From positions 1 through 64,000 of the forward strand of contig NZ_JAAKEL010000009.1 in assembly GCF_011039205.1 (NCBI RefSeq): DNA of 64,000 nucleotides. Reading direction: 5' to 3'. The notes under the pieces were generated by a model that ran no database searches, was not told where the DNA came from, and saw only the letters and a list, made by a program, of their open reading frames with translations. This document shows positions 1-64,000 of this stretch, in pieces. Within the stretch, counting starts at the first letter, position 1, and every line of letters starts with the position of its first letter. Both the position numbers and the translations under genes were made by a program. This DNA comes from Dysgonomonas sp. ZJ279. Lineage in GTDB: Bacteria > Bacteroidota > Bacteroidia > Bacteroidales > Dysgonomonadaceae.

Positions 1-308
1 ATTTTACCCTCTGTGTTAGTGTTTCATACACAAAGGAATTTATAATGTTAATATTTGTTAGTAAAATGCAGGGCTTTATTAGAAGCTCTAGCGGATTTTA
101 CTTAACCGGTGGTATACTTTTCAATTATTTTAGTGGACTACTTTTCAATTATATTATACAACAGAAATTAACTTTTCTGATAAAATAGTATATTTGTATC
201 TACATCCTGCCATTGTTGGTTTAATCACTTCATACAAACCGACGAATAAAGACCGCAGATATATAAATTCATTTTAGTATTTATATCGGCTAAATTCTTG
301 TCCTATTG
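1..308. other. intergenic, left window edge
   Basis: No coding region is supported here. The stretch is AT-rich and holds one imperfect tandem repeat (listed separately at 111-158). The gene that would lie to the left is outside the window. No tRNA-like fold or clear promoter is visible. Confidence 0.6.
111..158. repeat. 24-bp imperfect tandem repeat
   Basis: Two adjacent 24-bp units (111-134 and 135-158) match at 19 of 24 positions and share the 14-mer TACTTTTCAATTAT. Tandem motifs of this kind occur at the ends of IS21-family elements, so this may be the remnant of an element end, but no istA/istB gene is present in the window. That reading is a guess. Confidence 0.5.
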
Positions 309-782
309 TCAGTCCGTAAACTTTTGCCGTTTAGAAAGCCTGACAAGTGTTTTTGCTATTCTGTCTACTTTCGTTTGGTCTGTTTTTGCAGAATATATCC
401 ACTTGATGTAATTGTGTTGTTCGCTTTCGCTGAGTGAATTAAAGAACTGAAATGCTTCAGGCTCGTCTCGCAGACACAATAGTAGTTCTTCGGGAACTTC
501 CAACGGTTCATTATCGAGATATAAAATGACATGAACATAATCGCCTGCCTGTTTCTTTATCTTTTTTCGTATCTCTGCTTTTACAGGAAGAAACAGTTTG
601 CCGTTCCCAAATGGCATTAAATGATATTTTTTGATTTCAAAACCATCAATACTTCCTTTTACTTTCAACATCCCGAAAGATGCCTTACCCATCGGGATTT
701 CGGGTATCTCGGTGTAAGTCCAGCCGCCCTTTTCAGGAAATTTTTCGAGCAAATATTTTTTATTTATCAAGGGTTTTTCCAT
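309..782 (-). CDS. YdeI/OmpD-associated family protein (DUF1905-like)
   Basis: A 157-residue cytoplasmic protein without signal peptide. Residues about 30-100 read as the DUF1905 beta-barrel (pattern FGMLKVKGSIDGFEI, then KLFLPVKAEIRKKI and GDYVHVILYLD). The C-terminal 45 residues resemble the YdeI/OmdA tail, which typically holds a W-I..AK....R...T pattern (here KWIYSAKTDQTKVDRIAKT). Proteins of this family have been linked to bacteriocin tolerance, but the biochemical role is unknown. It starts at an ATG and stands alone, 66 bp from the next gene. The family call rests on recognition of the pattern, not on an alignment. Confidence 0.75.
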   Translation of the reverse strand: MEKPLINKKYLLEKFPEKGGWTYTEIPEIPMGKASFGMLKVKGSIDGFEIKKYHLMPFGNGKLFLPVKAEIRKKIKKQAGDYVHVILYLDNEPLEVPEELLLCLRDEPEAFQFFNSLSESEQHNYIKWIYSAKTDQTKVDRIAKTLVRLSKRQKFTD

Positions 783-848
783 TTTACTTTCTGATTTTAT
801 TGTTAGACGCTGTGCCGCAAATAGTTATAAATACGGTAACTACTTGTT

Positions 849-1778
849 TTATTTTTGTTTCATATATTTGGAAATAGTTTCGAGAAAAAGTTCTTGTTGA
901 TCAACATACAGAAAATGAGAGCAATTATCGATCAATGTAAAGTTTTTTTTACCCACAATTGCTTTCATATCTTCTAATTGCTTTTTCGAAAAAATTCTGT
1001 CTTGTTTTCCATAAATAGCAAATATGTGAATGTTTTGGGTTTTCAGTTTTTCGAGAATGGGTTTTGTATCAACGTTATTTAGTGTCTCATTCTGAAAAAA
1101 TATCGCAGGAGCATTCCGATTTCTGATGTTGTTTTTATAAAAGTCACTCTTTTGATATTCTTCTCGTAATTTCATAGATTCTTTTGTTGGTTTCGGCATA
1201 TCAAAAAAGCCATCAGCGAGATCGAAACATGCTGCACGGTATTCGGCAGTATTTTTGGGTAGCTGTCTGGTTTCTTCAATTTTATTCAACGTCTGCGTAT
1301 CACCGTTTTTGCGATAAACTTTCTCTACGGTATACAATATGTGGTCGTAAGTTTCTTGTTGTGAGAATAAAGCTCCTATAAGGATGATCGAATTTACTTT
1401 CTCCGGGTGCTGTTCTGCGAAGAATGTAGCAACTATTCCTCCAAAGCTATGTGCTAGAATATTTGCCTGTTCTATATTGTATTTCTCATAAATAGCAACA
1501 AGGTCATTGGATGATTCTTGGAATGTAAATGTTGCGTCAGGATCGGCAGAACGCCCTTCACCTCTTCGGTCATAAGCTATAACATAAAACCCTAATTCGG
1601 CAAGTCGCTGAGCTGTGGTCGCTTCAAATAATGTCGTATTTGAACTTGGGCCTCCATGTACATATATAATGGCAGGGCTTAAACTGCTGCCATAACTTTG
1701 CGAATAAATAGTTTGCCCTTTTGCTGAATTGATTGAAAGAATAGTAAGCAAGGCTAAATAAGGAAGTGTGGATTTCAT
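849..1778 (-). CDS. secreted alpha/beta hydrolase
   Basis: A 309-residue alpha/beta-hydrolase with a Sec signal peptide (residues 1-21, cleavage near AKG-QT). The catalytic set is visible: oxyanion-hole HGGP at 41-44, nucleophile Ser111 in AHSFGG, acid Asp260 in GKQDRIF and base His288 in NCSHFL. The HGGP and DRRGEGRS patterns recall proline iminopeptidases and related hydrolases, but the elbow is SFGG rather than the GGSWG typical of true iminopeptidases. The substrate is therefore open. Probably periplasmic. It sits alone between unrelated minus-strand genes. Confidence 0.85.
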   Translation of the reverse strand: MKSTLPYLALLTILSINSAKGQTIYSQSYGSSLSPAIIYVHGGPSSNTTLFEATTAQRLAELGFYVIAYDRRGEGRSADPDATFTFQESSNDLVAIYEKYNIEQANILAHSFGGIVATFFAEQHPEKVNSIILIGALFSQQETYDHILYTVEKVYRKNGDTQTLNKIEETRQLPKNTAEYRAACFDLADGFFDMPKPTKESMKLREEYQKSDFYKNNIRNRNAPAIFFQNETLNNVDTKPILEKLKTQNIHIFAIYGKQDRIFSKKQLEDMKAIVGKKNFTLIDNCSHFLYVDQQELFLETISKYMKQK

Positions 1779-1914
1779 CTTATGAACTTTTTTAATTTGG
1801 GCAAAGTTGTTTTAGTAATCCGAAAATCTCATTAAAATCATTGTCATTTGCTTTACGAATACTTAGTTCTATCATATTATAATTATTTTGGGTAGTTTTA
1901 GATGCAAATGTTAT

Positions 1915-2460
1915 CTATACCTCCAGACTAGAAATAATGTCTTGGGTAGAGCATACAGATATGTTATGTTTCGTAGGAGTCATGTTGCTCCACAGCCAAT
2001 TGTAATACTCTATTATTGTCGGAGCATCTACCTGTGGGCGCGATGCCGTAGTGTGTGCGTTGGAAGCAATATATATCTTAAAGTCGTTGACCAGAGCAGT
2101 TTTAATTGTCGCATCGACACAAAAGTCGGTAGCACATCCGCAGAAATATAATTCGTCGATGTTTTTCCCGATAAGAGTAGACAGTAATTCAGTATTGTAA
2201 AAGGCATCATTGGCTTCCTTTACTACAACTATATCCGAAGGCTCTTGTATTAATTCGGGTAATATTTCGAAGTCTTCAGTTTGTGGAAGAAGATATTCTT
2301 CTTTTGTCCCATCGTGTTTGATATATATTACTGGGTATCCTGCATCGCGAAACTTTCTGGAGAGTAAATTAATCTGTTCGATTTTTTGTAGTGTATTGTA
2401 GCGTATAGAGTAAGGTTTGAAACTTCCTATTTGCATGTCGATAATCAAAAGTGCTTTCAT
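1915..2460 (-). CDS. isochorismatase-family cysteine hydrolase
   Basis: A 181-residue protein of the isochorismatase/nicotinamidase fold. The catalytic triad can be placed: Asp8 in LIIDMQ, Lys81 in VVVKEANDAF and Cys114 in CATDFCVDAT. Members hydrolyse amides such as nicotinamide, N-carbamoyl amino acids or ureidoacrylate; small stand-alone members like this often have no known substrate. No signal peptide, so cytoplasmic. The TDFCVDAT context matches the general family rather than PncA specifically, which normally has a metal-site D-x-H-x-H motif that I do not see. Confidence 0.85.
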   Translation of the reverse strand: MKALLIIDMQIGSFKPYSIRYNTLQKIEQINLLSRKFRDAGYPVIYIKHDGTKEEYLLPQTEDFEILPELIQEPSDIVVVKEANDAFYNTELLSTLIGKNIDELYFCGCATDFCVDATIKTALVNDFKIYIASNAHTTASRPQVDAPTIIEYYNWLWSNMTPTKHNISVCSTQDIISSLEV

Positions 2461-2539
2461 AATTCAATGTTGTGATTTTATTTCCGTCAATAAAATTACC
2501 GTTTTTTCTATTAATGAATCTATCCGATGGGTATATTCT

Positions 2540-3154
2540 TTATCTTAATTCTCGGAAATGCTCAATCAGAAAAGTATAATATTCAGGACATAATGCACAT
2601 AGGTTCGCACGGTTAAACATTTTTGTAGAAAGCTGGTAGCTGTTATCCACTGCTGTAAATCCGTTTATCTGAACTTTATAGTGTTCATCTGCCATTACTT
2701 TTTCTAATTCTGATACAGGAACTTCGTAGATACCCAGAACTTCTTCTTTCTGAAGCGTAAAATCTTGCGGAGAGAATTTACCCTCTAAAGTGAAAATATT
2801 AGTGAACTCATTGTCGATCATGTTGGGAAGCGTTATGCTGATTGGCAGATAACCCAAATATTTAAGGTCAGAAAAATCTATCCGAATACCAAGTTCCTCT
2901 TCAATTTCACGAATACCATCACAAAGGCTTTCTGTCGAGAGTAGGTGACCGGCAGCAGTAATATCGAATAACCCGGCATAGTCTTTCTTAGTATCAGAAC
3001 GTTGTTGAAAATAAAGATAAGTATCAGAACTATCCCGATAATAAAACCAACAATGAAAGGTTTCGTGCCAAAGGCCAATCCGATGCGTTTCATCTCTTGT
3101 CGCAACGCCTATCTTAGTGTAAGCTTCGTCGAATACACTAAATATTTCTTCCAT
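2540..3154 (-). CDS. NUDIX hydrolase, IPP-isomerase-like type
   Basis: A 204-residue NUDIX protein. The Nudix box runs from Gly69 to Ile90, ending in REIEEELGI, which provides the metal-binding glutamates. By my count the box has six residues between the first Glu (E75) and the RE pair instead of the usual seven. The upstream HRIGLWHETFHCWFYYR region resembles the group related to isopentenyl-diphosphate isomerase and thiamine-pyrophosphate NUDIX enzymes. The substrate is unknown. It lies 15 bp downstream of the GNAT gene at 3170-3976 and probably shares its transcript. Confidence 0.85.
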   Translation of the reverse strand: MEEIFSVFDEAYTKIGVATRDETHRIGLWHETFHCWFYYRDSSDTYLYFQQRSDTKKDYAGLFDITAAGHLLSTESLCDGIREIEEELGIRIDFSDLKYLGYLPISITLPNMIDNEFTNIFTLEGKFSPQDFTLQKEEVLGIYEVPVSELEKVMADEHYKVQINGFTAVDNSYQLSTKMFNRANLCALCPEYYTFLIEHFRELR

Positions 3155-3169
3155 TCTTTTTAATATGAT

Positions 3170-3976
3170 TTATTTTACACCCAATTTATAATAGGCTGTT
3201 TCTATTGATTTTTCAAAACCGAGAGTTTCGGCTAACTTATACGAACCTGTATTATCCGATCTGCAAGCCCAGAGAGGCTCGAGTTTATTTTCTATACAAT
3301 AGTCGATAAGTGCAGAGCATGTTTTATATGCCAGACCTTTACCCTTAAACTCTTCAGATGTTTCAATGCCCAGTTCCAATTTATTGTCATGGATAAAAGC
3401 TGAAAATGCCGTTGAGGCTAACTTGCCGTTATAAAATAAACTAAATCCGACACCATTGTTTACAAAGTCGACTGAACCATTCCAGAATTTAAGAGGAATA
3501 ACAGCTCCTTTTATTCTTTCGCAAGTTTCTTTATCTGTTCGTCTAATTTGAACAAGAGGATCTGCTTTTTTTTGCATGTTCTTAGTCTCAAGATATTTGT
3601 CTTTGTTGAGTTTGAAATTAGTTCGTGTGTTACACTCTACAATATCGTTTGGTATGTCGTCAAACATATCCTTTAATACCTGTTCCCAATCGGAGGGAAA
3701 TACCTGCATCCATTCATCGCCTTTTCTATTCAGATTGGTATTTAGTACATATTCTTTAAATTGAGAATTAAACGTTTCATTATCGAAATCGCCAAAGAGC
3801 AGCGACATACCATAAGGATGAATAACATAAAATGTTTTGGGGTCTTCTTCGTTATCTACAAATATTTCGCCTTCCACTTTCTGTTCAATAACCGAACGGG
3901 CGAACAGGTTGTTAATCGTTACCAGCTTTAGGGGCTCGGTTACTTTATTGTAATATTGGTTGTCTAAACGTTTCAT
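3170..3976 (-). CDS. GNAT-family N-acetyltransferase (GNAT_acetyltran type)
   Basis: 268 residues. The C-terminal half carries the GNAT core: beta strand LELGIETSEEF, acetyl-CoA loop KGKGLA (211-216) and the downstream DNTGSYKLAETLGFEK helix, a common GNAT ending. The N-terminal 130 residues are a second domain of the kind seen in the larger GNAT_acetyltran group of Firmicutes and Bacteroidota. The acceptor is unknown. It is the first of a probable two-gene unit with the NUDIX gene. It starts at an ATG; the CDS is separated from the PUL end by two hairpins. Confidence 0.8.
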   Translation of the reverse strand: MKRLDNQYYNKVTEPLKLVTINNLFARSVIEQKVEGEIFVDNEEDPKTFYVIHPYGMSLLFGDFDNETFNSQFKEYVLNTNLNRKGDEWMQVFPSDWEQVLKDMFDDIPNDIVECNTRTNFKLNKDKYLETKNMQKKADPLVQIRRTDKETCERIKGAVIPLKFWNGSVDFVNNGVGFSLFYNGKLASTAFSAFIHDNKLELGIETSEEFKGKGLAYKTCSALIDYCIENKLEPLWACRSDNTGSYKLAETLGFEKSIETAYYKLGVK

Positions 3977-4081
3977 CTTAACTCATTATATTTTTCGAGG
4001 TTTAAAGATAATAATTTAAGGGTTGTGCTTGCTTTATCAGCTTATGAATTATTTATAATCTTACCAACGCTTGTACATCAA

Positions 4082-4114
4082 ATAAGGAGCTTTCTGAAAT
4101 AGAAAACTCCTTAT
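4082..4114 (-). terminator. putative hairpin terminator downstream of GH5
   Basis: The arms ATAAGGAG (4082-4089) and CTCCTTAT (4107-4114) are perfect complements, and the pairing can extend inward through TTTCT/AGAAA, giving about 13 of 14 paired bases around a GAAAT loop. It lies 42 bp past the stop codon of the last PUL gene. The run of T after it on the minus strand is short (TTATTTG), so termination there is plausible rather than certain. A second 9-bp stem (4122-4130 with 4144-4152) lies between it and the stop. Confidence 0.5.
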
Positions 4115-4155
4115 CCTTTTTAATAATTTGTGTACCTAGAAGACAAATTATTATT

Positions 4156-5403
4156 TCATGGTTTCATCCCGAGGGCGGTAATGTAACCTTCGTTTTTTGT
4201 GCAATTACTGAATTTCATATTTTCAAGTAAATCAGTCATCGCTTTCTTCACTTTTTCCTGATCTGGTCTGGCTTTTCTTATTTTAGCAAAATTGCTTCTG
4301 TCTTGTTTAGTGTATTCAACAATCAAATCCCAATTTTCGGGAGTCGGAATTGTCAGCATGCAGCTTTTTGGTACCATCTTTTTGTATGGCCAATAGTGCC
4401 ATCCAATGTTGTTACGTTCCATCAGGCGAGTCCATCCTGCAATCCATTCGTCCGAATTCTCACCTGTTTCGCCCATATACATTGGGAGGTTCACGCTATC
4501 TCTGAAATTTACAAAGTCCTGAATGTTGGCTTGTAATGTATCGCACCAGTAGCGGTGACATGTGTACATCATTTTATCGTCGAATTTAGAATCATTAAAG
4601 ACAGTGAAATTACCATTCCACTGAGCACCGCCCAGCAATACGATATGATTGTTGTCTACAGTTCTTATCGAATCTACACATCTTTTGTACAAAGGCTCTA
4701 GCGAGTCGTTCAAGTGTGCGTAATCTTCCATAAAATAGTGCGCAATAGGCTCATTCAGCAAGTCATAACCTAGTATTATTGTATCGTTCTTGTAATGATC
4801 TGCCACTTTCTTCCATATATCGCAGAACAGCTCTTTGCTTGGCTCGCTTTCCATCAACCAAGGATAGCCGTAGCTATCGTCTATGTTGTCTCCTGTTTGT
4901 CCTCCGGGAGCATCGTGCATATCCAGAATAACGTATAGGTTTTGCTTACGGCACCATTCTATGGCATTATCTATCAGTTCAAAGCCATTTTGGTTAGAAT
5001 CCAAACCCATGTAATCTTCATTGGTAAAGAGCTTATAATGAAACGGAATTCTGACCGAATTCATCCCCGTTTGTTTTATATACTTTATATCATCTTCGGT
5101 GATATAATTTTTCTTAAACTCGTTCCAGAACCAATTTGTGAAATCGGGGCCGACCATTTCGCAGAATGCTTCGTTGATCACACGGTACGAACTCACATCG
5201 CCAAAGAAGAACATATAACCTTCGGGATTGAGCCAGTTACCCAGATTAATGCCTTGTATGAAGAATTTCTCTCCATTCGGTTTTATCAGGTCGGGGCCAT
5301 TTACACGGATAAAGCGTTCGGCGTGTTGTGGCTCAGTTTGTTCTTTCGACCCACAACTTAAGAGCAAGAGAGGAAATAGGAGTAAATAGATTAGTTTCTT
5401 CAT
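4156..5403 (-). CDS. GH5-family glucanase lipoprotein (exo-beta-1,3-glucanase/BglC-like)
   Basis: A 415-residue lipoprotein: lipobox LLSC with Cys17, so probably anchored in the outer membrane. The (beta/alpha)8 clan-A signature is clear: INLGNWLNPEG (52-62), MNSVRIPFHY, ILDMHDAPGG, acid/base Glu218 in DLLNEPIA and nucleophile Glu312 in MGETGEN. It resembles the BglC/exo-1,3-beta-glucanase side of GH5 more than endocellulases. It is the last gene of the susC operon, 107 bp after the GH3 gene, and probably trims oligosaccharides made by the GH16 enzyme. Linkage specificity cannot be fixed from sequence alone. Confidence 0.85.
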   Translation of the reverse strand: MKKLIYLLLFPLLLLSCGSKEQTEPQHAERFIRVNGPDLIKPNGEKFFIQGINLGNWLNPEGYMFFFGDVSSYRVINEAFCEMVGPDFTNWFWNEFKKNYITEDDIKYIKQTGMNSVRIPFHYKLFTNEDYMGLDSNQNGFELIDNAIEWCRKQNLYVILDMHDAPGGQTGDNIDDSYGYPWLMESEPSKELFCDIWKKVADHYKNDTIILGYDLLNEPIAHYFMEDYAHLNDSLEPLYKRCVDSIRTVDNNHIVLLGGAQWNGNFTVFNDSKFDDKMMYTCHRYWCDTLQANIQDFVNFRDSVNLPMYMGETGENSDEWIAGWTRLMERNNIGWHYWPYKKMVPKSCMLTIPTPENWDLIVEYTKQDRSNFAKIRKARPDQEKVKKAMTDLLENMKFSNCTKNEGYITALGMKP

Positions 5404-5510
5404 AATTTTAGCGTGTTTTCATTATAATTATCTTCAAGCGTGTTTTATAGGCTAAAGGTATAAAAATTACATTCACGGTAACTCTTATACCTTCGCTATA
5501 TGCTTATTTA

Positions 5511-7895
5511 TTATTCTGTTACAGTAAAAGTACTTTTTAAATTAGCATTGCTGCTCCCTCCAACCCAAATATTAAAATCGCCTGCTTCTGCCTTTTTCAT
5601 TAGATCACGACCATAAAAAGCAAGATCGTCTGTCGAAATTTTAAATTCAACTACTTTCGATTCTCCGGCCTTGAGCGCTATACGTTGAAAGCCTTTCAGT
5701 TCTTTTACAGGGCGTACGAGTGATCCTACGATATCTTGAATATAAAGTTGAGCTACTTCCGTACCATCTACATTACTTGTGTTTTTAAGCGTTACTTTCG
5801 CTGTTATTGTTCCGTTCATCGGAATAGACGAAGATGATAACATGAAATTTGAATATTCGAATGTACTGTATGATAATCCATATCCAAATGGAAATAACGG
5901 ATCTTTTCCGGAATCAAGATAGAATGATGTATTACCAAGCGATGTCTGACCAGCCTCCAGTTCGATCTGATCCAAAGTCATTACTTTCTCGGGTGCAGGA
6001 CGACCTGTATTGTTATGATTGTAATACATTGGTATCTGTCCTACTTCACGTACAAATGTAGCCGGTAGTTTACCGCTAGGATTTGCTTTGCCGAAAATAA
6101 GATCGAAAATAGCAGGGCCACCCATCGTTCCCGGATGGAAATTATAGAGTATTGCATCAGCATACGGAAGATCACGCTCGATAGTCAACGGTCTGCCTGC
6201 CATGATAACCAATATCACAGGTTTACCCGCACTCTTTACAGCCTTCAATAGATTAGATTGTTCACCTATCAGATTGATATTCGACAATGAGTGGGCTTCT
6301 CCCGATAAGATAGATTCTTCACCTAAAAATACAACTGCTACATCAGCAGATGCCGCTGCTTGTTTTGCTTTCTCAAAATTAGCCGTATTCTTATCGCGCG
6401 AATAAGCTAATGCCGGTTCATATACATAGTTGATATTCTTGTAGTCATTTTTCAGAGCGCCGATAGGAGTTACAGTATAGTTTTTATCTCCATCGAATAT
6501 CCATGTTCCCAACTGATCGTGCGAAGCATCTGCCATAGGGCCTATAACAGCTATTTTCTTATTTTCGGCTAACGGTAAGATATTGTTATCGTTTTTCAAT
6601 AGAATAGCCGATTGTATAGCTGCTTCCCGTGCAGCTTTCAGATGATCGGCAGCATATAATACCGACGGTTTTTTTGTGTCGGCATACGGATTTTCGAACA
6701 ATCCCATGCGAAATTTAATCCGTAAGATATTGCGAACGGCATTATCGATAGTTTGTACAGACACTTTGCCTTCTTTAACCAATTCGGGCAGGTATTTCAT
6801 ATAAGTACCGCTTACCATTTCCATGTCTATGCCAGCATTCGCAGAAATTTCTGCCACCTGTTTGTCATTTTTTGCATAACCATGAGGAATCATTTCGCCC
6901 ATCGATGCCCAATCGGAAACAACAAAGCCGTCGAACTTCCATTCGTCACGCAGGATATTTTTCAGTATATATTCGTTACCCGAAGCCGGGATACCATCAT
7001 TGTCGTTGAATGATGTCATGAGTGTAGCTGCTCCTGCTTCGATGGCACTATGGAAAGGAGGGAGATATACGTTTCGCATCAGATAGGGTGGGATATTTGT
7101 GCTGTTATAGTCACGGCCGCCTTCGGCCGCACCATATCCGATAAAATGTTTTACGCAAGCTGCAATGGAATTAGGGTCGGCTAAATCGCCTCCACCTTGA
7201 AATCCTTTTACCATTGCTGCTCCGAGTTGCGATACCAGATAAGGGTCTTCGCCAAGACTTTCGGCAATTCGCCCCCAACGAGCATCGCGCGAAATATCGA
7301 GCATCGGAGCAAAAGTCCAGTTGATACCTGTCGATCGGGCTTCGATAGCTGCGACACGTGCACCATCTTCTACCAACTGTGGATTGAACGAGGCTGCTTG
7401 TCCCAGAGGGATAGGAAATATAGTTTTGAATCCGTGGATAACATCCCGACCGATAATCATAGGTATACCTAAGCGGCTTTCTTTCAATGCTGCCCTTTGA
7501 AGTTTATTTATCATTTCAGGGTCGGTAATGTTCAGTAATGAACCTATTTCACCTTTTTTTATAGGTTGAGTAATGTTTTCGTCAAGTATTTTGCCTGCTG
7601 CCTGTTTGATAAGAGCAACCTTCTCTTCTTTGCTCATCTCGGTTGGCTTTTTTTGTCCTTGCCCTCCGGCAACTCCCATCCTTATAAGGAAGGTATTCAT
7701 ATCATCGTCGCTGTATTGAGCAATGGCTTTATCGTCGATCGAAAAAAAGCTGACTTGGTTCATCTGACCGATTTTCTCTTCCAATGTCATTTTTGCCAAC
7801 AAATCTTCGACACGTTTTTCAATATCTTTCTGTGCGTATGCCAACGAGGAGAATAGGAATAAGGCTGAAATGCCTAGAAATTTTAATCTTTTCAT
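5511..7895 (-). CDS. GH3 beta-glucosidase, BglX-like
   Basis: 794 residues with a signal peptide (cleavage near LAYA-QK, residue 21), hence periplasmic. The GH3 N-terminal barrel shows RWGRIAESLGEDPYL (207-221), VKHF (248-251) and the nucleophile Asp328 in VVSDWASMGE. The GH3 C-terminal domain follows (about 440-660), then an FnIII-like domain (about 700-790, LKNTSNVDGTEVAQLYI). Compared with E. coli BglX as I remember it, residues about 48-105 look like an extra segment. GH3 enzymes cut glucose from the non-reducing end of beta-gluco-oligosaccharides. Gap to GH16 is 34 bp, consistent with one operon. Confidence 0.92.
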   Translation of the reverse strand: MKRLKFLGISALFLFSSLAYAQKDIEKRVEDLLAKMTLEEKIGQMNQVSFFSIDDKAIAQYSDDDMNTFLIRMGVAGGQGQKKPTEMSKEEKVALIKQAAGKILDENITQPIKKGEIGSLLNITDPEMINKLQRAALKESRLGIPMIIGRDVIHGFKTIFPIPLGQAASFNPQLVEDGARVAAIEARSTGINWTFAPMLDISRDARWGRIAESLGEDPYLVSQLGAAMVKGFQGGGDLADPNSIAACVKHFIGYGAAEGGRDYNSTNIPPYLMRNVYLPPFHSAIEAGAATLMTSFNDNDGIPASGNEYILKNILRDEWKFDGFVVSDWASMGEMIPHGYAKNDKQVAEISANAGIDMEMVSGTYMKYLPELVKEGKVSVQTIDNAVRNILRIKFRMGLFENPYADTKKPSVLYAADHLKAAREAAIQSAILLKNDNNILPLAENKKIAVIGPMADASHDQLGTWIFDGDKNYTVTPIGALKNDYKNINYVYEPALAYSRDKNTANFEKAKQAAASADVAVVFLGEESILSGEAHSLSNINLIGEQSNLLKAVKSAGKPVILVIMAGRPLTIERDLPYADAILYNFHPGTMGGPAIFDLIFGKANPSGKLPATFVREVGQIPMYYNHNNTGRPAPEKVMTLDQIELEAGQTSLGNTSFYLDSGKDPLFPFGYGLSYSTFEYSNFMLSSSSIPMNGTITAKVTLKNTSNVDGTEVAQLYIQDIVGSLVRPVKELKGFQRIALKAGESKVVEFKISTDDLAFYGRDLMKKAEAGDFNIWVGGSSNANLKSTFTVTE

Positions 7896-7929
7896 TTTGG
7901 TATCTATTTTATTAATAAGGATATAATGT

Positions 7930-8775
7930 TCATTGTTTTTGGTATACCCTTACGTAATCTATTTCGTAACGTGCAGGAAAGATATCGGGATCGATGCCTT
8001 TCGTTCCTCCCCAATCTCCGCCTATGGCAAGATTGAGTTTTAGATAGAACGGTTCGTTAAACGGCCAAGTATTTTTATTTCCTTTTTTATCATTCTTGAA
8101 TGTAAAATAGGCTACATTATCTACATATCCGGTGATGAAATCTTCCGTCCATTCCAAACCATAAACATGAAATTCGGTTTCCGCAGTTTCTATATCGATG
8201 GTTTTTGTTTTCTCCGTTCCTATTTTATGATTGTATGTGTCGGTATGTACCGAAGCGTGAACTACACCGGGTTTGTAGCCTACATATTCCATAATGTCTA
8301 TTTCGCCGTCGAGTGGCCACGACTTAATGTTTTCGGGTAGCATCCAGAATGCCGACCAAGTGCCTTTGCCTCCGGGAAGCTTAGCTCGCATTTCGAAATA
8401 ACCGTATTTCCATGATTTAGTTGTGTTCATTCGGGCTGAAATAATATCAGAACCTTGATACGGTTTTTCTAACTTAAATGCTGTGATGATAAGCGAACCG
8501 TTTTGTATTTTGGCAACTGTATCTTTTTCGAGAATTCTATCCACATAATTTTGCGGCTCATTATTTCCCCAGCCGTTATTTCCGGTTTCGAACCACCATT
8601 CGCTTCCCGGTAGGGGCAGGGTACCATTTGCGTTTGGAGCTTCGTTGAATTCATCTTGCCAGATGAGGTTGTAATTTGATAGAATATCTGTCTTATTCTT
8701 TTCTTGGATGTCTTGACTACATGCATAATCGCATAAGAGAAGAAAGCAGGGGATGAGGAAGAGTGTATGTTTCAT
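7930..8775 (-). CDS. GH16 endo-beta-1,3-glucanase / laminarinase-like
   Basis: 281 residues with a Sec signal peptide (about 20 residues, ending near YACS-QD). The GH16 signature is intact: nucleophile Glu158, Asp160 and acid/base Glu163 in DGEIDIMEYVG. Other GH16 landmarks are WQDEFN at 39-44, WGNNEPQNY, the substrate-facing WSAFWMLP, and the closing YEIDYVRVYQ strand. The pattern with the extra residue (E-I-D-I-M-E) is the laminarinase/lichenase type with a beta-bulge, so endo-cleavage of beta-1,3- or mixed-linkage glucan is expected. It is the endo enzyme of the PUL and lies between the binding protein and the GH3 gene. Confidence 0.92.
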   Translation of the reverse strand: MKHTLFLIPCFLLLCDYACSQDIQEKNKTDILSNYNLIWQDEFNEAPNANGTLPLPGSEWWFETGNNGWGNNEPQNYVDRILEKDTVAKIQNGSLIITAFKLEKPYQGSDIISARMNTTKSWKYGYFEMRAKLPGGKGTWSAFWMLPENIKSWPLDGEIDIMEYVGYKPGVVHASVHTDTYNHKIGTEKTKTIDIETAETEFHVYGLEWTEDFITGYVDNVAYFTFKNDKKGNKNTWPFNEPFYLKLNLAIGGDWGGTKGIDPDIFPARYEIDYVRVYQKQ

Positions 8776-8851
8776 AACTATTCTTGATGAAAAATAGGTT
8801 GCCTGAATGATTATTTGTAATTTCTATCAGACAACCTATATATTTGATTAT

Positions 8852-9748
8852 TTACTTTTTAGGTACGAATCGATACCACCATGCGCTACCTGATTCGACA
8901 GTACTATTTACTTTTAGATAAAGTTCGTCTTCAGTTAAACTAAGAATGGTATATTTCGAACTTCCCGTATAGTGTCCGAAAAACACACCGCTACTTAACG
9001 TAAGGGTTTTTGTCGATTCACTCAAAGAGAAGGTATATGATTCTTTTGGAGCATATTCCACATCAAAATCACCGGCAGGCGGTACAGAAGATTTAGTATA
9101 TCCTAAAGCTGCTAAAGCCGCGCGTCCGGGCTCATTGGTGTAAATTTTTCCTCCGTTGGTCCATTTTAGTATCACACCGGACAATGTAAATGTGAATTCC
9201 TGATTATATAAACTGCAATTGGCTTTTCCTTCGGCTTCACAACTCCACCAGGATGGTGTATCAGAATCGATAGGACCGACTCCAAAGTGACCGTTTTGAG
9301 TTCTGTCGAATACCCATGTTTTACCATTCGTATTTTCGAGTCCTCCTGTCAATGCAATATACATAGGTGTATTCAGTAACGAATAATCATTTTTATCTAT
9401 GTGAATCACCTGACTATTAACCGTCGCGGAACCGTCTGCAGTGTACAATGTTAATGTTACAGTATAATCTCCTGCAAAAGGATATTCTCCGGTTATAGCT
9501 TTATCTTTACTTGTTACACCATTACCCAGATCCCATAAGAAAGAATAGGGTACTTTAGTATCAGATGTATTGGTAAAAGTAATAATATTATCATTTGTAG
9601 GAGAGGCTGCATAGCTAAAAGATACCTGACCGGCAGTAACTGTATCGGGTGTACCCAGCGAATGGTTGTCACCTTCTTGCGGATCACAAGCTGTCATTGC
9701 AAAGACAGTTATCAATGCCAAAATTCCAAATTTGATTATATTTTTCAT
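8852..9748 (-). CDS. PKD-domain surface glycan-binding lipoprotein (SGBP-B position)
   Basis: 298-residue lipoprotein: lipobox AMTAC with Cys21, followed by an acidic/polar stretch. Residues about 40-117 form a PKD-like domain (ITFTNTSDTKVPYSFLWDLGNG, FAGDYTVTLTLYTADG; WDLGNG is the usual PKD signature). The remaining 180 residues hold several tryptophans (TWVFD, PSWWSCEAEG, SAWWYRFVPKK), fitting a carbohydrate-binding module. Its place directly behind susD is where SusE/SGBP-B proteins lie. Expected role: surface capture of the glucan before transport. No catalytic motif is seen. Confidence 0.82.
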   Translation of the reverse strand: MKNIIKFGILALITVFAMTACDPQEGDNHSLGTPDTVTAGQVSFSYAASPTNDNIITFTNTSDTKVPYSFLWDLGNGVTSKDKAITGEYPFAGDYTVTLTLYTADGSATVNSQVIHIDKNDYSLLNTPMYIALTGGLENTNGKTWVFDRTQNGHFGVGPIDSDTPSWWSCEAEGKANCSLYNQEFTFTLSGVILKWTNGGKIYTNEPGRAALAALGYTKSSVPPAGDFDVEYAPKESYTFSLSESTKTLTLSSGVFFGHYTGSSKYTILSLTEDELYLKVNSTVESGSAWWYRFVPKK

Positions 9749-9770
9749 CTTTTGATTTCTTTATTAATGA

Positions 9771-11303
9771 TTATTGCCATCCGTTATTTTGCTTCAACTC
9801 ATATTCTGTTCCTTTTGTTTTTTCTATTTCCAGTTGAGGAATAGGCAAGTGCTTTTTCCAGTCTTCAAAAGTTCTGACAGAGTTAAATGCAGCATTATTT
9901 TCTGTAAGTATCGAAGGTGCATCGCCCCAACGAACCAGATCCCAAAAACGCATACCTTCACCCAGGAACTCGCGACGTCGCTCCAGCTTGATGTTTGCAG
10001 CCGTTGCCGGTATCGGTTTGTCTACACCGAAAGCACGTTTACGTACCTTATCCAGACAATCTTGAGCTGATACCCCGGTTTCAGCTTGTCCTTGCATTTT
10101 AACTAATTCGGCATAGTTAAGTAATGTTTCAGAATAGCGGAAAATACGCAGATTATTAGCATAGTTCAAATCCACATCTCCCGGAGGAGGATTGTAGCCT
10201 TCGCGGGCAGCATATTTACGTTGGAATAAACCTGTATCTTGAAAGCGTGATGCGTATGTTCCTTTTGGCCATGCGTTTATAGAACCGGCGCGACGGGTAT
10301 CTCCTTCTTCATACATATTGTAAGCAGCTTGACGAACAGGTGCAAATCCCCATCCTCCTTTAAATATACCAGCTGCATCTTTTAGATCGTTTGGTGAGAT
10401 AAATGCAGGTAAATTTGTACCAAAACCTTGCCATGATTCTCCCCATGTTTTACCTTCGGGTAGCTGATTACTCTCGAAAATAGACTCTTTGCAGAATTCG
10501 TTTTCATCGGCCCAGATAGTACCAAAATCATCCATTAATGAAAATTCAGTACTCTTGATAATCGTTGCCATATCGTTTGTAATTTCGGCATAACGCGTGT
10601 TGTCTTTTTGGTAAAGAACTACACGTGCTTTCAGCATCAGTGCTGCCGCTCGTGACACGCGACCTAGGTTAGTCCCCGATGTTTTCATTTGAAGTTTGCC
10701 TTCGGTACATGCAAAGTCAATATCTTCCATGATTTCTTTATAGATTTCATCGGCACCGAGTTGTTTGGTCATATAAGGAGGGGTTACCAACGGTTGCTCA
10801 AAATATGGAATATTTCCCCAATATTTCCAGAGAAGGTGTACGTAATAAGCACGGAGGAAATGAGCTTCTGCTCTATACTGTTCTAATTTTTCCGGATTTA
10901 CATTTACAGCATTGTCACAAGCAATAATTACATTGTTACAACGGGCTAATCCTTTAAAATAATTGTCCCAAAGACCGTTCAGTGTTTCGGCTGCTGTGGA
11001 GGTGAACTGAGATAATTTATATAGCTGCCCTTGGTCTCCTGCATCGCCACCCCCTTTGAATAGGTCGTCAGAACGGAGATCAGACATTAGAAGTACGGCA
11101 TTATAATTACCCCCGGCATAACTATCAAATAGTAGTATCTGATAAGCTGATCCTAGATTGGAAAGTATAGCTCCCTCGGTTGCAGGTCCGCCTGCCTCTT
11201 GCTGCTCTGTGGGAGCTGCAGTCAAGAAATCATCACCACAGGAAGCCATAAAAATGGATCCGGCTAAAGTGGCTACTATCATTAAAAATTTATATTTTTT
11301 CAT
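9771..11303 (-). CDS. susD: SusD-family surface glycan-binding lipoprotein
   Basis: I place the start at the ATG at 11303 (510 residues), because the longer reading uses a TTG four codons upstream. The lipobox FMASC is near residue 22. Typical SusD features are DDFL directly after the lipid Cys, the long TPR-like helical region (NGLWDNYFKGLARCNNVI, AEAHFLRAYYVHLLWKYWG) and the C-terminal RRREFLGEGMRFWDLVRWG motif found in nearly all SusD proteins. It should cap the SusC channel at 11316-14510; only 12 bp separate the two genes. The glycan cannot be read from the sequence but the enzymes point to beta-glucan. Confidence 0.95.
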   Translation of the reverse strand: MKKYKFLMIVATLAGSIFMASCGDDFLTAAPTEQQEAGGPATEGAILSNLGSAYQILLFDSYAGGNYNAVLLMSDLRSDDLFKGGGDAGDQGQLYKLSQFTSTAAETLNGLWDNYFKGLARCNNVIIACDNAVNVNPEKLEQYRAEAHFLRAYYVHLLWKYWGNIPYFEQPLVTPPYMTKQLGADEIYKEIMEDIDFACTEGKLQMKTSGTNLGRVSRAAALMLKARVVLYQKDNTRYAEITNDMATIIKSTEFSLMDDFGTIWADENEFCKESIFESNQLPEGKTWGESWQGFGTNLPAFISPNDLKDAAGIFKGGWGFAPVRQAAYNMYEEGDTRRAGSINAWPKGTYASRFQDTGLFQRKYAAREGYNPPPGDVDLNYANNLRIFRYSETLLNYAELVKMQGQAETGVSAQDCLDKVRKRAFGVDKPIPATAANIKLERRREFLGEGMRFWDLVRWGDAPSILTENNAAFNSVRTFEDWKKHLPIPQLEIEKTKGTEYELKQNNGWQ

Positions 11304-11315
11304 AGCTGTATTCAA

Positions 11316-14300
11316 TTAAAAATTTATGTTAGCACCTATCGAAATAGTTCTTGATTGAGGGTATATACCACGATCGACTCCAATTCTGTTATAATCTCCG
11401 GAGGCAATTTCAGGATCAAATCCATCGTATCCGGTGAAAGTAAGAAGATTCTCGGCTGCGAGGTAGATTCTCAACTTCTGTATAGAAACTCTTCTGGTCA
11501 AAACCATAGGTAGTGTGTAGCCGAACTGAGCGTTTCTCAGGCGAAGGTAAGATCCGTTTTTGATAAAAAGATCTGAAGAGCGCCAGTTACTATTGGCATT
11601 TGCAGTAGTCATGCGAGGAATATGATTCGAAGTACCTTCTCCGTGCCAACGGTCTAGTATCCATGTTGGTCGGTTCATAGCAGGTATGTCACCGCGTTGA
11701 GAGAAATCGAATATATTGTTACCGGTAACTCCCTGGAAGAAGACGCTCAGGTCGAACCCTTTCCATTCACCACCCACTGTAAATCCGAATGTCCAATCGG
11801 GCATACCTTTTCCAATATTTGTTTTATCGTTATCGTCAATAATACCATCGTTGTTGTAATCTCTGAAGCGAACATCTCCCGGTTGTGCTTTCGATTGCAT
11901 TTTTTCGCCCTTGTCATTCACATAAGCATCAATCTCCCCTTGATTCTGGAATATTCCATCTGTTTTATATCCATAGAAAAAAGGCCATACTTCACCATTT
12001 TTTCCTTTTATATAGCTTCCTAATCCCGAGGCACCTGCAGATTCGTAAATTGCTTCGCCGCTGGCATTACCTAGTCTTACTAATTTATTCTTAAGAAAAG
12101 AGGCATTTGCCGATACAAAATAATTGAAATCGTTAATCTCTTGCTTCCAGCCAAGTTCAAATTCGACACCCCAGTTCTCCATGTCGCCTACATTGGCAAT
12201 AGGAGCACCTTGGCCTACATAATTTGGGATAGGCTGATCCATTAACATACCATTGGTTTTCTTTTTATAATAATCGAAGCTGAAACTTAAGGCACTTTTA
12301 AGGAAGCGTGCATCAAATCCGATATTGGTTTGCTCCGATTCTTCCCATTTTACATCGGGATTGGGGATTGCTGCCGGCGAAGTTCCATATTGCATAATAC
12401 CATCTTTGCTTGCCGTTGCTACAGAATAACCTCCTCCAAAATAGTAGTTTTGTCCGCCATCCATTAACGATGTATAACGGAAATTACCTATATTTTCATT
12501 ACCATTCTTACCCCAGCTGAAACGAAGTTTTAATGCATCTAAAAAGCTTGGTCGGTTTTGCATATAAGGCTCATTCAATATATTCCAACCTACTGATACT
12601 GCAGGAAATACTGCCCATTTGTGATTTGCCCCGAATCTCGAAGATCCGTCGCGGCGAACAGTGAGCTGTACCATATAACGTTCATCGTAATTATAGTCTA
12701 CGCGACCGAAATAGGAAGCTAGTGAAGTGAAATTGTATCCACCGGTTCCTCCTTCGACACGTTCTTTGTCGCGATCAGCAATAGCCGAATTTATATTTGC
12801 TTTACTAGGATCAGTTTCTAATAAATCATAATCATTGCCACGTAGATGGCGATATGTGTATTTTAGTGACGATTGTCCTAATACAGCGCTCAGATTATGC
12901 TTTCCATCGTATGTCTGACTATAGGTTAATACATTTTCAACCTGCCATTTGTATCCACGGTTCATTTCGCTCCAAACAGAGCTTTGTGATACATTCTTGC
13001 CTTGAGAGGCTAAGAAATATGGGAATTCATAACCATCTATTCCCCAGAAGGCGAGATCGAAGCCATAACTACTTCTAAATTTCAACATCGGAAGAATATC
13101 TATTTCTCCCCAGAACGTACCTACAAATTTGTCTTCATTATTTTTTTCTGCTCTGGGTTGATTTAGCATTGCTACCGGATTAGCTATTTCTTGAAAACCA
13201 GCAGGAGGAATAGAGAATACATTTCCGTTTCTGTCTCTTACCGCATTGGGGTACTGAGCTAAGATAGCGGCAGAAGTTTCTTCATCGGCATATTCCGGTA
13301 TTAGTGGGTTAAAAGCTAATGCACTACCTAAAACAGAGCCAAACTCGGAATTGGCATCTATACTGGCTGATGTTCCTCTCGAATATCCGATATTTACGCC
13401 TACCCTTATTTTATTAAAAAAGCTACGTTCTTTTGCTTCAAAGACTTCGGCTATTGTATTTGAACGGAGACTCCAACGTTCGAAATTTGATTTGCCATAA
13501 TTACCTCCGACAATACCTTCCTGATTGAAGTAACCTAATGAAAAAAAGTACTGAACTTTTTCACTTCCTCCGTTAACACTGACCTGATGATTTTTTATGG
13601 GTGCGTTGAAGTTGAAAGTTTCTTGTTGCCAGTCGGTTCCTTTCCCTGAAGAAGAAATCTCTTGCGAAGAGTAATAGGGTGCGTTGCCGTCGTTTATTTG
13701 CCCTTCGTTCATGATAACCATATATTCCCGGGCATCGAGTACCGATTTTTTCTTCCATGGGTTTTGCCATCCATATTCGACATTGTAGCTTACGGTTGCC
13801 TTACCTTGCTTTCCGGCTTTGGTAGTAACGAGCACTACTCCATTTGCAGCACGGGCTCCATAGATTGCGGCCGAAGCTGCATCTTTTAGTATTTCTACCG
13901 ATTGTATATCAACAGGATTCAGATACCTGATGCCTCCGTCGACAGGCATACCGTCTACTATATAGAGAGGATCACTGTTGTTGACTGTACCGATACCACG
14001 GATGCGTACTTTCGAATCGGATCCGGGTTGACCCGAACTTTGGGTTATTTGTACTCCTGCTACACGACCTTTCAAAACATCTTCGATGCGAGAAGGTTGG
14101 GCTATACTTAAGTCTTCGGCTGTTACCCGACTGATTGCTGCAGTTACTACACTCTTTTTCTGAACACCATAACCGACAACAATTACTTCATCGAGTGTTT
14201 GTTGGGATGGTTTCATGGCTACATCGAAATTTGCAGCTACACCTCTGTGATCTTGAGACTCATATCCCACATAGGTGAAAACTAGGGTAGCACCGGCTGG

Positions 14301-14510
14301 TATTTTAATGGAATATTGACCCTCCATATCGGTCATTGTTCCATTTGTGGTGCCTCGTTCGGCTACTGATACCCCGATTAAAGATTCTCCTGTGACTGCA
14401 TCTATTACAGTTCCTTTTATTTCGGATGTTTGTCCAAAAACAGCCAGAGAAGAAAAAAGAAATAAGGGAAGGATAATTAATATCTTCCAAAAAAAAAGTT
14501 CTCTCTTCAT
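11316..14510 (-). CDS. susC: SusC-family TonB-dependent glycan transporter
   Basis: 1064 residues: signal peptide to about residue 26 (VFG-QT), a carboxypeptidase-regulatory-like domain (28-105, IKGTVIDAVTGESLIGVSV), the conserved SusC stretch DEVIVVGYGVQKKS (107-120), the plug domain (about 120-235, with GVQITQSSGQPGSDSKVRIRG and PLYIVDGMPVDGG), then the 22-strand barrel ending in SIGANINF. It imports oligosaccharides across the outer membrane with SusD as lid, using energy from TonB. First gene of the PUL operon; a TAnnTTTG promoter element lies 60 bp upstream. Confidence 0.97.
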   Translation of the reverse strand: MKRELFFWKILIILPLFLFSSLAVFGQTSEIKGTVIDAVTGESLIGVSVAERGTTNGTMTDMEGQYSIKIPAGATLVFTYVGYESQDHRGVAANFDVAMKPSQQTLDEVIVVGYGVQKKSVVTAAISRVTAEDLSIAQPSRIEDVLKGRVAGVQITQSSGQPGSDSKVRIRGIGTVNNSDPLYIVDGMPVDGGIRYLNPVDIQSVEILKDAASAAIYGARAANGVVLVTTKAGKQGKATVSYNVEYGWQNPWKKKSVLDAREYMVIMNEGQINDGNAPYYSSQEISSSGKGTDWQQETFNFNAPIKNHQVSVNGGSEKVQYFFSLGYFNQEGIVGGNYGKSNFERWSLRSNTIAEVFEAKERSFFNKIRVGVNIGYSRGTSASIDANSEFGSVLGSALAFNPLIPEYADEETSAAILAQYPNAVRDRNGNVFSIPPAGFQEIANPVAMLNQPRAEKNNEDKFVGTFWGEIDILPMLKFRSSYGFDLAFWGIDGYEFPYFLASQGKNVSQSSVWSEMNRGYKWQVENVLTYSQTYDGKHNLSAVLGQSSLKYTYRHLRGNDYDLLETDPSKANINSAIADRDKERVEGGTGGYNFTSLASYFGRVDYNYDERYMVQLTVRRDGSSRFGANHKWAVFPAVSVGWNILNEPYMQNRPSFLDALKLRFSWGKNGNENIGNFRYTSLMDGGQNYYFGGGYSVATASKDGIMQYGTSPAAIPNPDVKWEESEQTNIGFDARFLKSALSFSFDYYKKKTNGMLMDQPIPNYVGQGAPIANVGDMENWGVEFELGWKQEINDFNYFVSANASFLKNKLVRLGNASGEAIYESAGASGLGSYIKGKNGEVWPFFYGYKTDGIFQNQGEIDAYVNDKGEKMQSKAQPGDVRFRDYNNDGIIDDNDKTNIGKGMPDWTFGFTVGGEWKGFDLSVFFQGVTGNNIFDFSQRGDIPAMNRPTWILDRWHGEGTSNHIPRMTTANANSNWRSSDLFIKNGSYLRLRNAQFGYTLPMVLTRRVSIQKLRIYLAAENLLTFTGYDGFDPEIASGDYNRIGVDRGIYPQSRTISIGANINF

Positions 14511-14543
14511 GATAACTAAATTAAGGTTGTTGAATTATGGTTT

Positions 14544-14563
14544 TTAATCTCTTTTAAGATTAA
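14544..14563. promoter_or_regulatory. candidate operator palindrome 1
   Basis: Perfect inverted repeat TTAATCT (14544-14550), 6-nt spacer, AGATTAA (14557-14563). It lies between the predicted -7 element and the susC start codon, so it would fall at or just after the transcription start. The same half-sites recur at 14891-14905. Confidence 0.45.
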
Positions 14564-14569
14564 TTTATA

Positions 14570-14577
14570 CAAACATA
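14570..14577 (-). promoter_or_regulatory. putative susC -7 promoter element
   Basis: On the minus strand this reads TATGTTTG, a match to the Bacteroidota -7 consensus TAnnTTTG. It would give a leader of roughly 55 nt before the susC ATG. No good -33 TTG is seen at the expected distance, which is common for activator-dependent promoters. Confidence 0.5.
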
Positions 14578-14890
14578 CGTTTAGCCCCCTCTTTATTTAA
14601 AATATACTAATACGTCAAAAACTCAAAAAATATCATTAATAATTACGTCAATACTACTACTTTGTAATTGTAAGTTTCTAATATATAGGTGTATATTAGT
14701 TTTGATATGAAATATTGCTTGTTTGAGATTATAATAATACTTTTGGTGTTGTAGAAGTGCTTAAGTATGAAAAACTGTTGCTCATGCGATATTGTGTAGA
14801 AAATACAACTATTTGTATCGGTATTTATTTATTCGAGTATTTAACATATTTTTTTATAAATAAAGAACTAATCGGTAGCTGAAAAATGGA

Positions 14891-14905
14891 TTAATCTCAG
14901 ATTAA
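14891..14905. promoter_or_regulatory. candidate operator palindrome 2
   Basis: Perfect inverted repeat TTAATCT (14891-14897), one-nt spacer, AGATTAA (14899-14905). The half-sites are identical to those of palindrome 1, only the spacer differs. It lies 73 bp before the preferred ATG of the regulator, a position suited to autoregulation. Confidence 0.45.
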
Positions 14906-14963
14906 ATTAAACAATTTGATTAATATGGGGTTTATTTATTTATACCGTAAATCTATACTGAAT

Positions 14964-17798
14964 ATGAAATATACTTTTTGGGGGATCATTATAATATTAT
15001 TATTCCTCCCTATAGATGGACTTTCGTCATCCGGTTGGCAACGCAAAGTTGTAAATTATGAGCGGAATCAATATAAAGCCGGTTTTCAAAACTGGGCTAT
15101 AACCCAACGAGATAATGGATGGATATATGCGGCTAACTCCAGTGGATTGCTCGAATTCGATGGGGTTAACTGGTCGCTATATACAGTAAGAAACAATATA
15201 GTCCGCTCGGTAAAGGCTATCGGCAACAGAATATATGTTGGAGGAAGTTCCGAGTTTGGCTATTTTGAGGCTAATAACAAAGGGTTGCTTGTTTATAATT
15301 CATTGTCTCAGGGTATAGAAGATTATGGAGGAGAAGTATGGAATATTTTAGAATATAGAGACAGGATTTATTTTTTGAGTGATAGAACTATCCATATATA
15401 TAATAACAAAAACAAACAGATCAATTCTATTGACGCTAAAACAAAAATAGATTGTTCTACACTATATGGAGATAAGGTTTACATAGGCTCTTCGGATGGT
15501 ATTTTTTATTTGAATAAAAACGATGTTTTAGAATTTCTGCCTGTCTCTGATCTGTTTAAAGGGAAAAAATTGGTTAGCCTGATCACTTACAACAATAACA
15601 TACTGGTTACTACCGCTCAGTTTGGTTTATATGTTATCGATGGTAATAATATATCGAAAATAAAATCTATTGCAGATAATTTTATAAATAATAATCAATT
15701 ATTCAGTACTTCTGTATCGGGTAGCAAGGTCGCTTTGGGCTCTGTGCAGAAGGGCATTTTTATATTCGATTTGAAAAATCCATCATATAAAGAGGTTTTC
15801 AATTTAGATAATGGGTTGAAAAATAATACGATTCTTAATTCTTATTTTGATAAGGATCAGAATCTTTGGCTGGGACTCGATAAGGGTATTAGTTATATAG
15901 ATTTAAATTCGCCTATGCGTCCTCTTTTCGCTACTGTTTCCCCGATAGGAACCGGATATTGTTCTGCTAAATACAACAACGAACTCTATCTGGGAACAAA
16001 TCAGGGGCTTTATAAATTGAATAAAGATGGCAGCTATACATTGATAGATGGTTCGGAGGGACAGATATGGTCTCTAATCGTTATCGATAATACTTTGTTT
16101 AGCTCGGGCGATAATGGTATTATAGTTATAGATCCGACTGGTAAATATAAAATAGACTTGCCGGGTGTATGGGAAATATATCCTTTATCTGCGGATAAAA
16201 ATAGATTAATTGTAGGTACTTATTCCAGTTTCAGTATTTTAGAAAAGAAGAATAAACGATGGGTCTTTTCACATCGGGTTCCCAATTTTAACGGTTCAGC
16301 CAGAGGTTTTGTCGAAGATGAGGAGAGTTATAATTTTTGGACTGTGAATGCTGGTAGGCAAATACAGAGAGTAACTTTCGATACAGAATTTAATAAACTT
16401 ATAAATCAGAAAATATATCCTTTAAAAGGATCGAGCATAGGGGGGAACTCTTTTTTCAGAAAGGTAGATAACAATCTTATTATTTGTGCGCAGGATGGGA
16501 TATATCAATATAGCCGGATAACGGATCGGTTCGACCATTATGCTCAATTAGAATCAATGCTTGAAGGGCCGAGATATTACGAATATCTTTCGGTAGATAG
16601 TTTGAAAAATATTTGGTTTGTTTCTGATAATAATCTTAAATTATTGCCGTATGTATCGGGGGAATATAAATCTGATATTTATAATTGGGGATTGTCTGAC
16701 GAATTGGTTGGTAACTACGAAAGTGTTCATATTATTGACTCTGCTTCTGCTATTGTATCGGTAGACAATGCTTTTTTAAAAATTGATTTTTCTAAAAAAG
16801 GATTACCAAATCGACCGGTTAATACTTACATAAGAAAAATCGTTAGTCTCAAGAATGATAGTATTGTAAGTTATGGAAATACAGAAAAACAGATATTCAT
16901 ACCTTATTCTCAAAATTCGATAAGTATTCATTTTGCTGCAACGGATTTTCCTTCTGCCGGCGATATTCAATATTCTTATGCGCTTAAAGGCTTAGATGAG
17001 GAATGGAGTGTTCCGTCGTCTAATACATTAAAAGAGTATACTAATTTACCGGTAGGGAAATATTTATTTGAGGTGAGAGCTGTTGTCAATGGTAGTCGGG
17101 ATTCTGCAATAACCGAGGTCGAATTTACAATTACTCCGCCTTGGTACAGATCTGCTTTGGCCTATATTTTGTATTCGCTGCTTGCAGTCGTTTTGTTGTT
17201 CATATTATATAAGAAGACGATTGGTAAACAAAAGAAAATAATTTATCAAAAGGGAGAGGAATTAGTGGCTCAAACTAAACGCCATGAGGAAGAAAACAAG
17301 ATAAAAGATCAGGCAATATACCAGCTTCAAAATGATAAGCTCCAAACAGAATTGCATTTTAAAACACAAGAGCTAACAGGGTATATACTTAATGTGATAA
17401 GAAAAAATGAGATTCTTGAGGATGTAAAAAAAGATGCACTGGCTATATCGAAAGCTATCGATGAAGAGAAGAGCTTAAATTCCATCAGGCAGAAAGTAAT
17501 GCGATTGATAAGTCAGATAAACAGCAATATTGATAACGATGATGATTTCGAAGTTTTCAAATCGAATTTTAACCTTGTTCATCAGGATTTTTTTGAGTTG
17601 TTAGATGATAAATTTCCGGGACTTAGCAGAAACGACAAAATTCTCTGCGCTTATCTGAATATGAATCTTTCCACAAAAGAAATAGCTCCGATGCTGAATA
17701 TTTCAGTTCGTGGTGTGGAGGTTAACAGATACAGGCTAAGAAAAAAGATGAATTTAGACCGCGATGTCAATTTATCGGAATATCTTCAAAGTTTATAA
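14964..17798 (+). CDS. SusR-like membrane-spanning transcription regulator (Reg_prop, Y_Y_Y, LuxR-type HTH)
   Basis: I prefer the ATG at 14964 (944 residues) because it opens directly into a signal peptide (MKYTFWGIIIILLFL); a TTG at 14916 and an ATG at 14925 lie upstream in frame. Residues about 25-650 are beta-propeller repeats (patterns such as GLKNNTILNSYFDKDQNLWL and NELYLGTNQGLYKL). A Y_Y_Y domain follows (about 655-725, YSYALKGLDEEWS, LPVGKYLFEVRA), one transmembrane helix (about 730-752), a coiled coil, and a LuxR-type HTH (about 880-944, LSTKEIAPMLNISVRGVEV). There is no histidine-kinase or receiver domain. The periplasmic sensor presumably binds an oligosaccharide and the HTH activates the divergent susC operon. 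Confidence 0.9.
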   Translation: MKYTFWGIIIILLFLPIDGLSSSGWQRKVVNYERNQYKAGFQNWAITQRDNGWIYAANSSGLLEFDGVNWSLYTVRNNIVRSVKAIGNRIYVGGSSEFGYFEANNKGLLVYNSLSQGIEDYGGEVWNILEYRDRIYFLSDRTIHIYNNKNKQINSIDAKTKIDCSTLYGDKVYIGSSDGIFYLNKNDVLEFLPVSDLFKGKKLVSLITYNNNILVTTAQFGLYVIDGNNISKIKSIADNFINNNQLFSTSVSGSKVALGSVQKGIFIFDLKNPSYKEVFNLDNGLKNNTILNSYFDKDQNLWLGLDKGISYIDLNSPMRPLFATVSPIGTGYCSAKYNNELYLGTNQGLYKLNKDGSYTLIDGSEGQIWSLIVIDNTLFSSGDNGIIVIDPTGKYKIDLPGVWEIYPLSADKNRLIVGTYSSFSILEKKNKRWVFSHRVPNFNGSARGFVEDEESYNFWTVNAGRQIQRVTFDTEFNKLINQKIYPLKGSSIGGNSFFRKVDNNLIICAQDGIYQYSRITDRFDHYAQLESMLEGPRYYEYLSVDSLKNIWFVSDNNLKLLPYVSGEYKSDIYNWGLSDELVGNYESVHIIDSASAIVSVDNAFLKIDFSKKGLPNRPVNTYIRKIVSLKNDSIVSYGNTEKQIFIPYSQNSISIHFAATDFPSAGDIQYSYALKGLDEEWSVPSSNTLKEYTNLPVGKYLFEVRAVVNGSRDSAITEVEFTITPPWYRSALAYILYSLLAVVLLFILYKKTIGKQKKIIYQKGEELVAQTKRHEEENKIKDQAIYQLQNDKLQTELHFKTQELTGYILNVIRKNEILEDVKKDALAISKAIDEEKSLNSIRQKVMRLISQINSNIDNDDDFEVFKSNFNLVHQDFFELLDDKFPGLSRNDKILCAYLNMNLSTKEIAPMLNISVRGVEVNRYRLRKKMNLDRDVNLSEYLQSL

Positions 17799-17846
17799 TT
17801 AGATTATAACTAACACGACTTTAAAAGAACTTTATCGCAAATGGCT

Positions 17847-17854
17847 TATCTTTG
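17847..17854 (+). promoter_or_regulatory. putative -7 promoter element
   Basis: TATCTTTG matches TAnnTTTG, 48 bp before the ATG of the secreted JAMM-like protein. It follows the regulator stop by about 50 bp, so the downstream gene probably has its own promoter. Confidence 0.5.
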
Positions 17855-17902
17855 CATCATTAATACAATAGAAGATCTTATCGAGTTGATAAATATTTAC
17901 AT

Positions 17903-18712
17903 ATGAGAAAATTATTAGTTTTTCTGCTAGCATTCATTGCCTTAAATGCTTTTTCTCAGAATATCGATTTAGAGAAAAAAGCACAACAACTTACCGAAGA
18001 GGGAAAGTTGCTTTATCGCTTGGAATTGGCAGCATGGCATGGTACGGATATTTTTTTCGAAAACTATAAAGAAAGAGAAAGGGTAGGAGGCTATTTCTCT
18101 TATCTGGAAACGAATACACCTAAGTGTCTATTCTTCTCAAAGGGGATAAGCCCCAAGGTGCTTGGAGTCGTTTCTTACGGGGACTTAAAAGTGATAGAGA
18201 CTGCTTCTATTGACTTTAAAGAGAGAGAATTCAACGAAAATGAGAAACATTTGTTTACAATCAGGGCTAAAGCTCTGGCAGAGATACAACAAGATACGGC
18301 CTTATTTAAAACATATACGAATACGAGTCTCAACATGATTCCTTTGATTTTCAATGGGGAGAAGAAAGTATATGTGTTGACAGGAACTAAGCTTACAGAT
18401 GTTGTTCTCTTTGGTAATGACTATCTATTGACTTTTGATAAAAAAGATATGCTCCTGACTAAAAGAGAGCTACATAGAAACCTGATTCCAATATATTTTG
18501 AAGATGGACAGAATGCTGTTGGCTCTGTTCATTCGCATACTGGCGAAACGGGGGATTTTATAACTCCGACGGATATTTGTACATTGATGCTATATGCTAA
18601 GTATGCCAAGTGGAAGCAACATATTGTCATGTCGCAAAACTATGTGAGTATATGGGATTGTGAGAAAGAATCGTTAGTATTAATGTCAAAGGAGGATTTC
18701 CAAAATATGTAA
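17903..18712 (+). CDS. secreted protein with a JAMM-like metal motif
   Basis: 269 residues with a Sec signal peptide (MRKLLVFLLAFIALNAFS-QN). I do not recognise a named family. Residues 208-224 contain HSHTGETGDFITPTD: His210, His212 and Asp224 sit as in the JAMM/MPN+ metalloprotease motif H-x-H-x7-S-x2-D, except that the spacing is one residue longer and Thr221 takes the Ser place. A hydrophobic strand (NAVGSV) precedes it, as in JAMM folds, and Glu189 or Glu200 could be the upstream acid. The N-terminal 180 residues look like a separate alpha/beta region. If the motif is real, it is a periplasmic zinc hydrolase; otherwise a hypothetical secreted protein. Confidence 0.7.
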   Translation: MRKLLVFLLAFIALNAFSQNIDLEKKAQQLTEEGKLLYRLELAAWHGTDIFFENYKERERVGGYFSYLETNTPKCLFFSKGISPKVLGVVSYGDLKVIETASIDFKEREFNENEKHLFTIRAKALAEIQQDTALFKTYTNTSLNMIPLIFNGEKKVYVLTGTKLTDVVLFGNDYLLTFDKKDMLLTKRELHRNLIPIYFEDGQNAVGSVHSHTGETGDFITPTDICTLMLYAKYAKWKQHIVMSQNYVSIWDCEKESLVLMSKEDFQNM

Positions 18713-18719
18713 CAGCACA

Positions 18720-18760
18720 AAATAGAATAAGTCGGATATCTGTACCAGTTTATTCTATTT
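18720..18760. terminator. bidirectional terminator between convergent genes
   Basis: The arms AAATAGAATAA (18720-18730) and TTATTCTATTT (18750-18760) are perfect 11-bp complements with a 19-nt loop. They lie between the stop of the JAMM-like gene and the stop of the S51 peptidase gene, with A/T-rich flanks on both sides. Confidence 0.6.
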
Positions 18761-18779
18761 ATCTTGTCCAATTTATAGC

Positions 18780-20039
18780 TCAATTCTCTATTCTTTTTAA
18801 GTGTACCGGTGTTTTTTCTCTAAAAGATATCTCGGTTTCGATTATGGTTTCACCGCCCATATCTTCACCTGCACTTAACCATTTTCCTCCTTCTTTGTAA
18901 AAATACCAGATGCCATAAAAGTCATCGGATATTTTACTAATAACGGCTGCTAGCGAGTCGTTGTAAATAAGTATTTTGTTGATATAGGTATTCAGTATCT
19001 TATTTCTTCTCTCTTCGCTTATTACTTCATCTGTAGCATCGTCTTTCATACGGCTTTGTAAAAAGTTGCAGGTCAATTGTTTTAATTTTGATGATTTTCC
19101 GTTTGCCAAAATATACTTTATAGAAATGAATGCATTTAATGGAGTGTCTTGCTCGTTTATTTCGGCGAAATCCTTTACCTCTTTATCTATATTTATGGCT
19201 TTATAGCTATTTTGCGATATCGCATTTTTGTCGATCAGCATTCTTGATTTCAATTGTTCGGTCTGTATCGTTCCGTTTTTCAATGTAACAAAATAGGAGT
19301 TGTTGATTTCATTTTTACTGACTGCCTCTACAAATTTTCCATTTTTGAACAGAATGCCCGATAAATTGTCACTCGCATAACCTGAATTCATCTCATGGCT
19401 CTTTATTTTTTGATGATACATTTCTTTTTTTAAGCTGTCGGAATAATGAGGGCAATTACTATAAGGGAGATATGCTAAGCCATCCACTATACTGAGGTGA
19501 ACAGGACGGGAGTCACTGATACCGTTCTGAAACCAACAAATAGAACCGGCACTTCCTCCGGCGAGGATAATTCCTTTCTTCAGTGCTTTTCCCATTATTT
19601 CATCAATTCCCTGAGCTTTCCATATTCCGAGCATATTCAGCGTATTTCCGCCTCCTACTACAATGGCATCCATATCTAGTAGAGTCTCTTCGAATGTTTT
19701 GGATTCATGAGCAGAACTCACCCAGACTTTAAGAATATGAGGTTCGATAGCCAATTTCTCACAGATATATTTCCAGTATTTTATATTATCTTCATTATCT
19801 GCGCTAGCAGTAGGAACGTAACAAATTTTCGGATTTGTTTTTCCAGTTAAATCAACAACATATTGTACAAATTTATCGTTAATATCTCCCCCGAAAGCAA
19901 AAATGGTCTGGTCGGGTTTTGTATTATTTGTGCGATTTTGGGCATAAATAGTCGTAGTGTTCAGTAAAGTAAGGGATACAACAAAAACGGATAGGTAGAA
20001 ATACTTTTTAGATTGTGATAATCGGCTTGCTTTTTTCAT
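18780..20039 (-). CDS. secreted peptidase S51 family protein (PepE/cyanophycinase-like)
   Basis: 419 residues with a signal peptide (ends near IYA-QN, residue 34), unlike cytoplasmic PepE. The S51 core occupies about 45-260: FAFGGDIND, the VVGGGNTLNML turn (127-137) and the nucleophile elbow GGSAGS with Ser163, followed by a DGLAYLP...PHY segment typical of the family. S51 members are dipeptidase E (alpha-aspartyl dipeptides) or cyanophycinase. The last 120 residues (about 295-419) form an extra domain that looks NTF2-like (FLQSRMKDDATDEVI, DSLAAVISK, GIWYFYKEGGKW). Substrate unknown; likely periplasmic. Confidence 0.82.
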   Translation of the reverse strand: MKKASRLSQSKKYFYLSVFVVSLTLLNTTTIYAQNRTNNTKPDQTIFAFGGDINDKFVQYVVDLTGKTNPKICYVPTASADNEDNIKYWKYICEKLAIEPHILKVWVSSAHESKTFEETLLDMDAIVVGGGNTLNMLGIWKAQGIDEIMGKALKKGIILAGGSAGSICWFQNGISDSRPVHLSIVDGLAYLPYSNCPHYSDSLKKEMYHQKIKSHEMNSGYASDNLSGILFKNGKFVEAVSKNEINNSYFVTLKNGTIQTEQLKSRMLIDKNAISQNSYKAINIDKEVKDFAEINEQDTPLNAFISIKYILANGKSSKLKQLTCNFLQSRMKDDATDEVISEERRNKILNTYINKILIYNDSLAAVISKISDDFYGIWYFYKEGGKWLSAGEDMGGETIIETEISFREKTPVHLKRIEN

Positions 20040-20121
20040 AGTTTAATTAGATTGTATTTATTCTCTTGTTTTGTCTTAGGTCTTGAAATACAACAAAGAT
20101 TTGTTGCAAGATAAACTTTTG

Positions 20122-20129
20122 CAAATGTA
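20122..20129 (-). promoter_or_regulatory. putative -7 promoter element for the S51 peptidase gene
   Basis: The minus strand reads TACATTTG, matching TAnnTTTG, 83 bp before the ATG at 20039 and just after the stop of the response-regulator gene. Confidence 0.4.
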
Positions 20130-20153
20130 TTGTTATTTTATACTCAAAGTCAA

Positions 20154-20843
20154 TTAATTATTGAGTATAATTTCAAAAACATGATTTTGGAGATTGCGTG
20201 CAATGGGGACTTTATATATCCCTATATTCAGCTGATTGCCTTCAATAGCTTTAACTTGACGGATATTGGCGATATATGATCGGTGAGTTTGTAGAAATAT
20301 ATCACTCGGAAGAGCTTCCAGCATTTGTTTCAATGTAGTATGAACAATCTCTTTCGATTCAGTTGTGTAAATCGTTATGTAGTTTTCCATACTCTCTATG
20401 AATAAGATATCGTTTAAAAATATCTTTTTCATTTGTTTGCCGCTTTTTACGAATATATATTTAGTTGTATTATCCTTTGCTTCTTTTTCGAGTAAGTCGT
20501 GGATTTTGTTGATAGCCTTTGTAAAACGTTCGAGAGTGACAGGTTTGAGAAGATAATCGACCACATCCAATTCGTAACCTTTGAGTGCATATTGCGCATA
20601 AGCTGAAATAATAATCACTTTAGGCGGATTAGTGATTGTCGATAATAAATCCAATCCCGACATATTCGGCATTTCTATATCCAGAAAGAGTAAATCAGGC
20701 TGTACAGTTTTTAGCATCGTATTCAACTGTATGGCATTTTCACACTCACCTATTAGTTTAAGGAAAGGAAATTTATCTATATAGCTGCGTAATCCCTTTC
20801 TGGCAATAGGTTCATCATCTGTAATAATGCATTTAATTTCCAT
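20154..20843 (-). CDS. LytTR-family response regulator
   Basis: 229 residues from the ATG at 20843; a longer reading would begin at TTG 20858 inside the kinase gene. Receiver domain 1-120 with acidic pocket D9/D10 and phosphoacceptor Asp55 in LLFLDIEMPN; switch residues in VIIISAYA and the Lys in DYLLKPV. The LytTR DNA-binding domain fills about 130-229 (IFVKSGKQMKKI, FIESMENYITIYT, FLQTHRSYIANI). It directly follows the sensor kinase stop with a one-base gap, so the pair is co-translated. Target genes unknown; the adjacent acyltransferase and S51 peptidase are candidates by position only. Confidence 0.92.
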   Translation of the reverse strand: MEIKCIITDDEPIARKGLRSYIDKFPFLKLIGECENAIQLNTMLKTVQPDLLFLDIEMPNMSGLDLLSTITNPPKVIIISAYAQYALKGYELDVVDYLLKPVTLERFTKAINKIHDLLEKEAKDNTTKYIFVKSGKQMKKIFLNDILFIESMENYITIYTTESKEIVHTTLKQMLEALPSDIFLQTHRSYIANIRQVKAIEGNQLNIGIYKVPIARNLQNHVFEIILNN

Positions 20844-20844
20844 A

Positions 20845-21870
20845 TCAATCGAGTTCAATTATCAGTTCGACACTAAAAGAATCTTCTTTTTGTTCGATTC
20901 TCAGCGTTTGCTTATCCGAATATAGTAATTCCAGTTTACGGCTCAAATTCTCTAATCCAATCCCTTTGTTTTTGGGATTACTTATTATTTCTGTCGAAAT
21001 TGAGTTTCCGACAATAAATCGTATTTTATTATTTTCCAATTTGAGATCTACATTAATCCAGTATTCACCGTCAACATATTTAAAGGCGTTTTCCAGTAAA
21101 GGTTGAAATAGCAGAGGATGTATTTTCTGTTCAGCAAGTTCAGTATCGAAGTTTGTCTTTAAAACCAAACGCTCACTCATCCTTATCCGTTGAAGTTCAA
21201 TATACGCATTTAAATAAATAATTTCCTCTGATACCTGCACTTTCTGTTGGACGTTGTACAATTGATAACGCAATAGTTCTGATAATAGTTCTACTGTATA
21301 TTTTGCTTGTTTATTTTCTTCATCTATCTGAAAATAGACTGTATTCAGCGCATTAAACAAGAAATGTGGATGATATTGAGCTTTCAGAAAATTAAGTTCG
21401 GTTTCCAGTTGTTGATTTTTCACTTTTTCCAGCTGTAAAACCTGTTCATTATAATTCTTGTTCATTACATCGGTCGAGATAATGGCATAGTATATCAACA
21501 GAAGGGGAAGAAATACTACATTTATAAGCATGTAATCGATAATTCCGTCGCCCATATGGAAAATGCCAATATACTGACCTATTACGAGAACTATATTGAT
21601 GTGTATCGCTGAGGTTAAAAAGATAATTCCATACTCTTTTGGAGATGATTGTTTTTTTTCTGCAATATATTTTCGTCTTTGTAGCCTTTTACGCATCCTT
21701 CGATCAAAGAAATAACACATAATAATGACAGCTATCTGACCTATTATGTGTAGTCTTATCGATCCTATCCAGAAAGTTCCGTTTTTAGTCAAATCGGTAA
21801 CAGCCCGTAGAGTATTGAATATTACGAGTCCCAGAAAAAATGGATATAGCCAACGATATGGAAACCTCAT
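20845..21870 (-). CDS. LytS-type sensor histidine kinase (His_kinase PF06580)
   Basis: 341 residues. Four transmembrane helices are visible in the first 135 residues (about 8-25, 38-55, 82-103, 111-133), without a large extracellular sensor. The phosphoacceptor region is AQYHPHFLFNALN; the canonical motif is NPHFLFN, and here the Asn is His167, leaving His169 as the probable phosphorylated residue. The HATPase domain follows (LLFQPLLENAFKY, KGIGLENLSRKLELLY). Partner is the LytTR regulator immediately downstream. Confidence 0.92.
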   Translation of the reverse strand: MRFPYRWLYPFFLGLVIFNTLRAVTDLTKNGTFWIGSIRLHIIGQIAVIIMCYFFDRRMRKRLQRRKYIAEKKQSSPKEYGIIFLTSAIHINIVLVIGQYIGIFHMGDGIIDYMLINVVFLPLLLIYYAIISTDVMNKNYNEQVLQLEKVKNQQLETELNFLKAQYHPHFLFNALNTVYFQIDEENKQAKYTVELLSELLRYQLYNVQQKVQVSEEIIYLNAYIELQRIRMSERLVLKTNFDTELAEQKIHPLLFQPLLENAFKYVDGEYWINVDLKLENNKIRFIVGNSISTEIISNPKNKGIGLENLSRKLELLYSDKQTLRIEQKEDSFSVELIIELD

Positions 21871-21938
21871 TACTTTTATTTTATATAAATATCCCGAAAA
21901 TAATTTAATGTTCTGATCTATGAATAATAATTTTAGGT

Positions 21939-23054
21939 TTATTTATTTTTTAGTCCGAACAATGGCCTTATCCACTTATATCGCCTTATCCCGAATTCGT
22001 ATATAATCCAGCTAAAACCGAATGTGCCAATTACCATTAGTGAAAATTTGGGAAAGAATCCAAGATCAGTATGTTTGAGGTAATAGCCTAGAATGACAAT
22101 TACAGTCTGATGCAAAATATACAAAGGATATACCGATTCGTTGGCATAAGTCAGCATTTTGCTCGGTTTATTCAGATAAGTTGCCCCGTAACCAAAAATT
22201 GCAAGAATCCATGACCATAGATTAAATACTTTGACGAAGGACGATATATATTGCTTGCCCGAGAAATCACCCATAACAAACCACAGGCACATAAGTAAAG
22301 GGAACGCTATAATACCGCAGAGCAGATATATATGTTTGTTCTTTTTTACTGTTTCCCAAAAAACATCTTTGAGTGAAATTAGCAGAAATCCGAAGAAAAA
22401 CAGGGTGCAATAATTTACCATGTTGAACCAGTCATTAAACAAAGCATGTGTCGAAGGAAAGATAGGTGCTAGATAAAGTTCCCAAAAGAAAAGCGGGATT
22501 ATTAATACATAAAGCCCGAAGGCGTTTCTACTTAAAAATTGCATTTTCCTGATTATCCATGCTTCAACGTGCTTGCGTAAATAAAGGAATGCAGGGATTA
22601 ATATTAATGAAAATATCAGTAAATATGGCAAGAACCACAAATGATGCCACGAGATGCCTCCTCCATTTGGATATGTATCCAAGAATGTCTTTGCAGGCCA
22701 GAACTCGAAATAGCTTCCGCTGAACCGTCCTTGATCGAGCCATTCGTAGTAAACTTGTGGCGGAACGATAAATATCATCCCTACAATCAGTGGAATTAAT
22801 AGTCTTTTCGTCCTTTCTTTTGCAAACTCTCCGGCACTTCTTCTTGATAACGCATAGTATGTTCCCATACCTGAAATAACAAAAAGTATAGAAAGCCGCC
22901 ATTGATTAAGAAATAGCATAGGAAAGACCAGACCCTCGTAAGTCTGAACATCTTTAATATGGCTTTCCCATGGTACAAAGAACATTCCTACATGATAGAA
23001 AATCAATAATCCGAAAACTATTACCCTAAGACTGTCTATGTCGTATCTGCGCAT
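21939..23054 (-). CDS. acyltransferase 3 family membrane protein
   Basis: 371 residues with about ten hydrophobic helices. The family signature R-x10-H is present as Arg10...His21 in LRVIVFGLLIFYHVG. Other landmarks are the LSILFVISGMGTYYALSR helix, FAKERTKRLLIPL and the HHLWFLPYL segment. Members transfer acyl groups (O-acetylation of glycans or lipids) from the cytoplasmic side. It lies 68 bp upstream of the lytS-like gene and may be co-transcribed. Acceptor unknown. Confidence 0.88.
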   Translation of the reverse strand: MRRYDIDSLRVIVFGLLIFYHVGMFFVPWESHIKDVQTYEGLVFPMLFLNQWRLSILFVISGMGTYYALSRRSAGEFAKERTKRLLIPLIVGMIFIVPPQVYYEWLDQGRFSGSYFEFWPAKTFLDTYPNGGGISWHHLWFLPYLLIFSLILIPAFLYLRKHVEAWIIRKMQFLSRNAFGLYVLIIPLFFWELYLAPIFPSTHALFNDWFNMVNYCTLFFFGFLLISLKDVFWETVKKNKHIYLLCGIIAFPLLMCLWFVMGDFSGKQYISSFVKVFNLWSWILAIFGYGATYLNKPSKMLTYANESVYPLYILHQTVIVILGYYLKHTDLGFFPKFSLMVIGTFGFSWIIYEFGIRRYKWIRPLFGLKNK

Positions 23055-23092
23055 AATGAATAATTGTTATGGTAGTAAAATTATGTTTTTCA

Positions 23093-23100
23093 CAAAACTA
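23093..23100 (-). promoter_or_regulatory. putative -7 promoter element for acyltransferase gene
   Basis: Minus strand TAGTTTTG matches TAnnTTTG, 38 bp before the ATG at 23054. Confidence 0.45.
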
Positions 23101-23170
23101 GTGATGCGTATTGATACAATAAAATTAGTTTGACCAATGGGATATTTTTGTTGATGAACGGTGGATAAAC

Positions 23171-23203
23171 AAAAAAGCAAGCGACTAATCACTAGCCGCT
23201 TGC
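23171..23203 (-). terminator. rho-independent terminator after the beta-helix lipoprotein gene
   Basis: On the minus strand: GCAAGCG, 13-nt loop, CGCTTGC, directly followed by TTTTTT. The 7-bp GC-rich stem is perfect (23177-23183 with 23197-23203) and lies 78 bp past the stop at 23281. Confidence 0.85.
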
Positions 23204-23280
23204 AAATCAAATAGAGTATTACCTCTTGAATTTATATGCAATAAATGAACTTCGAGTAATCTCTATTCTTTTGAGATGTT

Positions 23281-24759
23281 TTAATATTCTGTATTTTGAG
23301 GGTCGAAGTTTGCCCATCCTTTTGTCCAGTTGTCACTGTCTGCGTCACTTTTGAATGCACCCACATAATCAACTTGTTCAAAGCCATTCAATAGAGCATC
23401 GGTGAACGAAGCTGCTCCAAGTAGAGGACTGCCTGTTGTTGGTCCCCAATTGGCGTTAGAAAGAAGACTATTCGGTTGTTTTAGTTTCAAGTCGGAAATG
23501 TTGGCTAATACTTTATTGCTTGGTTGAGCAACGAAATAAGTGTGAGAAAATGATTGAGCATCAGTCATATCTTTTCCGTTTGTCGAATATTTGTCAACAA
23601 GGCTATTGTTTACATCAGATCCTACAACTCCCATTTGAGCGAAGAATACGTTGTTTATTTTCAAAGTACCGTTTTTAGCCAGCCCTTGCGTATTCCCATT
23701 TTGGTTGTCAAGGAGTAACCCTACAGGGAATCCCATTGCTACTGAATTGAAGCAACTCAATTGAGAATAACGTCTGATCTGCATAGCAGCCTGGAATAAT
23801 CCTGTTTTTGAGATGTTGTCGGGTCTGTAGTTGCCTGCATTGATATATTGCATAGTATTCATAAAATCATTTGCCTGACCAATAGGACCAACGAGAGTTA
23901 CATTACTGAATACAGTTGATGTTTTAGGATTGGCATCTGTTCCCGGTTTGTTATTGTCAGACTCGAAGCCATTCGATAAAGATGTATCTGCAATCTTAGG
24001 ATTACGGACGGCCAACAGATATTGTAGTTTACCTGAGAAACCGTTATCTGTGTCAAAGTCATCATCCCATCCGTGATATGCGATCAGGTATTTTGCACTG
24101 ACAGATCCACCGAACCACTCGAACGAATCGTCGTTGCTATATGATACCTGTACGTGATCTACTTTAGTAGCTCTACCTACCGACCCGAAAGTTACTCCAT
24201 TTATCTCTTGGTTTTCATCGAAAACAGAACCGGCAAATTCGACACGTACATAACTCAATATACCCGAATTATCATCGTCATTGTCTCCTCCATGTTTCGT
24301 TGTAGGGCCTCCTTCTATACCGAGTTGAGCTCCATTGTTATTTTTGGCATATCCGCATATAATAAGCCCTCCCCAGTCGCCCGGTTTGCGGCTTCCTTTA
24401 GGTTGTGCCGAAGTAAATACAATTGGTTCGGTAGCTGTTCCTTGTGCATAAATCTTACTTCCCGGCTCGATGATTAAACTTGCTTTAGAACCTTTTTCCC
24501 CTTTGATGATTGTACCCGGTTCGAAAGTAACTGTCGCACCATTTTTCACATATACCCATCCTTTCAGAGAGTAAGTGCCTTTTTTGTAAACCACATCTTT
24601 TGTGATTGTATATGTGTAACTACCATCACCTATTACACCCACTACGGGTTCCGGTTCAGGATCAACACCAGGAGTTACATTGTCGTCACTGCTACAACTT
24701 GTAAAAAGCATGATACTACTAGCTATCAACGCTAAACTAAATGATTTGAAAAGTTTCAT
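23281..24759 (-). CDS. outer-membrane lipoprotein with right-handed beta-helix fold, partner of a TonB receptor
   Basis: 492 residues; lipobox FTSC with Cys22 followed by SSDD, which suggests outer-membrane anchoring. A low-complexity acidic/proline linker (DPEPEPVVG) leads into a repeat-rich domain with strands such as GWVYVKNGATVTFEPGTII, SLIIEPGSKIYAQG, PIVFTSAQPKGSRKPGDWGG and VRVEFAG, a pattern of parallel beta-helix proteins. Acidic patches (GGDNDDDN, GWDDDFDTDNG) could bind metal. It lies 19 bp downstream of the TonB-dependent receptor and is likely its ligand-capturing partner, in the role SusD plays for SusC. Ligand unknown. Confidence 0.8.
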   Translation of the reverse strand: MKLFKSFSLALIASSIMLFTSCSSDDNVTPGVDPEPEPVVGVIGDGSYTYTITKDVVYKKGTYSLKGWVYVKNGATVTFEPGTIIKGEKGSKASLIIEPGSKIYAQGTATEPIVFTSAQPKGSRKPGDWGGLIICGYAKNNNGAQLGIEGGPTTKHGGDNDDDNSGILSYVRVEFAGSVFDENQEINGVTFGSVGRATKVDHVQVSYSNDDSFEWFGGSVSAKYLIAYHGWDDDFDTDNGFSGKLQYLLAVRNPKIADTSLSNGFESDNNKPGTDANPKTSTVFSNVTLVGPIGQANDFMNTMQYINAGNYRPDNISKTGLFQAAMQIRRYSQLSCFNSVAMGFPVGLLLDNQNGNTQGLAKNGTLKINNVFFAQMGVVGSDVNNSLVDKYSTNGKDMTDAQSFSHTYFVAQPSNKVLANISDLKLKQPNSLLSNANWGPTTGSPLLGAASFTDALLNGFEQVDYVGAFKSDADSDNWTKGWANFDPQNTEY

Positions 24760-24778
24760 AAACTAATTATTTTAAATT

Positions 24779-27646
24779 TTAGAAATTCAATTTGGCAGAA
24801 ATACTGATATTCTGTCCCGGATTATATTGTCGTGTAATTTGTTCTCTTTCGTGCAATACTCCCTCTTTATCTATGAATTTGGGGAATTGTTTGTAGAAAA
24901 TATCCTGAGAAAGTATGTCTTTGATTGAAGCGGCTATTTCTATACTTTTTCCGATTCTCTTTGTTACTGTGAAATCAAGTACATTTCGGGGCATCTCGTA
25001 CATATCGGGTATATCGTCGTTGACGGTGCTGCCCTCGCTCTTACTTTTGAGTCCGATACCTACAATCCGCTTCCCGATAATATTGTACATCAGTCCCGCA
25101 GTTAGTTGCATCGGGTCATTTTGATAAAAGAATCCTGCGTTTACAAGGAATGGAGATTGCCCCTGAAGCGGTCGCTCATCTTCGATACTACTCTCATCAA
25201 ATTTTACTTTACTGCTGATCAAAGAACCATTAAGAACTACTGATAAGTTTTTTAGTCCTATAAAATCGAGTTGCTTTTTTACATCTATTTCTACTCCTAG
25301 ATTATGGGCAGATAAAGCATTTTCGAAAGTAAAGACACGAGCTCCTCCTCCAGTATTTATGAATGACCATTCTATCGGATTTTCGAAGTGCTTATAGAAA
25401 AGAGAAACGGATATTAATTCAGAAGTCGATGGATAAAACTCGTATCGCAAATCTAAGTTCTGTATATAAGCAGCTTTTAAGTCGGGATTTCCTGTGATTC
25501 GGTTAAATAGATCGAAATCATAATAGGATGCAGGAGACACCTCTCTGAATTCGGGACGATTGATGGACATACCGTAAGCGAATCGCACTATATTATCTTT
25601 ATTCAGGTTATAACTGATATTCAAAGAAGGGAAAATATCTGTAGTTTTATATTCAGAGTCTTTTGTTTCATAACCGGTTCCCGATGTGTAGTTGGTGAGC
25701 GTCATAATATCGTGTTCGAAACGGGCCCCTGCATATATGTTGAACTTCTTGTAAGGAATATTGATTGCCAGATAAGTCGCTATAAGCTTGTTGTTACCTT
25801 CATAACTATCCACATTGTTTGTAGATTCGTTGATGTAAAGTTTACCGGCTCCAAAGTTTTCAGGAATCAATATATCCTTCACTACATTACCGAATCGGAA
25901 GCTATATGGGAAATAGTTTTCATTGAACAGATAGTCAAAATCCCGGGTCTTGTAATCCTTGGTTTTATATTCCCCATAAAATCCGCCTTTCAGAGTAGTT
26001 GTGATATCGGAACTGATTTTTAGATCATGTGAATAATTTGCTCCTGCGTTATAGGTATATTCGTTCAACTTAATAAAGTTACGCTCAATATCCGCTTGCG
26101 ATATAAACATTTGTCCGTTGAAAGGATCTTCGTCAGTCGAAGCATTTTCAGTACGGTTAATCATACGGCGGTCGGGTTGATTCTTGTTAGCGTACGAGAA
26201 TCCCAGTGTCCAGTCCAGTTTATCGGCAAAAGGCAATGTGTGTTTCCCTGTCAACTGCCCGGCGTATGTTGTTCTGCTCGAGTATAAATATTCTTCCCTT
26301 TCTTGTCTTTTCTCGCGTCCGCTAGTATAGTCTGTTCCATGGCGTAACGTATAACGGCTTTGTCCCAATTGGTTGAATATATTCTGAAACTCGTAGTGGT
26401 TATTGTTATTCGATATAAAAGATAAGTTAGCCATGGCTCCAACCCGCACATTTGTATTGTACTGATCGTCGCTATAATCGTTATCGGGTTCTACTTGGTC
26501 AGATATATCATTATAAACCTCATATTGTGCATTTCTCATGTTGGTGAGTGTACGGTTCAGATTGCTGTAATTTAGCGCAGTAGTCAACCCCCATAACTGT
26601 CCTCCTTCTTTTTTGATACGTCTGTTCATAGCAAACGAGAAGCGCTGGTCGGGAAGAGGATTTTTAGTTTTTATGTCCCAATTGTTATTGAATCCATTTC
26701 TGCTTACGGCATCTACTGTTTCTTTATCGTCAGAATTTAGTCTTGGAGGTACAATACTCCCGATGCTTCTAAGTCCGTTGTCGAACCCTAGAAAATCGGT
26801 CGGGCTTCCCGGATTATATTTGAAATCTTTGAAATGTGTCTGTGCATTTAAACCTGTTCCGTAAGTAATTTCCATCGAATTCTCATTTGGGATACCTTTT
26901 GTCGCCACTTTCACAAATCCTCCTGAAAAATCGGCAGGAAGTTCGGGTTGTGGCGATTTCACTATCATAATATTTTCTATTTGTGAACTCGGGATGAGGT
27001 CGAAAGAGAAAGAACGGGTATCCGATTCGGAACTTGGAGTGGCACTGTTGTTGACCCAAACATTGTTGTAGCGTTGTGATAATCCTCTGGCCACAATGAA
27101 TTTGTTATCCATAATAGATATTCCCGGAATACGTCTTATCACCTCGGCAGCGTCTCTATCCTGATTCTTAGATATCTGCTGAGAAGAAACTCCGCTGACA
27201 ATACCTGTCGATTTTTTCATCGAATTAAGCAACGATACTTCTGAGTTTATCCGGGCTGTTGCCATTACTACAACTTCATTTAATGATTGAAGAGATTCCT
27301 GCATTGGAATATTTAAGTCTGTATTCTCTCCTTTCTTTGTTTCTATGTCTGTAATCTCTAGTGGGCTGTACGACAGGCACGAGGCTGTAATCGTGTACTT
27401 TCCCGGTCCTACATTTAATTCATAATTACCATCGACATCGCTTATAACTCCGTGGGTTGTATTTTTTACTGAAATAGTAACTCCCGGTAGAGTTTCTCCC
27501 GTTTTACTGTCTGTCACAACTCCCTTTATAGATGTTTGTGCGAATAATGTTGTTGTAACAAATAAAGTAAAAACGGTTAAGACGGCTTTAAATAGGTAAT
27601 AGTGTCCTCTTGAATTAAGTGAAATGAAATAATTTGTCTTGTGCAT
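24779..27646 (-). CDS. TonB-dependent receptor with carboxypeptidase-like N-terminal domain
   Basis: 955 residues. Signal peptide ends near LFA-QT (residue 37). Carboxypeptidase-regulatory domain 38-125 (IKGVVTDSKTGETLPGVTISV), a TonB-box-like ALNEVVV stretch, plug domain about 150-260 (GVSSQQISKNQDRDAAEVIRRIPGI), then the barrel ending in NISISAKLNF. It lacks the SusC hallmark around the TonB box and has no SusD next to it, so it is a general TonB receptor. Together with the beta-helix lipoprotein gene it forms a two-gene operon closed by a strong terminator. Ligand unknown. Confidence 0.92.
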   Translation of the reverse strand: MHKTNYFISLNSRGHYYLFKAVLTVFTLFVTTTLFAQTSIKGVVTDSKTGETLPGVTISVKNTTHGVISDVDGNYELNVGPGKYTITASCLSYSPLEITDIETKKGENTDLNIPMQESLQSLNEVVVMATARINSEVSLLNSMKKSTGIVSGVSSQQISKNQDRDAAEVIRRIPGISIMDNKFIVARGLSQRYNNVWVNNSATPSSESDTRSFSFDLIPSSQIENIMIVKSPQPELPADFSGGFVKVATKGIPNENSMEITYGTGLNAQTHFKDFKYNPGSPTDFLGFDNGLRSIGSIVPPRLNSDDKETVDAVSRNGFNNNWDIKTKNPLPDQRFSFAMNRRIKKEGGQLWGLTTALNYSNLNRTLTNMRNAQYEVYNDISDQVEPDNDYSDDQYNTNVRVGAMANLSFISNNNNHYEFQNIFNQLGQSRYTLRHGTDYTSGREKRQEREEYLYSSRTTYAGQLTGKHTLPFADKLDWTLGFSYANKNQPDRRMINRTENASTDEDPFNGQMFISQADIERNFIKLNEYTYNAGANYSHDLKISSDITTTLKGGFYGEYKTKDYKTRDFDYLFNENYFPYSFRFGNVVKDILIPENFGAGKLYINESTNNVDSYEGNNKLIATYLAINIPYKKFNIYAGARFEHDIMTLTNYTSGTGYETKDSEYKTTDIFPSLNISYNLNKDNIVRFAYGMSINRPEFREVSPASYYDFDLFNRITGNPDLKAAYIQNLDLRYEFYPSTSELISVSLFYKHFENPIEWSFINTGGGARVFTFENALSAHNLGVEIDVKKQLDFIGLKNLSVVLNGSLISSKVKFDESSIEDERPLQGQSPFLVNAGFFYQNDPMQLTAGLMYNIIGKRIVGIGLKSKSEGSTVNDDIPDMYEMPRNVLDFTVTKRIGKSIEIAASIKDILSQDIFYKQFPKFIDKEGVLHEREQITRQYNPGQNISISAKLNF

Positions 27647-27841
27647 ATAAATTCTAAATTTTATCTACACAAAGCACATGCTTTATTGTTACAGGATAGT
27701 ACCTATTCTGATAAGGTTGAGTTACGCGAACACTCTTTTTTTGTTACGGATATTTCTTTTTTGTTAATGGAAATTTTGATAAATAGCATAATCTCGACTA
27801 ATGATAAAAAACTTGCTACTGCTTCAATTGCTTAAATGTAT

Positions 27842-27849
27842 TACCTTTG
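27842..27849 (+). promoter_or_regulatory. putative -7 promoter element of the metallo-beta-lactamase gene
   Basis: TACCTTTG matches TAnnTTTG and lies 41 bp before the ATG at 27891. A TTG at 27813-27815 is too far for a standard -33 box. Confidence 0.5.
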
Positions 27850-27890
27850 TTCTAAGAGACATTTATAGTAAATAAATCAAGTGTTTAGTA

Positions 27891-28631
27891 ATGAAAAGAA
27901 ATTTGATCATCCTGTCAATTATATTATTCCAGCTACCGATATTTGCCCAAAATGATCATCAGAGAATAAAAGTTTCTGATGATATTGAATTAATCAAGCT
28001 CTCGGATAAAACCTATGTACATGTATCTGTCGCTGAAATAGGCAGTTTCGGAAAAGTCTCTTCAAATGGATTGATTCTGGTAGACAAAGGAGAAGCATTT
28101 CTATTCGATACACCGGTAACAAATGCGCAGATGGAAGTATTAGCCAACTGGATTGCCGATTCGTTACATGCTGCAATTACAACGTTTATTCCTAACCATT
28201 GGCATGAAGACTGTATCGGAGGATTGGACTATCTGCATAGCAAAGGAGTGAAATCGTACGCTAACGAAATGACAATAGATATTGCAAGAGAGAAAGCGCT
28301 GCCTTTGCCGCAGTATGGATTTAAAGACTCTTTGGTTTTAAAAATGAACGATATAGATATTCTTTGTTATTATCTTGGTGCAGGGCATACTTTGGATAAT
28401 ATTGTAGTTTATATTCCATCCGAGAAAATTCTGTTTAGTGGATGTATGACAAAAGATATTCATTCCAAAGGATTAGGAAATACTATTGATGGAGACGTGA
28501 ACGAATGGGCGAAAACAATCGATAAAGTGCTGAATAAATTTCCTGAAGCAAGCGTTGTTATACCCGGTCATGGCGAGATTGGAGGAATTGAGTTGCTAAA
28601 GCATACACGAGAATTATTGAATAAGAAATAA
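27891..28631 (+). CDS. subclass B1 metallo-beta-lactamase, CfiA/CcrA-like
   Basis: 246 residues with a signal peptide (ends FA-QN, residue 20). All six zinc ligands of subclass B1 are in place: His103, His105 and Asp107 in NHWHED, His166 in GAGHTLDN, Cys185 in FSGCMTKD and His227 in PGHG. The surrounding sequence (SNGLILVD, TTFIPNHWH, GGLDYL, SYANEMTIDIA, IVVYIPSEKILFSGC) reads very much like CfiA/CcrA of Bacteroides fragilis as I remember it. One difference is Glu106, where CcrA has Gly. Expected function: periplasmic hydrolysis of beta-lactams, probably carbapenems. Two GNAT genes follow 6 bp apart each. No insertion sequence lies upstream. Confidence 0.93.
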   Translation: MKRNLIILSIILFQLPIFAQNDHQRIKVSDDIELIKLSDKTYVHVSVAEIGSFGKVSSNGLILVDKGEAFLFDTPVTNAQMEVLANWIADSLHAAITTFIPNHWHEDCIGGLDYLHSKGVKSYANEMTIDIAREKALPLPQYGFKDSLVLKMNDIDILCYYLGAGHTLDNIVVYIPSEKILFSGCMTKDIHSKGLGNTIDGDVNEWAKTIDKVLNKFPEASVVIPGHGEIGGIELLKHTRELLNKK

Positions 28632-28637
28632 TACGAA

Positions 28638-29090
28638 ATGGTTATAAGAGAATATATGGATTCGGACAAGGAGCAATTAATAGAATTGCTGAGGTTAAAT
28701 ACACCCGAATATTTTTCCCCAAGTGAGGAAGAGGATTTAAAAGATTATTTAGACAATCACGCCGATAATTATTATGTAGTCGATATTGATGGTGTAATAG
28801 TTGGATGCGGTGGTTTTAATTTGACTGACGACAGGGAAACAGGGAAAATATCATGGGATATTATTCACCCTAAAAGTCAGGGGCAGGGTGTAGGTCGTGA
28901 GTTGACCTTATTTAGAATCCGAAAAATGAAGGAGATTGAAAGTATAAAAACCATTTCTGTAAGAACATCACAGCTTGCTTATAAATTCTACGCAAAATTT
29001 GGCTTAGAACTAAGAGAGGTCGTTAAAGATTATTGGGATAAAGGTTTCGATATGTATAGGCTGGATTGCGATGTCAATTTAATTAAATAA
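28638..29090 (+). CDS. GNAT-family N-acetyltransferase
   Basis: 150 residues, single GNAT domain: acetyl-CoA loop SQGQGVGRELT near residue 89, central strand KISWDIIHP, and ending RTSQLAYKFYAKFGLELRE, the usual GNAT helix. It begins 6 bp after the metallo-beta-lactamase stop, so it is probably on the same transcript. Acceptor unknown; small GNATs may modify amino acids, polyamines, peptides or drugs. Confidence 0.85.
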   Translation: MVIREYMDSDKEQLIELLRLNTPEYFSPSEEEDLKDYLDNHADNYYVVDIDGVIVGCGGFNLTDDRETGKISWDIIHPKSQGQGVGRELTLFRIRKMKEIESIKTISVRTSQLAYKFYAKFGLELREVVKDYWDKGFDMYRLDCDVNLIK

Positions 29091-29096
29091 ACTGTT

Positions 29097-29522
29097 ATGG
29101 ATATATTTATTCCGACCGAAATAAACGAAGATATTGTCGAGGCTTTTGCCCGATTGATGCCCCAGTTGTCGCCCGATTGCCGGATACCGACAAAGGAATA
29201 TTTAGAGAAGATTATAAATGCAGAGGGTAGCTATTTATTTCTCGCTAAAGATGAGAAGATAGCAGGAACACTTACACTTGTTATCTATCAAATACCCACA
29301 GGCAGAAAAGCGTGGATAGAAGATGTTGTCGTAGATAGTAATATGCGGGGCAAAGGTATTGCCGAAAAGCTATTACAGGCGGCGATCGATTTTGTCCGTA
29401 AAGAAGGGATACAAAAACTAGACCTTACATCAAGTATCGAAAGGCAATCAGCACATGCCTTGTATAAGAAAATGGGCTTTGAAGAACGGAGTACAACGGT
29501 GTTTAGGTTGTTGATCGATTAA
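29097..29522 (+). CDS. GNAT-family N-acetyltransferase
   Basis: 141 residues with the GNAT core: strand KAWIEDVVVDSNMRGKGIAEKLL (acetyl-CoA loop RGKGIA near 84-89) and the ending SAHALYKKMGFEERST. It follows the previous GNAT gene by 6 bp. Its 3' end overlaps the convergent GNAT gene at 29503-30048 by 20 bp. Acceptor unknown. Confidence 0.87.
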   Translation: MDIFIPTEINEDIVEAFARLMPQLSPDCRIPTKEYLEKIINAEGSYLFLAKDEKIAGTLTLVIYQIPTGRKAWIEDVVVDSNMRGKGIAEKLLQAAIDFVRKEGIQKLDLTSSIERQSAHALYKKMGFEERSTTVFRLLID

Positions 29523-30048
29523 AAGCGACTCTTTTTATTGAATATCTGTGTTCGATACACCAAGAGCCTTTGCACATAACCTTTTCTTCAAAATCAGTCG
29601 ATTTGGTCATACCTACCGATTTCATCAGTTTTATAGAAGCTATATTTTCAGAATCTGTTATGCCTATAACTTCGTCAACAATTCTATTAACGAAGCAATA
29701 ATTTAGGAGTAAGGTTACTGCTTCTTTGGCAATGCCCTTATTCTGATATTCGGGGGAAATATTGCAGCCTATTTCTGCTATGTTTTCAGAGACTTTCACT
29801 GCACAATCGCCTATAAGTTTATTATGTTCATTCCATATCACAGCTAAACCAATCCATTCACCGATTCTATTCAGGTCAATATTTTTGCATTGATTTACAA
29901 AAGCCATTGTTTGCTCTTTGGTAAAAGGTTCCCAATACTGATATTTTGCAATGCTATCTAGAGAACGATATGAATAAATGCTATCGACATCCGTTTCGTA
30001 GAAATTTCTCATTAGTAGTCGATCGGATGATATTGTTTTATTTTTCAT
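29503..30048 (-). CDS. RimJ/RimL-type GNAT acetyltransferase
   Basis: 181 residues. The N-terminal SDRLLMRNFYETDVDSIYSY and the loop NKGIAKEAV with ENIASIKLMKSVGM place it in the Acetyltransf_3 (RimJ/RimL-like) group, many of which acetylate N-terminal residues of proteins or small molecules. Convergent with and overlapping the GNAT gene at 29097-29522. It lies 16 bp downstream of the DUF418 gene and may be co-transcribed. Confidence 0.87.
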   Translation of the reverse strand: MKNKTISSDRLLMRNFYETDVDSIYSYRSLDSIAKYQYWEPFTKEQTMAFVNQCKNIDLNRIGEWIGLAVIWNEHNKLIGDCAVKVSENIAEIGCNISPEYQNKGIAKEAVTLLLNYCFVNRIVDEVIGITDSENIASIKLMKSVGMTKSTDFEEKVMCKGSWCIEHRYSIKRVAFNRSTT

Positions 30049-30064
30049 GTTTGATACTATATTC

Positions 30065-31252
30065 TTACTTCGACTTTATCCACGTCAGTTTATGCCAAAT
30101 ACTCTCCAAAGGTCCTTGCTTGTGGCTTTTGAGCCACCACTTGCAGAATCCTACCTGTGCGACGAATACGAGGATACCGATAAGTAAACTTACGGTATAT
30201 CCGCAATATGGAGCTAGATAAAGACCAAAAGGGAAGTAAATAACTGCACCTATCATCGACTGGGTTAAATAGTTTGTAAGACTCATTTTACCATAAAAGC
30301 GTAAATTGCCAGTCAACTTTCTGAATCTCTCGGTTTGATATAGCAATACAAATGAAGATACAAGCACAAACGTAAATGCGAATTTCTGCCACATATCGGC
30401 GACAACACCTACTGATTGCTTAATCATCGGTACATCGCTTTTATCGTATAATAATACTTTCAACTCATAAACAGGACAGAATAATACAGCAGATATAATA
30501 AGCACCTTCACCCAAAAGCGGGTATTCTTTTCAGACGAAATAAAAAGCTGTTTTCGTCCTATCAACATTCCCATCATAAACAATCCTGCTGTTTGAAGGA
30601 AGCGACCGCCACCGATAGCCCAGAACAAACTGGCTTTCTGACCGACAGTGATATTTCCAAGTATAAATTCCCCGAAATTACCATCTTTGGTATATGTTGC
30701 TACTTCGCCATACAAAGCGCCTACACCAAGATCGGGCAGGGCGTACGAAGGGTCGACAATACTAGCTATATAATGAAACCATTCTACGGGTTGTGCCAAC
30801 AGCATTATTGCTAGTATTAAGACGGTTTTGTCGTTCAACTTACGCACAGCAAAAAGAAAGATACCTACAATCGAAAATAATAGCAATACATCTCCGCCGG
30901 GAAAAAATGCGGCATTTATAGTGGCAAAACCGACTAATAAGAGTAATCGCCAAAGAAAACGGTAACCGAAATCGTTACCCTTCAATTGCTGATTGGTGTA
31001 TTGTATATAGAATGTGAAGCCGAAAAGGAGGGCAAAAATAGCGTACGATTTGCCTGCAAAAAGCGAAAATATAATACTGAATACACCATTATCCAATATA
31101 TTCAACCATTCGGGTTGAGTGGCAGGATCGGGGTAGACAGGGAATATAAAATGTTCCAGACTATGAACCAATAAGATTGCCATAACAGCAAATCCACGAA
31201 GTGCATCAACGACTTCTATGCGTGGTGTTTTAGACAGAAGGTTTTCTTTCAT
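30065..31252 (-). CDS. DUF418 domain membrane protein (YeiB-like)
   Basis: 395 residues with about ten transmembrane helices. The start IEVVDALRGFAVMAILLVHSLEHF and the C-terminal DUF418 domain (LRFYGKMSLTNYLTQSMIGAVIYFPFG, ending VGFCKWWLKSHKQGPLESIWHKLTW) are typical of this family, which is related to acyltransferase 3. PLESIWR-type endings are a DUF418 hallmark. Function unknown; probably inner membrane. Confidence 0.88.
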   Translation of the reverse strand: MKENLLSKTPRIEVVDALRGFAVMAILLVHSLEHFIFPVYPDPATQPEWLNILDNGVFSIIFSLFAGKSYAIFALLFGFTFYIQYTNQQLKGNDFGYRFLWRLLLLVGFATINAAFFPGGDVLLLFSIVGIFLFAVRKLNDKTVLILAIMLLAQPVEWFHYIASIVDPSYALPDLGVGALYGEVATYTKDGNFGEFILGNITVGQKASLFWAIGGGRFLQTAGLFMMGMLIGRKQLFISSEKNTRFWVKVLIISAVLFCPVYELKVLLYDKSDVPMIKQSVGVVADMWQKFAFTFVLVSSFVLLYQTERFRKLTGNLRFYGKMSLTNYLTQSMIGAVIYFPFGLYLAPYCGYTVSLLIGILVFVAQVGFCKWWLKSHKQGPLESIWHKLTWIKSK

Positions 31253-31315
31253 TTACTATGTTTATGGTACTGTAAATATAATTAAAACTATTAAATTGAC
31301 AATCCTGATATAGTA

Positions 31316-32251
31316 TTATAACAAACGATTTTTGTTCCGATTGGCCAGTGATTTAAGATTAGGTAATACTATCGCTATCAGAATAATTGCCACTCCCATC
31401 CATTGCAATAAAGCTACATTTTCGCGAAGTATAAGATACGATGATAGTACGGCTACAGGCAGTTCGGCCGTACTGAATATAGCACCCAGCGACACGCCCG
31501 TTTTGGGTATCCCGATAGAAAAGAATAGGGGAGGTATTACTGTACCGAATACGGCGAGAGCTAATCCCCACTTATATAGTCCGTCGAACAGTACACCATC
31601 GAAAAAGAATAGGGGAGGGAAGATTATAAAGGTCAATATACACGAGCCTGTTATCATTAAAGCACTCTTTTTCAGTGCAGGCAATTCATTACCGACTCTG
31701 CCACTTGTGATGAGAAAAAGCGCATAGGCTAGTGCTGCTAAAAAACCGAAGGCAATCCCTGTAGGGTTAAGCGTAAGCGATTCGTTGAATACTCCTCCTG
31801 CAAAAACAGTTCCAATAAGTACAATACAGACTGCTATGAGTTGTATACGTGTAGGTTTTTTTTTGAAAATAATAGCTTCTATCACAATACTTATCCACAA
31901 GTATTGCATCAACAGGATGATGGAGATAGAAGCCGGTAATAGTTTTACACATTGATAGTAAAATATTCCGACCAATCCCGTGAACATGCCTGCTGCACAA
32001 ACTTTCCACCACGCGGTTTTGGGTTGAGGTTCGCTCTCTTTTCCTATATCGTATGAGCTTCTTGTAGGGAATAATTTCTTTTGTAAGAGATATAGTATCC
32101 ATAATAATAACATGCCGAAAAATGTCTGACTACCTGTTATATGTCCTAATGTATATCCTTCGCCATAAGCCGTTTTTACAATAGTAGATAATACACCGAA
32201 ACTACATGCTCCCAGAAATACAAATATGCTACCTTTTACTCTCTTGTCCAT
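31316..32251 (-). CDS. EamA/DMT-family transporter
   Basis: 311 residues with about ten transmembrane helices arranged as two EamA repeats (residues about 6-155 and 165-300). Landmarks are the first-helix VFLGACSFGVLSTIVKTAYGEG, LLMQYLWISIVIEAIIFKKKPT at the end of repeat one and LILRENVALLQWMGVAIILIAIVL at the end of repeat two. A drug/metabolite exporter or importer of the inner membrane; substrate unknown. It stands alone. Confidence 0.88.
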   Translation of the reverse strand: MDKRVKGSIFVFLGACSFGVLSTIVKTAYGEGYTLGHITGSQTFFGMLLLWILYLLQKKLFPTRSSYDIGKESEPQPKTAWWKVCAAGMFTGLVGIFYYQCVKLLPASISIILLMQYLWISIVIEAIIFKKKPTRIQLIAVCIVLIGTVFAGGVFNESLTLNPTGIAFGFLAALAYALFLITSGRVGNELPALKKSALMITGSCILTFIIFPPLFFFDGVLFDGLYKWGLALAVFGTVIPPLFFSIGIPKTGVSLGAIFSTAELPVAVLSSYLILRENVALLQWMGVAIILIAIVLPNLKSLANRNKNRLL

Positions 32252-32485
32252 TTATTCTACCTCTCTCTGATTTTTGTACAAAAGTACTCTAAATAACGCT
32301 CAGGTGGAATAGAGAGATAAAAATAAAAAAGCATTCAGCAATAATCATATTTATATAAAATGTATTCTTTTATTAGTAATAATTCTGTTAGTTATATCTT
32401 TTATAGATAATTGTTTCATTCAATATTGAATATCTTGTATAATGAATATATATTTGGAAAGTATTATCTTTATTATATTTACACT

Positions 32486-32908
32486 ATGGATATATGTATA
32501 GATTTTGACGGCACATGTGTGTCTCACGAATTTCCCGATATAGGGAATGATATAGGAGCTGTTCCGGTACTGAAAGAACTGGTGGAGAAAGGGCATCGAC
32601 TAATTCTTTTTACTATGCGTAGTGATCGCAAGAAGAAGAAAAAAGTGGATGGGCAGGAAGTTATTGTCGAAGAAAATGTATTGTCTGATGCTATCCGATG
32701 GTTTGAAGAAAATGGAATCCCCCTATATGGTGTGCAGAAAAATCCGACACAACGTTTCTGGACATCGTCGCCCAAAGCCTACGGACATCTGTATATTGAT
32801 GATGCTAATCTGGGTTGCCCGCTATTGGATAATGATGAAGGATCTCAAAGACCTTATGTGGACTGGGTAAGAGTGAAAGAAATGCTTGTTGAAAAGGGCG
32901 TATTATAA
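32486..32908 (+). CDS. HAD-superfamily small hydrolase (BT0820-like)
   Basis: I place the start at the ATG at 32486 (140 residues), because the protein opens into the HAD motif I DFDGT at once; the longer reading has 25 extra residues with no family character. Asp5/Asp7 form motif I (MDICIDFDGT), LILFTMRS gives motif II, and YIDDAN the C-terminal acidic motif. It resembles the small conserved Bacteroidales HAD proteins of the BT0820 kind. It has no cap domain. Substrate unknown. It lies 8 bp before the dehydrogenase gene. Confidence 0.82.
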   Translation: MDICIDFDGTCVSHEFPDIGNDIGAVPVLKELVEKGHRLILFTMRSDRKKKKKVDGQEVIVEENVLSDAIRWFEENGIPLYGVQKNPTQRFWTSSPKAYGHLYIDDANLGCPLLDNDEGSQRPYVDWVRVKEMLVEKGVL

Positions 32909-32916
32909 AAATCGGT

Positions 32917-33867
32917 ATGAAAAAAATATTAATGGGGCATGATTTCAAACGCGAAGGATTTAAGGATCTGGAGGGAAAGTTCGAAATGATTTACCCTGAA
33001 AATGAACACTTCAAAAGAGAAGAGGTATTAGAACTTATATCAGATATAAATGTACTGATTCCTAATTTTTCTTTTCAGACAGATAAAGAAATAATAGATG
33101 CAGGTACTAATTTGCAGCTGATTGCAAACTATGGCGTAGGCTATAATAATATAGATGTAGATTATGCATCTCAAAAAGGCATACCTGTGACTAATACTCC
33201 AAATTCGGTACTCGAACCTACGGCTGAACTATGTTTCGCTTTATTGCTTGCTACTGCTCGCAGAGTGGGCTATTATAACAACAAATTGCACAATGGCGAG
33301 CGATTGGGTTGGGGGTTGTTTGATAATCCCGGACTACCTGTATATGGGCAAACATTGGGTATTTATGGAATGGGCCGTATCGGTCAATCCGTTGCGCGTC
33401 GTGCTGTAGCTTCCGGGATGAAGATTATTTATTGTAATCGTCACCGTTTAGATAAGAGCATTGAAGAAAAATATGGTGCTGCTTATGTTGATTTTGATAC
33501 CTTACTTAAAGAATCTGATTTTGTTTCTCTGAATGTTCCTGCCACTGCCGAAACCCGCCATTTAATGGGAGAAGCCGAGTTTAAGAAAATGAAGAATACA
33601 GCTATACTGATCAATACTGCACGTGGGGCTTTAGTGGATGAAAAGGCTTTAATAGAAGCTTTGAAGAATGAAGAGATATTTGCGGCAGGACTCGATGTGT
33701 TTGAGAATGAGCCTAAAATTTCACCGGAATTGTTCAGCTTCGAGAATGTAGTACTGACTCCTCATGCCGGAACACAAACGTATGCTGCCCGTTTAGATAT
33801 GCAGAGAGAGGTAGCAAAGAATATAATTAATTTCTTCGAGGGAGGAGAAATTAGTAAAGTAAACTGA
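32917..33867 (+). CDS. D-isomer-specific 2-hydroxyacid dehydrogenase
   Basis: 316 residues. The NAD-binding loop is GMGRIG (151-156), and the catalytic set is Arg236 (NTARGAL), Glu265 (FENEP) and His283 (TPHAGT), as in glyoxylate/hydroxypyruvate and D-lactate-type dehydrogenases. The N-terminal substrate domain shows NYGVGYNNIDVDYA and the conserved VLEPTAELCFALLLATAR. Asn174 in YCNRH, rather than Asp after the second strand, suggests NADPH may be accepted, but this is inference. Substrate not determined. Confidence 0.92.
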   Translation: MKKILMGHDFKREGFKDLEGKFEMIYPENEHFKREEVLELISDINVLIPNFSFQTDKEIIDAGTNLQLIANYGVGYNNIDVDYASQKGIPVTNTPNSVLEPTAELCFALLLATARRVGYYNNKLHNGERLGWGLFDNPGLPVYGQTLGIYGMGRIGQSVARRAVASGMKIIYCNRHRLDKSIEEKYGAAYVDFDTLLKESDFVSLNVPATAETRHLMGEAEFKKMKNTAILINTARGALVDEKALIEALKNEEIFAAGLDVFENEPKISPELFSFENVVLTPHAGTQTYAARLDMQREVAKNIINFFEGGEISKVN

Positions 33868-33872
33868 TATAG

Positions 33873-33901
33873 AAAAGGTGAACTGTTATAGTTCACCTTT
33901 T
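33873..33901. terminator. bidirectional terminator overlapping a stop codon
   Basis: AAAAGGTGAAC (33873-33883) pairs perfectly with GTTCACCTTTT (33891-33901) around a 7-nt loop, with T runs after it on the plus strand. It serves the dehydrogenase gene and overlaps the 3' end of the convergent phosphatase gene, whose stop codon lies in the loop at 33886-33888. Confidence 0.8.
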
Positions 33902-34365
33902 TCTATTTTTTCCATTAAGCCACCACAAGCATCTTCTAAGAGGTCGAGTACCAGTTCGAAACCATCAGCACCCGAATAATAAGGATCGGGAATATGGTCG
34001 TGAGTGAAACGTTGCGAAAATTCGGTCATGCGATGTACCTTTTTTCTCGATTCCAGATCTATCGCCAGTTTGTTGATATTGTTATAGTTATTATCATCCA
34101 TTGTGAGTATAATATCAAACTTATCGAAGTCTTTCGGAGTGAATTTACGTGAAAGGGTGTCGAAGGTATACCCTCTGCGATCCCCATGTTTCCGCATACG
34201 GTCGTCGGGCAATACACCATCGTGATAGCCCGAAGTTCCGGCAGAATCGACTGTTATAATTTCTTCAAGTCCCTTATCTTGAACAAGTTTTTTGAAGATA
34301 CCTTCTCCGGCGGGAGAGCGGCAGATATTGCCTAAACAGACAAAAAGCACATTATATTTTTTCAT
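33886..34365 (-). CDS. low-molecular-weight protein tyrosine phosphatase
   Basis: 159 residues. The P-loop CLGNICRS at 10-17 gives nucleophile Cys10 and Arg16, and the general acid is the Asp of DPYYSG near residue 127. The length is the family norm. Such phosphatases act on phosphotyrosine proteins, often with capsule-type tyrosine kinases, but no kinase gene is near. A TAnnTTTG element lies 26 bp upstream of the ATG. Confidence 0.95.
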   Translation of the reverse strand: MKKYNVLFVCLGNICRSPAGEGIFKKLVQDKGLEEIITVDSAGTSGYHDGVLPDDRMRKHGDRRGYTFDTLSRKFTPKDFDKFDIILTMDDNNYNNINKLAIDLESRKKVHRMTEFSQRFTHDHIPDPYYSGADGFELVLDLLEDACGGLMEKIEKGEL

Positions 34366-34390
34366 ATTTTGCTCATTTTACTAAGTGATT

Positions 34391-34398
34391 CAAAGATA
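34391..34398 (-). promoter_or_regulatory. putative -7 promoter element of the tyrosine phosphatase gene
   Basis: Minus strand TATCTTTG, an exact TAnnTTTG match, 25 bp upstream of the ATG at 34365. Confidence 0.5.
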
Positions 34399-34441
34399 CA
34401 AATTATTATATTGCTATAGCATTATAAATATTCTTAATGTC

Positions 34442-34762
34442 ATGAAACGTTATAGTGGAAGAATACCTGCATGTGGCGTCTTTTGCGGAGGTTGCCCAAC
34501 TTATATAAGGGAGAAAAACCCTTGTCCCGGAGCCGATATTAACAGAAAGAGATGTGAGAAATGTAAAACCTTTCATCTATGTTGTTCAGAAAAAGGCATA
34601 ACCTATTGTTATCAATGTTCAATTTTTCCGTGCGCCAAGTTTAAGGCATTCTCTAAGCGATGGCTTAAGTATGGACAAGACTTTATTAAGAATCAAGAGT
34701 TATTGAGACGTATCGGCGAAAAAGATTTCCTTACTTATTATAATTTGAAAGTTGACGAATAG
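34442..34762 (+). CDS. DUF3795 cysteine-rich protein
   Basis: 106 residues from the ATG at 34442; an ATG 19 codons further upstream gives residues without family character. Eleven cysteines are spaced as in DUF3795 proteins: CGVFCGGCPTY, CPGAD, RCEKCKTFHLCCSEKG and YCYQCSIFPCAKF, consistent with zinc or iron-sulfur binding. Function unknown. Its stop codon is directly followed by the palindromic element at 34763. Confidence 0.82.
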   Translation: MKRYSGRIPACGVFCGGCPTYIREKNPCPGADINRKRCEKCKTFHLCCSEKGITYCYQCSIFPCAKFKAFSKRWLKYGQDFIKNQELLRRIGEKDFLTYYNLKVDE

Positions 34763-34921
34763 TAATTAACATGTGTTCGATATAAGCAAAGTATATGGGT
34801 TATGAATTATTATTAGTATCTGTTTTTCAGCTATTCTGTCATCCCGATACGCAGTGAGGGATGACAAAGTTGAATGATGTTTTTTATTGTTTCTTTCTTT
34901 ATATCGAACACATGTTAATTA
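34763..34921. repeat. MITE-like palindromic element, copy 1
   Basis: A 159-bp element with perfect 23-bp terminal inverted repeats (34763-34785 and 34899-34921, outer sequence TAATTAACATGTGTTCGATA). The centre holds CTGTCATCCCG-A-TACGCAGTGAGGGATGACA, in which TGTCATCCC and GGGATGACA form a second 9-bp stem. It fills the whole gap between two convergent stop codons. A related copy with the same central core is at 51680-51882. It has no coding capacity. It may also terminate transcription from both sides. Confidence 0.8.
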
Positions 34922-34923
34922 GT

Positions 34924-35808
34924 TTATTGTGCTATCAAATAATCATATACAGTCTTCGATATATCTGCTATTATTTTTGCATTAACATCATCGTTTTCCA
35001 TCGAATCCGTAATGAAGACAGCAAGTGAGTAGTATTTCCCATTTGGCAGGCGGATAATAGCGATATCGTTCTCTGCGGCTTTCAGTCCATCTTCGTTCCG
35101 AAAAGAACTCCCTGTCTTGTTTGCAACAAGTGTTTTTGCGGGAAGCAGGCTTTTTATTTTGTTACTACCTGTAGTTGTTTCAACCATTGTTTTCCATAGA
35201 AAATCTTGATAGATTGGAGATAGGAACTTATTATTTCTGAAGACCTCTAATAAGCGAACCGCTGATAGTGGACTCGACCAATTTAAGTATTGGTTTTCAA
35301 ACTGCTCATGCATTTTGGCCTCCGTCGCAGCTATATGGCAATTTTCTATACCTATACTTTTGATGTATTGATCGACTTTTGTTGTTCCACCAATGTATTT
35401 AAACAATATGTCGCAGGCGTTATTATCACTTTTTGCAACACTATATTTTATTAAGTCTGCTATCGACATATTGTAATTTCCATCAGGATTGGTGTCTCTT
35501 AGTGGACTATGTGTATCCGGTAATAAATCGTCTTTGGCGATAAATATCTCATGTTCAAGTGAAATATTATTTATCTGCATATAATTTAATACCGCCAATG
35601 CCAAGTGGAATTTATATACACTTAGCGTCGGATAGTTGTGGTTATTATTGATGGTAAGCGTATCTTTTCCATCCACAATCAATCCAACTCCTATAGTAGC
35701 TTGTTTGTTTTCAATAATCTTTTGGATATTATGTCTTAATCCATCCTTTTGGGCGAAAGCAAAAGGTATTATTGCAGATAAGATTACAAATATTAATGTG
35801 CGCTTCAT
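34924..35808 (-). CDS. class A beta-lactamase, subclass A2-like
   Basis: 294 residues with a signal peptide (ends FAFA-QK, residue 20). Class A motifs: Ser63-x-x-Lys66 (SVYK), Ser127-Asp128-Asn129 (SDN), Glu163 (ATEAKMHE, the Glu166 equivalent) and Lys231-Thr-Gly (KTGSS). The MHEQFENQYLNWSSP stretch matches the extended omega-loop region of the A2 group (CfxA, CepA, PER, VEB), many of which are cephalosporinases. The ATG overlaps the cbpM stop as TGATG, so translation is coupled to cbpA-cbpM. The stop is followed 2 bp later by a palindromic repeat. Spectrum cannot be predicted reliably. Confidence 0.93.
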   Translation of the reverse strand: MKRTLIFVILSAIIPFAFAQKDGLRHNIQKIIENKQATIGVGLIVDGKDTLTINNNHNYPTLSVYKFHLALAVLNYMQINNISLEHEIFIAKDDLLPDTHSPLRDTNPDGNYNMSIADLIKYSVAKSDNNACDILFKYIGGTTKVDQYIKSIGIENCHIAATEAKMHEQFENQYLNWSSPLSAVRLLEVFRNNKFLSPIYQDFLWKTMVETTTGSNKIKSLLPAKTLVANKTGSSFRNEDGLKAAENDIAIIRLPNGKYYSLAVFITDSMENDDVNAKIIADISKTVYDYLIAQ

Positions 35809-36095
35809 CAGTCAATCAAACGTATTTGTTCTTTTAATCTTCGTATCTCTTCTTGCATATTGTCGATCTTGTCAAGTAGATTATGAATAACATCGATCCC
35901 TGCCATATTGATTGATAAATCGTAATACCATCTGGCATATTGCTCCAAGCTTTTCAGTTGAGATATATGTATATAACGCTCATCGTCTATTATACTGATC
36001 TCTATCAATCCTTCATCTTCCAGTTGTATTATAAAGTCGGGTTCTATCTGACTTTGTATACAGTATTCGCTTATAATTATCAGTTCGGATTTCAT
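35808..36095 (-). CDS. cbpM: chaperone modulator CbpM
   Basis: 95 residues. The MerR-like N-terminal part (IIISEYCIQSQIEPDFIIQLEDEGLIEI) and the C-terminal helical coiled coil (NLLDKIDNMQEEIRRLKEQIRLI) fit CbpM, the partner and inhibitor of the DnaJ-like CbpA. It follows cbpA by 17 bp. Its TGA shares one base with the ATG of the beta-lactamase gene. Confidence 0.85.
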   Translation of the reverse strand: MKSELIIISEYCIQSQIEPDFIIQLEDEGLIEISIIDDERYIHISQLKSLEQYARWYYDLSINMAGIDVIHNLLDKIDNMQEEIRRLKEQIRLID

Positions 36096-36112
36096 AATGG
36101 TAATACTTTGGG

Positions 36113-37021
36113 TTAAGACTTGGCTAATTTTCTGAACAATTCTTTTTGTTCTTCACTCAGATTAGTAGGAACTTCGACCGAATAGGTTATAATAAGATCT
36201 CCGAATTTGCCATCTTGTTTGTATATAGGAAATCCTTTGCCTTTGAGCCTTACTTTAGTGCCATTTTGGGTACCTGCAGGAATTTTTAGTTTTACTTTCC
36301 CCGTAAAGGTATCGACCATTTCTTCACCTCCCAGTACGGCGGTATATAAATTGATATTAGCCGTAGAGTATAAGTCGTCGCCTACGCGTTTGAAATTCGT
36401 GTCTTCAGTTATTACAAAGGTGATAAACAGATCACCTTTAGGTCCTCCGTTTGCCCCTTCTCCGCCTTGCCCTGCAAGCTTTATTACTTGACCGTCTGCT
36501 ACACCAGCGGGGATGGTAATACGCAGTTTCTTGCCGTTTACAGCAAGTTCCCGTTTATGGGTCTCATATGCATCACGAAGGTTTATATGTAGCTCTGTGG
36601 TATAGTCAGCACCTCTGAATCCTCTTTGCTGTCTGCTGGAGCGTCCTCCTCTGTTGCCAAACAACGATTCGAAGAAGTCTGAAAATTCGCCATTGTCTTC
36701 AGTGAAGCTATAGTTGCCACCGCCACCAAATCCTCCATAATCTGCAAATCCTCCATTATGCGATTGTTGCTGACGAGCTTTCTCATATTCTTCAGCATGT
36801 TGCCAGTTTTCGCCATACTCGTCGTATTTCTTCCGATTTTCGGGATGGCTGAGCACTTCGTTAGCTTCATTTATTTGCTGAAACTTACGTTTTGCTTCCT
36901 CATTATTAGAATTAATATCGGGATGGTATTTACGGGCCAACTTCCGATAAGCTTTTTTTATATCATCGGCAGTAGCTGTTTTAGAAACACCCAATATACT
37001 GTAATAGTCTATAAATGCCAT
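36113..37021 (-). CDS. cbpA: DnaJ-family co-chaperone CbpA
   Basis: 302 residues. J domain at 5-70 with the HPD tripeptide (KYHPDINS), a Gly/Phe-rich linker (GGFADYGGFGGGGNYSF), then the two-part DnaJ C-terminal substrate-binding domain (ELHINLRDAYETHKRELAV, GDLFITFVI, KLKIPAGTQNGTKVRLKGKG). The zinc-finger CxxCxGxG repeats of DnaJ are absent, which is the CbpA type. It stimulates DnaK ATPase and can bind curved DNA in E. coli. cbpM and a beta-lactamase gene follow. Confidence 0.93.
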   Translation of the reverse strand: MAFIDYYSILGVSKTATADDIKKAYRKLARKYHPDINSNNEEAKRKFQQINEANEVLSHPENRKKYDEYGENWQHAEEYEKARQQQSHNGGFADYGGFGGGGNYSFTEDNGEFSDFFESLFGNRGGRSSRQQRGFRGADYTTELHINLRDAYETHKRELAVNGKKLRITIPAGVADGQVIKLAGQGGEGANGGPKGDLFITFVITEDTNFKRVGDDLYSTANINLYTAVLGGEEMVDTFTGKVKLKIPAGTQNGTKVRLKGKGFPIYKQDGKFGDLIITYSVEVPTNLSEEQKELFRKLAKS

Positions 37022-37108
37022 ATCTATTTAAAATATTAATTTTACATTTTAAAGTTATAACAAATTAATCACAAATAACTTAGGGATGTTGCAAAAAAGG
37101 CTACAATC

Positions 37109-37693
37109 TTATTTTTTGATTTTAGCTCTGTTTTTTAGTTCATTATATATTTTCAGGCATGCCCAGGCGTCAAGAGAAGCATATTTTTTCTGAGCATCTG
37201 AAAGTATTTCTGTTTCCCAGTTTGACAGACGCTGCCCCTTTGATATTCTTTTTTCAAAAAGTATGCCATAAATGCGTTGTAAGCTGTTGTCTTCTATACC
37301 ATAATATTTCACAAAGTCTTGCAAGTCAATGAAGTTTTCGGGGGCCAGTGGCTTCCTTTTATGTATAGCAGAAAAATCGTCTTTAAGAGATAATCCGATC
37401 TTCTTTATAGCTGGATTTGTTAGAATATTTGCTAAACAATCCGGCAAACCGATATGATTAAGCCTGAACAGAAAGCATGTATCATTAGTTGATAGTTGCA
37501 TTAATGCAATTTTGTGCGATACTCCCTTACGAAAAGCGGGACGAGTTTCTGTATCGAACCCTATAGAATCGTATTTTTCTAAATATTGACAGGCTTTCTC
37601 AGCTTCATTTTCGGTTTGGACCACAATTATCCTTCCGGCAAAACTCTCTTGAGGAAGTCCGGATATCTGTTCTTTTGTAATTGTACTCACCAT
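37109..37693 (-). CDS. 3'-5' exonuclease domain protein (DEDDy)
   Basis: 194 residues, a lone RNase D-type exonuclease domain. DEDDy residues: Asp47 and Glu49 (GFDTET), Asp105/106 (LSLKDDFSA), Tyr171 and Asp175 (YASLDAWAC). No HRDC domain. Members act on RNA or DNA 3' ends. Its ATG overlaps the end of the DUF5063 gene by 7 bp (ATGGTGA), so the two are translationally coupled. Confidence 0.9.
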   Translation of the reverse strand: MVSTITKEQISGLPQESFAGRIIVVQTENEAEKACQYLEKYDSIGFDTETRPAFRKGVSHKIALMQLSTNDTCFLFRLNHIGLPDCLANILTNPAIKKIGLSLKDDFSAIHKRKPLAPENFIDLQDFVKYYGIEDNSLQRIYGILFEKRISKGQRLSNWETEILSDAQKKYASLDAWACLKIYNELKNRAKIKK

Positions 37694-38262
37694 ATATCGT
37701 CTGTATTATCTGTTATATCCGTATCGCTTCCCAGCAATTCATCGTCTGTTGAATATTTAAGTGAATGTAATGCGCGTAAAACATTTACTAATTTTTGTCC
37801 CCAGTATACCTTGAAATGTTCGATGCATACATACAGCGCATCGTTCATGTTCTCTGTCAGTCCGCGTTCGTAAATAGTAATGAAGTTCTTTGTATCTTGA
37901 TAGATATCCGTAAGATCCTCGGAGATGCTAGCTACAATAGGTGTTTCACTATACTTCATATCTTGCAGAAATACCTCCAGATAGGAGTCGTCTTTGCCGA
38001 ATACATTATATAATTTAGATGATATATAATTGTAATTTTCTTCACTTACGCTTATTTCAGGCTCTTCTTCGTTGACCATTTCGGTATCGGGAACAAGGGA
38101 TGCCTTCAGATAGAGTAGGGGTAATATCTTTGTCAGTTTGTCTGTTAGCTCAGCTGATTCTATATCTTCAAAGTTTTCCAGATAGCCACAATACTGTACA
38201 GCTACTGTAACAAACTCTATAGAATCCCGTGAATAGACAACTTCCTTTAATTCTTCTGCCAT
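37687..38262 (-). CDS. DUF5063 domain protein
   Basis: 191 residues, acidic, mostly helical, no signal or membrane segment. The start SRDSIEFVTVAVQYCGYLE and the middle LTDIYQDTKNFITIYERG with the CIEHFKVYWGQKLVNVLRALHSL helix match DUF5063, a Bacteroidota family of unknown function that commonly lies next to the 3'-5' exonuclease gene. The acidic tail (SDTDITDNTDD) overlaps the next start codon. Confidence 0.8.
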   Translation of the reverse strand: MAEELKEVVYSRDSIEFVTVAVQYCGYLENFEDIESAELTDKLTKILPLLYLKASLVPDTEMVNEEEPEISVSEENYNYISSKLYNVFGKDDSYLEVFLQDMKYSETPIVASISEDLTDIYQDTKNFITIYERGLTENMNDALYVCIEHFKVYWGQKLVNVLRALHSLKYSTDDELLGSDTDITDNTDDIW

Positions 38263-38284
38263 TTCTTCATTTTTTATATTATAA

Positions 38285-38292
38285 CAAAATTA
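38285..38292 (-). promoter_or_regulatory. putative -7 promoter element of the DUF5063-exonuclease unit
   Basis: Minus strand TAATTTTG matches TAnnTTTG, 22 bp before the ATG at 38262. Confidence 0.45.
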
Positions 38293-38384
38293 CGAAATAA
38301 AAGTAAGGGGCATCGCCTCTTTTTTACAATTATTTGGAATGGTTAAATAATCTTTCATATTTTAGACTTTTTCTTCCTGTATAA

Positions 38385-38420
38385 TAAAAAAGCCCCTTGC
38401 AGACTATGCAGGGGGACTTT
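38385..38420 (-). terminator. terminator of typA
   Basis: On the minus strand an imperfect stem CCCCCTGCA / TGCAAGGGG with a 5-nt loop is followed by CTTTTTTATTAT. It lies about 25 bp past the typA stop. Confidence 0.75.
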
Positions 38421-38442
38421 ATATATTGATATCGGGAAGATA

Positions 38443-40242
38443 TTATTTCTTGGTCATGCGCTTGCGTTCATTCTCATCGAGATATATTTTACGCAGACGG
38501 ATAGAGCTTGGAGTAACCTCTACATATTCGTCTTCTTTTATATATTCCAGTGCATCTTCAAGGCTGAAAATAATAGCAGGAGCTAGTTTTGCTTTATCGT
38601 CAGTACCCGAAGCACGTACGTTACTCATTTTTTTAGCTCTTGTAAGATTAACGACCAAGTCACCTTCTTTCGAGTGTTCACCTACAATCTGTCCCATATA
38701 GATGTCAGTTTGTGGTTCTACAAAGAAATGTCCGCGATCTTGCAATTTGTCAAGAGCATATGCATATGCATTGCCTGATTCGCTGGCGATTATAGATCCG
38801 TTTGAGCGTTTATCGATGTCGCCTTTCCATGGTTGGAAGTCAAGGAAGCGATGAGATACAACAGCTTCACCTGCCGAAAGTGTAAGTGCAGTATTGTTAA
38901 TACCGATTATACCACGCGAAGGGATTGTAAATTCGAGATAAACACGATCTCTTTTGGTTTCCATCATAGTTAGTTCGCCACGACGACGAGTCACAAGGTC
39001 AATAATCTTACTTGAATATTCTTCAGGTAGATTAATTGTCAATTGCTCTATTGGTTCGTGTTTTACACCATCTATTTCTTTGATGATTACTTTAGGTTGT
39101 CCTACTTGCAATTCATAACCTTCTCGACGCATAGTCTCGATTAAAACTGATATATGGAGAATTCCACGTCCGAAAACAGTCCATGAATCAGCATTTTGCG
39201 TTAACTCTACGCGTAAAGCTAAATTCTTATCCAACTCGCGTATAAGGCGGTCGTGTATATGGCGGGAGGTAACAAATTTACCCTCTTTACCAAAGAACGG
39301 AGAGTCATTGATAGTGAAGAGCATCGACATAGTAGGCTCATCGATATCGATAGGAGGTAATGGCTCCGGGTTTTCGAGGCTGGCAATTGAATCTCCAATT
39401 TCAAAACCGTCGATACCAATAAGAGCACATAGGTCACCACATTCGGCACTTGTTACCTTTGTGCGACCAAGTCCCTCGAATGTATTTATTTCTTTAATTC
39501 TACTTTTTATGAAGCTTCCGTCACGCTTGCAAAGAGAAACATCCATTCCTTCTTTCAATTCACCGCGGTGAATACGTCCGATAGCGATACGTCCTACATA
39601 TTTAGAATAATCCAGAGATGTTATTAGCATTTGTGGAGTTCCTTCTAATAATTCAGGGCCGGGGATATGTTTTACAATTGCATCTAAGAGAGGAATAAGA
39701 TCTTCTGTCTTTTCTTTCCAATCTTCCGACATCCAGCCTTGTTTAGCAGAACCGTAGATAGTAGGGAAGTCCAATTGTTCTTCGGTTGCATCGAGACTGA
39801 ACATAAGGTCGAATACCATTTCATGCACCTCTTCGGGGCGACAATTTGGTTTGTCTACTTTGTTGATTACAACAATGGGTTTCAATCCCATTTGAATAGC
39901 CTTTTGCAGCACAAAACGAGTTTGTGGCATTGGTCCCTCAAATGCATCTACCAATAGTAGACAGCCATCGGCCATATTTAATACTCGTTCAACTTCTCCT
40001 CCAAAGTCGGCATGGCCGGGAGTGTCAATAATGTTGATTTTTGTTCCTTTATAGTTGATTGATACGTTTTTGGAAAGGATAGTTATCCCGCGTTCACGCT
40101 CCAAATCGTTATTGTCAAGAATAAGATCGCCTGTTGACTGATTGTCTCTGAAAAGTAATCCGGCAAGAAGTAGCTTGTCAACAAGTGTAGTCTTACCATG
40201 ATCCACGTGTGCGATAATCGCAATGTTTCTAATATTCTGCAT
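38443..40242 (-). CDS. typA: ribosome-binding GTPase TypA/BipA
   Basis: 599 residues from the ATG at 40242. A TTG at 40263 would extend it by 7 codons but would lie upstream of the predicted transcription start. GTPase motifs: [15 protein letters not shown] (G1), [11 protein letters not shown] (G2), [15 protein letters not shown] (G3) and [13 protein letters not shown] (G4). Domains II, III/V and the BipA-specific C-terminal domain follow, ending near [17 protein letters not shown]. It is a translational GTPase tied to 50S assembly and stress adaptation. Monocistronic with its own terminator. Confidence 0.96.
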
Positions 40243-40258
40243 ACATAAATTTTGAGGT

Positions 40259-40266
40259 TGCAAAGG
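40259..40266 (-). promoter_or_regulatory. putative -7 promoter element of typA
   Basis: Minus strand TACCTTTG matches TAnnTTTG exactly and lies 16 bp before the ATG at 40242, implying a very short leader. This supports the ATG over the TTG at 40263. Confidence 0.55.
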
Positions 40267-40281
40267 TACGCTTTTTTAAAC

Positions 40282-40314
40282 AAAAACATCCACTTAGATT
40301 GCTCTAAATGGATG
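40282..40314 (-). terminator. terminator of the lpxD-lpxC/fabZ-lpxA operon
   Basis: Minus strand: CATCCATTTAGA, 4-nt loop GCAA, TCTAAGTGGATG, then TTTTTG. The 12-bp stem has one G-T wobble. It lies 22 bp past the lpxA stop and just before the typA promoter. Confidence 0.85.
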
Positions 40315-40336
40315 CTTTATGAATATTTTATATATT

Positions 40337-41122
40337 TTATCCCATATAACCTCTGACAATGCCACGTGGCGAGCTTTTAACGAACTCAACTATTAACTCC
40401 ATTTCCGGAGTTTTCTCGAATTCTTGCTCTATTTTTTTCACAGCGTCGGTGAAGTTATAGCCTGATTGATAAATGATACGATAGATTTCCTGTATCTCAT
40501 TTATTTTATCATTCGAATAATTATGTCTTCGTAATCCCACTAGATTTACTCCCGAATAACATACAGGTTCGCGTCCGGCGATAATATATGGAGGGATGTC
40601 TTTTCCCAAACGAGTGCCTCCTTGTATCATAACATGAGCACCAATACGGGTAAATTGATGAACAAGTGTACCTCCGCTTAATATAGCATGATGATCTACC
40701 TCTACTTCTCCAGCTAGCTGTGTAGCATTACCTATTATAACGTAATCTCCTAATATAGAATCGTGAGCAATGTGGCTATAAGCCATCAGTAAGCAGTTCT
40801 TGCCAACGATGGTATGTCCTTTCGATGCTGTTCCGCGATTGACGGTCACGCATTCTCTCACCATAGTACCATCCCCTACAATTGCTAAAGTATCTTCACC
40901 TCTGAACTTCAAGTCTTGAGGTATACCTGCAATAACTGCTCCCGGAGAAATACAACAGTTTTTTCCAATCCTAGAACCTTCTCTTATGTTGGCTCCTGAC
41001 ATAATGATTGTACCATCACCTATTTCAACATTCTTATCGATAAATGCGAATGGCTCTATGGTTACATTCTCTCCCAATTTAGCGTCAGAGTCAACATGAG
41101 CTAAAGTCGATATGTTTGACAT
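40337..41122 (-). CDS. lpxA: UDP-N-acetylglucosamine acyltransferase LpxA
   Basis: 261 residues with left-handed beta-helix hexapeptide repeats over about 5-185. The catalytic His equivalent to E. coli His125 is His120 in YSHIAHDS. Other landmarks: GIPQDLKFRGE (66-76), VTVNRGT and the C-terminal helical part with NLVGLRRHNYS. It adds the first acyl chain of lipid A to UDP-GlcNAc in the cytoplasm. It lies 10 bp behind the LpxC-FabZ gene. Confidence 0.97.
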   Translation of the reverse strand: MSNISTLAHVDSDAKLGENVTIEPFAFIDKNVEIGDGTIIMSGANIREGSRIGKNCCISPGAVIAGIPQDLKFRGEDTLAIVGDGTMVRECVTVNRGTASKGHTIVGKNCLLMAYSHIAHDSILGDYVIIGNATQLAGEVEVDHHAILSGGTLVHQFTRIGAHVMIQGGTRLGKDIPPYIIAGREPVCYSGVNLVGLRRHNYSNDKINEIQEIYRIIYQSGYNFTDAVKKIEQEFEKTPEMELIVEFVKSSPRGIVRGYMG

Positions 41123-41132
41123 ATAATCTTAT

Positions 41133-42521
41133 TTATTTATTTTTTACGATTTGAGCCGTAAATTCGGCTTCTGATACGAGTTTCTCACCAACAAAGGCAA
41201 ATCCTTTCATGTTAGCAATTCCACGTCGTATTTCTGACATCATTTGAAGGCGGAAGATCAGTGTATCTCCTGGTACAACTTTGCTTCTGAATTTTACATT
41301 GTCGATTTTCAAAAAGTAAGTAGAATATCTTTCTGGTTCTTCTACTTGAGAAAGAACAAGAAGACCTCCTATTTGTGCCATTGCCTCAATTTGTAATACT
41401 CCCGGCATAACAGGTTCTTGAGGGAAGTGTCCTTGGAAGAACGCCTCATTCATTGTCATGTTTTTAACTCCGACAATATGTTTCTGGCCAATTTCGATAA
41501 TCTTATCTACCATCAATAATGGGTAACGGTGAGGTAGTAGTAGTTTGATCTTATTGATGTCAAATACAGGTTCGATATTCGGATCGTATATAGGTGGCTG
41601 AACTTCGTTCATTTTAATCTGCTTACGGATTGCACGTGCCAATTGATTATTGATTTTGTGCCCCGGGCGTGTAGCTATTATACGTCCTTTGATTGGTTTT
41701 CCTATTAGAGCCATATCTCCAACAACATCTAATAGTTTGTGGCGAGCAGGTTCGTTAGGGTATTGAATTTCTTTATTGTTGAGGTAGCCTAGTTCTGTTG
41801 CATCCTTTTTGAAAGGAATACCCAATAGCGTGCCTAGATTGTCAAGGGCTTCTTGAGATATTTGTCTTTCGTATATTACGATTGCATTATCGAGATCTCC
41901 ACCTTTTATTAATCCGGCCTCTAATAATTTTTGTATTTCGCGTACAAAAACAAAAGTACGGGCACCTGCTATTTCATTTTCGAAATCGTTCAGATCATCC
42001 AAAGATGCTGATTGATTCGGTATATATTTCGATTCAAATTCAATAAATGAATTTACACAAAATTGTTCGTCCGGTAGCAGGATTATTTTTGATCCTGTTT
42101 CTTCGTCCTTTATCTCCATTTTGCGGCGCACGATGAAATAGTCTCTTTCCTCACTTTGTTCTTCCAGACCAACTTTTTTGATAGCTTCTACATATTTGAT
42201 AGCGCTACCATCCAGTATCGGAAATTCGGGAGCGTTGACATCTATCAAGCAGTTGTCAACATTCAGGGCATATAGTGCAGCCATGGCATGCTCGATAGTA
42301 CTCACTATCACATCTCCTTTTATTAGCACTGTACCACGTTGAGTATTTCCTACATTCTCGGCAAGAGCATCTATGATAGGTTGATCTTCCAGATCAATTC
42401 TTCTTACTTTATATCCGTGATTTTCGGGTGCCGGATTAAATGTAATCGTTATTGGCAACCCTGTATGTAGTCCTTTACCTTGTAGGGTAAAGCTATCTTT
42501 CAGCGTGTGTTGTTTATCCAT
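41133..42521 (-). CDS. lpxC/fabZ: bifunctional LpxC deacetylase - FabZ dehydratase fusion
   Basis: 462 residues, a natural fusion common in Bacteroidota. LpxC part (1-about 305): zinc ligands His79 (with catalytic Glu78 in TIEHAM), His261 and Asp265 (HKLLDVVGD), and the catalytic His in RPGHK near 288. FabZ part (about 320-462): LLPHRYPLLMVD, His365 in GHFPQEPVMPG and Glu379 in LQIEAMAQ. LpxC performs the committed step of lipid A synthesis, while FabZ dehydrates 3-hydroxyacyl-ACP, so the fusion joins two reactions competing for the same acyl pool. Spacing is 14 bp after lpxD and 10 bp before lpxA. Confidence 0.97.
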   Translation of the reverse strand: MDKQHTLKDSFTLQGKGLHTGLPITITFNPAPENHGYKVRRIDLEDQPIIDALAENVGNTQRGTVLIKGDVIVSTIEHAMAALYALNVDNCLIDVNAPEFPILDGSAIKYVEAIKKVGLEEQSEERDYFIVRRKMEIKDEETGSKIILLPDEQFCVNSFIEFESKYIPNQSASLDDLNDFENEIAGARTFVFVREIQKLLEAGLIKGGDLDNAIVIYERQISQEALDNLGTLLGIPFKKDATELGYLNNKEIQYPNEPARHKLLDVVGDMALIGKPIKGRIIATRPGHKINNQLARAIRKQIKMNEVQPPIYDPNIEPVFDINKIKLLLPHRYPLLMVDKIIEIGQKHIVGVKNMTMNEAFFQGHFPQEPVMPGVLQIEAMAQIGGLLVLSQVEEPERYSTYFLKIDNVKFRSKVVPGDTLIFRLQMMSEIRRGIANMKGFAFVGEKLVSEAEFTAQIVKNK

Positions 42522-42535
42522 TATTAAAAAGGCTC

Positions 42536-43582
42536 TTATTTGTTTATTTTAGATTTTAATTCTTCTATTTCTCTTTGTAGTTGCGCCATCTGACGATACA
42601 TTTCCGGTAGTTTAGGGAAAACTACACTAGACCGGAAAAAATCTTTTACTGGCATGGCCGGTGCTCCTATTATTTTAGCATTTGCTTTTACATTGCTTAT
42701 TATACCTGCTTGCGCACCGATATTTGCATTGTCACCCACAGTAATATGGCCTCCTAGACCAACTTGTCCGCCAAACATACACTGTTTTCCTATTTTGGTA
42801 GAACCTGATACGCCAACCTGAGCTGCCATAACAGTGTTTTCACCCACTTCAACATTATGTGCTATTTGGATGAGGTTATCCAACTTAACACCTTTATGTA
42901 TTATGGTAGCATCCATAACAGCACGGTCGATAGTTGTATTTGCTCCTATTTCAACATCGTCTGCTATGATTACAATACCTAGTTGAGGTATTTTTTTGTA
43001 TACATCCTCTTCTAAAGCGAAGCCAAAACCATCTGATCCAATTACAGCTCCTGAGTGTATAATACAATTACTGCCTATCTGGCAACCATCATATATTTTT
43101 GCTCCCGAGTAGATAATTGTATTTTCTCCGATAGTAACACCCTCACCAATATAGGATTGGGGGTATATCTTCGATCCTTTGCCTATTTTTGCTCTATCAG
43201 CTATATAGGCGAATGCTCCAATATATACGTCTTCTTCTAATACAGCTTTTTCACTCACAAACGACATTTGTTCTATTCCTGTTTTTTTAGGTTTCGATTT
43301 TTCAACGAAGTCGAGCAATATGGCTAATGAGGCATATGCATTGAAGGTGCGTATTAGAGTAGCCTCTATGGGATGCTCTGCTACGAAATCATTATTAACT
43401 AAGACGATGCTTGCCTTAGTTGTATATATGTAATTGGTGTATTTGGGATTGGCTAAAAATGTCAGGGTCCCTGGTTTACCTTCTTCTATCTTAGAGAAAT
43501 TAGTAACCTCAACAGAAGGATCACCTTCAATCGTTCCATTTAAAACTGTAGCAATTTGCTGTGCAGTGAAGGATATTTGCAT
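42536..43582 (-). CDS. lpxD: UDP-3-O-acylglucosamine N-acyltransferase LpxD
   Basis: 348 residues. N-terminal uridine-binding domain (1-about 100, [30 protein letters not shown]), hexapeptide beta-helix (about 105-310) with the catalytic His in QIAHNVEVG, and a C-terminal helix ([21 protein letters not shown]). It adds the second acyl chain in lipid A synthesis. First gene of the lpx operon with a TAnnTTTG element 61 bp upstream. Confidence 0.97.
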
Positions 43583-43642
43583 ATAAAAAAGTAAAAACTA
43601 AATGTATTCTTTTCCGAGAATGCGAAATAAATAATAATTTTC

Positions 43643-43650
43643 CAAATATA
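43643..43650 (-). promoter_or_regulatory. putative -7 promoter element of the lpx operon
   Basis: Minus strand TATATTTG matches TAnnTTTG, 60 bp before the lpxD ATG. Confidence 0.45.
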
Positions 43651-43697
43651 TGACTTTTATACTTAAAAACCTTTGGGAGAATACAAAATATTGTTAT

Positions 43698-44195
43698 TTA
43701 TTCAATCTTTCCGTAAAAGGATATGGGTTGTCTGCTGTTTTCCTGTACCGTAAGTGATGTATAACCTGTATCTCCGATTCGTAGAACAAGTTTATAATTA
43801 TGTTGGTTGTCTTTGATGTCTATCGATACATCCCACATACCTTTTTTCTTTTCCGAAATTAAGTAATCAAATTTGGTACTCACAAATTTTATACCTCCTT
43901 CATCAGAAGAATAAGGGGCTGAATAGGCACGTCCGAAATAGGGTAAATATGAGGTAATTGTATCTTTTGTTATTTTTAAAGAGTAAGGTGATGTTAGCTG
44001 AATAGTTCTTCCTCCACTCATCGGTGTCGCAGTAGAAGGAACAAAGGTATAATTCACAGAGTCTATTTTTTCGGTCATGCGTGAGATTGTTCCTTGATCA
44101 GAAACACTTGTTTCTCCTGTTTTGCAACTTGCCAATAAATTAGTTAGCAGTATAATAGCTGTAATCTTTAAAATTAGTTTCATACCATCCATCAT
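43698..44195 (-). CDS. DUF4251 lipoprotein
   Basis: 165 residues. Several Met codons open the frame (44195, 44192, 44183); MKLILKITAIILLTNLLASC from 44183 is the best signal peptide. Lipobox LLASC. The remainder is beta-rich: VNYTFVPSTATPMSGGRTIQL, YLPYFGRAYSAPY and FDYLISEKKKGMWDVSI match the DUF4251 pattern, a Bacteroidota family of unknown role. YLPYFGRAY is its signature as I know it. Located 36 bp after the membrane protein gene. Confidence 0.82.
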   Translation of the reverse strand: MMDGMKLILKITAIILLTNLLASCKTGETSVSDQGTISRMTEKIDSVNYTFVPSTATPMSGGRTIQLTSPYSLKITKDTITSYLPYFGRAYSAPYSSDEGGIKFVSTKFDYLISEKKKGMWDVSIDIKDNQHNYKLVLRIGDTGYTSLTVQENSRQPISFYGKIE

Positions 44196-44231
44196 TTTAT
44201 AATAGAACGTATGATTGTTCGGAATGTTTTA

Positions 44232-45245
44232 TTAGATGGGTAAATATGGTAAAAAGCAAGTAGCTATATATAGAATAAAGTAAAGGTAAAATAGGAATAT
44301 TTTCCACTTATCTTCAGCTAAAGCATAAAAATGAGAAAGAATTAAAGTGCCTACCCCTATAGCGATGTATATGTTAGATATATAATTAATATTGAGGAAG
44401 ATAGAAAGCAAGATGGAAACAGAAGTAATTAAAATCAGTAAGTAGATATATGCGCGTGTTCTGATTTTATCTTTGTAGCTGTTTATGTAGCTATCTATAA
44501 GTATGATACTTATTATTATTCCCGAAAATCCAATTATAATCCAATCGGCAAGCTGGAGATTTAGAATAGGTAAATTACTTAATTGATTTATAGTAACTGA
44601 TGTAAATGGTGCATAAAAAACAGCTAATTTATCTGTAAAGAGATAATAAGAAAATGCAGGAAAGTATAGAATTATTATTCCCAGCATCGTTGCCAAGAAT
44701 GATTTAAAATTGAAGCATCTCATTATTCCCAGCCCAATCCATAAAATAGGAAAGTATAAAAGTAGCCCGGGTACAAAAAGGCTGCCTAGTGTCAGAATAA
44801 AACTAGCATTGAATGCTCCAAATTGTTTTTTGTCGCTATTATATGACGAAAACAGAGAGGATATGGTTAATAGAATGAATAAAACTCCGAAATATTCTGC
44901 ACTCATTCCCAGAAAAAAGGTACTACAACTGAATAGTAGTACAGAAAAGGCTGCAGGTAGAAATGTTTTTCTTCTGATTAATACATATTTTGTATTTATG
45001 TGGCTATTCAAGAAGGCGATAAGAGCAATAGCTATACTGGTACTCAGTAAAGAGATTGTTGCTGATTGAGCAAAAAAGAATGAAATTGGAATCCACAGAT
45101 AGCCATTGGATGGAGAAGATATATAAAATAACGACTCGTCAGAAAATATGAAATATATTATCCGGATAAGAATCGCGAATAGGATGGCGAATATAAATAT
45201 GCCCTTCCCTTCTGCAATCGTCTTTTTATATGATCTGAGATTCAC
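44232..45245 (-). CDS. polytopic membrane protein of unknown function
   Basis: 337 residues with about ten hydrophobic helices and short loops, and no motif I can assign. It starts at a GTG (45245); no better start is seen. Residues SYNSDKKQFGAFNASFILTLGSLFVPGLLLYFPILWIGLG and the FNFKSFLATMLGI segment resemble a Bacteroidota-limited membrane family (DUF6427-like), but that assignment is tentative. It lies 10 bp after purD. Confidence 0.7.
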   Translation of the reverse strand: MNLRSYKKTIAEGKGIFIFAILFAILIRIIYFIFSDESLFYISSPSNGYLWIPISFFFAQSATISLLSTSIAIALIAFLNSHINTKYVLIRRKTFLPAAFSVLLFSCSTFFLGMSAEYFGVLFILLTISSLFSSYNSDKKQFGAFNASFILTLGSLFVPGLLLYFPILWIGLGIMRCFNFKSFLATMLGIIILYFPAFSYYLFTDKLAVFYAPFTSVTINQLSNLPILNLQLADWIIIGFSGIIISIILIDSYINSYKDKIRTRAYIYLLILITSVSILLSIFLNINYISNIYIAIGVGTLILSHFYALAEDKWKIFLFYLYFILYIATCFLPYLPI

Positions 45246-45255
45246 TATCTAATGT

Positions 45256-46527
45256 TTATTTCAGGTCGAAGCCAATATCTTTACGATAATATTTCTTATC
45301 GAACTTTATTTTTTCCGCATTTTGGAATGATAAAGTAAGGGCTTCTTTTTTTGTCTCTCCATAAGAGCTTACAGCAATTACGCGTCCGCCGTTTGTAAGA
45401 ACTTTACCATCCGACAATTTAGTTCCTGCATGAAACAGGATACTGTCAGATATTGCATCGAGTCCGGTCATTTCTTTATTCTTTTCGTAGTCTCCAGGAT
45501 ATCCGCCCGAAACGAGCATTACTGTTACTACGTATCTAGGGTCTATTTCCAGCGTTTTTTCTTTTAATGTTTTGGTTGCGACACCCTCCAGCAAAGAAAC
45601 AAAATCCGATTTTATGCGAAGCATTACCGCTTCTGTTTCAGGATCACCCATTCGGACATTATATTCTATTACCATTGGTTCGCCTTTTACTTCTATCAGT
45701 CCAACGAAGATGAAACCTTTGTATGTGATGTTGTCTTTCTTTAAGCCTTCAACAGTCGGTATTACAATGCGTTCCTCTACCTTCTTCATGAAGATTTCGT
45801 CAGCAAACGAAACCGGAGAAACAGCTCCCATACCACCTGTATTTAATCCTGTATCACCTTCACCTATGCGCTTATAGTCTTTTGCAACAGGCAAAATTTT
45901 ATATGAATCGCCATCTGTCATTACAAATACGGAGCATTCTATTCCCGATAAGAATTCTTCGATCACAACAGTTTTGCTGGCATCCCCAAACATGCCACTA
46001 AGCATTTCTTTGAGTTCGGACTTAGCTTCGTCGAGATCATTTATGATAAGTACACCTTTTCCGGCGGCTAAACCATCGGCTTTTAGTACATATGGTGCTT
46101 GCAGTTGTTCAAGGAATGAATAAGCATCTTCTAACTGATTTAAAGAAAAGCTTTTGTAGCGAGCTGTAGGTATATTATGGCGAACCATAAACTGTTTAGC
46201 AAAATCTTTGCTGCCTTCGAGTTCTGCGCCTTTTTGCGAAGGACCGATAACCGGGATATTTTTTGTTTGCGTATCGTTTGCAAAATAGTCGTAGATTCCT
46301 TTAACTAATGGTTCTTCGGGACCGACAACTATCATGTCGATATTGTTTTCCAACACAAATTGTTTTATTGAGGGGAAATCGGTTATAGATAAATCTATGT
46401 TTTTACCAATCAGGCCAGTGCCAGCATTACCCGGTGCAATGTAGAGGTTATCTACTTTGGTACTTTGATTAATTTTCCACGCTAAAGCGTTTTCGCGTCC
46501 GCCACTTCCTAACAATAAAATATTCAT
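45256..46527 (-). CDS. purD: phosphoribosylamine-glycine ligase PurD
   Basis: 423 residues from the ATG at 46527, which opens directly with [17 protein letters not shown], the PurD N-terminus. A longer reading to 46584 would start upstream of the likely promoter. ATP-grasp features: [41 protein letters not shown] and YNVRMGDPE. It forms glycinamide ribonucleotide in purine synthesis. Confidence 0.97.
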
Positions 46528-46554
46528 AATGGATACTGATTTTTCTTTGAATGA

Positions 46555-46562
46555 CAAAGATA
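46555..46562 (-). promoter_or_regulatory. putative -7 promoter element of purD
   Basis: Minus strand TATCTTTG, exact TAnnTTTG match, 27 bp before the ATG at 46527; it lies inside the longer possible reading frame and so argues against it. Confidence 0.5.
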
Positions 46563-46604
46563 TATGATTATTTTCTGTTAACATGAAATCCTGAATATTT
46601 ATTG

Positions 46605-46612
46605 TAATTTTG
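46605..46612 (+). promoter_or_regulatory. putative -7 promoter element of tcdA
   Basis: TAATTTTG matches TAnnTTTG, 28 bp before the ATG at 46641. Divergent from the purD promoter. Confidence 0.5.
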
Positions 46613-46640
46613 CACCCTTAATAAAGGAAAAAAACGACAG

Positions 46641-47405
46641 ATGGATATAGAAAAGGGTATATTTAAACGCACCGAGTTACTATTGGGTAGTGATTTAATG
46701 AATAAAATTTCTTCTACACGTGTTATAATATTCGGTGTGGGAGGTGTTGGTAGCTGGTGTGCAGAGAGTCTCGTACGATCAGGGATAAAACATTTAACAA
46801 TAGTAGATGCAGATCGTGTCTGTGAAACAAATATAAATCGTCAGTTGATGGCCACGACCAAGACTGTGGGGCAGGTAAAAGTTGATGTGCTAAAATCGCG
46901 ATTGTTAGATATAAATCCAGATGCTGAAATAACGACTTTAGCTCAGGTGTATAGTGAAGAGTCATCAGCGTCTTTCCATTTGGGTACTTATGATTATATA
47001 ATAGATGCCATAGACAGCCTCAAGCATAAAATCCATCTTATTCAAGCTGCAACAAAAACACAAGGAACTTTGTTTTCATCTATGGGAGCCGCCTTAAAGA
47101 TGGATCCTTCGAGAATAAAAGTTGCAGAGTTTTGGAAAGTTCAGGGATGCAGACTTGCTTCTGCTTTGCGTCAGCGGATGAAAAAAGAAAATAAACCTGC
47201 TAAAAAATTCTTATGTGTATATAGCGATGAACTTTTAGAAAACAAAGGTTTGGTTTATGAGCAGGACGAATCTAAAAGTTCGGCATTGCTTCGAGAAAAG
47301 AACCCGAGTAAAAAGGCACAAGTAAACGGTACTATGTCTCATATTACCGCCATTTTCGGATTGAATTTAGCAGGGTTGGTAATTCAGGATATTTGTAAAG
47401 AATAA
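46641..47405 (+). CDS. tcdA: tRNA threonylcarbamoyladenosine dehydratase TcdA
   Basis: 254 residues of the ThiF/E1-like fold. Nucleotide loop GVGGVGSWCAE (32-42), the NINRQL motif, and DAIDSLKHKIHLI. The KVAEFWKVQGCRLASALRQRMKK part and the late CVYSDE sequence are typical of TcdA (CsdL), which cyclises t6A in tRNA to ct6A using ATP. No adjacent partner gene such as csdE. Confidence 0.93.
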   Translation: MDIEKGIFKRTELLLGSDLMNKISSTRVIIFGVGGVGSWCAESLVRSGIKHLTIVDADRVCETNINRQLMATTKTVGQVKVDVLKSRLLDINPDAEITTLAQVYSEESSASFHLGTYDYIIDAIDSLKHKIHLIQAATKTQGTLFSSMGAALKMDPSRIKVAEFWKVQGCRLASALRQRMKKENKPAKKFLCVYSDELLENKGLVYEQDESKSSALLREKNPSKKAQVNGTMSHITAIFGLNLAGLVIQDICKE

Positions 47406-47422
47406 GTAAAATATTACGAAGA

Positions 47423-47430
47423 TATTTTTG
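47423..47430 (+). promoter_or_regulatory. putative -7 promoter element
   Basis: TATTTTTG matches TAnnTTTG, 34 bp before the ATG at 47465. Confidence 0.45.
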
Positions 47431-47464
47431 CATCTTTGTAGGAAATTCATTAAAACACATAGAT

Positions 47465-47917
47465 ATGAGTGAGTTAGTTGTTAAATATGGTATATCGGGA
47501 GGTAAAAAGATAACTAATATTGTTATCGGTATTTATCTGATAATTTTCAGCCTTTACTTCTGTATTACCGAAGGCGTGGCAAGTCGTTTTGATATTCTTT
47601 TCTGTAGTTCTCTGATCGGAGTCGTAATGGCTGCTATATTATTGCTTAGTAATACCCTTTGGTTACCGGGAGATACATTGAGAATCGATAGTAATTCTAT
47701 TGAAGCCAGTTTACCCGGACAAAGTAATGTAAAGATAGAATGGACAACAGTCAGCCAAGTAAACATTGGAGTGAGCTACATTGTCCTTTTGCTTAACGGT
47801 GGACAAAAACAACGCAAGTTAGACCTATCCAATCTTATTTATAGTGATGTTACGGCGGTGAAAAGCAAAATTGTAGAGTTAAGCGAGTTTAAGAATATAC
47901 CTTATCAGAATGACTGA
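47465..47917 (+). CDS. small membrane protein with PH-like C-terminal part
   Basis: 150 residues. Two transmembrane helices (about 16-34 and 45-63) are followed by a soluble beta-rich part (TLRIDSNSIEASLPGQSNVKIEWTTVSQVNIGVSYIVLLL), which has the look of a bacterial PH-like domain facing the cytoplasm. No named family recognised. It begins 59 bp after tcdA and precedes the pentose-donor-like cassette by about 20 bp, so it may be co-transcribed with it. Confidence 0.75.
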   Translation: MSELVVKYGISGGKKITNIVIGIYLIIFSLYFCITEGVASRFDILFCSSLIGVVMAAILLLSNTLWLPGDTLRIDSNSIEASLPGQSNVKIEWTTVSQVNIGVSYIVLLLNGGQKQRKLDLSNLIYSDVTAVKSKIVELSEFKNIPYQND

Positions 47918-47938
47918 TAAATATTGTATTTTTACATA

Positions 47939-49225
47939 ATGGACTCTAAAACAAAGGTTTTAAAAGATAATTTTGTACAGCTAAAAAACGTTGTTATAAC
48001 AATACTGCCTAAGGGTAAGATAGAAATATCGCTTTTTCTGTTTTTTACTTTTATTTATTTATCGTATTCATTGTTCTTACTTTTCCATACCTATATTCTA
48101 GACTATCCTTATGCAGGAATTTATGATTTATATCTTTCTTTTGACAATACACCTATATTTAATCAAGGTTTTCTGAATTTGGAAAGGCATCCCTTGATGC
48201 TCTATTTCACCAAGCCTTTAATGTTGGTAGGAGATGTATTAATTAAATTATTCGGCTATAAAGCGAAAGGAGTATTTATAGTTTTATTTTGCACTTCAAT
48301 AGTCTCTTTATCTATAGTTTATATATATCGGTATCTTAAGATTATAGTAGGAGTAAATAAGTACCCTCTTTACCTTTTAGTTTTCTTCTATGGGTTCTTT
48401 TCAACAAATCTTATTCTCTGTTTCACCATCGAATCTTTTACAATTTCATTGTTCCTCCTGACTTTTACTGTATATTATTATAGCTACTGTATATTATCGG
48501 AGAAGAAAGTGACATTTCTTTCCAATATATTTTTTGCATTTGCATTAGGAGGTACAACAATAACAAACTTTGCAAAAGGAATTATTCCGATATTCTTTAT
48601 TAAAGGGAATATAAAAAATAAGCTTTATAAAATATTCGCTTTAGGAATATTGTTTTTCTTAAGCCTTGTATGGATAGAATTTAGATATAACATTTTTTCA
48701 AATCTTACTTCTGGGATTAATAAGTTTATCTATTCCGAGAGTAGTTTGCTTGAGAAGGTAGTTGATCTATTTTTAGGATCTCCGATATTTTTTCCTCCGA
48801 TACAAAAAGGACTGAATGAGTATTCAGGGGTGATGATAGAAACCGATCGTTATCATTTTTGGTGGCAATATCTATTTGTTGGGCTATTATTCTTTTTTAT
48901 CATATACTCTATAATTAGAGGTTATAAAAATAAGTATATTCAACTTTTAGTACTATTCTTTAGCTGTGATATTTTTTTACATGTAATTTTGAAATTTGGT
49001 ATTGCTGAGGGATTTTTATATGGAGGTCATTGGGTTTATGTAGTACCTCTTTTTCTAGGTTGGTTATATAAATCATTAAGTAAAAAAACGGGTAATATAT
49101 TTCTATTATTATTATCTTGCATGTTTCTTTTTCTGTGTGTAAATAATATTTACCAATTAATTAATTTTCTCACCCTTGCGATAGAATATTATCCTTTAGT
49201 ATTGCCGGACTGGATTTCAATTTAA
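47939..49225 (+). CDS. polytopic membrane protein, possibly a GT-C type glycosyltransferase
   Basis: 428 residues from the ATG at 47939 (a TTG lies 5 codons upstream). About ten hydrophobic helices. The first loop after the first helix is polar and acidic (YPYAGIYDLYLSFDNTP), and the following NLERHPLMLYFTKPL and the late FFPPIQKGLNEYSG loop are the main soluble parts. The layout of many helices with an early acidic loop recalls GT-C enzymes that use polyprenyl-phosphate sugars, but I see no secure signature. It lies 7 bp before the UbiA-type gene, which fits the donor idea. Confidence 0.6.
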   Translation: MDSKTKVLKDNFVQLKNVVITILPKGKIEISLFLFFTFIYLSYSLFLLFHTYILDYPYAGIYDLYLSFDNTPIFNQGFLNLERHPLMLYFTKPLMLVGDVLIKLFGYKAKGVFIVLFCTSIVSLSIVYIYRYLKIIVGVNKYPLYLLVFFYGFFSTNLILCFTIESFTISLFLLTFTVYYYSYCILSEKKVTFLSNIFFAFALGGTTITNFAKGIIPIFFIKGNIKNKLYKIFALGILFFLSLVWIEFRYNIFSNLTSGINKFIYSESSLLEKVVDLFLGSPIFFPPIQKGLNEYSGVMIETDRYHFWWQYLFVGLLFFFIIYSIIRGYKNKYIQLLVLFFSCDIFLHVILKFGIAEGFLYGGHWVYVVPLFLGWLYKSLSKKTGNIFLLLLSCMFLFLCVNNIYQLINFLTLAIEYYPLVLPDWISI

Positions 49226-49232
49226 TTATATA

Positions 49233-50117
49233 ATGAGAAGAATAAAATCATACATACAGCTGATACGGGTGCATCAATGGGTTAAAAATCTATTCGTATT
49301 TATTCCAATGTTTTTTGCATTTAGGATGACTGAGATTCCTTTAATTATAGCTTGTATTTGGGCTTTTATTGGTTTGTCATTCGTTGCCAGTTCTATATAC
49401 ATCGTTAATGACTTGTGCGATATTGAAGCTGACAAGTTACATCCTATGAAAAGAAACAGACCTTTAGCTTCGGGAACTGTAAATAAGAGAGATGCCTTTA
49501 TTCTATTTACTTTTTTGCTTGCATCAGGATTCTCAATGTATATATTCTTATTAAAAGATATTTATGCTGTTGCACTATTGGGACTCTACTTTGTGTTAAA
49601 TGTCCTTTATTCATTTAAGTTGAAGCATATTGCTATTGTTGATGTTTCTATTGTCGCTGCGGGTTTCGTTATACGTCTTTTTCTCGGTGGGTTGGTAACA
49701 GATGTACCTCTTTCCAGATGGGTTGTAATTATGACGTTTTTGTTAGCATTACTTTTAGCTCTGGGGAAACGGAGAGATGATGTTCTTATTTTTATTGAAA
49801 CGGGTAATAAGGCTCGAAAAAATCTGGATGGTTATAATCTCGATTTCTTGAATACTGTTATTACTATAATGTCTAGTATTATAATTGTTTCTTATATCAT
49901 GTACACGGTTTCACCCGAAGTGATTGCTCGTAATGGGGAAAATTTATATCTATCCTCTATTTTTGTTATACTTGGTATTCTACGCTATTTACAAATTGTT
50001 TTTGTAAAAGGGGATGGAGGAAATCCAACTAAAATATTTATTAAAGATCGCTTTATGCATATAATATTTATTGGTTGGATAGGTACTTTTTTGATATTTT
50101 CACTTCTTTACAAATAA
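49233..50117 (+). CDS. UbiA-family prenyltransferase, decaprenyl-phosphate phosphoribosyltransferase-like
   Basis: 294 residues with eight to nine transmembrane helices. The Asp-rich motif is NDLCDIEADKLHPMKRNRPL (59-78), and the start LIRVHQWVKNLFVFIPMFFA is the form typical of DPPR synthases (Rv3806c-like) rather than of quinone prenyltransferases. A second loop GKRRDDVLIF lies near 185. DPPR synthase joins polyprenyl phosphate with PRPP to give polyprenyl-phosphoryl-5-phosphoribose. The HAD gene downstream could remove the 5-phosphate. Confidence 0.85.
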   Translation: MRRIKSYIQLIRVHQWVKNLFVFIPMFFAFRMTEIPLIIACIWAFIGLSFVASSIYIVNDLCDIEADKLHPMKRNRPLASGTVNKRDAFILFTFLLASGFSMYIFLLKDIYAVALLGLYFVLNVLYSFKLKHIAIVDVSIVAAGFVIRLFLGGLVTDVPLSRWVVIMTFLLALLLALGKRRDDVLIFIETGNKARKNLDGYNLDFLNTVITIMSSIIIVSYIMYTVSPEVIARNGENLYLSSIFVILGILRYLQIVFVKGDGGNPTKIFIKDRFMHIIFIGWIGTFLIFSLLYK

Positions 50118-50128
50118 AACGTTATGGC

Positions 50129-50734
50129 ATGAAAATTGTTGAAGAATCAAGAATTATTGCAGTCTTCGATTTTGATGGGACGATTACAGTGAAGGATACT
50201 CTTTTTGACTTTATCGTTTTTTGTCATGGGGGATGGAAGTTAGTAGCTGGATTGCTTATTTTATCGCCAATATTAGTTCTTTTTAAGCTTGGTTTTATTA
50301 CAAATGAATCAGCAAAACAACGTATGTTTTCCTTTTTCTTCAAAGGAAAAAAGAAACCTGATTTCGATCTTTATTGTCAGAGATATAGTAGGAGAATTGA
50401 TGAAATAACGAATTTAGAAGCTGCTGATAAGATTAAGTGGCACCAATCAGAAGGGCATCAGATAATAATAATAAGTGCTTCTATTGTCGATTGGATTAAA
50501 CCTTGGGCAAATACTTCAAATATAGAAGAGGTAATTGGTACGCAGATAGAAATAAAAGATAATATAATAACGGGTAGATTTGCAAGTAAGAACTGTTATG
50601 GGCGGGAGAAAGTAAATCGTTTACTCGCATTGTATCCTGATAGAGATTCCTATAAATTATATGCATATGGAGATAGTAGCGGCGATAAAGAATTGCTCTC
50701 CATCGCCGATTATCCATTCTATAGAAAGTTCTGA
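50129..50734 (+). CDS. HAD-IB family phosphatase
   Basis: 201 residues from the ATG at 50129; the longer frame overlaps the end of the UbiA-type gene. HAD motifs: Asp14/Asp16 (FDFDGT), Ser117 in IIISAS, Lys161 and GDSSGDKE with Asp182/Asp186. The hydrophobic cap segment (WKLVAGLLILSPILVLFKLGF) is usual for the subgroup often annotated as phosphoserine-phosphatase-like. Next to a DPPR-synthase-like gene it may dephosphorylate the lipid-linked 5-phosphoribose. It stops just before the convergent folD gene. Confidence 0.87.
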   Translation: MKIVEESRIIAVFDFDGTITVKDTLFDFIVFCHGGWKLVAGLLILSPILVLFKLGFITNESAKQRMFSFFFKGKKKPDFDLYCQRYSRRIDEITNLEAADKIKWHQSEGHQIIIISASIVDWIKPWANTSNIEEVIGTQIEIKDNIITGRFASKNCYGREKVNRLLALYPDRDSYKLYAYGDSSGDKELLSIADYPFYRKF

Positions 50735-50736
50735 AT

Positions 50737-51618
50737 TTACTTATATATATCTTTCTTACCTGCCAATAATGTATTTCTCATCAAAGAGATAATTGTCATC
50801 GGGCCGACTCCTCCCGGAACAGGAGTGATATATGATGTTTTAGGAGCAACTTCATCAAAAGCTACATCTCCTTTAAGTTTGAATCCTGATTTTGTTTCTG
50901 TCGAAGCAACACGGGTGGTACCTACATCTATTACTACTGCACCTTCTTTTACCATATCTCCTTTCAAAAATTCGGGAACGCCAAGAGCTGCGATAATAAT
51001 ATCGGCACTTAGACAAACCTCTTTAATGTTCGGTGTACGACTATGGCAAACCGTTACAGTAGCATCACCCGGATAGCCTTTTTGCATCATCAAATTAGCA
51101 ACGGGCTTTCCTACAATATTACTGCGACCTAGTACAACGCAGTGTTTGCCTTGCGTCGGTATGTTATATCGTTTCAAGAGTTCTATGATACCTGCCGGAG
51201 TAGCCGATACGAAGCAGGGTAACCCAATTGACATGCGGCCTACATTGATAGGATGGAATCCATCCACATCTTTGCGATGGTCGATGGCTTCTATTACTTT
51301 TTGTTCCGATATATGTTTGGGTAGAGGCAATTGTACAATGAAACCGTCCACATCAGAATCTTTATTCAAACGGTCTACACAAGCCAGAAGTTCTTCTTCG
51401 GTGATGTTATCTTCATAACGAATTAGAGATGATTTAAATCCAACTTCTTCGCATGTACGTACTTTGCTGGCTACATAAGTTTCGCTGCCACCATCGTGTC
51501 CCACAAGTACTGCTGCCAGATGAGGAGTTTTACCTCCCGCAGCTTTTATTCGGGCAACTTCTTCTGCTATTTCAATCTTCATTTGTGCCGATATGGCTTT
51601 TCCGTCAATTAGTTGCAT
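50737..51618 (-). CDS. folD: bifunctional methylene-tetrahydrofolate dehydrogenase/cyclohydrolase FolD
   Basis: 293 residues. Signatures: [16 protein letters not shown] (with catalytic Lys in the SKVR part), [12 protein letters not shown], the [20 protein letters not shown] loop, and [12 protein letters not shown] near the end. It interconverts 5,10-methylene-THF and 10-formyl-THF for purine and formyl-methionine synthesis. Monocistronic. Confidence 0.97.
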
Positions 51619-51679
51619 TCTTTCTTATTTGAGATTATGGGTGTAAAGATACAAAATAGAGGTCAATATTTATTATTTA

Positions 51680-51882
51680 AAGTAAGTTCGATATTAAATA
51701 TCATATAACTTATGCTTTATGATTTGGTATCAGTCTTTCGTCCATTCTGTCATCCCGCTACGCAGTGAGGGATCTCGACTTTTCCTTATTGTAGAATAAT
51801 AGATCCCTCACTGCGTAGCTGGATGACAAATTCGAATGAAAATTTTGTTGTTCCTTTTTTCTGTCAAACTCACGTTATTTAT
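51680..51882. repeat. MITE-like palindromic element, copy 2
   Basis: About 200 bp. The left flank (GTTCGATAT...), centre (TTCTGTCATCCCG-N-TACGCAGTGAGGGAT) and right flank (GATGACAAA..GAATGA) align with the 159-bp copy at 34763. The terminal inverted repeats are degenerate here. Copy 2 has an added inner arm, so TGTCATCC-CG-CTACGCAGTGAGGGATCT (51748-51775) pairs with its near-perfect complement at 51801-51828, a 28-bp hairpin with two mismatches and a 25-nt loop. No coding capacity. It lies downstream of ffh and upstream of folD. Confidence 0.8.
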
Positions 51883-51884
51883 AA

Positions 51885-51915
51885 ATAAAAAAGGAGGAAC
51901 ATCTGCTCCTCCTTT
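51885..51915 (-). terminator. rho-independent terminator of ffh
   Basis: Minus strand: AAAGGAGGA, 8-nt loop, TCCTCCTTT, then TTTATTTAT. The 9-bp stem (51890-51898 with 51907-51915) is perfect and lies 18 bp past the ffh stop, beside repeat copy 2. Confidence 0.88.
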
Positions 51916-51933
51916 CAATATATAAATACAATC

Positions 51934-53253
51934 TTATTTTTTCATTTGTGGCATTTTACCACCTTTCATCTGGGTCATCATTTTCATCATTTTACGTGTT
52001 TGATCAAATTGTTTGATCAACTTATTCACGTCTTGAGTAGATGTTCCACTACCAGCAGCAATACGCTGACGACGGCTTCCGTTTAAGATTTCAGGATTAC
52101 TTCTTTCTTTTGGAGTCATCGAATAGATAATAGCCTCGATACTTTTGAATGCGTCATCGTCAATATCCAGGTCTTTGATCGACTTGCCCACGCCCGGAAT
52201 CATAGCAGCCAAATCTTTTAGATTACCCATCTTTTTAATTTGTTGTATCTGTCCGATAAAATCGTTGAAGTCGAATTGATTCTTTGCTATTTTCTTTTGC
52301 AGGCGGCGTGCCTCTTCTTCATCGTATTGCTCTTGCGCTCTTTCTACGAGTGATACGATATCACCCATACCCAATATACGGTCAGCCATACGATCGGGAT
52401 GGAATACATCGAGAGCATCCATTTTTTCGCCTGTTCCTACAAATTTGATAGGTTTGTCTACTATCGAGCGGATAGAGAGTGCAGCACCACCACGTGTATC
52501 ACCATCAAGTTTTGTTAATACAACACCATCAAAATTCAATCTGTCGTTAAATTCTTTGGCTGTATTCACGGCATCCTGTCCTGTCATCGAGTCTACTACG
52601 AATAGAATTTCGTCAGGTTTTACAGCATTTTTGATAGCTGTAATCTCTTTCATCATTTCTTCGTCAACAGCCAAACGACCGGCAGTATCTATTATGACAA
52701 GATCATTGCCATTTTGTTTTGCTTGTTTAATTGCATTCAATGCAATCTGTACAGGATCCTTGCTGTCTTCTTCGAAATATACAGGAACCTCTATTTGAGC
52801 ACCCAGTATCTTTAACTGCTCGATAGCAGCAGGGCGATATATATCGTCAGCAACAAGAAGTGGATTTTTGCCTTTTTTAGATTTCAACATTTTGGCAAGT
52901 TTGCCCGAGAATGTTGTTTTACCTGATCCTTGCAGACCGGCCATCAATATAATTGCAGGCGAACCTTTTATGTTGATATCGGTAGCAGTACCACCCATCA
53001 ACAAGGCTAGCTCGTCATGTACAATTTTCACCAAAAGCTGTTCAGGTTTAACGGCAGTAAGCACGTCTTGTCCCATTGCTTTATCTTTAACAGTTTCGGT
53101 AAATTGTTTTGCTGTTTTGTAGTTAACGTCGGCATCGAGTAACGCACGGCGTACATCCTTAAGCGTTTCGGCTACATTTATTTCGGTGATTTTGCCTTCA
53201 CCTTTCAAGATTTTAAACGATCGTTCTAATCTACTACTAAGACTTTCAAACAT
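51934..53253 (-). CDS. ffh: signal recognition particle protein Ffh
   Basis: 439 residues. N domain (1-about 90), G domain with GLQGSGKTTFSGKLA, DTAGR and TKLDGDTRGGAA, and the Met-rich M domain (about 300-439, ending MKMMTQMKGGKMPQMKK), which binds SRP RNA and signal sequences. I found no SRP RNA gene next to it. A TAnnTTTG element lies 38 bp upstream. Confidence 0.97.
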   Translation of the reverse strand: MFESLSSRLERSFKILKGEGKITEINVAETLKDVRRALLDADVNYKTAKQFTETVKDKAMGQDVLTAVKPEQLLVKIVHDELALLMGGTATDINIKGSPAIILMAGLQGSGKTTFSGKLAKMLKSKKGKNPLLVADDIYRPAAIEQLKILGAQIEVPVYFEEDSKDPVQIALNAIKQAKQNGNDLVIIDTAGRLAVDEEMMKEITAIKNAVKPDEILFVVDSMTGQDAVNTAKEFNDRLNFDGVVLTKLDGDTRGGAALSIRSIVDKPIKFVGTGEKMDALDVFHPDRMADRILGMGDIVSLVERAQEQYDEEEARRLQKKIAKNQFDFNDFIGQIQQIKKMGNLKDLAAMIPGVGKSIKDLDIDDDAFKSIEAIIYSMTPKERSNPEILNGSRRQRIAAGSGTSTQDVNKLIKQFDQTRKMMKMMTQMKGGKMPQMKK

Positions 53254-53290
53254 ATTGTAAATTCGTTATTTATATTCGATTAATGGAGTG

Positions 53291-53298
53291 CAAAGATA
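53291..53298 (-). promoter_or_regulatory. putative -7 promoter element of ffh
   Basis: Minus strand TATCTTTG, exact TAnnTTTG match, 37 bp before the ATG at 53253. Confidence 0.5.
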
Positions 53299-53326
53299 TA
53301 AACTTTTGCTATAAACTGAAAATGTC

Positions 53327-56300
53327 TTATTTCTTTTTCTCGTTTATAATTGGCTGCTTCACTATTGGTTTAATCGAGTCGGTGGTAATTTTTAAAGAAT
53401 CGGTCGTGATTTTCAGAGAATCCGTTGCCATCTTGGTCGAATCAGTTTGGTTTTCCTGTTGGGTTCTCATCCTTCTTCTCCGTCTGAACGATTGGAATAA
53501 TCGTTTCAGTGTAGACGCTTCCTTCGTATAAACAATACCTACTCCTTGCGTATATGGAGCCTGACGATAGAAGCTATCATTGGCGTGGTTATATGCTTTT
53601 AGGGTCCAGACATTACTCAATTGGTATTCTACATCGAAGTCTCCGATAAATGAGTTGTCCATTGTAGCCGAATTTTCTGTTCTATACCCTAAGTTGGTAT
53701 TCAATTTCAATTTATCATCAAGGAATTTAGTCGAAACATTTACGCTCATATCCATATTAGACATTGTGCCATCGTTCGACTCTATATTTGTACCTATTTC
53801 CCATTTATCCCCCAATATGTTGCCAAAGGCAGCATTCAGGCCATTCGATAATGCACTCGAAGCCATGTTTGTCCACATGCCTTCGGTGAAATTCGCACCA
53901 CTTGTACTATTTGACGAATGAAATGAGCCGGAAGCGATAAGATATGCAAATTGTATAATCTTTTGTTCATCAGTATTGATTAAGCTATTGAGCTTACGTT
54001 GAAAATCGTCATTAGAATCTACCAGACTGATATCATAGGTCAGGTTCATTTTATCCATATTTCCACTTATTCCTAAGATACAGTCTACCTGCACTCTGGT
54101 AGAAAGTAAATCTGACTCGAAGCTTGGATCTAATGTTTTAAGATCAGCTCTGACTCTACGGAAAGCTGCAATGTTGAAATTTGTTTTTAATGGATCGCCA
54201 ATGAAATTGAGTTTACCGCCCTCTCTTATTCTAAAGTCTAGTCTTTTGATATTTTGCAGATTAAATCTCACATTTCCGTCTGTGAGCGTATAATCGCCAA
54301 AAGTGGTCATGTTTTCAGTTCGCATATCATAACTGAAGTTTATATTTCCATTCCCCCTCACTTCCATGGCATCACCTGTATTCGGGTCGATAATTATACC
54401 AAGGGTCAGATCGGATGTCACATTCAGTTTTACATTTAGCTTTAGTGGCAGTGCATCTGATCTGCGTGATCTTAATGCAGCGTTTATGTTGCTCTCGATT
54501 AGTTTCTCTTGTGGCACATTTATGTATACAACACTTTTGTAATCGGTAGCTTCAGATGTTTGTGGGACTAGAATATTGAGTGTCGAATTTTTGTCATTTC
54601 TGATCTGCATATTCATGTTGATGTTGTTATCATCACCAACTATTTTTACACTTCCCGATGCAAATACACGACCATAGAATAAACTGTCAGTACGGTTTTC
54701 TGTATTCAATACCATGAGATTAGTCATGTTCATATCTACAGTATATTTCATGTCCGCAAAGTTTTTATGAGTAACAATTGCACTCACTCTGGCTGTATGA
54801 CCCTGAGAATCTTTTAGCCTCAAGTTATCGAAGCCTATTTTATCGGGAGTGACATCTATTGTATCCGAAATAGTGTAGACTACATTTGTATAATCTATCC
54901 CAACAGATGCCTCATTAAAGCCAAAGAATCCTTTTACTTTTGGCTCTTTCATACTTCCTTCCACTGTGAGATCAGTGCTGATAGTGCCCGAAAGTTGGTT
55001 TACCATATCAGCTACAAACGGTTTCATCCAGCCTATAGGTAATTTATCAAGATGGACTTTAAGATCGAGAGAATCCTGATTAGTATATATCATTCCTTTT
55101 ATTTCGGCTTGCTTTTCTATTTCCTTATGGAGGGATGCGTTCAGTTTTATCCCCTTCAATTCATTGCTCCATTCGCTTTCGAGGTCGAGGGTGCCCAACG
55201 TATCTTTAAATACGATAATGTCAGTCATTTTGAAGCCTTTCGTATAAAGTTCAGGTTGCTCTAAAATATTTGTCATCACTATATCTCCATTAACTACTCC
55301 ATGTACATAGTTAACATCGAATGCTTCTAACAAATCTCCTACTTGCGCCTGCTCGAAATATACTTTTATACTATCAGCGTTTTCTCTTGATATCACACCA
55401 TTGGCTCCGATATATTTCTTATTATTCAGATTAACACCAACGTTGCTGATCTCTGTACGTTCGCCGATATTTGTAATTTTACCCGGCAGTAAATTCAAGT
55501 TGAGTTTTCCTACTTTTATATCCGAAGCGACAAATTGAAGAAGGGATACTAATTCTTTCTTCTCACTTCTGTTGAATTTGGCCAAAGCTTCTATTTGTCC
55601 TTTAATATCGATTTTAGCACTGTCGCTATTCGCTTTCAAAAGGCTATGTATTTCATCTTTTGCACCATTTACATTCAGGGCAAGATTATAAATACCATTG
55701 TCCATATGTACTTGTGATCCCAGCGTAATGTTGAAAGCTGAATCTAAATTGGCTACATCTAGCTTTGTGTCTTTTATGTCCATCTCTCCATATTTGAGAT
55801 GGGGGATATTTCCGTTTATCGTTATTTTATGGTCTATTGTATTTATACGCCCATTTATGTTTGCAGGAACTATAATGTCGACCGGGAGTGCAAATATTTT
55901 GCCCAATTCTTCGGTATTTTGAGCAGATATACTGAAGTCGAAATTATTCTGATCTTTTTTAGCATACTTTGGTTTTTCAAATACGCTCGGCATATATTTA
56001 TACATCAGATTGCTAAATTCATTGGCTAATGTCAGAAATTTGTACTGACCTCTTATGTTTGCAGTTAGCAGCGACGATGTAAATGATATGTATTTGTCGT
56101 TTTTATCGCCTTGTCTGCCTAATTCCAGTGTAAATAATCCGGGTCTGAAATTGAAGTTATCACCATGAAAATCAAGGCTGTCTATAGTTGCACGTCCTGA
56201 CATATTATCAATATCCAGTCCTTTTATATGACCATCGAGCCGTAAGGATAAAAGTGGATTTTTCCATGCCTCATTTACATATATACGATCTATTTTAAAT

Positions 56301-57910
56301 GTATCTATATTTAGTCTCACATTTATATCCGGTACCGCTGCCTGAGTCATATCTACATCTGCAAAAATAGAGCCTGTAGGAGAACTGACTTGGGCGGTCA
56401 ATCCCATTTTGACAGGATTGTAAAATCCATTGAAATTGACATTCTTAAGACTCTCCCTTTCGTTCATTTCCAAAGCATCTATCACGCCCTGCAGCTGTGC
56501 AGTCAGCGATTGTTTATTACTTTGTCTTGCATTCAGATTCACATGCATTGATAGCTTACCTATACCATCTTTTTCTTGGTTTAAAAGCCTACCCAGATTG
56601 AAGTTTTGAGTATTCAGTCGTGCATTCACATTGAAGTTAGTAAACGTAGTGTCTATAGCTCCATTTGCCAGAAGGGTGATGGCTCCCTGACGTGTCCATG
56701 CTTCGGTGTTTAATCTGAATCCGCTCAATTTACCATTTAATTTGCCTTTAAGGAAGATAGTACCCATGCTTTTCAATATATCAGGCGCTACAAATGTGCT
56801 GTCGCCTATGCGGGCAAATGCAGTAACGGCACTGGGCTGTATGCTGAATTTATCGATAGAAAGGTCGATGTCGGCCTCACCATATTTTTCATAGCTTGAT
56901 ATAGAAGCTTTTCCTTCCAGAATACAATCTTCTCCGTAATTAAGGCTTATTTTCTCCATATTGACAAAAGGAAGTGTGCCTTTTATATTTGTTTTGAGAG
57001 AAATCTTATGTGTAAGATATTTGAGGTTAGGTAAAATCGATGTGAAATCTTCTCCTGCAATTTCTGTGTCCTCTGTTCCGATTTCGAATTCATTTGTGGA
57101 TAAATTATATCTGACCTGGTTTGTTTTTAGATGCGAATTGGGTAAAGATAAAGATAGATTATCTACCCATAGTTGCGATTTTTCGGAATATACTTTTCCG
57201 GTAAGGCTCGTTATTTCGAGTCCCGATCTTTCTTTTGCTGTCAGTTTGTTTAATGAAACATCCAGTTTGTCTATATCGATGGAATTCAGATCGACATTTG
57301 CATTTACATCGTAGAGCGAAATATGCGAGGCATTAAATAATCCGGGTGTTGAAGGTTTGTTCAATACATCATAATTTAGTCGTCCATTCTTGATGTCAAT
57401 ATCTTCGATAACTATTGTCAATGCACTTTTCGTAGTGTCTACCTTCGTCGTGTCAGTGCTCGCAAAAGCATCAATAACAAACTGAAAATTGAAATTGCTG
57501 ATACTGTCTTTCTGGCTTACATTGATAAGAAAATCGTCTAATGTAATACTTGTTATTGCAAGTTTTTTGCTTCTCAATAGCTCCCATGGGCTAAGTTGTA
57601 CATCAAGAAATTGAGCGTAAAGCAAAGTGTCTTTAGACTGATCTTCTATATATACACCCTTTAGAGTGGCGTGATTGAATAGGCTGAGGCGTACTTCATC
57701 TATCGAAACCTCCGTATTCAACGTCGATTTTAATTGATTGACGGCGAAATTTGCTACTTTTTGTTGAACGGCAGGAATAGACAATAAAAAATACAGCAAT
57801 ACATTCAATCCTATGAAACCTAGGATTGTGTATAGCAAAAATTTAAAGAGTCTTTTTATAAGACTTTTCTTTTTCTTAGGAACTTTTACTTCCTCGTCGT
57901 TCTCTTCCAT
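53327..57910 (-). CDS. TamB/AsmA-like translocation and assembly protein (DUF490)
   Basis: 1527 residues. One N-terminal transmembrane helix (about 24-48), preceded by a basic stretch (KKKKSLIKRLFK), then a very long region of regular beta strands typical of AsmA/TamB beta-taco proteins. The C-terminal DUF490 region is about 1080-1440 (NVRFNLQNIKRLDFRIREGGKLNFIGDPLKTNFNI is its usual core). TamB-like proteins bridge inner and outer membrane and take part in phospholipid transport or outer-membrane protein assembly. The tail holds short tandem repeats (see 53376-53438). Usual Bacteroidota length. It lies 13 bp after the ArsC-like gene. Confidence 0.93.
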   Translation of the reverse strand: MEENDEEVKVPKKKKSLIKRLFKFLLYTILGFIGLNVLLYFLLSIPAVQQKVANFAVNQLKSTLNTEVSIDEVRLSLFNHATLKGVYIEDQSKDTLLYAQFLDVQLSPWELLRSKKLAITSITLDDFLINVSQKDSISNFNFQFVIDAFASTDTTKVDTTKSALTIVIEDIDIKNGRLNYDVLNKPSTPGLFNASHISLYDVNANVDLNSIDIDKLDVSLNKLTAKERSGLEITSLTGKVYSEKSQLWVDNLSLSLPNSHLKTNQVRYNLSTNEFEIGTEDTEIAGEDFTSILPNLKYLTHKISLKTNIKGTLPFVNMEKISLNYGEDCILEGKASISSYEKYGEADIDLSIDKFSIQPSAVTAFARIGDSTFVAPDILKSMGTIFLKGKLNGKLSGFRLNTEAWTRQGAITLLANGAIDTTFTNFNVNARLNTQNFNLGRLLNQEKDGIGKLSMHVNLNARQSNKQSLTAQLQGVIDALEMNERESLKNVNFNGFYNPVKMGLTAQVSSPTGSIFADVDMTQAAVPDINVRLNIDTFKIDRIYVNEAWKNPLLSLRLDGHIKGLDIDNMSGRATIDSLDFHGDNFNFRPGLFTLELGRQGDKNDKYISFTSSLLTANIRGQYKFLTLANEFSNLMYKYMPSVFEKPKYAKKDQNNFDFSISAQNTEELGKIFALPVDIIVPANINGRINTIDHKITINGNIPHLKYGEMDIKDTKLDVANLDSAFNITLGSQVHMDNGIYNLALNVNGAKDEIHSLLKANSDSAKIDIKGQIEALAKFNRSEKKELVSLLQFVASDIKVGKLNLNLLPGKITNIGERTEISNVGVNLNNKKYIGANGVISRENADSIKVYFEQAQVGDLLEAFDVNYVHGVVNGDIVMTNILEQPELYTKGFKMTDIIVFKDTLGTLDLESEWSNELKGIKLNASLHKEIEKQAEIKGMIYTNQDSLDLKVHLDKLPIGWMKPFVADMVNQLSGTISTDLTVEGSMKEPKVKGFFGFNEASVGIDYTNVVYTISDTIDVTPDKIGFDNLRLKDSQGHTARVSAIVTHKNFADMKYTVDMNMTNLMVLNTENRTDSLFYGRVFASGSVKIVGDDNNINMNMQIRNDKNSTLNILVPQTSEATDYKSVVYINVPQEKLIESNINAALRSRRSDALPLKLNVKLNVTSDLTLGIIIDPNTGDAMEVRGNGNINFSYDMRTENMTTFGDYTLTDGNVRFNLQNIKRLDFRIREGGKLNFIGDPLKTNFNIAAFRRVRADLKTLDPSFESDLLSTRVQVDCILGISGNMDKMNLTYDISLVDSNDDFQRKLNSLINTDEQKIIQFAYLIASGSFHSSNSTSGANFTEGMWTNMASSALSNGLNAAFGNILGDKWEIGTNIESNDGTMSNMDMSVNVSTKFLDDKLKLNTNLGYRTENSATMDNSFIGDFDVEYQLSNVWTLKAYNHANDSFYRQAPYTQGVGIVYTKEASTLKRLFQSFRRRRRMRTQQENQTDSTKMATDSLKITTDSLKITTDSIKPIVKQPIINEKKK
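53376..53438 (-). repeat. 21-bp in-frame tandem repeat in the TamB-like tail
   Basis: Three 21-bp units (53376-53396, 53397-53417, 53418-53438) encode seven-residue repeats of the form TDSLKIT (MATDSLKITTDSLKI). The unit copies differ by several bases. The repeat sits in the disordered C-terminal tail and may vary in number between strains. Confidence 0.7.
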
Positions 57911-57923
57911 TCGGTGAAAGTAG

Positions 57924-58283
57924 TCATTTCAGATTTTCTGCCCATTCTTTTTCGTTAAAACCTACTAGTACATGGTTTTTGGTTACAACAATAGGTCGTT
58001 TCACAACCATGCCATTGGATGATAAAATGTCTAATAACTCATCTTCAGATGCAGTTTTTACCTTCTCTTTCAGATTTTCTGCTTTGTAAATATTTCCTGA
58101 TGTATTGAAGAATTTATTGATGGGTAGCCCCGATTTTTTGATCCAGACGGCCAGTTCGACCTTTGTCGGATTTTCTTTTGTTATATCTCGGCTTTCGACT
58201 TCAATGTTATTCTCTTTAAGCCATTTACCGGCTTTTTGGCATGTACTACATTTAGGATATTGTACAAATAGTGCTTTTTCCAT
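57924..58283 (-). CDS. ArsC/Spx/YffB-family thioredoxin-like protein
   Basis: 119 residues with a thioredoxin-like fold. CSTC at 12-15 is an Spx-type CxxC, while true arsenate reductases have a single Cys followed by the Arg triad. VVKRPIVV near 95 holds the conserved Arg-Pro. The FNTSGNIYKAENLKEKV part is the family helical insert. It is likely a redox-active or regulatory protein; arsenate reduction is unproven. It lies 13 bp upstream of the TamB-like gene. Confidence 0.88.
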   Translation of the reverse strand: MEKALFVQYPKCSTCQKAGKWLKENNIEVESRDITKENPTKVELAVWIKKSGLPINKFFNTSGNIYKAENLKEKVKTASEDELLDILSSNGMVVKRPIVVTKNHVLVGFNEKEWAENLK

Positions 58284-58386
58284 AAAAATACGTTAATTTT
58301 TTACAAAAATAAAGATTTCATTAATCAATAACGCATCTGTAGCATTTAAAGTTCTTCATTTTTAACCATAGCGCCTAATATTTGCT

Positions 58387-58394
58387 TATTTTTG
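58387..58394 (+). promoter_or_regulatory. putative -7 promoter element of yicC
   Basis: TATTTTTG matches TAnnTTTG, 23 bp before the ATG at 58418. Its place excludes the longer TTG start at 58382. Confidence 0.5.
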
Positions 58395-58417
58395 TCATTC
58401 TAAAATCTGAAAATTAT

Positions 58418-59290
58418 ATGATACAATCAATGACCGGCTTCGGAAAGGCCACAGGTGAGCTAGCAAAAAGAAAAATTACTGTCGAAGTAAAGTCTCTTAA
58501 TAGTAAGCAATTGGATCTTTCGGTTCGAATGCCTAATCTGTATAAGGAAAACGAAATGGCTGTGCGTAACCTTCTGGCCAGAACATTGGAACGTGGAAAA
58601 GTAGATTTTCTTATTTATATCGAAAATGTAGGAAATGAAACTACCACGCAACTCAATCAGAATATTATTGAAGCTTATCATGCTCAAATAACAGAATCTG
58701 CTACCAAGCTAGGTGTTGCTACACCACAAGACTGGTATCAGGTACTACTGCGCATGCCCGATGTGCTGAAATATGAGGCGCAAGAAGTGGACGTAGAAGA
58801 ATGGGAGAGTGTATCGAAAGTAATAGATGAGGCTTTGGAGAATATGGCTGCTTTCCGCAAACAAGAAGGGGCAATGCTTCAGAAGCTTTTTGAGGAAAAA
58901 ATAGCGAATATTTCTGCTTTATTATTGGAAGTAGAATCTTACGAAGCAGAGCGCATCGACAAAGTGAAAACCCGCATAATAGAAGCGATTCAAAAAATAG
59001 ATAATCTTGATTATGATAAGAACCGTTTCGAGCAAGAGATGATTTATTATATTGAAAAGCTCGATATAAACGAAGAAAAGACTCGACTGACCAATCACCT
59101 GAGCTATTTCTTAGAAACAATAAAAACAGGTAAAGGACAAGGTAAAAAGCTAGGTTTTATCGTACAAGAAATAGGTCGCGAAATAAATACAATGGGCTCA
59201 AAATCTAATCATGCTGAGATGCAACAAACGGTAGTGCGTATGAAAGATGAGCTGGAACAAATTAAAGAACAGATATTAAACGTTTTGTAA
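58418..59290 (+). CDS. yicC: YicC-family endoribonuclease-like protein
   Basis: 290 residues from the ATG at 58418; the first residues MIQSMTGFGKA are the invariant YicC start. Middle part KVDFLIYIEN; the C-terminal DUF1732 domain shows INEEKTRLTNHLSYFLETI, GKGQGKKLGFIVQEIGREINTMGSKSNHAEMQ and QTVVRMKDELEQIKEQILNVL. YicC proteins are RNA-cleaving factors. gmk follows by 33 bp, a common pairing. Confidence 0.94.
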   Translation: MIQSMTGFGKATGELAKRKITVEVKSLNSKQLDLSVRMPNLYKENEMAVRNLLARTLERGKVDFLIYIENVGNETTTQLNQNIIEAYHAQITESATKLGVATPQDWYQVLLRMPDVLKYEAQEVDVEEWESVSKVIDEALENMAAFRKQEGAMLQKLFEEKIANISALLLEVESYEAERIDKVKTRIIEAIQKIDNLDYDKNRFEQEMIYYIEKLDINEEKTRLTNHLSYFLETIKTGKGQGKKLGFIVQEIGREINTMGSKSNHAEMQQTVVRMKDELEQIKEQILNVL

Positions 59291-59323
59291 TCTTTATAAA
59301 ATAAATACAAGGATAAAATAAGA

Positions 59324-59887
59324 ATGGGACATTTAGTCATATTTTCTGCTCCATCGGGTTCGGGAAAATCTACCATTGTGAATTATTTGCTTTCGCAAAA
59401 TTTGAATCTGCACTTTTCTATATCAGCTACGAGCCGCTTACCACGAGGAGAAGAGAGACATGGTGTTGAATACTATTTTCATACGCCGGAAGAATTTCGC
59501 CAAAAGATTACAAATGGTGAGTTCCTCGAATATGAGGAAGTATATACAGATAAATTCTACGGTACACTTAAGGCGGAAGTAGAGCGCATTATAAATTCGG
59601 GAGGAAATGTTATTTTCGATGTAGACGTTGTTGGCGGATGTAACATTAAGAAATACTATGGCGACAGGGCTTTGTCTGTTTTTATACAGCCGCCATCGGT
59701 TGAAGAACTACGTTCCCGACTAATAGCCAGAGGCACAGACTCGCTGGAAGTAATAGAATCCCGCGTTGAAAAAGCAGAATATGAATTGACTTTTGCACCT
59801 CAGTTCGATGTGATTATCATGAACAATGATCTAGATACAGCAAAAGCAGAGGCATTAAAAATAGTAAGTGATTTTTTAGCAGAATGA
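59324..59887 (+). CDS. gmk: guanylate kinase Gmk
   Basis: 187 residues. P-loop SAPSGSGKST (8-17), GMP-binding TSRLPRGEERHGVEYYFHT and the lid part ESRVEKAEYELTFAPQFD. It phosphorylates GMP to GDP. Its stop overlaps the nadD start by 4 bp (ATGA). Confidence 0.97.
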   Translation: MGHLVIFSAPSGSGKSTIVNYLLSQNLNLHFSISATSRLPRGEERHGVEYYFHTPEEFRQKITNGEFLEYEEVYTDKFYGTLKAEVERIINSGGNVIFDVDVVGGCNIKKYYGDRALSVFIQPPSVEELRSRLIARGTDSLEVIESRVEKAEYELTFAPQFDVIIMNNDLDTAKAEALKIVSDFLAE

Positions 59888-60459
59888 ATATAGGCGTATT
59901 TTCGGGTTCGTTCAATCCGATACATATAGGACATGTTATTTTGGCAAACTATATTGTTGAGTTTACTGAAATAGATGAAGTATGGTTCTTGGTTAGCCCA
60001 CAGAATCCATTGAAGGATAATGTCGGTTTATTGGATGAAAAGGAACGCTTTCATATGGCGCAACTGGCTCTCGAAGGATATTCACGATTGAAGGCGAGTG
60101 ATTTCGAGCTGTTTCTGCCTAAACCTTCTTATACAATTAATACACTGGAGGCTCTTCAATTGGCTTATCCTGCAAATAACTTCATGCTTATTATAGGCGC
60201 TGACAATTGGAGCAATTTTGAGGAATGGAAAGATTATGACAGAATGGTACAGGAGTACCCTATAAAGGTTTATCCCCGTGTAGGCTATCGAATCACTATT
60301 CCAACTAAATTGAGACAAAAAGTTGAAGCGCTGGAATCTCCGGTTATAGAGATTTCATCGACTTTTATTCGTGAAAGTATTGCTGTAGGTAAAAATATAA
60401 AAGCATTCTTGCCTGACAGTGTATATGAATATATTGAGAAAAATAAATTATATAGATAA
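59884..60459 (+). CDS. nadD: nicotinate-nucleotide adenylyltransferase NadD
   Basis: 191 residues. Nucleotidyltransferase motif GSFNPIHIGH (8-17), substrate loop VWFLVSPQNPLK, and the terminal ISSTFIRESI. It makes nicotinate adenine dinucleotide in NAD synthesis. Start overlaps gmk (ATGA), and the stop overlaps the M24 peptidase start by one base (TAATG). Confidence 0.97.
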   Translation: MNIGVFSGSFNPIHIGHVILANYIVEFTEIDEVWFLVSPQNPLKDNVGLLDEKERFHMAQLALEGYSRLKASDFELFLPKPSYTINTLEALQLAYPANNFMLIIGADNWSNFEEWKDYDRMVQEYPIKVYPRVGYRITIPTKLRQKVEALESPVIEISSTFIRESIAVGKNIKAFLPDSVYEYIEKNKLYR

Positions 60460-61634
60460 TGGACTATCAAATAGCATTGTCGAAAGACTTAGAAATTCGT
60501 AGCCTTCGACTTCAAAAAGCGATGCAGGCGGCGAATATCGAAGCTTGTATATTGGCTACCGGTGTAAATGTGTTTTATATGACAGGGTGTATCTATAATG
60601 GATATTTTTACCTGTCGGCCGAAGGGAAACCGATACATTTTGTGAAAAGACCCGAAGGCATTGCTTTCGATAATACGATATACATCCGTAAGCCCGAACA
60701 GATAGTCGAAGAGTTACAAAACAGAGGCATAAATTTGCCTGAAACTGTTTTAATAGAAACAGATATTCTCCCTTTCGGGGAATGTATGCGTCTGATGAAT
60801 ACGCTGAATATTAAAGAAGCAGCTAATGCTTCCACTTTCATGCGCAAACTGCGAAGTATAAAGACCGATTTTGAACTTTCGCAAGTGAGAGCTTGTGCAC
60901 GCAAGCACGAAGCTGTATATAAGTTGATTCCATCAGTCTTTCGAAGAGGAATGACCGATGTTGAACTTCAAATTGAGATAGAAAAACTAATGCGTTTGCA
61001 TGGCTCGTTAGGTATTTTCCGTAGTTATGGTGAAAATATGGATATCTACATGGGTAGCCTTTTAGCCGGAGAAAATGCAGAAGCACCCTCACCATTCGAC
61101 TATGCTTTAGGTGGTGCGGGTACAAGTCCTGTTCTACCGCTTGGTGCTAGTGGTCAGAAGTTATTGGAGAAAGAAACTATAATGGTAGACATGGCAGGTA
61201 ATTATTCGCCGTGGATGACCGATATGACGCGTGTGTTCTCTGTCGGTAAAACGCTTGATCTCGCATACAGAGCGCATGAAGTATCGTGCGAAATACAAGA
61301 TCGTGTTATGGATATGGCTCGTCCGGGTACTGCTTGTTCGGAAATGTATAATATTGCGATGGAATTGGTGAAAAAGAATAATCTTGAAGCTTATTTTATG
61401 GGAACAAAACAACAGGCTAAATTTATTGGTCATGGGGTCGGTCTCGAAATAAATGAACCGCCTGTGTTAACTCCCCGCTCGAAAGAATTGCTTGAGCCGA
61501 ATATCGTTTTTGCTTTAGAACCTAAATTTGTGATTCCCGAAGTAGGTGCTGTTGGTGTTGAAAATACTTTTGTAGTAACTGAAGATGGAATAGAAAAAAT
61601 AACGATATTGGAAGAAAATATAATCGAACTGTAA
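60459..61634 (+). CDS. M24 family aminopeptidase, Xaa-Pro-type
   Basis: 391 residues. Creatinase-like N domain (1-about 135), then the pita-bread catalytic domain. Metal ligands are the two Asp of MVDMAGNYSPWMTDMTR (about 244-255), the His in GHGVGLEINEPP, and the two Glu in ALEPKF and VENTF. The family cleaves N-terminal residues before proline. It overlaps nadD and folP by one base each (TAATG), so it belongs to the coupled run. Confidence 0.93.
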   Translation: MDYQIALSKDLEIRSLRLQKAMQAANIEACILATGVNVFYMTGCIYNGYFYLSAEGKPIHFVKRPEGIAFDNTIYIRKPEQIVEELQNRGINLPETVLIETDILPFGECMRLMNTLNIKEAANASTFMRKLRSIKTDFELSQVRACARKHEAVYKLIPSVFRRGMTDVELQIEIEKLMRLHGSLGIFRSYGENMDIYMGSLLAGENAEAPSPFDYALGGAGTSPVLPLGASGQKLLEKETIMVDMAGNYSPWMTDMTRVFSVGKTLDLAYRAHEVSCEIQDRVMDMARPGTACSEMYNIAMELVKKNNLEAYFMGTKQQAKFIGHGVGLEINEPPVLTPRSKELLEPNIVFALEPKFVIPEVGAVGVENTFVVTEDGIEKITILEENIIEL

Positions 61635-62488
61635 TGCAATCAAAAACGATTAATATAAAAGGAGAGTTACTTGATTTATCTCATCCTATGGTGATGGGTA
61701 TATTGAATATTACTCCCGATTCGTTTTACGAAGGTAGTCGCAAACAAACCGAAGAACAGATAATACTTCGGGTGAATGAGATTTTATCACAAGGCGGTAA
61801 GATTATCGATATTGGAGGTCAATCTACAAGCCCGTCTTCGACTATGCTTACGAGCGAAGAAGAAATGGAACGTTTGGGTTTTGCATTGAAAGTCATTAAC
61901 CGCGAATTTCCCGATGCAATTCTATCGGTGGATACTTTCTATAGCAATACAGCTCGCCGTTGTGTAGAAGAGTATGGAGTTGCTATTATCAATGATATAT
62001 CAGGTGGAGAGATCGATAAGAATATGTTTGAAACGGTGGCCGATCTGAAAGTGCCTTATATATTAATGCATATGCGTGGAACTCCTCAAACTATGCAGAA
62101 GCAAACGAAATATGATAATCTGATTCAGGATATATTCTATTATTTCTCACAGAAAATAGCAGAGTTGCATTTATTGGGAGTGAACGATGTAATTATCGAT
62201 CCCGGATTTGGCTTTAGTAAAACTGTAAAGCAGAATTATGAGTTGATGGCATCTCTTAAGGGATTTGATATTTTCGACCTACCTCTCCTCGTGGGTATCT
62301 CGCGAAAATCGATGATTTATAATTTATTAGGAATAAATCCTACTGAAAGTTTAAATGGTACGACAGTTTTAAATACATTTGCTATTCAGAACGGTGCGAA
62401 TATTCTTCGTGTACACGATGTGAGGGAAGCAGTAGAATCTATTCAAATAATAGAAACACTTGATAATTTAAGCAAAGGATTATGTTAG
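61634..62488 (+). CDS. folP: dihydropteroate synthase FolP
   Basis: 284 residues. Signature MGILNITPDSFYEGSR at 22-37, then GGQSTSPSS (sulfonamide-site loop), SVDTFYSNTA, INDISGG, LMHMRGTPQTMQ and IDPGFGFSKT, then GISRKS. It condenses pABA with dihydropterin. Its end overlaps cdaA by 7 bp, and this adjacency recurs in many Bacteroidota. Confidence 0.97.
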   Translation: MQSKTINIKGELLDLSHPMVMGILNITPDSFYEGSRKQTEEQIILRVNEILSQGGKIIDIGGQSTSPSSTMLTSEEEMERLGFALKVINREFPDAILSVDTFYSNTARRCVEEYGVAIINDISGGEIDKNMFETVADLKVPYILMHMRGTPQTMQKQTKYDNLIQDIFYYFSQKIAELHLLGVNDVIIDPGFGFSKTVKQNYELMASLKGFDIFDLPLLVGISRKSMIYNLLGINPTESLNGTTVLNTFAIQNGANILRVHDVREAVESIQIIETLDNLSKGLC

Positions 62489-63276
62489 AGCCTTTTGGAA
62501 TAAAAGATATAATTGATGTACTATTGGTAGCAATAGTTATGTATCAATTGTACAATCTTGTTGCCAAATCCGGTACAGGAGCTATATTCAAAGGAGTACT
62601 AGCTTTTATGATTCTTTGGATACTTGTGTCGCAGGTATTTCAGATGCGCTTGATGGGGGCTATTCTCGATAAATTTGTAAGCATCGGGTTATTTGTTCTT
62701 ATCATTATTTTTCAGGATGAGATCAGGCGTTTTCTGATGTCACTGGGCTCAAATAAAACATTTCGATTCTTTGCTAAGATATTCAGTTCTAAAGACTCCG
62801 GCGATTTGTCGGACACAATTGTTACACCTCTTGTTTTGGCGTGCATGAATATGGCGAAAACTTACACGGGGGCATTGATTGTAATAGAGCAGGAAATGAA
62901 GTTGAGCAGTTTCGAGCAAACAGGCGAAATGCTTAATGCGGAGATAAGTACACGATTAATAGAAAACATTTTCTTCAAAAATACGCCCTTGCATGATGGT
63001 GCGATGATAATAGCTGATAATAGAATCAAGGCTGCCGGATGTATTCTGCCTATTTCTCAAAATCAGGATCTGCCAAAGTCGCTGGGATTAAGGCATAGAG
63101 CTGCATTAGGTATCTCGCAGGAAACAGATGCCAAAGTGATTATCGTTTCCGAAGAAAGGGGTAAAATTTCATTTGCCAGCGGCGGAGAAATCCAGACAAA
63201 TGTTACTCCCGAAAAACTACAAGAACTATTAATGGGTACAATGGAAGAAAAGAGTAATAAGAAAGGGCGAAAATAA
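62482..63276 (+). CDS. cdaA: diadenylate cyclase CdaA
   Basis: 264 residues. Three transmembrane helices (about 11-27, 36-54, 62-78), then a DAC domain with the catalytic DGA (172-174, LHDGAMII) and RHR (204-206, LGLRHRAALG). It makes cyclic di-AMP from two ATP; the signal commonly controls potassium and osmolyte transport. Translationally coupled to folP. No CdaR or GlmM gene follows. Confidence 0.96.
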   Translation: MLEPFGIKDIIDVLLVAIVMYQLYNLVAKSGTGAIFKGVLAFMILWILVSQVFQMRLMGAILDKFVSIGLFVLIIIFQDEIRRFLMSLGSNKTFRFFAKIFSSKDSGDLSDTIVTPLVLACMNMAKTYTGALIVIEQEMKLSSFEQTGEMLNAEISTRLIENIFFKNTPLHDGAMIIADNRIKAAGCILPISQNQDLPKSLGLRHRAALGISQETDAKVIIVSEERGKISFASGGEIQTNVTPEKLQELLMGTMEEKSNKKGRK

Positions 63277-63279
63277 GAC

Positions 63280-63984
63280 TTATTTTTCTAACCTCTTTTT
63301 CTCTATTTGCTTTACTCGTGGTATAACCAAACTATCTTCTATAAATGTATGTGCTTCCAGTTCTTCTTCCGACATATATAGTTCCATTAAAATATTTACC
63401 ATAAGTATTTGGTCTGTTGTACCCGAAACGTATTTCATCAATATTTGTTTCAGGTCGTTCATCTTACCTTCTATATCATTATGCCTCTCTTCAAAGATGT
63501 TGATCGAGTACTGATCTAGATTATCTTCGTTTATGAGTGAGTATACATAAGGAAACACCACTTCATCTTCGTATTGCATATGCTCAAATACCTCTTTAGT
63601 ATAATTATCAAAAAAGTTGAGAACTATATTTTGGAGCCTTTTATCGGAAGATTCGAACACCATTTCGAGCTTACGGCGTATGTTTGGTAATCTCTGATCG
63701 AGAAAATAATGATGCGAATTTTTCAGATAGTGTAAGAATGGAGCCAAAGGTAATGACTCGAAAGTATGCTGTATATCTGTAATGGATTTATTCGATTGAT
63801 AGTTCGCCAGGAATAAAAAACAATTGGTGTCAAAATTATTTTCCTGACAAACGGCATCTACACTTTTCTCGCCAAATCCCAAAGATATATTAAGGCGGTT
63901 TAGAAGTAGCAGCAATCGATAATCGGAATCAATCAGATCCGACATTTTCATTGACTTCTTAAACACAATAGTTATATTTTGCAT
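63280..63984 (-). CDS. hemerythrin-like di-iron protein (RIC/ScdA-related)
   Basis: 234 residues with an N-terminal ScdA_N-like part (VFKKSMKMSDLIDSDYRLLLLLNRLNISLGFGEKSVDAVCQENNFD) and an HHE domain (about 80-220). Ligand candidates: His85, His91, His135 (FEHMQYEDE with Glu139), His168 (ERHND), His212 and Glu216 (AHTFIED). The Cys pair of ScdA_N is here Cys46 and Cys55. RIC proteins repair iron-sulfur centres after nitric-oxide stress; the N-terminal sequence is degenerate, so repair activity is inferred. Convergent with cdaA. Begins 16 bp from the window end; its promoter is outside. Confidence 0.85.
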   Translation of the reverse strand: MQNITIVFKKSMKMSDLIDSDYRLLLLLNRLNISLGFGEKSVDAVCQENNFDTNCFLFLANYQSNKSITDIQHTFESLPLAPFLHYLKNSHHYFLDQRLPNIRRKLEMVFESSDKRLQNIVLNFFDNYTKEVFEHMQYEDEVVFPYVYSLINEDNLDQYSINIFEERHNDIEGKMNDLKQILMKYVSGTTDQILMVNILMELYMSEEELEAHTFIEDSLVIPRVKQIEKKRLEK

Positions 63985-64000
63985 AGCAATTAATTTTTAT

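Follow-up and report, generated by a model that had tools for sequence, protein, structure and literature searches.

The CcrA-containing group of subclass B1 metallo-beta-lactamases, group B1-3, is described in a passage of PMC5637372 as consisting of Bacteroidetes families, and the same source reports imipenem hydrolysis in E. coli for 18 of the 21 new B1 genes that it tested, 3 of 21 being inactive. Passages of PMC9472255 and PMC9138018 place a GNAT acetyltransferase gene and a XAT gene with cfiA, the gene for CcrA (CfiA) of Bacteroides fragilis, and a GNAT with crxA, whose product CrxA has a 101-aa tail (PMC9472255). For Dysgonomonas, a case report on D. capnocytophagoides mentions meropenem resistance (PMC8362339), and a section of PMC9431661 describes D. 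mossii strains as carbapenem-susceptible, so that B1 carriage or expression is not general in the genus. Dysgonomonas already has at least one named B1 family (the NCBIfam DYB model), and the D. capnocytophagoides DSM 22835 enzyme, which served as the positive control for that model, reaches 590.9 bits on it (locus L061). A literature search of open-access papers, limited in coverage, listed no description of a B1 enzyme from Dysgonomonas.

In this study we examine a B1 gene in a window of 64,000 nucleotides (the whole stretch of DNA analysed) from Dysgonomonas sp. ZJ279. We find that its product is an ordinary and probably functional enzyme of subclass B1, from an unnamed family beside CfiA. 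With this gene Dysgonomonas, an occasional opportunist in which carbapenem susceptibility varies by species, gains a B1 allele family that has no name, and CfiA, an enzyme of clinical importance, is seen to have close relatives in the gut Bacteroidales.

The lactamase gene and its active site

The gene (27891..28631, plus strand) was assigned from the open reading frame, family models, alignment to CcrA and a structure match; it starts with ATG and encodes 246 aa with no internal stop. The N-terminus is hydrophobic and, judged by eye, looks like that of an exported protein, with a signal peptide at residues 1-20 (27891..27950, plus strand) that ends in LPIFAQ, is probably of the signal peptidase I type and is cleaved at a site also placed by eye; the AlphaFold2 model has a hydrophobic helix at residues 2-18, where its confidence is lower. 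The protein passes the NCBIfam bla_subclass_B1 equivalog model (267.8 bits, cut-off 200, E 6.9e-80), the only one passed among the 25 best families shown, and falls below the curated models for CfiA (317.4 bits, cut-off 550), DYB (287 bits, cut-off 550), the B1 long type (210.3 bits, cut-off 350) and BlaB/IND/MUS (161.6 bits, cut-off 270). Its best matches in the PDB are chains of B. fragilis CcrA (E 1.6e-91), and these two E-values put the B1 likeness far above chance. The AlphaFold2 model, built with 40 aligned sequences (pLDDT 94.0, pTM 0.87), has the B1-type metallo-beta-lactamase fold: CcrA (1a7t, 57% identity) is the first-ranked Foldseek match, and VIA-align superimposes the model on B. 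fragilis CcrA with an rmsd of 0.8 A over 222 residues (Z 39.7).

All six B1 zinc ligands can be located by aligning the protein with CcrA and its relatives. H103, H105 and D107, in the motif H103-W-H105-E106-D107 (28197..28211, plus strand), correspond to BBL H116, H118 and D120, numbers that we matched to CcrA, with E106 at position 119; H166 (28386..28388), C185 (28443..28445) and H227 (28569..28571), all on the plus strand, correspond to H196, C221 and H263. The second-shell residues K188 (BBL 224) and N197 (BBL 233) are kept as well. In the established enzymology of the B1 class, a hydroxide bridging the two zinc ions is the nucleophile and Zn2 assists the leaving nitrogen. Here Zn1 would be held by H103, H105 and H166 and Zn2 by D107, C185 and H227; the bridging hydroxide would attack the beta-lactam carbonyl and Zn2 would stabilise the anionic nitrogen, both as in CcrA. 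Penicillins, cephalosporins and carbapenems would be the expected substrates.

The initial annotation, which called the gene a CfiA-like B1 metallo-beta-lactamase with all six ligands intact, is thus borne out on class, integrity and ligands; "CfiA-like" holds in so far as CcrA/CfiA is the closest solved relative, and fails as a statement of family membership, given 317.4 of 550 bits, 55% identity and a rejected common clade (p-AU 0.027, below). It had also singled out Glu106 (codon GAA, 28206-28208), which follows the second His and precedes the zinc Asp, in the place of a Gly in CcrA (NHWHED against NHWHGD; BBL 119). The residue is as described, but it is not an unusual change. Glu occupies the site in 50 of 117 aligned rows, a tally made without L045, L066 and L106 (shorter than 220 aa as called), and in 48 of 116 non-redundant rows, where it is the commonest residue, ahead of W (13), G (12), D (10), S (8) and others. 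Gly119 in the latter set is found mostly in CfiA and a sister clade from Bacteroides, whose 11 rows (CfiA2 and L157-L166) have G in 9, S in 1 and E in 1. These tallies rule out Glu106 as a special feature: since Glu is commonest around this lactamase, the "replacement" appears solely through the choice of CcrA as yardstick, Glu119 being the usual state of the group, whereas Gly characterises the CfiA lineage. Residue 119 of TMB-1 is the subject named in the title of PDB entry 5mmd, which appears in the Foldseek listing.

Setting of the locus

The source contig is 112.8 kb long in a genome of 4.10 Mb, and since genes for BipA, LpxC, LpxD, PurD and SRP54 lie within the window the locus is chromosomal, as had been proposed. 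Of 25 Dysgonomonas genomes, 6 have a B1 match, ZJ279 included and a long-type protein with altered ligands (G013) counted, so the gene is accessory. Carriage on a mobile element was considered and set aside, because the viral contigs, phages and plasmids searched showed no close relative of the lactamase: positions 18000-40000 have no near match among plasmids, the 2732 plasmid records with lactamase relatives all stay below 60% identity (the best, cfiA2 of pBFUK1, at 54.7%), the phage search gave no match and the viral contigs searched gave no confirmed relative. An Rfam scan of 24000-33000 returned no family, no tRNA was found in the window, and the repeats around the gene are short and weak only.

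Upstream lies a divergent gene for a TonB-dependent receptor (24779..27646, minus strand; ORF call and family models), given here as context only, with relatives in 10 of 25 Dysgonomonas genomes. No transposase-like ORF was recognised beside the lactamase gene, in keeping with the earlier remark that no insertion sequence is upstream. A TAnnTTTG element, TACCTTTG (27842..27849, plus strand; motif search), stands 41 bases before the ATG as a possible -7 box. The initial annotation was right about its presence, and its hint of a promoter found no support: the window holds 96 such motifs where chance predicts 75.9 +/- 9.4 (at least that many occur in 3 of 100 shuffles), and the nearest upstream TTGs lie at 11 and 26 bases. 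Bacteroides -33/-7 promoters have a spacing of roughly 19-21, and no correctly spaced -33 partner was found for this element. With a near-chance frequency and no well-spaced -33 element it is not supported as the lactamase promoter, and no convincing promoter was found upstream of the gene.

Three GNAT acetyltransferase genes stand in a row beside the lactamase (28638-30048). The first (28638..29090, plus strand) begins 6 bases past the lactamase stop and the second (29097..29522, plus strand) 6 bases past the first, both from ORF calls and domain matches; the third (29503..30048, minus strand) was recognised by domain match. The first has no match at E 1e-15 in the 24 other Dysgonomonas genomes (1 of 25, ZJ279 alone), and 16 of 25 genomes, ZJ279 included, have a match to the second. 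In the other genomes whose coordinates were compared, the relatives of these two neighbours, the TonB receptor and the second GNAT, are unlinked, and no empty site without the lactamase was found. GNAT neighbours are not rare as such, since the ZJ279 genome has 45 GNAT matches, and the one PADLOC match of the GNATs, a weak one (E 1.7e-05), we took as general GNAT similarity.

We surveyed GNATs at 112 B1 loci, nine duplicates having been dropped from 121. A GNAT lies within two ORFs of the B1 gene at 14 of the 112 and is adjacent at 9. Counted by ORF, GNATs make up 15 of 429 near B1 genes and 11 of 536 farther off (p 0.23), so they are not generally enriched beside B1 genes. In a CfiA/gut set picked afterwards, a GNAT was present at 8 of 24 loci against 6 of 88 (p 0.0019); among those eight, Pfam does not confirm the GNAT of L166 and gives a borderline result for L164, and the GNATs of the 88-locus set were named without Pfam, with L168 (too short for the tree, no GNAT) counted there. 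We regard this excess around CfiA and the window lactamase as a lead. Two loci with 100% CfiA show the variation directly: L158 has the arrangement GNAT-XAT-cfiA, and L157 has no GNAT within two ORFs. In one genome bin (G001) two related B1 copies were seen (L021 and L022, on contigs C101 and C72), each within an array of same-strand small-enzyme genes with very short gaps, whose members, named by eye, include flavodoxin-like, methyltransferase, GNAT and other genes.

Relationships among the B1 enzymes

The sequences nearest to the lactamase, at 60-68% identity, come from draft and metagenome records of gut Bacteroidales, presumably of termite or cockroach origin to judge from record and isolate names; other-phylum labels on some of these records are probably misbinning. 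Identity is 55.4% to CfiA2 and 51% to the D. capnocytophagoides enzyme. Trees were built from 116 rows and, with bootstraps, from 50 of them, leaving aside L045 and L168 (short) and exact duplicates. In both, the lactamase joins the gut Bacteroidales sequences (support 88/67, weak) within the group that holds CfiA, and the B1 genes of D. hofstadii, strain 10(H), D. macrotermitis, D. alginatilytica, Marseille-P4677 and D. capnocytophagoides fall outside that group. The trees thus place the lactamase among the B1 enzymes of the Bacteroidota, together with CfiA.

The enzyme therefore sits in the CcrA-containing Bacteroidota branch of B1 and is neither CfiA nor DYB, and the two readings that would make it one or the other deserve comparison. 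That it is a true CfiA, the Dysgonomonas counterpart of the cfiA element of B. fragilis and the acetyltransferases in it, we consider highly improbable. CcrA chains are indeed its closest solved structures, GNAT and XAT genes are reported as parts of the cfiA element, and the window order lactamase-GNAT-GNAT recalls GNAT-XAT-cfiA of L158; yet identity and bit score are both far from CfiA, Bacteroides genomes contain a sister clade closer to CfiA than the lactamase is, and a clade of CfiA2, L158 and the lactamase alone is rejected in the 50-row tree (p-AU 0.027). Moreover, the window GNATs lie downstream and have no blastp match to the cfiA GNAT at E 1e-3, and a hexapeptide XAT gene is found neither before nor after the lactamase. 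Vertical inheritance of a DYB-lineage enzyme within Dysgonomonas is less remote but still unlikely. The genus is shared, and a Dysgonomonas clade that includes the lactamase is not rejected in the 50-row tree (p-AU 0.118; both groups in this topology test were picked after viewing the first tree). Against it stand the DYB score and the 51% identity, the grouping in the best trees with termite/cockroach-gut sequences, and the neighbourhood of the D. hofstadii and strain 10(H) genes, which lie between methylglyoxal-synthase-like and clpC-like genes (named by eye), unlike the window gene. Tree position suggests that the lactamase may be of horizontal origin within Dysgonomonas, a suggestion kept tentative by the unrejected Dysgonomonas clade.

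Conservation of the active site also bears on whether the protein works. It could keep the B1 fold and yet be silent, or serve as some other hydrolase, in a host without resistance; silent cfiA strains are known (in part of PMC9138018), D. mossii is carbapenem-susceptible, as noted above, and the gene has no clear promoter. We nevertheless judge this unlikely, since all ligands and Lys224/Asn233 are conserved in an intact ORF, and the Cys221 to Asp ligand change of other Dysgonomonas enzymes is not found in the window lactamase. The preferred reading, to which we give high confidence, is an exported (periplasmic) di-zinc B1 metallo-beta-lactamase encoded on the chromosome of a Dysgonomonas species. 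We infer its export, zinc content, activity and substrate range, and it would very probably destroy penicillins and carbapenems.

Several related genes depart from the usual sequence. A natural Cys221 to Asp change (FAGD) in an intact B1 protein with the other ligands kept occurs in D. alginatilytica (L051:2939-3679), Dysgonomonas sp. Marseille-P4677 (L062:1102-1845) and genome G029 (L025:6076-6819, minus strand); these 3 of 116 rows form one well-supported clade (100/94, 50-row tree), and the first two pass the B1 model with 265 and 253 bits. Engineered C221D in BcII is reported to keep catalysis and lose zinc affinity and MIC (a passage of PMC4212336); no natural Asp221 B1 enzyme was among the open-access literature matches listed. 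Two long-type B1-like proteins of 346 aa, from Dysgonomonas G013 (L028:5263-6303) and Bacteroides G535 (L169:6001-7041), have a C-terminal extension and carry Arg in place of H116 and Asn in place of C221; the former scores 509.7 bits on the NCBI "B1 long type" model (cut-off 350), both are perhaps kin of CrxA, and zinc binding appears doubtful. In Bacteroides reticulotermitis a CfiA-like gene is broken in two (L066/L168); the parts overlap and are in different frames, as would be seen in a pseudogene or after an assembly error.

Comparison with known systems

A broader picture can be drawn, though we would wager little on it: a gut Bacteroidales lactamase lineage beside CfiA might move between genera with varying acetyltransferase and other small detoxification genes, units that pair a lactamase with a GNAT, as the B. 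fragilis cfiA element does, having arisen several times. Lactamase-GNAT-GNAT might then be transcribed as one unit directed at two or three classes of drug; alternatively, the GNATs might tune tolerance as proposed for cfiA.

Set beside CfiA/CcrA of Bacteroides fragilis, the lactamase shares the B1 fold, the six ligands, C121, K224, N233 and length, and differs in its 55% identity, Glu for Gly at 119, a score below the CfiA cut-off and the lack of an adjacent IS or XAT. With DYB of Dysgonomonas capnocytophagoides it has in common the genus, the B1 group and Glu at 119; against this stand 51% identity, 287 of 550 bits and, in the DYB enzyme (L061), Arg rather than Cys at 121. The solved environmental B1 enzymes MYO-1, ECV-1, CIM-2 and the CcrA-like protein of Dyadobacter share the fold at 34-41% identity. 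The closest likeness is to the unnamed gut Bacteroidales B1 genes (L029-L034, L036, L038 and L039; for example BNXH01, BNXR01 and BNTW01), which are nearest in the trees, are 60-68% identical and carry HWHED in 7 of 9, and which differ in their neighbouring genes and in coming from MAGs or draft bins.

Follow-up and report, generated by a model that had tools for sequence, protein, structure and literature searches.

The question raised by this locus of Dysgonomonas sp. ZJ279 is what is made by three closely packed genes that encode a polytopic membrane protein, a UbiA-superfamily protein and a HAD phosphatase. The genes lie in the window, the whole 64,000-nucleotide stretch of DNA that was analysed, which lies at the start of a contig of 113 kb in a genome of 4.1 Mb. 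The initial annotation proposed a polyprenyl-phosphoryl-pentose cassette serving a surface glycan, a proposal that appears right in outline and is supported by sequence and structure prediction. At that level, the two findings named as able to overturn it, another acceptor for the UbiA protein and a first protein of non-GT-C fold, were both decided in its favour. The trio is probably an accessory glycan-decorating cassette, by which a lipid-linked ribose would be made and then attached to a surface glycan. It comprises the following genes:

47939..49225, + strand: DUF6080 polytopic membrane protein, predicted GT-C enzyme and candidate pentofuranosyltransferase (PF19558, fold model, conserved residues)
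49233..50117, + strand: UbiA-superfamily protein, putative polyprenyl-phosphate phosphoribosyltransferase, PPPRS/DPPRS-like (NF008978, PDB 8j8j, PRPP-site residues)
50129..50734, + strand: HAD-IB phosphatase, predicted 5-phosphoribosyl-lipid phosphatase (PF12710, TIGR01490, motifs, locus context)

The three open reading frames were confirmed to lie in a row on one strand with gaps below 12 bp. The DUF6080 gene runs from an ATG at 47939 to a stop at 49225, with an in-frame TTG upstream at 47924; the UbiA gene begins 7 bp past this stop, and the HAD gene (ATG 50129, stop 50734) begins 11 bp past the stop of the UbiA gene. A search for terminator-like sites within the three-gene run found none. 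G+C content is lower in the cassette (0.28, 0.32, and 0.34 for the DUF6080, UbiA, and HAD genes, respectively) than in the window (0.37), and the genes on either side are of the housekeeping kind. Upstream lie a ThiF/TcdA-like gene and one for a 150-residue protein, and folD and a signal-recognition-particle GTPase gene, the latter named by reading, lie downstream on the opposite strand. The 150-residue protein (47465-47917), which is encoded 21 bp ahead of the cassette, has two likely membrane segments and a weak similarity to the STM3941 family (E 0.013); its membership of the cassette was weighed and rejected, since it is missing from every other copy of the cassette.

The UbiA protein appears to group with phosphoribosyltransferases and not with quinone or heme prenyltransferases. 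It matches PF01040 (Pfam, E 7.7e-20) and scores 215.4 bits against the curated NCBIfam equivalog NF008978, decaprenyl-phosphate phosphoribosyltransferase, above the cutoff of 207, and it stays under the cutoffs of the sister models NF008977 (216.6 vs 234) and NF008976 (176 vs 474). Its best PDB relative is Rv3806c of M. tuberculosis (8j8j, E 2.1e-39), with archaeal and ubiquinone enzymes much weaker (E 3e-6 and worse). The PRPP-site residues of Rv3806c have been named from a solved structure (PMC10994848), and R22, K28, Y70, N73, D77, K87, R90, Y138, K143, and K208 are all retained in the alignment; the conserved residues in the protein's own numbering are R12, K18, Y56, N59, D63, D67, K73, R76, Y126, and K131. 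An NDxxDxxxD motif and a putative PRPP-binding basic cluster are present. Two positions are substituted, Q135 of Rv3806c by N123 and Y157 by F145, and phenylalanine at the latter position is also found in some mycobacteria (PMC10994848). Together with the locus context, these features of the sequence argue strongly for a phosphoribosyltransferase, in keeping with the earlier description of the protein as DPPR-synthase-like. In the UbiA tree, the outgroups MenA and CtaB stood on extreme branches misplaced inside the ingroup and the deep branching was poorly resolved, and the tree was therefore read solely for how the DUF6080-linked copies group locally.

The HAD protein matches PF12710 (E 1.6e-34), scores above the cutoff of TIGR01490, and has an intact DFDGT nucleophile motif (HAD loop I, DxDGT). 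This motif and a later GD..GD motif are invariant in 14 of 14 HAD homologues, all of them at UbiA loci, and a HAD relative is present at 56 of 80 loci with UbiA that were retrieved from named genomes. In the flavobacterial genus Chryseobacterium and its relatives, the gene order is UbiA-DprE1-DprE2-HAD. The best NCBIfam model for the first middle gene of this operon is decaprenylphosphoryl-ribose oxidase (E 2e-119, below the strict cutoff), while the second matches the reductase-partner model (E 3e-43, below the strict cutoff and after an unnamed SDR model). Because homologues of the UbiA and HAD proteins sit in such operons, the pair can be tied to a lipid-linked pentose, and motifs and context together strongly predict that the HAD protein is a 5-phosphoribosyl-lipid phosphatase. 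DprE1 relatives were seen at 38 UbiA loci in all (e.g., L101 6001-9521), typically in the order UbiA-DprE1-DprE2-HAD. These loci, common in Weeksellaceae and other Bacteroidota, suggest that lipid-linked arabinofuranose may be synthesized far from the actinobacteria. If so, arabinose-making DprE1 homologues would be widespread outside that group, which bears on DprE1-directed drugs.

The pathway had initially been modelled on mycobacteria. That precedent stands for the type of the first enzyme, but a closer one is a Gram-negative three-component system reported in 2024, and the mycobacterial phosphatase Rv3807c is described in that report as unrelated to HAD enzymes (PMC11127046). In Citrobacter youngae, biochemical work showed that polyprenyl-phosphoryl-ribofuranose is made from PRPP by an enzyme that joins a UbiA-type part to a HAD domain and that a GT-C enzyme (GT136) adds the ribofuranose to the O antigen, and an exporter was proposed; the parts of the O1/O2 systems are ORF15 (PPPRS with a PRP domain), ORF14 (flippase), and ORF12 (GT136) (PMC11127046). 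The window cassette is similar in that a UbiA-type phosphoribosyltransferase, a HAD-type phosphatase, and a GT-C protein are encoded together in a Gram-negative bacterium, but differs in having separate UbiA and HAD genes, and the flippase gene expected of a three-component pentofuranose system was not found within it. The DUF6080 protein, of 433 residues, also lacks the C-terminal carbohydrate-binding domain of ORF12 (503-652). The mycobacterial DPA pathway (Rv3806c, Rv3807c, DprE1/E2, Emb/Aft) begins with an enzyme of the same type and likewise has GT-C enzymes that draw on a lipid-linked pentofuranose, whereas the window genome is without DprE1, its phosphatase is of HAD type, and the DUF6080 GT-C protein is without large extra domains. 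Pilin arabinosylation in Pseudomonas aeruginosa likewise uses a PPPRS in a Gram-negative bacterium, but arabinose is the product expected there and no pilin genes were seen beside the window cassette. The cassette is best classed as a variant, in Bacteroidota, of the three-component pentofuranose pathway described for Citrobacter (PMC11127046), with a different and shorter GT-C enzyme.

The DprE1/DprE2 pair of the arabinose-making DPA pathway was not found. The initial annotation had reported neither gene in the window, and for DprE1 the absence covers the whole genome, in which a profile search detected no relative. The same search found no DprE1 in the genomes with Parabacteroides- and Prevotellaceae-type cassettes or in other Dysgonomonas genomes, one of which gave a marginal 77-residue match (E 6e-4), and it detected DprE1 in 8 of 8 Weeksellaceae DUF6080 genomes, which served as a control. 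Without DprE1 in the window genome, the sugar is expected to be ribofuranose, and the earlier preference for ribose over arabinose gains support at the level of gene content. The donor might instead be made as proposed and then converted into another pentofuranose, such as xylofuranose, by a non-DprE epimerase encoded elsewhere. In C. youngae O2, xylofuranose is made through one SDR epimerase in an otherwise identical system (PMC11127046), and a metagenomic record holds UbiA, HAD, SMR/EamA, epimerase, and DUF6044 genes in one run. However, no epimerase gene was found in or beside the window cassette or the other Dysgonomonas, Parabacteroides, and Prevotellaceae copies, and such a conversion is judged unlikely, with a small but real chance of being correct. 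Ribofuranose is thus retained as the preferred sugar.

The first protein of the run is a member of DUF6080 (PF19558, Pfam, E 2.1e-55), a family without a named function, on which a literature search found no paper. In an alignment of 17 sequences, E34, D74, H89-P90, G210, T212, N215, K218, Y310, D349, H353, H369, P375, and N408 (numbered from the TTG at 47924) are invariant or nearly so. D74 and H89-P90 fall in the predicted first periplasmic loop, and D74, a candidate for the conserved acidic residue of GT-C enzymes, is present in 16 of 16 full-length sequences. The AlphaFold model has a pLDDT of 75 and a pTM of 0.81, with weak confidence in the putative catalytic first loop around D74 (pLDDT <50 at 71-88). 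In comparisons with VIA-align, about 290 of the 433 residues aligned with GT-C enzymes at Z 13-18.5, including ALG12 and Pmt4 (18.5), ArnT (16.9), PglB (16.5), AftB (16.3), AftD (14.9), EmbB (14.8), and AftA (13.4). The best 45 matches were all GT-C enzymes or GPI transamidase subunit U, which shares the GT-C fold, and the 46th, the first unrelated structure, had a Z of 4.1. Foldseek alone also ranked GT-C enzymes first, but at E 0.03 or worse. As the DUF6080 profile detected no relative among PDB sequences, the fold is read from the model, which argues strongly for a GT-C fold and hence implies glycosyl transfer from a lipid donor, as the initial annotation had supposed for this polytopic protein. 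A GT-C fold is silent on the donor sugar, and pentofuranose is assigned as the substrate with moderate confidence. The new element here is DUF6080 as a candidate GT-C pentofuranosyltransferase.

Among 61 near genomes, DUF6080 was found in six and a full-length UbiA enzyme in eight, and the six have both genes, adjacent to each other. The three genes stay together in six genomes of the Dysgonomonas group, that of the window and five more of the same genus, at no fewer than three genomic sites: next to TcdA and folD in the window, next to a formyltransferase-like gene (L057), and in a region with ABC-transporter-like and mscL-like genes (L053, L054, and L055), the genes of the latter two sites being named by reading. 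In the same-genus genome G018, a decayed cassette (L060 9520-10554) occupies a site where the close relative G015 has an intact one; DUF6080 and UbiA are largely deleted, HAD is broken, and the flanks are 90-93% identical to those of G015, indicating that the cassette is accessory and can be lost. Outside the genus, the order is UbiA-HAD-DUF6080 in Parabacteroides acidifaciens, UbiA-HAD-DUF6080-DUF6080 in another genome of the order (L062; two acyltransferase genes adjoin it within a region of glycan genes), and UbiA-HAD-GtrA-DUF6080-DUF6080, with GtrA confirmed by Pfam, in Leyella stercorea and a Prevotella MAG, both Prevotellaceae. GtrA with DUF6080 in the last two corresponds to the pairing of flippase and transferase that known three-component systems show. 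Adjacency of DUF6080 and UbiA spans three families and two gene orders, and it exceeds chance, given that the trio recurs in the five further genomes of the genus and in two other families.

An even sample of the phylum (395 genomes, with the UbiA enzyme counted at E below 1e-30) contained DUF6080 in 12 genomes and the UbiA enzyme in 138, including all 12. The UbiA enzyme was present in 12/12 DUF6080 genomes vs 126/383 others (Fisher p 2e-6), counts that are phylogenetically non-independent and stand for fewer than 12 events, since eight of the 12 genomes belong to one family, Weeksellaceae; at the genus level, 7 of 7 DUF6080 genera have the enzyme (p 0.006). E. coli genomes yielded no match. 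One of the 12 genomes (G279) has a weak DUF6080 match, yet this gene adjoins the UbiA gene. Linkage does not hold everywhere, for in Weeksellaceae the two genes are distant from each other on the chromosome. Their co-occurrence in this family therefore does not stem from linkage, although each may simply belong to the family's core gene set.

This separation leaves some room for a reading in which the UbiA-HAD pair produces polyprenyl-phosphoryl-ribose and DUF6080 is a mere neighbour, a GT-C enzyme using another lipid-linked sugar. GT-C enzymes take many donors, and other large membrane proteins hold the same place at many UbiA loci. Nevertheless, the adjacency across families and gene orders, the co-occurrence in all 12 genomes, the position of GtrA between HAD and DUF6080 in Leyella and Prevotella, and the joint decay of the cassette in G018 all speak for a shared function, and an unrelated neighbour seems quite improbable. 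That the UbiA protein is an ordinary prenyltransferase, serving menaquinone, heme, or aromatic metabolite synthesis and wrongly named through similarity, is very hard to credit, for although the UbiA family is large and a flavobacterial member was shown to prenylate quinolines, the PRPP-site residues are kept, homologues sit in DprE1/DprE2 operons, the genome has a separate MenA-like UbiA-family gene whose product is without the equivalents of K28, Y70, N73, K87, and K143, and the quinoline enzymes belong to ebo clusters and group apart from phosphoribosyltransferases in that paper.

From the gene order, the protein families, the conserved PRPP site, the predicted GT-C fold, the recurrence, the co-occurrence, and the lack of a DprE1 relative, we infer the reactions, sugar, lipid, flippase, and acceptor of a ribose-transferring cassette as follows. 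At the cytoplasmic face, the UbiA protein would move 5-phosphoribose from PRPP onto a polyprenyl phosphate that is probably undecaprenyl phosphate, and the HAD enzyme would strip the 5-phosphate to yield polyprenyl-phosphoryl-ribofuranose. A flippase encoded elsewhere, likely of the GtrA or SMR/EamA type, would carry the lipid to the periplasmic face, where the DUF6080 GT-C protein would attach ribofuranose, probably as a side chain, to a glycan or glycoprotein of the cell surface.

The only GtrA gene of the window genome lies on the same contig about 57 kb downstream of the cassette, directly after a PMT_2-type GT-C gene (L052 1389-3674). With no flippase gene in the cassette itself, this position beside another GT-C gene counts against the proposed scheme. 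The metagenomic record mentioned above (MT837543.1), an unannotated 6.6-kb 'Bacteriophage sp.' entry from human faeces and of putative phage origin, carries in a row genes for UbiA, HAD, an SMR/EamA-type small transporter, an NAD-dependent epimerase, and a DUF6044 membrane protein (L197, reverse complement, 898-5419), and is a candidate for a full pentofuranose cassette with flippase and epimerase. An SMR-type flippase like that of this record had no convincing relative in the window genome, the match (E 0.003) being part of a 294-residue frame. DUF6080 was not found in phage records.

On balance, we lean slightly towards a broader view in which DUF6080 is a new Bacteroidota family of GT-C pentofuranosyltransferases, with Bacteroidales using lipid-linked ribofuranose and Weeksellaceae using arabinofuranose made by DprE1/DprE2, so that the epimerase and not the transferase would set the donor. 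DUF6080 thereby gains a testable function and a link to a recently described sugar-decorating pathway, and the lipid-linked pentofuranose pathway would reach beyond Citrobacter to Bacteroidota that are common in the gut and the environment. If this is true, many such bacteria would carry unrecognized ribofuranose or arabinofuranose on their surface glycans, with relevance to glycan recognition by phages and hosts. Where DUF6080 is absent, large membrane proteins without a Pfam match adjoin UbiA genes at several loci (L144 8192-9823, L131 4412-6004, L076 1745-3466, and L122 7771-9423), and these may represent further unnamed GT-C families.
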